In this document: one piece after another, positions 1 to 26,889 of the stretch | Layout: every line of letters begins with the position of its first letter | How positions within the stretch are numbered: position 1 is the first letter of the stretch | IMG/VR virus record: IMGVR_UViG_3300009034_000186 | Coordinates: 1-26,889 of that record | Strand: one strand, 5' to 3' | DNA from: a virus | Length of the DNA stretch: 26,889 bases | Made by a program: the position numbers and the translations under genes | Notes under the pieces: generated by a model | The model's database searches: none | Told to the model about the DNA's origin: nothing | The model's input: the letters and a program-made list of their open reading frames with translations, nothing else

Positions 1-391
1 GCCACAAATTTGAGCCACTTAAATCCGCGTCACTCAAATTCGCGCCACTCAAATCCGCGCCGCGTAAATCCGTGCCGCTCAAATCTGAATTCCACAAATT
101 CGCACAGCTCAAATTCACGTCTTGTAAGTTTGTGCTGCGCAAATTCGCCTCACGTAAATTCGCACAGTTCAAATTCACGTCGCGTAAATCTGTGCCGCGC
201 AAATTCGCGTCACGCAAATCCGCGCCGCGCAAATCCGCGCCACGTAAATCCGCGTCGCTCAAATCCGCACGCCACAAATCTGTGTCGTGTAAGTTGGCGC
301 GTTTTCCGCTAGCTATCCCGCTAGCGTACAGTTTATGTAACCGCAAAACCTTTTTCAACTCTTCTTGCGTTGGTTGGTATTGGTCGGTCAT
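1..391 (-). CDS. Pentapeptide-repeat protein, C-terminus cut by window edge
   Basis: The minus-strand frame opens with ATG at 389-391 and stays open to base 1, giving 130 codons without a stop. The first 30 residues are a charged helical segment (MTDQYQPTQEELKKVLRLHK) ending in KRANL. From there every fifth residue is Leu, in units such as GADLR, DANLR and SGANL, the A(D/N)LxX signature of pentapeptide-repeat proteins. Such proteins fold into a right-handed quadrilateral beta-helix, and some (Qnr, MfpA) mimic DNA and act on gyrase. Nothing here shows which target this one has. Its ATG overlaps the TGA of the upstream paralogue as ATGA, which suggests translational coupling. The two proteins share the N-terminal plan TxxEL(K)xx…HK…G…RANL, so they are probably duplicates. 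The family call is secure; the function is unknown. Confidence 0.9.
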   Translation of the reverse strand, partial: MTDQYQPTQEELKKVLRLHKLYASGIASGKRANLHDTDLWRADLSDADLRGADLRGADLRDANLRGTDLRDVNLNCANLREANLRSTNLQDVNLSCANLWNSDLSGTDLRGADLSGANLSDADLSGSNLW

Positions 392-1143
392 GCTGTTTCC
401 TCCTGGTTGCGTGCTTGTTTTTCATAGTGTGCGAGAATGGCATCCTCTAGTTCGTCTGGTAGAACGTCTCCAGGCGTTATCCACGAGATGATATGTGGGA
501 TAGCCCACGCGATGAACTTATCAGACAGAATTTTTAGATAATCCTTCCAATCTAGCGTCCTGCGTCCGATGACTTCCGAACCTCCCTTAATGCAAGCAAT
601 CGACACATTATACTTTTTCCACCCGTTACAGCGCATGAACTTTTCAGCGATAAGGTTATGCGAATTCCAGTTCATCGTTACATTGGACAGGTCAGTGCCC
701 CGCAAGTCAGCGCCGTACAGATTTGCGCCTTTGAGATTTGCGCCCCGCAAATCAGTGTCGCGCAAATCAGCGCAGTACAGGTCAGCGTCGTACAGATTGG
801 CCTGGTGCAGGTTGGTAAAACACAAGTCGGCCTTGCGCAGGTCAACCCTGGATAAGTTAGCGTCGGACAGATTGGTGTCGGATAGATTGGTGTCAAACAA
901 ATAAGCCCCAGATAAGTCAGCCCCGCGCAAGTAAGCCCCGCGCAAGTTGGCCCCGCGCAAGTTAGCCCCGCGTAAGTCAGCCTTGCGCAAGTACGCCTCG
1001 GATAAATCAGCGCGGAACAAGTAAGCCTCAGATAAGTCAATCTCGGATAGGTTAGCGCGGATACCGTCGCCTTCCCCCGCCACCCATTGCTTATGTTTGT
1101 TTATTATTTCCTTCAATTCTTGTTCTGTTATTTTGTTGGTCAT
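388..1143 (-). CDS. Pentapeptide-repeat protein, complete (251 aa)
   Basis: Residues 1-28 form a helical lead-in (TEQELKEIINKHKQW…). Residues about 30-155 are roughly 25 tandem pentapeptides (ADLRG, ANLRG, AYLRG, ANLYD), enough for about six coils of a beta-helix. Residues 156-251 leave the repeat and form a Trp-rich, probably helical C-terminal domain with an acidic/basic end (LEDAILAHYEKQARNQEE). A purine-rich AAGGAAA lies about 7 nt before the ATG, which supports the start. The stop overlaps the ATG of the next leftward pentapeptide-repeat gene. The repeat fold is certain. A role such as DNA mimicry or protection against a host nuclease or topoisomerase inhibitor is only an inference from other family members, and no diagnostic residue shows it. 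Confidence 0.93.
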   Translation of the reverse strand: MTNKITEQELKEIINKHKQWVAGEGDGIRANLSEIDLSEAYLFRADLSEAYLRKADLRGANLRGANLRGAYLRGADLSGAYLFDTNLSDTNLSDANLSRVDLRKADLCFTNLHQANLYDADLYCADLRDTDLRGANLKGANLYGADLRGTDLSNVTMNWNSHNLIAEKFMRCNGWKKYNVSIACIKGGSEVIGRRTLDWKDYLKILSDKFIAWAIPHIISWITPGDVLPDELEDAILAHYEKQARNQEETA

Positions 1144-1164
1144 TATGTTTTCCTTTTTGCTAGT

Positions 1165-1332
1165 CTATTGTGTGTCGGTGTTTATATAGGTGTAGGTGTA
1201 CTCATACGGGAAACCTTGTATATCCCCGATAGATATTTCGCGCCCACAGGCGCAAGCCCATAGTTCCCATTGTTCCTTCTCGTCGCCGCCTACCCGATGC
1301 GACATTTCTGCGGCGCAGTCTTTACAAATCAT
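1165..1332 (-). CDS. Small zinc-ribbon-like protein (55 aa)
   Basis: This short minus-strand frame starts at ATG 1330-1332 (MICKDCAAEM) and ends at TAG 1165-1167. AGGAG sits 8 nt ahead of the ATG, a strong ribosome-binding site that makes the gene believable despite its size. C3-x2-C6 and C27-x-C29 form a possible four-cysteine zinc knuckle. The C-terminus is Tyr/Thr-rich (YEYTYTYINTDTQ). It lies between leftward genes, 21 bases upstream of the 251-aa pentapeptide-repeat gene. Its 5' sequence (CTAGCAATAGGAG) resembles the one before that gene (CTAGCAAAAAGGA). No family is recognised. Confidence 0.7.
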   Translation of the reverse strand: MICKDCAAEMSHRVGGDEKEQWELWACACGREISIGDIQGFPYEYTYTYINTDTQ

Positions 1333-1392
1333 TGTTTATTCTCCTATTGCTAGTTGCTGACAAGTCTCATCAGGGCGATTTGTTAACCGCCG

Positions 1393-1409
1393 ACGGGGGA
1401 TAACCCCGT
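1393..1409. other. Short GC hairpin between leftward genes
   Basis: ACGGGG and CCCCGT pair around a 5-nt loop immediately after the stop of the 1417-1671 gene. No T-run follows on the minus strand, so it is not a typical intrinsic terminator. It may protect a 3' end or mark a weak or Rho-dependent stop. Confidence 0.3.
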
Positions 1410-1416
1410 TTCGACT

Positions 1417-1671
1417 TTATGAAAGAAAAGCGGCGGCTAATTCATAGGTTGCTTCTTGGGGAGTAAAATCAGCCCAGATTTGTCTGTTATCCAGTCTAAC
1501 GAATTCCCCATCAATTGGGTGGTTAACAACCTGAACCAGAATTCCAAGTTCCCAAATGAACTCTTCTGCATAGCGTTCGTGTTGCGCAACCTGTTCCATC
1601 TCGAACAAAACCCGTTGACATAATATGTATTCTGTGGTACACTGTAGTTGAAATTTGTCGTTTCTTGACAT
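1417..1671 (-). CDS. Unrecognised small protein (84 aa)
   Basis: The start MSRNDKFQLQ follows AAAGGAC about 9 nt upstream. The protein is acidic, with an amphipathic helical middle (CQRVLFEMEQVAQHERYAEEF) and a C-terminal helix (TPQEATYELAAAFLS). There is no signal peptide, membrane segment or metal motif. It is the first gene downstream of the leftward extended -10 promoter at 1734-1742, and the transcript leader carries a perfect 22-bp palindrome. That position makes it the head of the distal leftward operon (1671 to 1). I do not recognise a family. Confidence 0.75.
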   Translation of the reverse strand: MSRNDKFQLQCTTEYILCQRVLFEMEQVAQHERYAEEFIWELGILVQVVNHPIDGEFVRLDNRQIWADFTPQEATYELAAAFLS

Positions 1672-1690
1672 TGAAATTTGTCCTTTCAGT

Positions 1691-1712
1691 CACTCACCGC
1701 GCGCGGTGAGTG
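1691..1712. repeat. Perfect 22-bp palindrome in the leader of the leftward operon
   Basis: CACTCACCGCG is followed directly by its exact reverse complement CGCGGTGAGTG. On the + strand a T-rich tract (TTTGTTTTTT, 1713-1722) follows, which resembles an intrinsic terminator for rightward read-through. On the minus strand the palindrome falls in the 5' leader of the 1417-1671 gene, after the likely transcription start near 1727. It could act as an operator, a leader hairpin, or a terminator against antisense transcription. Confidence 0.7.
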
Positions 1713-1730
1713 TTTGTTTTTTAAGTTACT

Positions 1731-1786
1731 TATAGTATATCACAGAAAGTAACCTTCTCGCATTAGTAGTAGATTAGAAAGTTACC
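1731..1786 (-). promoter_or_regulatory. Leftward promoter-operator element, copy A
   Basis: Read on the minus strand it contains an extended -10, TGATATACT (-10 hexamer at 1734-1739). Upstream are two direct boxes, GGTTACTTTCT (1744-1754) and GGTAACTTTCT (1776-1786), spaced exactly 32 bp apart, about three helical turns. The same 56 bp recurs at 4096-4151 with 52 of 56 bases identical. There is no good -35 hexamer, which fits an activator-dependent or extended -10 promoter. The paired boxes are the likely protein-binding sites. Confidence 0.7.
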
Positions 1787-1792
1787 AGTCCT

Positions 1793-2026
1793 CTATTCAC
1801 TATCATCCAGCGAGACCAGAGGCCAGGGACAATCGTCCTTCCAGGCTCCGCGCTGCTCTTTAGGCAGGGGCCATTTATCGCCTAAATACGCGGGTATTAC
1901 ATACCGACAAATGAAAGTTGCAATCGGCATCGCCCTTCCAAAACGCTTATGGATATATGCAATGAGCGCTTTGTTTTCTTCATCTGTGAGGGTTAGTTTG
2001 TAATATACTCTCTTCGCATTCGCCAT
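1793..2026 (-). CDS. Unrecognised basic small protein (77 aa)
   Basis: MANAKRVYYKLTLTDEEN starts 5 nt after AAGGGGC, a good ribosome-binding site. The protein looks like a short helical domain (LTDEENKALIAYIHKRFG) followed by a hydrophobic helix and a Trp/Pro-rich tail (WPLPKEQRGAWKDDCPWPL). The N-terminal strand followed by helices loosely resembles a small DNA-binding fold such as ribbon-helix-helix, but no motif confirms it. It follows the 136-aa gene by 13 bases in the same leftward operon and ends just before promoter copy A. Confidence 0.72.
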   Translation of the reverse strand: MANAKRVYYKLTLTDEENKALIAYIHKRFGRAMPIATFICRYVIPAYLGDKWPLPKEQRGAWKDDCPWPLVSLDDSE

Positions 2027-2039
2027 TCATGCCCCTTTC

Positions 2040-2450
2040 TTAGTAATCGATCAGCTTGTTCATGTCCATCCTGGGGCAGACCGGCTCTTCCGGTTGCAAC
2101 CCCCATGGTGTGTTGGTAGCCGGATAAGTCCGATGATCTTCCCAGAGTAATCCACATTCTGGACATAGATCATCGTCGCTATCATCCGCGCCCGTCTTCA
2201 GCAAGGCGCGTTTGTTAATCTCCACGCGAATAGCATTCTTCAACTGAAGATCATTTGACAGAACATAAGACTTGAATAATTGCTCATCAGTCATTTCGGC
2301 GGGATTTATTTTTGAAAGTCGCGCTTGCCAGCGCTCTTTTTGTCGCTCATAGCACCCTTTCCAGTCAGGGCAATCGGCGCGTTCAATAATGCGACGGTTG
2401 AATTTCGATAGGCTACTCAAACATTCTGATGTTGGATAAATATGGCTCAT
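2040..2450 (-). CDS. Unrecognised protein with a CPEC zinc-knuckle-like motif (136 aa)
   Basis: The N-terminal 75 residues are helical and charged (KGCYERQKERWQARL, MTDEQLFKSYVLSND). The C-terminal part carries CPECGLLWEDH, then an isolated Cys in PVCP, which could form a Cys/His metal site. It lies 18 bases after the 164-aa gene and 13 bases before the 77-aa gene, in one leftward transcript. No enzyme motif is visible. It is a phage accessory gene of unknown role. Confidence 0.75.
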   Translation of the reverse strand: MSHIYPTSECLSSLSKFNRRIIERADCPDWKGCYERQKERWQARLSKINPAEMTDEQLFKSYVLSNDLQLKNAIRVEINKRALLKTGADDSDDDLCPECGLLWEDHRTYPATNTPWGLQPEEPVCPRMDMNKLIDY

Positions 2451-2468
2451 TATGACTCTTCCTTCTGA

Positions 2469-2963
2469 TTAATCATTCTCAGTAGGGACATGGCCGCAAT
2501 TATTCCGTATGCGACATTTCCGCTCTTCCACCATTGCAATAGTGTTGTATTTCAACTCACCACTTGCCGAGCATCGAAAGTGTAAATAACGCTGCTGCTT
2601 AAAGTACCAATCGGGGTCTTCCATGACCTCGATACAGTATTGCTGAATTTCTTTGTCGCTTAGTCCTTGGGGCAGTAAAATGTGCTCATGGGCGCTATTA
2701 ATCTCGTAGCCGCCAGGGAACGCGCCCACCGACGGCGCATTGGTTACGCGCTGAACATGGGCAGTGTTGGTTCCATAGGTTATTACCAGATAATGTATAT
2801 CATCGCGTTGCCCAATATAGATATATTCGCTCATGTCTACCTCGCAAAATCCACCTTCTCCAATTCCTCCCGCGCTATTCCAATCGACAGAATAGACCGA
2901 GGAGAAAGGGGAGAAAGGGTGATGTCCTGCGGCTGTGTTCAAAGTTGCGTTCATTTTAGTCAT
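2469..2963 (-). CDS. Unrecognised protein (164 aa)
   Basis: The start is supported by AAGGAG 8 nt before the ATG (MTKMNATLNTAAGHHP). The protein is mixed alpha/beta with a Gly-rich N-terminus and a Cys-containing C-terminus (FRCSAS, RKCRIRNNCGH) that could bind metal. It has no transmembrane segment or signal peptide. It is the first gene after the terminator at 3004-3046 and has its own candidate promoter at 2979-3008, so it probably begins a separate leftward transcript. No family is recognised. Confidence 0.75.
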   Translation of the reverse strand: MTKMNATLNTAAGHHPFSPFSSVYSVDWNSAGGIGEGGFCEVDMSEYIYIGQRDDIHYLVITYGTNTAHVQRVTNAPSVGAFPGGYEINSAHEHILLPQGLSDKEIQQYCIEVMEDPDWYFKQQRYLHFRCSASGELKYNTIAMVEERKCRIRNNCGHVPTEND

Positions 2964-2978
2964 TGTTCAGTCTCCTTG

Positions 2979-3008
2979 AATATAGAAACATCTTATCGTT
3001 TGACTCAA
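2979..3008 (-). promoter_or_regulatory. Candidate leftward promoter for the 164-aa gene
   Basis: On the minus strand TTGAGT (3003-3008) and TATATT (2979-2984) are separated by 18 bp, matching four and five bases of the sigma-70 consensus. The -35 lies inside the distal arm of the terminator hairpin, a compact terminator-promoter junction. Confidence 0.4.
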
Positions 3009-3046
3009 AACCCCGGCAAGTTGCGCCGGGCTTGAGGGGTTTTGAG
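3004..3046 (-). terminator. Intrinsic terminator of the proximal leftward operon
   Basis: CTCAAAACCCC (3004-3014) and GGGGTTTTGAG (3036-3046) are exact inverted repeats around a GC-rich core (CCGGC…GCCGG). It follows the stop of the 85-aa gene on the minus strand. Its left arm, AAAACCCCTCAAG, resembles the start of the well-known T7-type terminator. Symmetry means it could act on both strands. Confidence 0.65.
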
Positions 3047-3059
3047 ATGGTTGTGGGGT

Positions 3060-3317
3060 TTAGCGGCCATTTCCCTTGAACGTTGGTAACGGATGCGCCC
3101 AGGCAGCATGAGAAAACCCTAACTGTATTACAATTTCCTCATATCCTACAAATTTGGAATTATCCCACGTTTCGAATTCGTCAGGCGGGGCGTTTCGTAA
3201 TTCAGCGCATTTTTTAATACCGTCGTCTATAGTGCCGATAATTGCAAAATTTCGCCCGTTCGGGTTGTTTATCATAATGATGTATGGTTTTTGTTCGTGT
3301 ATTTCGTTTGCGTTCAT
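3060..3317 (-). CDS. Unrecognised small protein (85 aa)
   Basis: ATG 3315-3317 follows a near-perfect AAGGAG 8 nt upstream. The protein is alpha/beta, with a short strand pair (KPYIIMINNPNGRNFAIIGTIDDG) followed by helices. It has no metal or catalytic motif. The upstream nuclease gene now reads 104 bases into this gene. Removing the 14-bp duplication at 3381-3408 would put the nuclease stop TGA at 3314-3316, overlapping this ATG as ATGA. That arrangement implies the two genes were once coupled. Two hairpins (3334-3349 and 3353-3366) lie just upstream of its ribosome-binding site. Confidence 0.75.
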   Translation of the reverse strand: MNANEIHEQKPYIIMINNPNGRNFAIIGTIDDGIKKCAELRNAPPDEFETWDNSKFVGYEEIVIQLGFSHAAWAHPLPTFKGNGR

Positions 3318-3804
3318 TTCGTGTTCTCCTTGTGCGCCCTAGTGGGCGCTGTCCCACAATTGTGGGGGTAGATAATATCGAGCGAATTATTGTTAGCGAA
3401 TTATTGTTATAAATAAACCACTCCCCACGATGATGATAATCCCCCAACATCCGGTGGATACATGCTTCGTTTTCTGGATTTCCTGTTATATGCCCCAAAA
3501 GAGTTAATTCGTGTGCATTGGCGGTTTGTAACGAATTGATCCTCCTTTTTATGTTTTTGCTATAGCCCACTTTCACCATACTTGTTTTCTCGCACAAAAG
3601 GAAGTAAACAAATCCATTGAGGGCGGGTGTGCGCTTGCGCCTTTGGTTGGATTGGATTCGTGATATAATCCTTTCCCGGTTTTTAGCGTAATATCTGGCA
3701 TTCGCCGCCGCTTTTTTACACGCAGGCGAACAATATTTCGCCTGCGGATGTGATGTATATGGAATGAAATGGGTATTACATGTCGGGCAAATATATCTAA
3801 GCAT
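3214..3804 (-). CDS. Zinc-finger plus GIY-YIG-like (T5orf172/MUG113) nuclease, 3' end frameshifted
   Basis: Residues 1-32 form a Cys4 knuckle (C6-x2-C9 and C25-x3-C29 in AKYCSPACKK). A basic linker follows (RRKRTP, to about 60). Residues 65-130 match the T5orf172/MUG113 branch of the GIY-YIG fold: VYFLL, KVGYS, a conserved Arg (KRRI), LQTAN, a glutamate in NPENEACIH, and RGEWF. These proteins are small phage nucleases or DNA-binding proteins, often mobile. GAGGG precedes the ATG. After residue 137 the sequence turns into an Arg-rich tail (GRTRRTRNERKRNTRTK) that overlaps the next gene. A tandem 14-bp duplication at 3381-3408 explains this: without it the protein would be 158 aa and end in an ATGA overlap. 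The catalytic domain is intact. Confidence 0.85.
   Translation of the reverse strand: MLRYICPTCNTHFIPYTSHPQAKYCSPACKKAAANARYYAKNRERIISRIQSNQRRKRTPALNGFVYFLLCEKTSMVKVGYSKNIKRRINSLQTANAHELTLLGHITGNPENEACIHRMLGDYHHRGEWFIYNNNSLTIIRSILSTPTIVGQRPLGRTRRTRNERKRNTRTKTIHHYDKQPERAKFCNYRHYRRRY
3334..3366. other. Two hairpins upstream of the 85-aa gene
   Basis: GCGCCC/GGGCGC with a 4-nt loop (3334-3349) and the palindrome CCCACAATTGTGGG (3353-3366) lie immediately before the AAGGAG of the 3060-3317 gene. They may tune its translation. They lie inside the present reading frame of the nuclease tail, another sign that the tail is not ancestral. Confidence 0.45.
3381..3408. repeat. Exact 14-bp tandem duplication
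   Basis: AGCGAATTATTGTT occurs twice in a row (3381-3394 and 3395-3408). Fourteen is not a multiple of three, so it shifts the reading frame of the nuclease gene that contains it. Confidence 0.9.
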
Positions 3805-3828
3805 TTAAACCCTCACAATGAGTATGTT

Positions 3829-4047
3829 TTAGTCTTCCCAGTCGCCATTATCATAAGTTACAAAAGCGCGGAAACCGAGGCTATCGCGATATATCGTGCT
3901 CGATTCACGAGCGTCGATTTCATCTTTGATACTTACCTGGGTAACTTCCATCGCGTCGGCAATGTATCGTATAACCTCACGTTTTGTCGCAAAATAATCT
4001 ACACTGTGATACCCGTCTGTTCCTTTAATCTCTACCTGATAGTTCAT
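3829..4047 (-). CDS. Unrecognised small acidic protein (72 aa), first gene of the leftward operon
   Basis: I chose ATG 4045-4047 (MNYQVEIKGTDGYHS) because AAGGAG lies 7 nt upstream. A longer in-frame ATG at 4063-4065 would place that ribosome-binding site inside the gene. The protein has a beta-hairpin N-terminus, a helix (TKREVIRYIADAMEV) and an acidic end (YDNGDWED). It has no recognised domain. It lies directly downstream of promoter copy B, so it is likely the earliest product of the leftward module. A regulatory or anti-host role is possible but nothing shows it. Confidence 0.75.
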   Translation of the reverse strand: MNYQVEIKGTDGYHSVDYFATKREVIRYIADAMEVTQVSIKDEIDARESSTIYRDSLGFRAFVTYDNGDWED

Positions 4048-4095
4048 GTCTGTTCTCCTTATCATCGTCTGCGCGTTATCGCGCTCTTAACTACC

Positions 4096-4151
4096 TATAG
4101 TATATCACAGAAAGTAACCGTTTGGCATTAGTAATAGATTAGAAAGTTACC
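4096..4151 (-). promoter_or_regulatory. Leftward promoter-operator element, copy B, at the divergence point
   Basis: This is the second copy of the 56-bp element: extended -10 TGATATACT (hexamer at 4099-4104, minus strand) and boxes GGTTACTTTCT (4109-4119) and GGTAACTTTCT (4141-4151), again 32 bp apart. It drives the 72-aa gene leftward. The outer box overlaps the -35 position of the rightward promoter candidate at 4147-4175, so one protein bound there could affect both directions. Confidence 0.7.
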
Positions 4152-4175
4152 GCGCTTTGTGTGATATGCTACAAT
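4147..4175 (+). promoter_or_regulatory. Candidate rightward promoter
   Basis: TACAAT (4170-4175) is a good -10. Seventeen bp upstream TTACCG (4147-4152) matches only three of six -35 bases and lies in the operator box. It precedes the first rightward gene at 4199. Confidence 0.4.
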
Positions 4176-4198
4176 GAGGATAGTCGAGGCGTAGGCCA

Positions 4199-4501
4199 GT
4201 GGTGGATCGTATGGACAGGATAGACAGGCTATTTCTTATCGCTATTATGATTGTATCGTGCCTTGTGGCGTTGGGGCTGTTGCTAATCTGGAATAGCGAC
4301 AGAACAGACAACAGAGACGAGTTGGTAGAACATTGCGAGATGTTGGTTATGCTGATGTTTGATGATGAAGCCGAGACGGAGCATTGCGCGGAATGGGCGC
4401 AATTGTTTTATCGAACATATAAAACAGAAGTCGATAAATGTTTTGAATTGTATGATGACGCGCTGTTGGCGCGTTGTTTAGGGCAGATCGCGGATGGGTA
4501 A
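4199..4501 (+). CDS. Small single-pass membrane protein (100 aa)
   Basis: The frame opens at GTG 4199. An in-frame ATG at 4211 (MDRIDRLFL) with GGTGGA just upstream is an equally good start. Residues about 12-31 (FLIAIMIVSCLVALGLLLIW) form a hydrophobic transmembrane helix after a short charged N-terminus. The rest is acidic and Cys-containing (EHCEML, EHCAEW, DKCFEL, ARCLG) and is probably extracytoplasmic or a soluble helical domain. It is the first rightward gene and overlaps the next by 8 bases. It is unlike a canonical holin because it has one membrane segment and a large acidic tail. The role is unknown. Confidence 0.75.
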   Translation: MVDRMDRIDRLFLIAIMIVSCLVALGLLLIWNSDRTDNRDELVEHCEMLVMLMFDDEAETEHCAEWAQLFYRTYKTEVDKCFELYDDALLARCLGQIADG

Positions 4502-4892
4502 TCGCCTGGAATTAGCGAGATCATGGGCGGCCATTATCGGTTATTACGCTGTTTGGCGGCCGACAGAATGGGCGGCGCTTGAGCTGTGGCGTACCGGCCA
4601 AATAAAAGCAAAAAGTTACATAGGGCATGAATACGCTTATCCTCGTTGGATGCCCGACCACGAGAAGCCGTTGGATTTAGACTGGCTACACGCCGCGTCC
4701 GCGCATCCCGATTGCGTTGGCTATAGGTGCAATAATTGCGAGCAACGCAAGCCACTGAGTGACTATTACCAGGATGAAACTTGCAAAACGGGATACAAAA
4801 CAATCTGTAAAGGCTGTATTCGCAAACAGGAACGCCAGCGCTACGCTAAAAATATGCAACGCCCGATACGTCCATATGCGCGTAATGAATAA
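4494..4892 (+). CDS. Zinc-finger protein resembling the lead domain of phage endonuclease VII/HNH proteins (132 aa)
   Basis: Residues 79-118 contain C79-x2-C82, then RKPLSDYYQDETCKTGYKTI, then C105-x2-C108 and a basic helix (IRKQERQRYAKN). This Cys4 module commonly precedes an endonuclease VII or HNH domain in phage proteins. Here the protein ends soon after the helix, so no His/Asn nuclease core is present. It may be a stand-alone DNA-binding protein or a truncated nuclease. The N-terminal half is Trp-rich (WRPTEWAALELWRTGQIK) and unrecognised. The ATG lies inside the preceding gene (ATGGGTAA), which suggests coupling. Confidence 0.8.
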   Translation: MGNRLELARSWAAIIGYYAVWRPTEWAALELWRTGQIKAKSYIGHEYAYPRWMPDHEKPLDLDWLHAASAHPDCVGYRCNNCEQRKPLSDYYQDETCKTGYKTICKGCIRKQERQRYAKNMQRPIRPYARNE

Positions 4893-4915
4893 TTTCTTAA
4901 TTTCTTTCGGATGCC

Positions 4916-4943
4916 TTGACAATATTTATACTTGCTTTATAAT
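4916..4943 (+). promoter_or_regulatory. Consensus sigma-70 promoter
   Basis: TTGACA (4916-4921) and TATAAT (4938-4943) match the consensus perfectly with a 16-bp spacer. Predicted transcription start is near 4950. It is the best promoter in the window, yet only a short terminated segment lies directly downstream. Confidence 0.8.
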
Positions 4944-4949
4944 AGGATC

Positions 4950-5037
4950 AGGAGTTGCAATATTGCGATTCCACAGGAAACACGTTAAACTAAATCGAAT
5001 AGTGGAAACGCCACGCCAAACGTCACGTGGCGTTTTT
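4950..5037 (+). ncRNA. Candidate small RNA (~88 nt)
   Basis: A perfect promoter fires into this segment, which ends at an intrinsic terminator. It has no ATG-initiated gene. A TTG-started 34-codon frame would run past the terminator to 5067, so it is unlikely to be the product. Visible helices are the palindrome GCAATATTGC (4957-4966), TTCCAC (4969-4974) pairing with GTGGAA (5002-5007), and the terminator stem. It could be a stand-alone regulatory RNA or the leader of a controlled read-through transcript into the 5307 gene. No known RNA family is recognised. Confidence 0.5.
5006..5037 (+). terminator. Intrinsic terminator
   Basis: AAACGCCACG (5006-5015) pairs over 10 bp with CGTGGCGTTT (5026-5035) around a 10-nt loop. 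The 3' arm merges with the T-run TTTTT (5033-5037). Confidence 0.8.
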
Positions 5038-5045
5038 ACATTCTA

Positions 5046-5156
5046 TCCCGCGCAGGTTGCGACCTGATTATCCGCTTCTTTCGTATACAGGTGTGTTCGA
5101 TCTATGTTAGCCATTGTGGATAGTTAGTGTATCGGTTCGAATCCGATAGCGGGAAT
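5046..5156 (+). other. tRNA-like 3' half (T-arm and acceptor strand), not a complete tRNA
   Basis: Positions 5131-5147 form a perfect T-arm, ATCGG-TTCGAAT-CCGAT, with the invariant GTTCGA core. The seven following bases AGCGGGA and an A match an acceptor 3' strand and discriminator. TCCCGC at 5046-5051 can pair with GCGGGA 5149-5154, but that gives a 110-nt molecule. A closer partner, TCCGCT at 5071-5076, gives about 86 nt with a mismatch. I could not build a normal D-arm or a 7-nt anticodon loop. It may be a decayed tRNA, a tRNA-like structure, or an attachment site copied from a host tRNA 3' end. Confidence 0.4.
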
Positions 5157-5306
5157 CTTATTATGGCGACTGCGAGCGCTGTAATAAGATGTTATAATTT
5201 CCTTTCGTCGTCAATGCGAAGCAAACTGACATTGACGGGCTTGCGGAATGTGCCCGCAAAGTACAAAACATTCCGTGTTTTTGTGAATTGACGGAGAGGG
5301 CGATTG
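5155..5306 (+). promoter_or_regulatory. Structured upstream region and leader of the DUF3307 gene
   Basis: An exact inverted repeat ATCTTATTA (5155-5163)/TAATAAGAT (5182-5190) abuts an extended -10, TGTTATAAT (5190-5198). The predicted leader then holds GTCAATG/CATTGAC (5210-5216 and 5230-5236). It also holds two mutually exclusive hairpins: TTGCGG/CCGCAA (5241-5246 and 5254-5259) against CGGAATGT/ACATTCCG (5244-5251 and 5268-5275), the latter followed by TGTTTTT like a terminator. GGAGAGG then precedes the gene start. This layout suggests attenuation, but no known riboswitch is recognised. Confidence 0.4.
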
Positions 5307-5651
5307 ATGGACGCAACCGACTATCTTGTGTGGGGAATTGTAATTCATTTGGTCTGTGATTGGATTTTTCAGAATGAATGGATTGCTGTTAACAAAGTCT
5401 CCCTTCGACATGGGGCTAGTTGGCTGCACGGCTTCATTCATTCTGCTGGAATGATGTTAATCTTCTCTCCTCTGGTCGCGTTGCTTATTGGATTATCACA
5501 CATAATAATCGACTTGCGCTTTATTATGGCGTTTTGGCGCAAGGTATTTAGGCAGACAACAGCAGGTATGTATGCCGTTCCCGTTGCTGTTTGGGGCGAC
5601 CAAACCGCGCACATAGTTATAATTGCTTTCGCGGCGTTGATGATAGGATAG
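5307..5651 (+). CDS. DUF3307-type membrane protein (114 aa)
   Basis: ATG 5307 (MDATDYLVWG) follows GGAGAGG; an in-frame TTG at 5304 is a less likely start. The signature HLVCDWIFQNEWIAVNK near residues 14-30 (His-x3-Asp-x3-Gln, then Asn-Lys), later HGFIH, SHIIIDL and the C-terminal DQTAHIV match the DUF3307 family of phage and bacterial membrane proteins. Four hydrophobic segments are visible: residues about 7-24, 45-60, a short one near 62-75, and the C-terminal AHIVIIAFAALMIG. The family has no established function. The His/Asp pattern inside the membrane hints at metal or small-molecule handling. Its last 41 coding bases are duplicated at 6204-6244. Confidence 0.82.
   Translation: MDATDYLVWGIVIHLVCDWIFQNEWIAVNKVSLRHGASWLHGFIHSAGMMLIFSPLVALLIGLSHIIIDLRFIMAFWRKVFRQTTAGMYAVPVAVWGDQTAHIVIIAFAALMIG
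5607..5647 (+). repeat. 41-bp direct repeat, copy 1 (inside the DUF3307 3' end)
   Basis: It begins GCGCACATAG and ends GATGATAGG. It is 39/41 identical to 6204-6244 and encodes the last membrane helix of the DUF3307 protein. Confidence 0.9.
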
Positions 5652-5657
5652 CGCCTA
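5645..5657. repeat. 13-bp inverted repeat, left copy
   Basis: AGGATAGCGCCTA at the end of the DUF3307 gene is the exact reverse complement of 6122-6134 (TAGGCGCTATCCT). The pair brackets the 5699-6115 gene. Confidence 0.8.
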
Positions 5658-5698
5658 TCAATTTTGAGTGTTCGTAAACACAGACGGGAGAGTTCCCA

Positions 5699-6115
5699 AT
5701 GGTAGATGGAAAACGCAAGAATGATGAACCGGAGTTCGTACAGGCTCACGTTATAGTGAGTGTCGAGCTGAAGTGCCCTATGCAGTGGGGCAAGCGCAAG
5801 GTATCGCACTTAGACGTGACTGTGTTTAATCAGGATGATGTCAGTGTTGGCGACGGGATTCTTATCATCAACACAATCGCGGCGGGGATATTTGAATTTT
5901 TTCCGCTCGATAATGTTGTAAAATGGAGAGTCGTTAGCCACCTTGTCCCACCACTAGAAGGTTATGAGTTTGATACCTACGAGTATTCGCCCTATACCTA
6001 CCCGGAACGAGTGGGGGGGTATTTAGGATCATACTCGAACGATGCGGCGTGTCTCGGCTTCCTGGATAGTGGCATGCAAATTACGCTAATGAAAGACCTG
6101 GAAGCAAAGGTCTAA
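5699..6115 (+). CDS. Unrecognised protein (138 aa), bracketed by repeats
   Basis: ATG 5699 (MVDGKRKNDEPEFVQ) follows GGGAGAG. The protein appears mostly beta (AHVIVSVELKCPMQWGKRKVSHLDVTV, GDGILIINTIAAGIFEFF). A Tyr-rich loop follows (YEFDTYEYSPYTYPERVGGY), and a short C-terminal strand ends the protein. There is no catalytic motif. It sits between a 13-bp inverted repeat pair (5645-5657 and 6122-6134) and a direct repeat of the neighbouring gene's 3' end (5607-5647 and 6204-6244), so it may be a later insertion. No family is recognised. Confidence 0.75.
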   Translation: MVDGKRKNDEPEFVQAHVIVSVELKCPMQWGKRKVSHLDVTVFNQDDVSVGDGILIINTIAAGIFEFFPLDNVVKWRVVSHLVPPLEGYEFDTYEYSPYTYPERVGGYLGSYSNDAACLGFLDSGMQITLMKDLEAKV

Positions 6116-6121
6116 TCTAAC

Positions 6122-6134
6122 TAGGCGCTATCCT
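6122..6134. repeat. 13-bp inverted repeat, right copy
   Basis: TAGGCGCTATCCT lies 6 bases after the stop of the bracketed gene and is the exact reverse complement of 5645-5657. Confidence 0.8.
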
Positions 6135-6155
6135 GTCATTTATTGAGGTTAATCG

Positions 6156-6251
6156 ATGAAATGGGTTAAACAGAAACGAAAAAGTAAAATAGCAACTGGC
6201 TCAGCGCACATAGTTGTAATTGCTTTTGCGGCGTTGATGATAGGTAACTGA
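6156..6251 (+). CDS. 31-aa membrane peptide built from a duplicated DUF3307 tail
   Basis: ATG 6156 follows GAGG by 7 nt. The first 15 residues are strongly basic (MKWVKQKRKSKIATG). The second half, AHIVVIAFAALMIGN, is the last membrane helix of the DUF3307 protein, carried by a 39/41-identical direct repeat. The stop is TGA 6249-6251. It could be a real basic-plus-hydrophobic micropeptide or simply the remnant of a DUF3307 copy left by a duplication. The in-frame ribosome-binding site and the conserved helix make translation plausible. Confidence 0.45.
   Translation: MKWVKQKRKSKIATGSAHIVVIAFAALMIGN
6204..6244 (+). repeat. 41-bp direct repeat, copy 2
   Basis: Near-identical to 5607-5647. The two differences are an A/G and a C/T transition; the first changes Ile to Val and the second is silent. 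Confidence 0.9.
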
Positions 6252-6294
6252 TGAAGAGCGGCCTAAGACATGAAAATAAAAACTGAGGTCAATT

Positions 6295-6996
6295 TTGATA
6301 GATGAAATCTATGTCGAGTACATGGCGCTCTCGGATCTAATGAATCGTCAACACCCGGCGAATCCAAAGAGCCATGACCTCGGAGCAGTTATTACTTCAT
6401 ACAAAGCCTACGGCTATGTTGCGCCGGGCGTTATTGACGAATTGAGCGGGCTGTTCCTTTGCGGGCATGGCCGGACACAAGCCCTCAATATGATGAAACG
6501 ACAGAAGATGGAAGCGCCAGGGCGCATTGATGTTCGTGATGACGATTGGTATGTGCCAACCAATCGGGGTGTTCGGTTCGAGAACGAAGCGCAAGTTAAG
6601 GGATACCTGATAGCCGATAATCGTCTCACTATTTTGGGCGGTTGGGATGAACACGCGCTAGTCGATATGCTTCAAGAGCTAGCGACCATCGATGAGGAAA
6701 TGGTGATTTCGAGTGGGTATGATCTAGATGATTTAGACGCTCTTTTGTTTGGGTTGTCATTTGAATTAATCGGCGATAGTGATAATGTTGACGGCAAAAA
6801 CCAGCGCGATATTATGGATAAAATACACGGCACAGGAGCGCGGTTAATTCGGTTTGAATTTGGCGATATTGGGGTTATGGTAGATTCTGTAATATATCAA
6901 AACACATTGAAAATTTTGGGCGGAGTTGATAATAAAGCAACTATGATTGAGCAAATAATAAAAGCGGGGATTGATGTTATCAGTAGCCATAGTTGA
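6295..6996 (+). CDS. ParB-like (ParB/Srx fold) protein (233 aa)
   Basis: The start is TTG 6295 (MIDEIYVEYMALSDL), preceded by GAGG 6 nt upstream. Residues 10-75 carry the ParB-like core: MALSDLMNRQHPANPKSHD, then GHGRTQAL at 57-64, equivalent to the ParB G-H-x-R nucleotide-binding box. Residues about 100-150 (AQVKGYLIADNRLTILGGWDEHAL…) match the segment that follows ParB domains in phage ParB-methyltransferase fusions. Here no methyltransferase follows; instead the gene overlaps a radical-SAM gene. ParB/Srx-fold domains bind or hydrolyse nucleotides (CTP in ParB). The C-terminal 85 residues are unrecognised. It probably works with its neighbour on phage DNA or nucleotides, which is inference. 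Confidence 0.85.
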   Translation: MIDEIYVEYMALSDLMNRQHPANPKSHDLGAVITSYKAYGYVAPGVIDELSGLFLCGHGRTQALNMMKRQKMEAPGRIDVRDDDWYVPTNRGVRFENEAQVKGYLIADNRLTILGGWDEHALVDMLQELATIDEEMVISSGYDLDDLDALLFGLSFELIGDSDNVDGKNQRDIMDKIHGTGARLIRFEFGDIGVMVDSVIYQNTLKILGGVDNKATMIEQIIKAGIDVISSHS

Positions 6997-8374
6997 TGCA
7001 AATGCTAAAGCGAATAAAAATTATAGCCAATATCAACTAACATCAGTTGTTTCCCGATGGTTGGAATGGGAATGTCAAAAAAAGAACATAAATATAGTTG
7101 ATATGGGGAAGGCTGATATTGTTTTCGTGTGTCATGCCGGGATCGTCGATTGGGTCAAGCGGATAAAAACAATACGGTCAAAAGCGCCGCGTGGCTATCT
7201 TATTACAGGCGGCGCAATAGACACCGCCCCATTAACTGCGCTGAAATATTGTGATGCTGTTGTTATTGGTGAAGCATACCGGTTTGTCCGGCACATTTTG
7301 AATTTGTGTCGTCGGGAAAACTCAATTGATGCGATTCGAGAATTTATTATTCAGTATGAACACGCGATAGAAAGATCGCAAATAAGCGAACTTGAACGGG
7401 ATATGCAGAATCTATGTTTATTACAAGATATACCTTCACACCTGGCAAGCCCAGATGAATTTGTTGATTGGAATGTCCCTCCGGTCTTATCTGATGATGA
7501 TTGTGTTCGATTAATTGCATCTAAAGGGTGTCGTATGAAATGTAAATTTTGCGCGACAACATGGCGACAACCATATTTAGTATCTCCTTATGGTAAACGC
7601 TTGGCAGCAATTGCTTCTCGATTGCAATCAGAGAAAAGGAAGGTAATGTTGATTACAAATGATGCCGCAGCTCTGCCTTTTTTGGGAGAGGTTGCGCACA
7701 CAAAGCTAAGCGCTCAAAGCCTCTCTTACCACGCGCTAAAAGATGAGTCGGTTATTATGGATATTATCAAATCAAAGCCCAGAATTGTAAGAATAGGAGT
7801 CGAGGGAATCTCCCATCGTATCCGGGTGGCAGTAGGGAAACCAATTTTGACAGATCGGTTATTGTTCATTTTAAAGATGTTTCAAAAAGCCAGAATCAAT
7901 ACGCACTTATTTTTTATTCATGGGATGCCTTATACAAATGATAGTGACTGGGAAGAGTTCAAAGACTTATATTTACAATTAGTATCACAGTGTAAATGGG
8001 GGATTACTCGGTTAAAATTTACCACGTTTAACCCTCAGCCTCCCACACCCATGACGCGGTTTATACAGCCTGCAAATCAAGATACTAAGATGCAAAAATT
8101 TTTAGAGTGGGCTAAGTTCAATTGCGCAACCAAGCATATAATGCGGATACAGGGTAGGCGTAATAAAAAATGGCAACTCGATTATGGTGACACTTTTGAT
8201 GTTTCAAAGTCATATATAGAATTTATGCAGTCAAGTAGAGATACTACTGATATTGCGCCCTCGCTAGGCGAGTTCGGGAGGCTTGGTAGTGAATTGGTCA
8301 GGTGGCCGTCATCTGCAAAAACGCGCTGGTTGTTGGGAAATAAATACAAGCAAATGATGTTAAACCGGAGCTAA
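6974..8374 (+). CDS. B12-binding-like radical SAM enzyme (466 aa)
   Basis: The [4Fe-4S] motif is C186-x3-C190-x2-C193 in ASKGCRMKCKFCA, classic for radical SAM enzymes. Residues 1-115 look like the Rossmann domain of class B radical SAM enzymes (ITGGAIDTAPL and DAVVIGEAYRF parallel the usual GGPH and GE-G-E segments). The cobalamin-ligand DxHxxG motif is absent. Later GVEGIS and FFIHGMPYTNDSDWEEF fit the conserved strands of the SAM barrel. Start choice: ATG 6974 with GCGGGG upstream, or TTG 6971. It overlaps the ParB-like gene by 23 bases. Radical SAM enzymes methylate, thiolate or otherwise modify substrates. The substrate here may be DNA, a nucleotide or a virion protein. Confidence 0.88.
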   Translation: MLSVAIVDANAKANKNYSQYQLTSVVSRWLEWECQKKNINIVDMGKADIVFVCHAGIVDWVKRIKTIRSKAPRGYLITGGAIDTAPLTALKYCDAVVIGEAYRFVRHILNLCRRENSIDAIREFIIQYEHAIERSQISELERDMQNLCLLQDIPSHLASPDEFVDWNVPPVLSDDDCVRLIASKGCRMKCKFCATTWRQPYLVSPYGKRLAAIASRLQSEKRKVMLITNDAAALPFLGEVAHTKLSAQSLSYHALKDESVIMDIIKSKPRIVRIGVEGISHRIRVAVGKPILTDRLLFILKMFQKARINTHLFFIHGMPYTNDSDWEEFKDLYLQLVSQCKWGITRLKFTTFNPQPPTPMTRFIQPANQDTKMQKFLEWAKFNCATKHIMRIQGRRNKKWQLDYGDTFDVSKSYIEFMQSSRDTTDIAPSLGEFGRLGSELVRWPSSAKTRWLLGNKYKQMMLNRS

Positions 8375-8415
8375 TCGACGATGGCGGGTAGACTGCATGA
8401 TAAGGCATAACCACA

Positions 8416-8424
8416 TGGTACAAT
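8416..8424 (+). promoter_or_regulatory. Weak candidate promoter for the packaging operon
   Basis: TGGTACAAT is an extended -10 with no convincing -35. The predicted start would leave a leader of only about 10 nt before the 8440 gene. It lies in the only gap (8375-8439) before the virion genes. Confidence 0.25.
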
Positions 8425-8439
8425 GCGCGGAGAAACCTT

Positions 8440-9093
8440 ATGCGAAGCAATAACCCCCACGCACATCAATGCGGGGCAAAAACTCGCAATGGCGGAACGT
8501 GTAAAAACCCGCCAATAACCGGGCGCACGCGCTGTCGTATGCACGGTGGCAAAACACCCAACGGGTACGCCCTGCCCCAGACTAAGCACGGGCGATATAG
8601 CAAGTACCTTCCAGCGCGATTGGCGGATAAATACAGGGAGGCGGCTAGTGATCCCGACCTGTTGAATCTCAGTTCAGAAATCGCGCTTATTGATAGCCGC
8701 ATTGCCGAGCAGCTTGGGAGAGTGGCTGGAGATGCCATCGGTCATATCTGGGCGGAAATACGGAGGGTCTCGAAAGAGCTTTCGTTAGCAGTTCAGGCGC
8801 AAGACGCAGAGTGGATGCAAAAACTGTTCAGAGAACTTGATGAGTTATCCCGACAAGGCAATGCCGACTATCGAGGTTGGCAAGATATTCTTGAGTTAAT
8901 TGAACAGCGCCGCAGGCTCGTAGAATCGGAGCGCAAGCGGCGGGTAGAAATGCAGCATAACATCACGGCGGAACGTGCCGTGCTGCTTGTGTCGGCCATT
9001 GTAGGGATTATACGTGATAATGTACAGGACAGAACCATTCTTGCCGCAATCCAACATGACGTTGGAAAACTCATTACTATCGATAGTACATGA
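8440..9093 (+). CDS. Probable terminase small subunit with HGG zinc-finger N-terminus (217 aa)
   Basis: Residues 11-36 read CGAKTRNGGTCKN…RCRMHGG, placing C11, C21, C32 and H35 as a metal site. They are followed by GYALPQTKHGRYSKYLP. This HGG-type module is widespread at the start of phage small-terminase-like proteins encoded directly before TerL. The remainder is helical with a long coiled segment (LIEQRRRLVESERKRRVEMQH), as expected for oligomerising small terminases that recognise packaging sites. GGAG precedes the ATG by 7 nt. It overlaps the TerL start. The call rests on position and architecture; sequence similarity to characterised TerS proteins is low in general. Confidence 0.72.
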   Translation: MRSNNPHAHQCGAKTRNGGTCKNPPITGRTRCRMHGGKTPNGYALPQTKHGRYSKYLPARLADKYREAASDPDLLNLSSEIALIDSRIAEQLGRVAGDAIGHIWAEIRRVSKELSLAVQAQDAEWMQKLFRELDELSRQGNADYRGWQDILELIEQRRRLVESERKRRVEMQHNITAERAVLLVSAIVGIIRDNVQDRTILAAIQHDVGKLITIDST

Positions 9094-10345
9094 TCGACTT
9101 AGCGACGCGGCGGATAATCCGTTAGCGCTCTCAGATTTGCCAACCCCATATGACAGACAACGGGAAATTCTGCTTTCCCCGGCAATGCGTAAAGTCGTAG
9201 TCGCTGGGCGGCAAGTAGGAAAGACCATGATGGCGAGCATGTCGGCCATCGGGGGAAAACAATATGGCGGATGCGGACTGCTGGACGGCGCTCACGTGCA
9301 TCTGTCAAGCACGACGCAAGACCAGTCCGATTTATTTTGGGATTATATCAAGACCTGGCTACGGCCATTATTCGACATGCCCGGCTTTTATAAGAATGAA
9401 AGCCGGCGCATTATAGAATATCGCGGTGGCAGAATTCGGGTGAAAACAGGCAAAACACCCGACACCCTGCGCGGCGGAAATGTTAATAAGTTGATTTTGG
9501 ATGAGTGTGGTAGGCTTGACCCTACCGCGTGGAAAACTGTCGGAGCGCCCATGCTGGTCGCTCGAAGGGGCGTTGCTGAATTTTATGGCACGCCATTGCG
9601 CCGTAATTGGTTTTTCCGATTATTTCTTAGCGCCAATGATCCGCAAAATACTGAGTGGCAAGCGTGGAACTTTAGCACGTTAAAGAATCCGCATTTATCA
9701 GAAGAGGCTTTGAAGCTGCTCATAGCGGACATGACTGAAGAGGATTATCAGGAAGAAATACTCGCCCAGTTCCTGGCCGGACAGGGCGCGGTATTCCGCT
9801 ATATTGATGAGCGCAGTACGGCCACGATACAAGGGCCATATGAGGGGCGCTTTGTTTTTGGAATTGACTGGGCGCAAATAAAAGATTACACGGTAATCGT
9901 GGTCATTGATCGAGACAAACAATGTGTGGTGGATTATGATCGATTCAACGGCGTTGACTGGGCATTGCAGCGCGGGCGCGTTGTAACGATGTATGAGAAG
10001 TGGAAGCCTTATGTTATCTGGGCTGAAGAGAACAGTATCGGAAGCCCAAACATCGAGGCGTTGCAACGCGAGGGGCTTCCCGTGCGCGGCTTTATGACAA
10101 CGGCGAGAAGCAAGCCTGGGCTTATCGAAAGCCTTGTTCTGGCTTTTGACCGGGGCGAAATAGAAAGTTTAAACGACCCGGTTATCAAGGGCGAATTGAT
10201 GAGTTACGAACGGAAAGTAACGCCCACGAACCGCAGTCAGTACAGCGCCCCGGACGGGATGCACGATGATTGTGTGATCGCGCTTGCGCTGGCATGGCAC
10301 GGTGTGATGCGTAGCGCCACTGACTTATCGGTGATATTTATTTAA
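9014..10345 (+). CDS. terL: Terminase large subunit (443 aa)
   Basis: The packaging ATPase-nuclease. Counting from GTG 9014, Walker A is AGRQVGKT at 64-71, Walker B LILDE at 160-164, and the coupling segment FYGTP at 190-194. The RNase H-like nuclease has FGIDWAQ (D285), WAEENSIG (E338/E339) and DGMHDD (D418/D419). All expected acidic residues are present, so it should be active. GTG 9014 has AGGGA 6 nt upstream; alternatives are ATG 9020 and ATG 9056, the last with no ribosome-binding site. The gene overlaps the small-subunit gene by 80 bases if GTG is used. It sits immediately before portal, the usual order. Confidence 0.96.
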   Translation: MIMYRTEPFLPQSNMTLENSLLSIVHDRLSDAADNPLALSDLPTPYDRQREILLSPAMRKVVVAGRQVGKTMMASMSAIGGKQYGGCGLLDGAHVHLSSTTQDQSDLFWDYIKTWLRPLFDMPGFYKNESRRIIEYRGGRIRVKTGKTPDTLRGGNVNKLILDECGRLDPTAWKTVGAPMLVARRGVAEFYGTPLRRNWFFRLFLSANDPQNTEWQAWNFSTLKNPHLSEEALKLLIADMTEEDYQEEILAQFLAGQGAVFRYIDERSTATIQGPYEGRFVFGIDWAQIKDYTVIVVIDRDKQCVVDYDRFNGVDWALQRGRVVTMYEKWKPYVIWAEENSIGSPNIEALQREGLPVRGFMTTARSKPGLIESLVLAFDRGEIESLNDPVIKGELMSYERKVTPTNRSQYSAPDGMHDDCVIALALAWHGVMRSATDLSVIFI

Positions 10346-10362
10346 AATAAGGGATTTTCGCA

Positions 10363-12636
10363 TTGGGTAAAAAGAGGAAGCGACGCGGCGGCGGCAAGAG
10401 CAAACAGAAAAAGCGGACAATCAAAAGTCATAATCTATATCCGCTTACGCTAGGTGGCCTTGCTTCATATGGGGCGCATGTACAATCAATGCCTGAAGGG
10501 AAATATGGAGCGTCCCTTGCTTTTATGCTGGTGCAGGAAGTCCGCGCCTCGATACTAAAGATTGTCGAGTCTGTTCTATCATTCAGATGGGATATTGTGA
10601 AATATCCCGGCATTGAACGCGAAAACGGGGAGATCATTGCGCGTTCAAATGATGTGGGAAGCAGGCACAGCTTTCAAAAAGAAATGCGTAACTTTCGAGA
10701 AATTAATGGCACATCATTGCTGGATGTTATCGCGTGGTCATGGTTGCTTTATGGCGAGGTCTTCATTGAGCGAAACATCGCGCCCTTCGCAATGATAACA
10801 TTAGACTGGCTTAACCCAAGAGGCGTTACTGTTCAATATGATAATCAGGTTACAGGCTATCGTTATGGTTGGGCAAACGAATACATATCATTCAAGCCAG
10901 AGGAAATCGCGTACTGGCACAATAGAAATTCAGAAAACGATTTCATCGGGCTGCCTATAGTATCGACAATTTTAGACCAGATTGATATTACCCGCGATGT
11001 TGCTCGATATTGGTCTCGGTATTTTATCAATGACGCAAGGCCGGGCGCGGCGGCCTCCCCCACTGGAGATCAAGAATTCTTTGAGAAGGATTCTGAGCAA
11101 TTACGCCAACAATTTAAAAGCGAGCATCGCGGCACGCAAAACGCATGGCGCATGGCAGTCTTTAATAGACCGATGAACATTGTCACCTTCGATGCGCCGG
11201 ATTTATCTAAACATGTTACGTTAGATCAACACATATCTCAAAAGATTTACAGTATGTTTGGAGTTGATCCGGCCATATTGGGAGATACGACAGCCAGCCA
11301 ATACAAAGACAAGCGCGAACAATTCTATCGCTTCACTGTAATCCCATTGGCTCGAAACATCGAAGAGTTCATCAATCTCTCTCTTTTGCCTTATTACATC
11401 GCGCCCGGAGAGTTTGTGCGGTTTGAGTTTGATACCAGCGCATTTGATGCGCAACCAGAATTAGACCGGCAGCAGGCCGAATTAATCAATTTGCAGGTGA
11501 GCGGCGGGTTAATGGATTTATATACCGCCGCAGAACAGCAAGGTATCACGCCTAATCCAGCGCAGCGCGGGATGTATAATATCGGCGGAATGCTTGTCCC
11601 CGCCTCCGAAATAAGAACGCTTTGGGAAAAGCAACTGCCTATGCCATCCGATTCTTTTGGTCTAGAATCTTTTGATTTAGAAGCGCCAAATAACAGCGAT
11701 GATATAGGAACCGATAGCGCGTTTGGAGAACAGGAAAATACCCCGTTCCCTTTTGAAATAAAGCATAAGGGAATGTCTTGTAGTTGTTCTAAGCATGATG
11801 AGATAAGTCAACATGATGAAGATTTAATGTGGGACTTAGAATATGACGACCAATCTTATCATGACCAAATCATTAATGAATTGAACACGCTACGCAAGTT
11901 CGTAGCAGAACGAAAAAGCGGCAGAAAAAAAAACAATCGGCCATTTGAATGTCATGCTCTGCCATTCTGGTTAAGCCATAAAATTCAGGATGAATTTAAT
12001 AAAGGCTATTCATCAGTTTTCAGTTATGAACAATTGACGAATAATCCTCGCGTTAAGAGCCTGGAAAGCTATAAACGCTTTTTGCGCAGTAATATCCGGG
12101 GCTTATGGTCGGGGGAACTTGACCGTCCTCAATTCGAAAGCAACATGAAACGTCTAATTGAGAATGAGTTTCGCATTGCTTTTGAGGATGGCGTTAAACG
12201 AGGCGGCGCGTCAATGAGCGATTTAACTGATGAGCAACGCGCCAAAATAGGAGAGTTGATTGCGCAAGAGCAATCCCATGTCGCTCAATTTGCCGACGCG
12301 ATTATTGAGCGCTCGCGGGCTGAAGGGGGAAGGTTAGGTCAATTGCAAGCCCGCGCCGATAACTGGATTGTCCGCTTCAGTCAGGTGGAAAAGTATGGTT
12401 ACGCGGTTGCCAACTGGGATAAACGCCTCGTGTGGCGGCGCAACCCCCAGGCCGACGGTTGTGTGGACTGCCTGAAATTAGACGGGAAAGTAAAATTCGG
12501 GCGCGTCTTCTTTGAACAGGATGTTATACCCCAGAGCAGTCGTTTAAATTGCTTTTTAGGCTGTCGCTGTGATTTAGAAGAAACCGATATGCCAATAAGT
12601 CGAGGGCGTTTACCGCGCCTGATTGGGCCCCAATAA
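10363..12636 (+). CDS. Portal protein fused to a MuF-like C-terminal domain (757 aa)
   Basis: TTG 10363 (MGKKRKRRGGGKSKQKKR) follows AAGGGA. After a very basic N-terminal arm, residues about 45-430 match HK97/SPP1-type portals: LLYGEVFIERN, a long helical stem, and PAILGDTTASQYKDKREQFYR. Residues 430-500 form a linker with a Cys/His patch (CSCSKHDE, near 472). Residues about 500-757 resemble Mu F/SPP1 gp7 minor capsid proteins, ending in a cysteine cluster C700-x2-C703…C730-x3-C734-x-C736 (DGCVDCLKLDGKV, CFLGCRCD). MuF proteins are ejected or coat the portal region. Portal and MuF are usually separate adjacent genes, so this is a natural fusion. Confidence 0.93.
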   Translation: MGKKRKRRGGGKSKQKKRTIKSHNLYPLTLGGLASYGAHVQSMPEGKYGASLAFMLVQEVRASILKIVESVLSFRWDIVKYPGIERENGEIIARSNDVGSRHSFQKEMRNFREINGTSLLDVIAWSWLLYGEVFIERNIAPFAMITLDWLNPRGVTVQYDNQVTGYRYGWANEYISFKPEEIAYWHNRNSENDFIGLPIVSTILDQIDITRDVARYWSRYFINDARPGAAASPTGDQEFFEKDSEQLRQQFKSEHRGTQNAWRMAVFNRPMNIVTFDAPDLSKHVTLDQHISQKIYSMFGVDPAILGDTTASQYKDKREQFYRFTVIPLARNIEEFINLSLLPYYIAPGEFVRFEFDTSAFDAQPELDRQQAELINLQVSGGLMDLYTAAEQQGITPNPAQRGMYNIGGMLVPASEIRTLWEKQLPMPSDSFGLESFDLEAPNNSDDIGTDSAFGEQENTPFPFEIKHKGMSCSCSKHDEISQHDEDLMWDLEYDDQSYHDQIINELNTLRKFVAERKSGRKKNNRPFECHALPFWLSHKIQDEFNKGYSSVFSYEQLTNNPRVKSLESYKRFLRSNIRGLWSGELDRPQFESNMKRLIENEFRIAFEDGVKRGGASMSDLTDEQRAKIGELIAQEQSHVAQFADAIIERSRAEGGRLGQLQARADNWIVRFSQVEKYGYAVANWDKRLVWRRNPQADGCVDCLKLDGKVKFGRVFFEQDVIPQSSRLNCFLGCRCDLEETDMPISRGRLPRLIGPQ

Positions 12637-12652
12637 TTTAGGAGAATGACCA

Positions 12653-15058
12653 ATGCCTTATCTCGTGGCCGAAAGACAACGTGAAAATGAAACCGTCTTT
12701 TGCGTTTTCAAAGAAGGCGAAGACGGCGAGCCGGTTGGCGATTCTTTAGGATGCCATGCCACTGAGGAAGAAGCCCATGCCCAAATTGCCGCGATTGAAG
12801 CGAGTGAAAATCAAAATAAATCTATATGCGATTATCGTTTGGGCGCGGCAGTAAAATCGCTCGGCAATGATCGCTATGGCGGTTATCTTGTGCGATGGGG
12901 AACTCCAGAAGAGCGCGATTTACAGGGCGAATATTTTACCCCTGAAACTGATTTCGCGCTAGACTGGTATAATGAAAGACCTATGCTATACCATCATGGC
13001 ATGGACGGCACAATGAAATCTGTTAAGCTGGGCCCCATTGATACGTTAAGTCAAGACGAAATTGGCTTGTGGGCGGAAGGTCAAATCGCGTTACATAATA
13101 AATATGTAACGATAATTAAACAACTAATTGATAGGGGCATTATAAATTGGTCGTCTGGCAGTTTACCGGGGCTTATAGAAATTGACGAGGATGGACATAT
13201 TAAAACGTGGCCGATTGTCGAAGGTAGTTTAACCCCTACCCCGGCAGAACCAAGATCGGACACCCGTATTCGGAATTTGAAAACGCTAGCATTAGATGAT
13301 TACTTTGGGAAAGAGGCAGTATTGCCTAAAGCCGAGGGAAAACAAGATGCTAATGATAATTCACAGAGTAACCAATCGCATAAACAAATAACAGAGGAGA
13401 AAAGACGCATGGCTAAAAATGCGCAGAAACAAATTCCCCCGGAATTAATGGAGGAACTGGACGCGAGAATCCGACAGATTGTACAGGAAATACTCGCGGG
13501 CACGGAAGAAGAAGAAGCGGTTGAAATCCCGCCGGAAGTGGCGGATGAAGCCGAAGAAACTATTGTGGAGGGCACAATAGCCGTTGTAGAAGAAGCAATC
13601 GAACAAGCGGAAGAAATGCCACTGGAAGAAGAGCCTGAAGCGGTTCGTTCCTGGCTTAATAATCTTGTGGATACTAAGGTGGAAGAAGTGGCCGCGCAAT
13701 ATATCAATGACGCGCTTGCTCGCCATGAGCGTAATGATCGTCTTAAGAAGCTAGGCAAACGCTTGGGACGCGCCAGTCGTAAAAGTCAGATAGGCGGCTT
13801 TCGCGCCCCTGCTGTACATGTCCGCGATTTAGATGTTGAGGAAAAACATCGTTATAATCACATGACGGCAAGCCAAATGTCCTTTATGGTAGACTTTTGC
13901 CAAGCGGCCAGAAAAACAGGCGGAAACATAAATTGGCGACCTACCACAACATTCTTTAAAATGTTGGCTGATAAAACACTTGAAACATATCAGAGCGGCA
14001 ATAGCATTGAGTATAGTGTGATCGCTGGCGCTAAGAGCGTTATGGGCATGAAGGCTAATGAACTTGACCATACTACTAATACAGGGTTCGGCCTAGAATG
14101 GGTTCCTACTCTATGGTCGCAGGATGTTTGGCGTAGAGAACGATTGGATAATCATACATTGTCTGTATTTCGGAATATTGAGATGCTCTCCAATCCGTAT
14201 GAGTATCCAGTCGAAAGCACTGACCCTACCGCGTTTTTCGTGGGAGAAACGACAGATGAAGCCGACTTAACTATCAGTGGATCGGGCGCGGCATTGCCGG
14301 ATTCAAAAATAGGGACCGCGAAAGTCACATTTAATGCCAAAAAGCACGCGGTTCGCGTTGGTATTTCCGCCGAATTGGAAGAGGATGGCATTGAACGTCT
14401 AATGCCTGTTTTCCAAGAGCAGGCTGTTCGCGCCGTTCAGGATGGTCATGAAAATGTGAATTTAAATGGCGATACAGCCACAGCCGGAAACATCAATTAT
14501 GATGGTGGAACACCGACAGCGACAAACAATTATATGGCCTACGATGGCCTAATTAAAAATGCGCTGGTCACAAATAGCACGAACGCGCTATCAATGGCCG
14601 GCAATAATCCAACGCTTGCCGCCATTCGGGAAACACGTTCATTGCTCTCGTCCGCAAATGCGGCCATTCCAAATAATTTGGCGATTTTTGTCGATTATCC
14701 GACATATTCGAAATTGCTTGGTTTGGATGAATTCATTACCATGGATAAGGCCGGGCCAAATGCTACCGCGCAAAAGGGCGTTTTAGGCTTTGTTGATGGC
14801 ATTCCAGTTTATATATCAGCGCAAATGCAATTAGCAGACGCTGATGGAAAGATCACCTATGATGGCAATGTCGTAAGTCGGGGACGCTTGGTTATTGCCC
14901 ATGTTCCGAGCGTCATGATTGGTTATCGCCGTCGCGTTAACCAGTCTATCACATACATACCATACTACGATTCGTGGCAATTGGTTGTTACCACCCGCCA
15001 CAATATACAGATACGCGATAACGATTCTGTCGCTATTCTGTATAATATCGCTGTTTAA
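12653..15058 (+). CDS. Prohead protease-scaffold-major capsid fusion (801 aa)
   Basis: AGGAGA precedes the ATG. Residues 1-55 form a small domain with CHATEEEAHAQIAAIEASE, often seen attached to phage proteases. Residues 70-210 look like the caudovirus prohead serine protease: catalytic His in MLYHHGMDG (114/115), Ser in WSSGS (167/168), and the strand VEGSLTPTPAEP equivalent to the conserved E-x-S-x-x-x-x-PA segment. Residues about 253-370 are Glu-rich and coiled, like the scaffolding delta domain. Residues 370-801 form the HK97-fold capsid (WVPTLWSQDVW, KVTFNAKKHAVRVGISAELEEDG, a C-terminal YYDSWQLVVTTRHN strand). Self-cleavage should release the mature capsid. A second start lies inside (13409). 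Confidence 0.92.
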   Translation: MPYLVAERQRENETVFCVFKEGEDGEPVGDSLGCHATEEEAHAQIAAIEASENQNKSICDYRLGAAVKSLGNDRYGGYLVRWGTPEERDLQGEYFTPETDFALDWYNERPMLYHHGMDGTMKSVKLGPIDTLSQDEIGLWAEGQIALHNKYVTIIKQLIDRGIINWSSGSLPGLIEIDEDGHIKTWPIVEGSLTPTPAEPRSDTRIRNLKTLALDDYFGKEAVLPKAEGKQDANDNSQSNQSHKQITEEKRRMAKNAQKQIPPELMEELDARIRQIVQEILAGTEEEEAVEIPPEVADEAEETIVEGTIAVVEEAIEQAEEMPLEEEPEAVRSWLNNLVDTKVEEVAAQYINDALARHERNDRLKKLGKRLGRASRKSQIGGFRAPAVHVRDLDVEEKHRYNHMTASQMSFMVDFCQAARKTGGNINWRPTTTFFKMLADKTLETYQSGNSIEYSVIAGAKSVMGMKANELDHTTNTGFGLEWVPTLWSQDVWRRERLDNHTLSVFRNIEMLSNPYEYPVESTDPTAFFVGETTDEADLTISGSGAALPDSKIGTAKVTFNAKKHAVRVGISAELEEDGIERLMPVFQEQAVRAVQDGHENVNLNGDTATAGNINYDGGTPTATNNYMAYDGLIKNALVTNSTNALSMAGNNPTLAAIRETRSLLSSANAAIPNNLAIFVDYPTYSKLLGLDEFITMDKAGPNATAQKGVLGFVDGIPVYISAQMQLADADGKITYDGNVVSRGRLVIAHVPSVMIGYRRRVNQSITYIPYYDSWQLVVTTRHNIQIRDNDSVAILYNIAV
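13409..15058 (+). CDS. Nested scaffold-capsid product from an internal start (549 aa)
   Basis: Codon 253 of the fusion is ATG 13409-13411 (MAKNAQKQIPPELMEELD). AGGAG at 13395-13399 sits 9 nt upstream, as strong as any ribosome-binding site in the operon. Translation from here would give the Glu-rich scaffold domain plus capsid without the protease. A capsid needs hundreds of coat subunits but few proteases, so internal initiation would set the ratio. The gene start, the site and the frame are visible; that both products are made is inference. Confidence 0.65.
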   Translation: MAKNAQKQIPPELMEELDARIRQIVQEILAGTEEEEAVEIPPEVADEAEETIVEGTIAVVEEAIEQAEEMPLEEEPEAVRSWLNNLVDTKVEEVAAQYINDALARHERNDRLKKLGKRLGRASRKSQIGGFRAPAVHVRDLDVEEKHRYNHMTASQMSFMVDFCQAARKTGGNINWRPTTTFFKMLADKTLETYQSGNSIEYSVIAGAKSVMGMKANELDHTTNTGFGLEWVPTLWSQDVWRRERLDNHTLSVFRNIEMLSNPYEYPVESTDPTAFFVGETTDEADLTISGSGAALPDSKIGTAKVTFNAKKHAVRVGISAELEEDGIERLMPVFQEQAVRAVQDGHENVNLNGDTATAGNINYDGGTPTATNNYMAYDGLIKNALVTNSTNALSMAGNNPTLAAIRETRSLLSSANAAIPNNLAIFVDYPTYSKLLGLDEFITMDKAGPNATAQKGVLGFVDGIPVYISAQMQLADADGKITYDGNVVSRGRLVIAHVPSVMIGYRRRVNQSITYIPYYDSWQLVVTTRHNIQIRDNDSVAILYNIAV

Positions 15059-15073
15059 AGTCATAGCATGATG

Positions 15074-15093
15074 AGGGGGTTTAATACCCCCTT
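15074..15093 (+). terminator. Hairpin after the capsid gene, possible partial terminator
   Basis: GGGGGT (15075-15080) pairs with ACCCCC (15086-15091) around a 5-nt loop, followed by TTCTATAAT. The weak T-run suggests attenuation or 3'-end protection rather than a full stop. Confidence 0.45.
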
Positions 15094-15114
15094 CTATAAT
15101 CAAGGAGAAATCAC

Positions 15115-15531
15115 ATGGTTTTGCAAGAGCAAATTGGAATTACCAAACCCATTATCGCCTATCATTTCGCATTGGCGGATTTACAGGCTTCCCAAACAGA
15201 TACAGAAATTCCGGTGTTAGGTGGTGTGGATGGTGTGTATACCGCGTGGGATAGAGGCTTTTTAGTTGGTTATTCTATTGGTTTATCAGCCGCGTTTACG
15301 GCGGGCGCGGTTACGGTCGAATTGGTTACGGCAGGCGTTGATACTGGCATTGATATTAGTATTGATGTTGCTGCCACAACCGCATATCAAGGGAAATTTA
15401 ATTATGGCGATTATCCAATAGCGGCAGGCGCGACCATTGGAGCTACCTATACTAGCGATGGTAGCGCTGCGCCAACTACAAATGACCTAATCATGACGTT
15501 GTATGTTATGTATGAGGAAATACGAGTATGA
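15115..15531 (+). CDS. Capsid-adjacent virion protein, probable decoration protein (138 aa)
   Basis: AAGGAG lies 9 nt before the ATG. The protein is Ala/Gly/Thr-rich and predicted all-beta (GGVDGVYTAWDRGFLVGYSIGLSAAF, AAGATIGATYTSDGSAAPTTNDLIMTLYV), with no catalytic motif and few charges, as in small head-decoration or head-fibre proteins. It follows the capsid gene and overlaps the next gene as ATGA. A head-surface role is inferred from position and composition; the exact family is not recognised. Confidence 0.72.
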   Translation: MVLQEQIGITKPIIAYHFALADLQASQTDTEIPVLGGVDGVYTAWDRGFLVGYSIGLSAAFTAGAVTVELVTAGVDTGIDISIDVAATTAYQGKFNYGDYPIAAGATIGATYTSDGSAAPTTNDLIMTLYVMYEEIRV

Positions 15532-15755
15532 CAGTAAAAAGGATTATCCGTGTACATAGAATATATCAAGGGGTTGGGGGAAAAATAATCCAACTGGGTG
15601 ATTATGATATAGAAGACCCCAACTTGCTAGGGCTAACAGAATTCTTGCTTGAGGGCGATTTTGCCAAATCTATTTTGGAGGAAGAGCCACAAAAAGCAAA
15701 AAAGCAAGCGAAGGCTAAGCCCTCTAAAAACAGAGAGCAATTGACGGAGGGCTAA
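15528..15755 (+). CDS. Small basic-tailed protein in the head operon (75 aa)
   Basis: The ATG overlaps the preceding stop (ATGA). The N-terminal 50 residues form a strand-rich small domain (VKRIIRVHRIYQGVGGKIIQLGDYDIED). The C-terminus is a Lys-rich tail (PQKAKKQAKAKPSKNRE). Small proteins of this sort between capsid and connector genes are common in siphoviruses and are structural or assembly factors. No family is recognised. Confidence 0.75.
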   Translation: MTVKRIIRVHRIYQGVGGKIIQLGDYDIEDPNLLGLTEFLLEGDFAKSILEEEPQKAKKQAKAKPSKNREQLTEG

Positions 15756-15759
15756 TTCA

Positions 15760-16209
15760 ATGCTCAAAAATCGCACACGAGCAACGCCAGTTATAACGCC
15801 AGGCATCACGGCGGGCGCGTATGCCGCCGGGGATGTTGTTGGCGGTCTTATCATTTTTGATTTTAAGGAAATGTTCGGCGGAACATTGCGCTCAATAAAG
15901 ATCATAGACGTAGCGGAACAAGACGAGGCGTTTAAGGTTTATCTATTTGATCGCCAACCTACAACTATCGATGATAATGATCCGTTTACACTTTCGCTTT
16001 CTGATTGGCAAAAATGGGTTGGAACAATTACCGTTAGCGCTAGCGACTATGAGTCGCTTAACAATATTGCCGGAGCGGATAGCGATAGTTGGGCTATCGA
16101 TTTTGCATCAAGTGGCGGTTTGTTATACGCATATTTTGTGACAACAGGAACGCCGACTTATGCCGCCGCGACAGACCTTAGCATTAGAGCTTACGCCTGG
16201 ATGGATTAA
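15760..16209 (+). CDS. Capsid-adjacent beta-rich virion protein (149 aa)
   Basis: GGAGG lies 13 nt before the ATG. The order of elements, ITPGITAGAYAAGDVVGGLIIF, then SIKIIDVAEQDEAFKVYLFD, then DWQKWVGTITVSASDY and LYAYFVTTGTPTYAAATDLSIRAY, fits a beta-sandwich family found next to capsid genes in many tailed phages (the pattern 'AYsaGDvvGGlitf…Lfd…TTGTPTfa…DL'). The function is not established, and it is probably on the head surface. It is followed after 3 bases by the LamG gene. Confidence 0.75.
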   Translation: MLKNRTRATPVITPGITAGAYAAGDVVGGLIIFDFKEMFGGTLRSIKIIDVAEQDEAFKVYLFDRQPTTIDDNDPFTLSLSDWQKWVGTITVSASDYESLNNIAGADSDSWAIDFASSGGLLYAYFVTTGTPTYAAATDLSIRAYAWMD

Positions 16210-16212
16210 TCT

Positions 16213-17337
16213 ATGGTTGTTCGACAACGGCGAAACCTTATTTTGGCGCAATCAGTATTGCGGCTTATTCAGTCATTAGATGGCTATCTTGTTTCCTGGC
16301 CTTTACAAGAAGTGTCTGGCGATGTTGCTTATGCCAATAATCCGGCCAATGGCGCGATTAAGGCCAGTTCCCAATTTCCAGGTGCGGATGTTGTTATCAA
16401 TGGTGATTTTGATACGGATACTGACTGGACAAAAGACGCGGCGGTAACTATCGCGTCTGGCAAGGCGACATGGGATGGAACACAGGTTGCTAACGCTGAT
16501 TTGACTGCTACTGTTGCGCCGCTTACAAATGGTATTCGTTATCAAGTGACGATTGTCACTAGCGGCATATCGGCGGGTACGGTCACGCCTATTTTAGGCA
16601 CACAAGCGGGAACGGCGCGTTCTGCTAACGGGGAATTCACGGAAGAATTTACCGCCAACGGAACGGCGCTTATCCTTCGAGGCGATAGTGATTTTACAGG
16701 AAGCGTGGAATCTATCGTAGTAAGGCCAGCAAACCCATTAAATGGCGATTACAATAATGTCACAGTTGGACAATCTGGCAACAGTCGTGTTCCTTATAAT
16801 ACAGCGGGCTATAACGGTACAACAAGCTATACAAATGCTTATAGTTCTGAATTGGACATTCTCTTTGATCCAACTCAAGGTACGTTGTTGGCGCTTATAG
16901 AGATTACAGATTCAAATGTTTGGACAGATGGGATAGCCCGTTTCGCTGCATTTTTTGGCGCGGATCAAACTGCCAATTTTGCTTACATTTCTAAATCCGC
17001 AACGCATAATCGTATCGATCTTGTTTATGAAGCAGGGAATATAGTCAAATTAATCACACTTTCTTCTCAAACATTTACAGGTAGGCGCTTATTGACTCTT
17101 ACGTGGGATACTAACGTTGACCAAGTTAAAGGCTACGTAAATGATACATTGATAAATACCCTGTCTGGACTAGGAACGTGGGTAGGCGCATTATCCTCTA
17201 CTAATTCAATTATTGGAGCAATAAATACAGTGCCCCAAAACGGATGGAAGGGCAATTTGGCATTTGTAGGGCTTTATGACCAAGCATTGTCACAAAGCAA
17301 TATTATCCGTGTTGCGCGATCATTGGGGGTAATTTAA
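16213..17337 (+). CDS. Virion adhesin with LamG/concanavalin-like domain interrupted by a carbohydrate-binding-like insert (374 aa)
   Basis: Residues about 25-50 (GYLVSWPLQEVSGDVAYANNP) look like the first strand of a LamG/concanavalin jelly roll. Residues about 58-172 form a separate beta-sandwich (VINGDFDTDTDWTKDAAVTI…), typical of carbohydrate-binding modules. From 175 the LamG fold resumes (GQSGNSR, YNGTTSYTNAYSS, LTLTWDTNVDQVKGYVNDTLI) and ends in GWKGNLAFVGLYDQALSQSNI, the classic LamG last-strand pattern. Such proteins bind glycans on virion surfaces and may decorate the head. There is no enzymatic motif. It sits between capsid-adjacent genes and the connector gene. Confidence 0.8.
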   Translation: MVVRQRRNLILAQSVLRLIQSLDGYLVSWPLQEVSGDVAYANNPANGAIKASSQFPGADVVINGDFDTDTDWTKDAAVTIASGKATWDGTQVANADLTATVAPLTNGIRYQVTIVTSGISAGTVTPILGTQAGTARSANGEFTEEFTANGTALILRGDSDFTGSVESIVVRPANPLNGDYNNVTVGQSGNSRVPYNTAGYNGTTSYTNAYSSELDILFDPTQGTLLALIEITDSNVWTDGIARFAAFFGADQTANFAYISKSATHNRIDLVYEAGNIVKLITLSSQTFTGRRLLTLTWDTNVDQVKGYVNDTLINTLSGLGTWVGALSSTNSIIGAINTVPQNGWKGNLAFVGLYDQALSQSNIIRVARSLGVI

Positions 17338-17338
17338 G

Positions 17339-18220
17339 ATGACATTTACTTATGCGACCACCGATCAATTCTTTGATGAACAGCCACCTCCTAGCGAATT
17401 AGGGGTTAGCGCTCCTACAAAACAAAAAATACTGGAATACGGGCAGCGAGTGGTCGGAAAATTCAAGCAGCGTTTTGGTTTTGAGTTTGCGCCGCTTCTC
17501 GATACAAAATATCAGAATGTAGTAGACGCTCTTGTCGGAGACCTGATTAAGGGTATGTCTCTTTATTTACAATATCCTTTATTATCAATAACATCTGTGA
17601 CTTTGGGAGACGGAACATCGCTAGTAGAAAATACAGATTATCGCTTATATCCACGTGGACAATCCCCCGCGATTGCGTTGCGGCTTATCAACACGTCGTT
17701 GTCATGGACAAGTAGAACGGATAATACAAGCGAAATCGAGATAGTCGGAATCTGGGGTTGGCATTCAGATTACGATAACGCCTGGGTATCCAGTGGCGAT
17801 GAGGTTAAAGACGACCCTAACATTTCGGCCACCGCCACAGAGATAACCGTTGCCGATGTGACCGCCGCCGATGGTTGGGGTTTAACTCCCCGCTTTTCGC
17901 CCGGCCAGTTTATTCGCATTGAGGATGAATACCTAAGCATTGTCAGTGTGGATATAGGCAATAAAAAACTAACTGTTGTTCGGGGCATTCGCGGCAGTAC
18001 CGCCGCCAGTCATGTGTTGGATACGCCAATTGACACCTTTAAGCCAGACAATGCTATCGTTCGAGCCGCGCAAAAGCAAGCCGCCTTTGATTTGGCGAGA
18101 GCCGGGCAGTTTAAGCGCGTAACATTCGCCGGGCTTAGAATAGAACAGCTTCCAGACATTTCGCCGGAAGTCGAGCAGATTTTAGGGACTATTGAATTTA
18201 ATCGAAGGATAAGCGTGTGA
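17339..18220 (+). CDS. Head-tail connector/adaptor protein (293 aa)
   Basis: The N-terminal half (PTKQKILEYGQRVVGKFKQRFG, DALVGDLIKGMSLYLQYPLLSITSVTLGDG) resembles the alpha-helical head-tail adaptor family (gp6/gp15-like). The middle (residues about 160-235) inserts a beta-domain (SATATEITVADVTAADGW…PGQFIRIEDEYLSIVSVD…VVRGIRGSTAASH) with the pattern of phage small beta 'GQF-I-I-dE' modules. A final helical segment follows (NAIVRAAQKQAAFDLARAG). The position, right after the head genes and before neck genes, supports the role. The stop overlaps the next GTG as GTGA. Confidence 0.75.
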   Translation: MTFTYATTDQFFDEQPPPSELGVSAPTKQKILEYGQRVVGKFKQRFGFEFAPLLDTKYQNVVDALVGDLIKGMSLYLQYPLLSITSVTLGDGTSLVENTDYRLYPRGQSPAIALRLINTSLSWTSRTDNTSEIEIVGIWGWHSDYDNAWVSSGDEVKDDPNISATATEITVADVTAADGWGLTPRFSPGQFIRIEDEYLSIVSVDIGNKKLTVVRGIRGSTAASHVLDTPIDTFKPDNAIVRAAQKQAAFDLARAGQFKRVTFAGLRIEQLPDISPEVEQILGTIEFNRRISV

Positions 18221-18699
18221 GTTCCAAACCGGATATGGATGATTACCTAGACCGAATTTCCGCCATTCAGCTTGCGCTTCCTTCTAATTCGGAAGGCTCG
18301 AAATACCCATTAGAAGCGGGCGCGGGTTATCCCTTTTGGTTGAATGTGTCGCTTCCCTGGCGCATCGCGTTAAATACCGACCATCGGACAAGTCGGATTA
18401 CATTTGTAGTTCAGATGTTATTGATCCGGTCTCCAATGGCTAATATGTTTCAAAAAGATTATGAACAACAGATTATCAAGGATATGGCCGATATAGTATG
18501 GGGGTTCATGAGCGATCCGAATTACAAGAATCTAATTGTCGATTCATTCACAGCTATGCAGCCGGGTTTTATTTCCGGTAGCGCCCGCATTCAAAATCCT
18601 ACCCGTTTTTCCGGGCAGGTAGGAACGCTAGGCGATTATCTGGGATCGAGCTACATTTTGGAATGGCAACATTACATGCACAGAGATAAAGGTACATGA
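18217..18699 (+). CDS. Probable neck/head-closure protein (160 aa)
   Basis: GTG 18217 overlaps the preceding stop, with AAGGA 9 nt upstream. The protein has a helical N-terminus (DDYLDRISAIQLAL) and a beta-rich middle. Its size and location between the connector and major tail protein fit head-closure or tail-completion proteins. No motif allows a finer call. Confidence 0.65.
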   Translation: MSSKPDMDDYLDRISAIQLALPSNSEGSKYPLEAGAGYPFWLNVSLPWRIALNTDHRTSRITFVVQMLLIRSPMANMFQKDYEQQIIKDMADIVWGFMSDPNYKNLIVDSFTAMQPGFISGSARIQNPTRFSGQVGTLGDYLGSSYILEWQHYMHRDKGT

Positions 18700-18700
18700 T

Positions 18701-19189
18701 ATGTTGGACATGGTATTCGATGTACCAGAAGTTCTAAATCTATATGTTGACCAACTAGAAAGAACGCCACAAGCGGTGAGAACCTTCCTCGACGGCACTG
18801 TTCGAGGCTATCTGGATAATCGCCGATTAGCAGAACTTGGTCAAATTCCGGGCGCGGTAGTGCTGCCTATTCAATGGACAACGCCATTACAACAGCGTGC
18901 GTTTTTCGCGTCTAAAGGTTTCGGGAAAGGGATTCCAACCCAACGCACCAACGCTATCCCGGAAGGTTGGAAAACGGTTATTTCCTTAGAAGATTTACAA
19001 GTAGGTTATCTAAATGACCATCCCGGCGCGGAATTTGTTATAGGAGCGTTTCAGCAATTTTTCCACGCCCGCACCGGATGGAAGCGCGAGGATCTGCTCG
19101 CGCTCAACATTTTGACGGAACCGGCGTTAGATGACATTCTGCTAGAAGGATGGATATCTATTGTCGATATTCAGAAATCATTGATTTAG
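18701..19189 (+). CDS. Probable neck/tail-completion protein (162 aa)
   Basis: The start ATG lies one base after the preceding stop, with only a weak GG-containing site. The protein begins with two helices (PEVLNLYVDQLERTPQAVRTFLDG) and has a Pro/Trp-rich middle (VLPIQWTTPLQQRAFFASKGFGKG). That architecture is typical of HK97 gp10-like neck or minor tail proteins (N-terminal helices, then a beta barrel around 'kr.y'). It immediately precedes the major tail protein. The family is not certain. Confidence 0.65.
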   Translation: MLDMVFDVPEVLNLYVDQLERTPQAVRTFLDGTVRGYLDNRRLAELGQIPGAVVLPIQWTTPLQQRAFFASKGFGKGIPTQRTNAIPEGWKTVISLEDLQVGYLNDHPGAEFVIGAFQQFFHARTGWKREDLLALNILTEPALDDILLEGWISIVDIQKSLI

Positions 19190-19201
19190 GAGGCATATAT
19201 A

Positions 19202-20083
19202 ATGGCATTAACTGAAAGCAAATTGGCTCGTATCTCAGCCGAGGAAGTACAAATCGCATTTCGGGACGATAATGGCTATCCACAGGGGCAAGATACAACC
19301 CCTAATGTAAAGTCCGTTCCTCAAACAGACAACGCATACGTTCCCGAAGGGGTTATTACAATTGATCCGCAAGGAGCAACTTACCCGAAAGTAACTATAT
19401 TCGGAACAAATGTTTTCGCCTCTATTCCGCAACCCGCGTCGGCGCTTGGCATTCCAACATTTCAATTATCGAGGCAAGATGAATTGTTGGATTCGTTTGC
19501 CAATAGTGTAACTATCGACACAACGACTAATACAGCGCGACTCACGTATGGCGAGAATGAAAGCCGCCGCACGTTCCCCTTCTTCAAGGTATCGATGGCA
19601 GAATTAGTAACTGATGTTGATACTGGAGCGTATTGGTATCGCCACCACATTTTTCCTAAATGCACATTAGTGAAAATGGTGGACACACCAGCGGCGCAGA
19701 TTACGGGCGATGTTACTAATCCCGCGCCTGTAACTTATGCGCTAGACTTGTCGCTAGATCAACGTGATATAAATGGCATGTTATTCAGTGCGCAAGATTT
19801 AGGATTGGAGCGCGATAGAACCGCAAGGCTCAATCGTCGTAGCGCGAAACGACTGGCGTATACGACATTCGTGGCCGATGGGGTAGCGACTACGTTCGCG
19901 TTGGGGTATCGCCCAACCAGTTCGGACGCGACTGGTAGCGCCGAAAATAACATTACCCTGAACGGCGTGCAAACCGCCGTCACTAGCGTAGCTACAGACG
20001 CGACAAAACTTGTCACGTTGACTGGCGCGGGTTCGGCGAACGATATTTGGGTTGTCGAATACGAAACCGATTTTATCACCTAA
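19202..20083 (+). CDS. Major tail protein (293 aa)
   Basis: AGGAGG lies 8 nt upstream, the strongest ribosome-binding site of the tail genes and fitting for the most abundant tail component. The protein is beta-rich with few cysteines and has the length expected for a tail-tube subunit. Residues about 215-293 (RLAYTTFVADGVATTFALGYRPTSSDATGSAENNITLNG…) look like an added C-terminal Ig-like or decoration domain. It precedes the tail chaperone and tape measure genes, the near-invariant siphovirus order. The call rests on position and composition. Confidence 0.78.
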   Translation: MALTESKLARISAEEVQIAFRDDNGYPQGQDTTPNVKSVPQTDNAYVPEGVITIDPQGATYPKVTIFGTNVFASIPQPASALGIPTFQLSRQDELLDSFANSVTIDTTTNTARLTYGENESRRTFPFFKVSMAELVTDVDTGAYWYRHHIFPKCTLVKMVDTPAAQITGDVTNPAPVTYALDLSLDQRDINGMLFSAQDLGLERDRTARLNRRSAKRLAYTTFVADGVATTFALGYRPTSSDATGSAENNITLNGVQTAVTSVATDATKLVTLTGAGSANDIWVVEYETDFIT

Positions 20084-20108
20084 TAAATCACAATGAAGGG
20101 AATACGAA

Positions 20109-20348
20109 ATGACTATAAATGATCCACGCATCGGACGTTATGCCGGAAATCCCCCGACAAAAACATTGTGCGGCAATCCATGCTCGCCGCCGTTCCCCGG
20201 TACATATGGGCTGGGCAGCGAGCATTATGCCGTAAAGGACATTTTCCTTACCGGGGATTGGGAAGCGACACTTGCCGAGCTTCGGAAGGTGGTAATCGAT
20301 AATTCAGATACATCTAAGCGCGGGATAAAAGCTAAATCCAATGAATGA
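20109..20348 (+). CDS. Unrecognised small protein before the tail chaperone (79 aa)
   Basis: AAGGGA precedes the ATG. The N-terminal half is Pro/Cys-rich (GNPPTKTLCGNPCSPPFPGTYG); the second half is a helix (ATLAELRKVVIDNS) and a basic tail. It overlaps the chaperone gene by 8 bases (ATGAATGA). Probably a tail assembly factor by location only. Confidence 0.7.
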   Translation: MTINDPRIGRYAGNPPTKTLCGNPCSPPFPGTYGLGSEHYAVKDIFLTGDWEATLAELRKVVIDNSDTSKRGIKAKSNE

Positions 20349-20793
20349 GAAATACATCGTAACTTCAAGGATCGCCGGAGGCGCGATAACCATTTCCTGG
20401 CATCCATATGTGACTTACAAATTGCAACAAATCACGTTGGACATACAGCAGGAATTAGAAGGCGAGCTAGACACGCCAGATTTTATGACCAGTGTTTGGC
20501 ATATTGTCGAAGTTTGTGCGGTAGATATAAAAATCAATTCTCATCATGGAAACGCGCATATAATCGGCTTGTCTGATTATTGGGAAAAGCGCGGGGAATT
20601 GTCATATGCCGAGCGGCTCGCCATGTTTTATGAATGTATCAGCCGTGAAATCGCGGGTGAATTATGGCGCGGTTATTCCGCCACGCGCCAGGAATTGCCG
20701 GGCGTTAGCGATGATTTGGCGGAAGGAAAGCCGGACGATAACGACCCAAAAGACACGAGCGATGGTGGGAAGCGGTCAGGCAAGAAGTCCTAA
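20341..20793 (+). CDS. Tail assembly chaperone, short (gpG-like) form (150 aa)
   Basis: This is a helical, acidic protein directly before the tape measure gene, the conserved place of the G/GT chaperone pair. The C-terminus becomes a low-complexity acidic then basic tail (DDNDPKDTSDGGKRSGKKS) beginning at the slippery site CCCAAAA (20745-20751). Zero-frame reading ends at TAA 20791-20793. The short form coats the tape measure during assembly and is absent from virions in lambda-like phages. Confidence 0.82.
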   Translation: MNEKYIVTSRIAGGAITISWHPYVTYKLQQITLDIQQELEGELDTPDFMTSVWHIVEVCAVDIKINSHHGNAHIIGLSDYWEKRGELSYAERLAMFYECISREIAGELWRGYSATRQELPGVSDDLAEGKPDDNDPKDTSDGGKRSGKKS

Positions 20794-21050
20794 CGCACGC
20801 GCAGCCAATAGCGCGGCATATCGGCGTTTCATCATCGCCCCGGCAGACTTATTACCCGTTTGAATTTACGCCGCGCATTAATATTGGCTTAGTTGCGCGT
20901 GTTTATCTGCGCTGGGTATCTGAAGGCCGACCCTTCATTTATCCCGGTTACTTTGAGGAAACACTCGCCGCCAACCCTTCGCACACTGAACATTTATACT
21001 GGTTTGAATCCGTCATCAGGTTTTTACAGACTGAGAATAACAACAAATGA
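20341..21050 (+). CDS. Tail assembly chaperone, -1 frameshift (gpGT-like) form (236 aa)
   Basis: Reading shifts -1 at C CCA AAA (20745-20751): 137 zero-frame codons are followed by 99 codons in the -1 frame from AGA 20751 (RHERWWEAVRQEVLTHAQ…) to TGA 21048-21050. The -1 frame has no start codon of its own near its beginning but is clearly coding (Trp/Tyr/Phe-rich, TYYPFEFTPRINIGLVARVYLRWV). Its stop overlaps the tape measure ATG as ATGA. This matches the universal siphovirus G-GT arrangement, and without the frameshift 20794-21046 would be unexplained non-coding DNA. Confidence 0.85.
20745..20751 (+). other. Programmed -1 frameshift slippery heptamer
   Basis: CCCAAAA lies in the X-XXY-YYZ register (GAC CCA AAA), so both tRNAs can re-pair after a one-base slip. 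It stands at the junction between the two chaperone frames. Confidence 0.82.
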
Positions 21051-22816
21051 CTCAAGACCGCGACATAAACGCTAACCTAAATTTAAGGCCAGTTGGCGAT
21101 AAAGAGGTAATCGCGGCCATTCGCGCTATTACAAAAGAAATGGACGCGCTTAAGCGCGAAGCCCGATTTGACCAACTGGCAAAGGGAGTGGCAAACTTCG
21201 CGAAGCGCACCGGGAACACAGCGCAGGCGGTACGGGTTTTAGCGCAAGAATTGGCAAAGGTTGGCGCGTCGGAAGATGAAATTAAGCGCGTTACCCAACA
21301 ATTTGAGCGCCTTCGCCAGACGACAAAGGATATTCGCCCACCCGATATGCGGCCTACGGGTATGGGCGCGGGCGCTGCCGGTGGCGTGGATGCGGGGCGT
21401 TTAGGTTCAGTCGCCGGTTTTGCCGGGCAAGCGGCGGGCGCTGCCGGATTAGGCGGGATAGGATCGCAATTAGGGCTTTTAGGATCAAGTTTGGGAGCGC
21501 TTGGGCCCGTTGGCGTTGCGGCAACGGCGGCTTCTGTTGGGTTAGGCGTGGCGCTTACTAGCTTGCGAAAAAGCGAGGAAGAGGCGGCTAAAGCGATTGA
21601 GCGCACGCTTGCCTTAAATGAAGACCGAGTCGCGTTAGATCGACAGACGAGCGAAGAGCTAGAAAAACTCCGCGAAACCCGGCAGGCTTCAATTGAGGAT
21701 TTGCAAAAATTGGTTAAGGCGGCGGAGGAGCTGGCCGCAACCGCCGAGGCTGGTGAACCGCGAATTGAGGGCGCGGCAAGTAACTGGGGCGAATTTGTAA
21801 ATAATCTGCAAACCAATCTTTTTGAGATTGGAGACGCGGTTGGCTTGGTTGGAAGTGAAGCGGACACTGCGCAAGCGGGATTGGCCGACCTGCGAGATCA
21901 ACTGGCAACCGCCGAGGGAGAACTGGCGAATGTCGAGGGCGCGCTCCGTTCCGACGAGGTGGCTGCCAATGACGCGGCGGCGGCGCTGGAAGACTTAGCC
22001 CGACAAATGGATGAGGACTTGCTAGACGCTGCCTCCGATGCCGGGGAAGCGATCCGCTTTGAAACGCAGGCATTATCCCGTTCTAAGGAAGCGAATGAAG
22101 CAAGATTAGACGCTATTGACCGCGAGAAAGAAGCAATCGAAGCTGAATTGGCGGTTCTGAAAGCGCGGGGAAGCACTAGCGAAAAAGTTACTCAACAAAT
22201 TGAAACGTTGAATGAGAAGCTATCCGATTTAGGAACTGAAGCTCAGACAGTCGCCGATATCGCGGATACGCAAGTTAGCGAGGCGTTTAAGAAAGCTGGC
22301 GAGGAGGCTCAACGAGCCGCCGAAACTACCCGAAAAGAAGCGCGGCGCACGGCGGAAAACGCGAAGAAGGAAAGAGAACGCGCCCGCGAACAGGCGGAAA
22401 AGGATCGCCTCAAGGGTCTGGAAGACGAGCTTAAAACGCTTATTGATTTTGCCAATAAACGGGCGGAAATAGAATTTGACGCTCAGGTTGAACGCCAGCA
22501 AATCGCCATTGACGCTAACCGCGAGCAAAAGCGCATGGTTAGAGAAGCGACGCAAGAAACTAATCAGGACTTTGAACAAGATTTTCTAGCCGCTTTCCAA
22601 AGACAACAGGAGTTAGCTTTTCAATTAAGCGAACGCCAGATTGCGGGAAGAGAAGCGTTCCAAGATGTATCAACGGGCGTTCAAAACCAACTACTACAAT
22701 TAGGGGCGCAACAGGAAGCGCAGGCCGTCACAACGCAAAATATCAACACATTTAATTTCCCAACATCAACGCGGCAAGAGATATTGCAGCTTATGCAACA
22801 ACTGGGGATCACTTAA
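21047..22816 (+). CDS. Tape measure protein (589 aa)
   Basis: A long, Ala/Glu/Lys/Arg-rich, largely coiled-coil protein directly after the chaperone, the hallmark of siphovirus tape measures. Residues about 107-172 are Gly/Ala-rich and hydrophobic (GAGAAGG…LGPVGVAATAASVGLGVAL), the expected membrane-penetrating segment. Heptad-rich stretches span about 175-240, 285-420 and 420-520 (QRAAETTRKEARRTAENAKKERERAREQAEKDR). At about 0.15 nm per residue the tail would be near 90 nm, a rule-of-thumb inference. No peptidase or lysozyme domain is seen, so wall digestion must come from elsewhere. The ATG overlaps the chaperone stop, and the stop TAA shares its last base with the next ATG. Confidence 0.93.
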   Translation: MTQDRDINANLNLRPVGDKEVIAAIRAITKEMDALKREARFDQLAKGVANFAKRTGNTAQAVRVLAQELAKVGASEDEIKRVTQQFERLRQTTKDIRPPDMRPTGMGAGAAGGVDAGRLGSVAGFAGQAAGAAGLGGIGSQLGLLGSSLGALGPVGVAATAASVGLGVALTSLRKSEEEAAKAIERTLALNEDRVALDRQTSEELEKLRETRQASIEDLQKLVKAAEELAATAEAGEPRIEGAASNWGEFVNNLQTNLFEIGDAVGLVGSEADTAQAGLADLRDQLATAEGELANVEGALRSDEVAANDAAAALEDLARQMDEDLLDAASDAGEAIRFETQALSRSKEANEARLDAIDREKEAIEAELAVLKARGSTSEKVTQQIETLNEKLSDLGTEAQTVADIADTQVSEAFKKAGEEAQRAAETTRKEARRTAENAKKERERAREQAEKDRLKGLEDELKTLIDFANKRAEIEFDAQVERQQIAIDANREQKRMVREATQETNQDFEQDFLAAFQRQQELAFQLSERQIAGREAFQDVSTGVQNQLLQLGAQQEAQAVTTQNINTFNFPTSTRQEILQLMQQLGIT

Positions 22817-23667
22817 TGGTACTTACATCCAAAAGAAACGCCATAGCTTCTGGGCATGACAATATTGAGGGTTTAGTCAACATCGAGACTATTAAAGTTG
22901 AGAATATCTTCTTTAATATTGTGGATGATTTGAATCGCTGGTCAGACGGCGTTGGTGGCCGTCGGGGGGATGGCATAATATTTTCCAGGGGAAGACCTAG
23001 AACTACTTGGGAAGCCGGATTTATCACCGAGGCGCAATGGGAATTCCTCTATACCAGCATCTTAAGAGGAAACCGAAGCGGAAAAGTAACAATCGTTACC
23101 CAACGCTACCGCGAGGACTTTTATGTTATTTGCAACGCCGTATTAGATATTGGCGATCCCTCAGCGCTTAACCGCGCTGGCGGTAGGCCGTCGCCATTTG
23201 TTTATCGTTTTGTTATTAACAAAGTTTTGGAGGAAGAGCTTGTGCATGGCGACATTTACACACAAAATGGCAGTACCGCCCAAACCGGGATTACTACTAC
23301 CCCGACAAAATTAACCGGATTCGCAGCCAACGGTTTATCGTCAGGCACGACCCCGGCACATACAACGGATGATATTACCATTGCTTTCGGCGGCGATTAT
23401 ACGGCGCAATTTCATATTGACGCGATTGCCGACGCTTCTACGCAGTTTGTATTCACATTCTACATAAACGGGGTAACTGATAATTATAGCTGTGAATTGA
23501 CAACGAACGCCACTCCCGACCCGGCAACAACCGGAATGATCGGGCGCTTATCATTAAGCGCCAATGATGTTATAACCGTTTATGTCAAGAGCGATAACGG
23601 AAGCGGCGCTTCGCTTACGCCGCGCCAATTGCAATTGACATTGCAAAGTTTGAGCCTGCTTACTTAA
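22816..23667 (+). CDS. Probable distal tail protein with C-terminal TNF/C1q-like binding domain (283 aa)
   Basis: Residues 1-145 form a beta-rich domain just after the tape measure (NIEGLVNIETIKVENIFFNIVDD…GFITEAQWEFLYTSILRGNRSGKVTIVTQRY…VYRFVINKV), the position and type of a distal tail protein. Residues 150-283 (STAQTGITTTPTKLTGFAANGLSSGTTP…GGDYTAQFHIDAIA…VFTFYINGV…RLSLSANDVITVYVKS) follow the strand pattern of phage C1q/TNF-like receptor-binding jelly rolls. TAATG overlap with the tape measure stop. The two-domain fusion suggests this protein both builds the tail tip and binds the host surface. Confidence 0.72.
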   Translation: MVLTSKRNAIASGHDNIEGLVNIETIKVENIFFNIVDDLNRWSDGVGGRRGDGIIFSRGRPRTTWEAGFITEAQWEFLYTSILRGNRSGKVTIVTQRYREDFYVICNAVLDIGDPSALNRAGGRPSPFVYRFVINKVLEEELVHGDIYTQNGSTAQTGITTTPTKLTGFAANGLSSGTTPAHTTDDITIAFGGDYTAQFHIDAIADASTQFVFTFYINGVTDNYSCELTTNATPDPATTGMIGRLSLSANDVITVYVKSDNGSGASLTPRQLQLTLQSLSLLT

Positions 23668-23682
23668 CATGAAATCATAACT

Positions 23683-25944
23683 ATGACTTTTCCCGGCGTT
23701 TTAACACAAGCGCAATTGAATGCCCTACGCGATGGTGGATATTATGCTGATTGTTATCTATTGGTCTGGGATGCTCCGATCATTTTCCAGGCTCAGATTA
23801 ACCAGGCTACTTTCAGTTCATCCTTTGCGACATTAACTTACGATAATGTTACTATCGGCGCATACACTGATATAAGGTCGGATTATTTATGCTATGTGGG
23901 AAGCGTCGAGGGCGATTTATTAAATGCCGAACATCGATTCCGCATCAGGGCGGATAACAGTTACGACGTGGCGACATCCAGTGTCATAAACATTAATGAA
24001 ACCAGCGCCGATTTGTCGGATAATTGGTATATCATGGTTGTAAAGGATATTCCGCCTAACGCCAAAATCCCGCGCACGATTACGGGAACTGAACCTGCTA
24101 ATTACACCTATCCTCGTGATTATGAAATTACCTTTCGTCGATTATTGCCGATACTTTATAATGTAAGCCCATATTATGCGGGCGTTTTGCAAGATGGAAT
24201 ATTCGATTTACCATTAGCTCCCCTGGCTTTATTGACCGACAATGACGCAACGGGCGTTTCGACGTGGGCGTGGGATATTGATGGGCTGGCCTTTGAGAGC
24301 GGCGGCGCGTCAACTCAAAATGTCACCGTTCGCGCAACTGAACCGGGGAAGTATCTGTTGCGCGTTACAGCGACAGATAATTTAGGTCAGCAGGGTTATT
24401 TCACCATTAAATTATGGATTGTTCCGCAAGATCGCTCTGAGATAATTCATTTAAGTTTTGATGCACCTCAGATCACAGGGGATGTAATCAACGGATGGAC
24501 ATGTTCAATCCGCGCTAATTTTATTGATCGAACATCGCCATTAACCCGTATTGACCAATGGCCTAATCGCCTGGATTGCGCTATCTGGCTTGACGGCAAT
24601 ATGCCAACCATTACCAATGGCCTTGTTTTCGCCGGGCGCTTTGAACGCGAATCGTTGGATACAACCTATGATAGCAACGGCGTTCAATTATTGAGTGCAT
24701 CTTTCAAGATAGAAGGTCTGACCGCTAGAATGCTACGGCTTATCAGTCGTCGTATTCAAATGACGCAAAGCGCCGCGCCTTCCGTTTTTGGGGAAATCGA
24801 AACATTGACAGTTTGGCGAGCGATTAGCTATTTTCTGACCGAACACACAGTTATCCCTAATATCGCGCCAATTGTTTTTAGCGATACATCAGATAAATTT
24901 CAATGGCCGCGCTTTTCATCCGGCGATAGCAGCGCCTTAGAAAGCATTAACGATGTATTGTTTACTATTAATGCGTCATTTATGACTTCCCCAACAGGCG
25001 TTATTGAAATTGCGCGTAAAGCATGGATGATTTCTGACAGCGACAGAAACGCCTTGCCTGTAATTGGTAATTTCACTACCCAAGATATGATGGTTGATGC
25101 TAGCGGCGGGTTGCTGTTTAACACCTCATCTGAATATACGCCTGTTATAGGACGGGAATTAGGTGGTGGTGGCTACTATATCACGGCAACTGGAGGCGAG
25201 CAGGTTTTACGAGCTTTAACGCCCTCGGTAGCCCAAAGCGAGGGGCAGGAAAGAGCGACAGTTGACCGCCAGATTTTGGCGCGAAATAGCGCGTTATCGG
25301 CGGCCAAAACAGAATTAGGACAACGAACAGCAGATGACCGGGCAGCCAGGCAGCCGCAAACAATTCTGCGAACTAGAATGCCCGCCAGTTATATTCAAGC
25401 GGTAATCCCGCATGACGCTAAATGGTATACATGGACAATTAACGCCGATGAAACGCCAGATGGCAGCAGCTATACCACTTCTGATAGATGGACGTGCCAG
25501 AGCGTCTCTATCGGATATGACCAGGAAAACGGTATTCCTACTTTAGACGCTGTTTTCAAATTGGAAACACAAGGTGTTGGTTTTCAAACTGTTGTAACTA
25601 CTCCCCCCATTGGACAGGTAAGACTCTTTAATCCCGTTGTTCCAGTTGCGCCCGTTTACGCGGCGTTCCCGGAATTGCCGGAAGCGGTTGCGCCTGACCC
25701 GTCAAATATTGAAATTGGTGATATTCCGCCTTACACGCCAGACGATGTTGACAAGGCCACGAAGCCGGAAGACCCGCATTCATCCGGCGGCGGTGTTGGC
25801 GGTGTTGGTGGTTTTGGCGAACGGGCTGGAGTACGCGCAAAGGCGGTTGTTATCTGGGACGCTAGCACAGTATGGGATGTTAATGATGTTCGATTATTGC
25901 AACGTTCAATGATATTACGCCGTCTAGCGTTACGGGAACGATAA
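23683..25944 (+). CDS. Tail-tip/baseplate hub protein with PKD domain (753 aa), 3' end out of frame
   Basis: The N-terminal 165 residues are a beta-rich tail-hub segment (MTFPGVLTQAQLNALRDGGYYADCYLLVWD). Residues about 172-248 form a PKD/Ig-like module (TWAWDIDGLAFESGGAS…PGKYLLRVTATDNLGQQGYFTIKLWIVP). Residues about 250-620 are further hub-like beta domains, and 650-735 is a Pro/Gly-rich linker (SSGGGVGGVGGFGERAG). There is no clear ribosome-binding site before ATG 23683. The last nine or so codons (LLQRSMILRRLALRER) look unlike the rest, while the -1 frame continues a sensible sequence from V736, so the true protein probably runs on. It likely contacts the host. Confidence 0.78.
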   Translation: MTFPGVLTQAQLNALRDGGYYADCYLLVWDAPIIFQAQINQATFSSSFATLTYDNVTIGAYTDIRSDYLCYVGSVEGDLLNAEHRFRIRADNSYDVATSSVININETSADLSDNWYIMVVKDIPPNAKIPRTITGTEPANYTYPRDYEITFRRLLPILYNVSPYYAGVLQDGIFDLPLAPLALLTDNDATGVSTWAWDIDGLAFESGGASTQNVTVRATEPGKYLLRVTATDNLGQQGYFTIKLWIVPQDRSEIIHLSFDAPQITGDVINGWTCSIRANFIDRTSPLTRIDQWPNRLDCAIWLDGNMPTITNGLVFAGRFERESLDTTYDSNGVQLLSASFKIEGLTARMLRLISRRIQMTQSAAPSVFGEIETLTVWRAISYFLTEHTVIPNIAPIVFSDTSDKFQWPRFSSGDSSALESINDVLFTINASFMTSPTGVIEIARKAWMISDSDRNALPVIGNFTTQDMMVDASGGLLFNTSSEYTPVIGRELGGGGYYITATGGEQVLRALTPSVAQSEGQERATVDRQILARNSALSAAKTELGQRTADDRAARQPQTILRTRMPASYIQAVIPHDAKWYTWTINADETPDGSSYTTSDRWTCQSVSIGYDQENGIPTLDAVFKLETQGVGFQTVVTTPPIGQVRLFNPVVPVAPVYAAFPELPEAVAPDPSNIEIGDIPPYTPDDVDKATKPEDPHSSGGGVGGVGGFGERAGVRAKAVVIWDASTVWDVNDVRLLQRSMILRRLALRER

Positions 25945-26889
25945 ATCACGTAAAACTAGATAAATTGTCTACTCAAAGTTGGGCAATATCCGATGATGGA
26001 ACAGACTCGAAATTTTGGTACGCTGACCCTTATCCGGGCTTGTGGAAATCTGTGGATTTAGAAGGAAAGACATATAAACTTATTGCTCCTACCGCGCAAT
26101 TAGATAAACTTTATGTATACGCGGCGGGAACTGCTGGCACGCCTACTGAATATGATTTCTCCATCGACCAGCAAGGATGGATACTAGGCGATGGTCGCAT
26201 AACTCCGGCGGGCGGCGTGTATATAACTGCTTCATATTGGACACATACAGACCAGAAGCAGGGCTTTACATTTGGGCGTACTTGCCAGATAAATATTACA
26301 TTCCCTTCAACTACGATTACCAGTGTAGAAATGGAATACGATTATGAAAAGGGATATTTTGAAACAGATGAATTTATTGCTTCTCGAATATGGATAGGAA
26401 ATCCTACCGCCGATGCCTTTACGCTCACGGCAGCTGAAATTGAAACCGGATTGCCCCGTATTGATCGTTGGGAAGGAAATGAAACAGGCATTACTAATGT
26501 TGCTATTTTTATTCGTTCCTCAGCGACAACCAGTGCGGCAACTGTTCCGCGTTATAGCGGTGCGGTTCGCATTTATGCAGTTACTTTAAATGCTGGGTTC
26601 GCTCAGACACGCTATAGTATTGACGGTGGTATCTCTTTTGATGATTCTGTTTTCGTTGGCGAATCGCCGCCAACAGGCAATGAAGCCGGCGTGGCAACTA
26701 TCCCTGCGACGGTTAATGATAAAATCCTGGCCGCTCAAAAGAACAAAATCATGGAAGCCAGCGCGGGCGGCGAATACTCCGATGAAGCGGACGGCGCGAC
26801 TACCGGGTCATTCGCCCTTGCTATTGCCGCATTAAGCTCCGGGAGTAGTGATTACATTTACGCAACCAAAGCGGCCATAGGCGGAGAGA
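25887..26889 (+). CDS. Continuation of the tail-tip protein in the -1 frame, runs off the window
   Basis: From 25887 the frame is open to the end (334 codons) with no stop. It has no ATG or GTG near its beginning; the first TTG (25965) has no ribosome-binding site. The translation (SIIATFNDITPSSVTGTINH…, WAISDDGTDSKFWYADPYPG, ASRIWIGNPTADAFTLTAAE, YSIDGGISFDDSVFVGESPP) is clearly protein-like and beta-rich, with Trp- and Asp/Gly-containing repeated strands as in a beta-propeller or stacked Ig domains. It joins smoothly to VWDVNDV of the upstream frame if one base is re-read at 25890. Either the window has a real or sequencing frameshift, or translation slips here. The C-terminus is outside the window. 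Confidence 0.7.

Follow-up and report, generated by a model that had tools for sequence, protein, structure and literature searches.

A putative terminated leader unit ahead of the packaging and structural genes of an uncultured phage

The window analysed here, an IMG/VR record of 26,890 bases, carries leftward genes below 4065 and rightward main ORFs from 5307 to 25944; the replication genes (primase/helicase and replication initiator) are leftward on the twin contig described below. Two small rightward genes (4199-4501 and 4494-4892) precede a gap of 414 nt (4893-5306). Beyond it, genes for a DUF3307 membrane protein, a protein of unnamed function (5699), a ParB-like protein (6295), and a radical SAM protein (6971) are followed by those for a probable small terminase subunit (8440, with an HGGxSTG domain and a weak match to TerS), the large terminase subunit (TerL), the portal protein (10363), and further proteins. 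The gap contains a sigma-70-type promoter (P1) and an intrinsic terminator (Table 1), and the order of the genes therefore places this promoter-terminator unit at the head of a packaging/structural operon. All of the gap looks non-coding. Codon scores for 5127-5291 and for the six frames of the gap range from -0.06 to 0.07, below the 0.08 to 0.39 of real genes, and genes inside it were rejected on this basis. The gap is unusually long and structured, and the RNA predicted from P1 takes up just a portion of it. Within the operon, the radical SAM protein (6971-8374, PF04055) is encoded between the ParB-like and terminase genes, and no close viral relative of it was found. The final stretch of the DUF3307 gene recurs ahead of the ParB-like gene as a 41-nt direct repeat (5607-5647 and 6204-6244, 95% identical), probably a partial gene duplication.

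Table 1 Features in and around the intergenic gap upstream of the rightward operon
Feature	Position	Strand	Basis or remarks
132-aa gene directly upstream, C-x2-C...C-x2-C motif	4494..4892	+	Weak endonuclease VII / HNH / Lar-like PHROG matches
Full-consensus sigma-70 promoter P1, TTGACA-N16-TATAAT	4916..4943	+	Sole 12/12 match in window
Predicted 88-nt terminated RNA (leader RNA / sRNA candidate)	4950..5037	+	Start site placed by promoter geometry; MFE -29.3 kcal/mol, z -4.4
5'-terminal 9-bp hairpin GGAGUUGCAAUAUUGCGAUUCC	4951..4972 (+2 to +23)	+	RNA folding
Mostly unpaired A-rich linker ACAGGAAACACGUUAAACUAAAUCGAAUAGUGG (would-be seed region)	4973..5005	+	RNA folding
Intrinsic terminator	5006..5037	+	Stem 5006-5015/5026-5035, loop 10, T5 5033-5037; hairpin about -15 kcal/mol
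tRNA-like fold	5046..5154	+	Acceptor-like stem 5046-5051/5149-5154 abutting T-arm 5130-5148 (GGTTCGAATCC)
14-bp inverted repeat / hairpin (operator or RNA stem)	5155..5190	+	z -4.0
Extended -10 TGTTATAAT, candidate second promoter P2 of downstream operon	5190..5198	+	Consensus match only
DUF3307 membrane protein, first gene downstream, operon start	5307..5651	+	PF11750 E 3.8e-8
Large terminase subunit, in downstream operon	9014..10345	+	TerL

P1 consists of TTGACA (4916-4921), a 16-bp spacer, and TATAAT (4938-4943). This is the one full-consensus match observed in the window. In 400 first-order Markov randomised copies, with spacers of 16-18 bp counted on both strands, 0.01 such matches are expected per window. 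From this geometry, transcription is expected to start at A4950, 7 nt past the -10 element. A second full-consensus TTGACA-N16-TATAAT, its spacer again 16 bp long, is found on the twin contig (L089 9761-9734, minus strand), suggesting that the phage really uses such promoters. That second promoter is overlapped by a perfect palindrome (ACATTAT-N4-ATAATGT) and lies a few nucleotides before an ATG, an arrangement that would give a near-leaderless mRNA. The only direct repeat around P1 is CAATATT, at 4920 and 4958, and a 7-nt repeat in this 76-nt AT-rich stretch is estimated to be not unusual. Just inside the transcribed region, a -10-like hexamer with an upstream TG (AATATT, 4959-4964, plus strand, +10 to +15) is possibly a sigma-dependent pause element. 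It is a weak candidate, since 49% of arbitrary 30-nt windows hold an equally good hexamer.

The terminator has a perfect stem of 10 bp (AAACGCCACG/CGTGGCGTTT), which begins at +57 relative to the expected start site, and TTTTT at 5033-5037. On a conservative reading it is a 7-bp GC-rich hairpin with U5, followed by ACAUUCU, which makes it a good, not extreme, terminator. An automated terminator scan misses it because the scan allows a loop of at most 8, and the loop here is 10. Both elements named in the original prediction, the perfect sigma-70 promoter and the GC-rich 10-bp stem with its T-run, are thus present where it placed them and on the same strand. The pairing of the two is also rare. 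When the combined unit is defined as a promoter matching at least 11 of 12 positions with a terminator 30-220 nt further on the same strand, it occurs once in about 47 kb of assembled phage sequence and in none of 20 randomised copies. Nor does it occur in a further 821 kb of loci, which come almost entirely from contigs with a related terminase. The promoter-terminator observation is therefore confirmed and is not due to chance.

Provided that sigma-70-type promoters are used in the host, P1 very likely gives rise to a short terminated transcript. The mean folding energy of shuffled versions of this 88-nt RNA is -16.9 kcal/mol, and none of 200 shuffles folds as well as the RNA itself; its 5' part without the terminator (z -3.2) is likewise better than 200 shuffles. 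From 5' to 3', a hairpin, about 32 unpaired nucleotides, and the terminator follow one another. The apex of the 5' hairpin, GCAATATTGC, is a palindrome in the DNA as well; neither it nor any of the other palindromes recurs in the assembled phage sequence, and a repeated operator was rejected accordingly. The original prediction held that no ATG gene fits between promoter and terminator, and indeed the unit contains no ATG ORF of at least 20 aa. A candidate frame of 34 codons does start from the TTG at 4963, which follows an AGGAG (4950-4954) by 8 nt, and runs through the terminator to 5064. The Rfam search that had been proposed for the RNA returned no family: covariance models, including that for tRNA, gave no match in the locus, and a Yar_2 match with an E value of 0.55 lies far below the family cut-off and is put down to chance. 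When the unpaired linker was paired with 50 phage translation starts, the best duplex was no better than those of shuffles (fraction 0.39). The further proposal of a dedicated regulatory or decoy RNA stands in part, in that a short terminated transcript is very likely and its anatomy fits an sRNA. As a whole the phrase exceeds the evidence. The unit lies directly before the packaging/structural operon, and no in-phage target rises above shuffles. A dedicated regulatory RNA at 4950-5037 is no more than possible.

Structure continues beyond the terminator, and the whole leader (4950-5306) is strongly structured (z -5.1). Its next element is a tRNA-like fold in which a T-arm hairpin with the B-box-like GGTTCGAATCC and a 6-bp acceptor-like stem form 12 coaxial base pairs, as in a tRNA minihelix, and a long central arm replaces the normal D and anticodon arms. 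Scanned for as a pattern defined post hoc, this geometry is expected 0.005 times per randomised window, and other loci totalling 836 kb do not contain it. The fold is kept as a lead, because the pattern is post hoc and the segment 5038-5160 as a whole folds with a z of only -1.8. ARAGORN at normal settings and RF00005 are both negative, excluding a real tRNA or tmRNA at this position; with loosened thresholds, ARAGORN returned only hundreds of meaningless matches. An attP reading of the T-arm was rejected for now, as the 19-mer TTCGAATCCGATAGCGGGA has two matches in all GTDB contigs, both outside any detectable tRNA gene, and the twin contig matches no profile of a tyrosine or large serine recombinase. 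Nearer to the first gene, the right arm of the 14-bp inverted repeat abuts the extended -10 TGTTATAAT, and judging by these motifs 5155-5198 is possibly a regulated second promoter (P2) of the late operon.

Within IMG/VR, just one further record covers the locus, namely IMGVR_UViG_3300009034_000066 (the twin contig, 47,392 bases). It agrees with the window at 99.86% identity over 20 kb, and across 4881-5306 the identity is 100%. Promoter and stem are accordingly identical in this sole relative. The two ends of the twin contig share no sequence, so it may be incomplete. Searches with blastn and tblastn against phages and plasmids, and scans of viral contigs with flanking proteins, TerL, and DNA patterns, found no distant homologues of the stretch or its neighbours. 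Relatives were found for TerL only and, weakly, for the portal and a few structural genes; even the 66% TerL relative shares no gene in the interval between the locus and TerL.

The locus resembles several promoters at which phages and phage-like elements control transcription by termination close to the start. In Q-type phages, the late promoter PR', the terminator tR', and the late genes follow in this order, and in phage 21 the Q protein binds within PR' and carries the polymerase past tR' (PMC6606751). Judged on sequence features, the window has the layout of such a Q-dependent gate: a constitutive-type sigma-70 promoter and then an intrinsic terminator upstream of a late operon. It shares with the PR'-tR' regions of lambda and 21 the strong promoter, the short non-coding transcript, the same-strand late genes, and a small gene just upstream. 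Unlike in those phages, the nearest late genes encode packaging and not lysis functions, and they lie behind the DUF3307, ParB-like, and radical SAM genes. The Q binding element of phage 21 is a direct repeat embedded in the promoter, whereas here there is only the CAATATT pair. At alpB of Pseudomonas aeruginosa, the terminator tB starts 54 nt after the transcription start and is passed with the help of AlpA (PMC7969949), a distance close to the 57 nt found here, and both units precede the first gene of a phage-like operon; the AlpA binding element, between -35 and -10, is a feature of alpB. GafZ has a similar antitermination role at the Caulobacter GTA cluster (PMC11150451). Terminated RNAs from such regions can be stable, as for the sRNA StxS from the PR'-tR' region of Stx phages (PMC7873438). 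Like the RNA predicted here, StxS is a short RNA bounded by a late promoter and a terminator; processing by RNase E, binding by Hfq, and demonstrated targets are features of StxS itself. The IsrK unit of Gifsy-1 yields both a short RNA and, through readthrough, an mRNA (PMC4825925), the two products predicted for the present locus, and also has a gene in the Q position upstream. That gene is a true Q-like antiterminator, however, and the genes downstream are orf45-anrP and not packaging genes.

An antiterminator of a known family was not evident. None of the Q families PF06530, PF03589, and PF06576 was found in the 47,392-base, possibly incomplete twin contig, which is a difference from the lambdoid phages. 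This absence is tempered by AlpA and GafZ, neither of which resembles Q in sequence (PMC7969949, PMC11150451), showing that antiterminators need not do so. In position only, the gene at 4494-4892 corresponds to Q-type antiterminators. As a Q analogue its 132-aa product was rejected, having no match in Pfam or NCBIfam and no convincing relative of solved structure; its AlphaFold model was set aside because of a mean pLDDT of 51.

We favour a reading in which 4916-5037 is a putative terminated leader unit that gates the late operon, and assign it a probability of roughly 45%. Promoter, terminator, structure, and same-strand position before the operon can all be read from the sequence, and a strong promoter, a terminator after 57 nt, and then an operon is the layout of antitermination-gated promoters; the preference rests on this and on the parallel with phage 21, alpB, and GafZ. 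Host RNA polymerase, provided that it uses sigma-70 here, would start constitutively at P1, synthesise about 56 nt including the 5' hairpin, and in vivo stop at the terminator, releasing an RNA of about 88 nt. Presumably late in infection, the polymerase may be let past the terminator by an antitermination factor of the phage or by the leader's own structure, so that readthrough would transcribe the rightward operon from 5307 on. The short RNA set free would be a by-product at the least, perhaps with a secondary role in trans. Against the gate, the possibly incomplete twin contig matches no known Q family, P2 could possibly feed the operon without P1, and the pause-like hexamer is no better than background.

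The gated leader is preferred to a stand-alone sRNA, a tentative alternative that we find doubtful, in which the 88-nt RNA from P1, with a protective 5' hairpin, a seed of about 32 unpaired nt, and a terminator tail, would target mRNAs of the host or the phage in trans while the late operon uses P2. The anatomy of the RNA fits this alternative, as does the possible operon promoter formed between terminator and first gene by the extended -10 and the 14-bp inverted repeat, but neither the target pairing within the phage nor the Rfam search lends it weight, and control in cis better explains the position before the late operon. Attenuation in cis without a protein, with the leader or translation of the TTG frame choosing between termination and readthrough into the structured 5038-5306 and the operon, is unlikely. 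The spacing of the AGGAG to the TTG, a frame that crosses the terminator stem, and the strong structure of the leader are consistent with it; in the predicted ensemble, however, no other stem is a convincing competitor of the terminator, the codon score of the frame gives no clear sign of coding, and the Shine-Dalgarno sequence, at +1 to +5 of the RNA, would be unusually near the 5' end. Improbable as well is a plain arrangement in which the terminator ends the 4199-4892 unit, leaky readthrough from P1 supplies the operon, and the short RNA amounts to noise. The terminator does lie about 115 nt after the upstream gene pair and its T-run is only 5, but a perfect promoter before, and not after, a terminator would be wasteful unless gated, and promoter and terminator rarely co-occur in this way by chance.

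A broader version of the gated leader, to which we give little credence, treats 4950-5306 (357 nt) as one composite late-operon leader whose terminator would be under the control of a new phage factor or of the leader, and whose tRNA-like fold would be functional, for example as a processing or protein-binding site coupling late transcription to the state of the host. In more general terms, 4916-5037 is a well-formed putative regulatory unit, real in the sequence and probably ordinary in kind, namely the terminated leader RNA of a phage late operon. If gated, it would add a phage without sequenced close relatives to those that control late genes by promoter-proximal termination, here without a recognisable Q, and would point to a new antitermination factor. 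If it were an sRNA only, it would be one more candidate among many.

The leftward part of the window has repeats of its own. Arrays of repeats with a 15-nt period (1-1143) encode pentapeptide-repeat proteins and run off the left end of the window. Upstream of two leftward genes, a 60-bp direct repeat (1727-1786 and 4092-4151, 92% identical) carries on the minus strand of each copy an extended -10 (TGATATACT) and two GGTWACTTTCT repeats 32 bp apart, suggesting that the copies are likely a shared leftward promoter module with putative activator or repressor sites.
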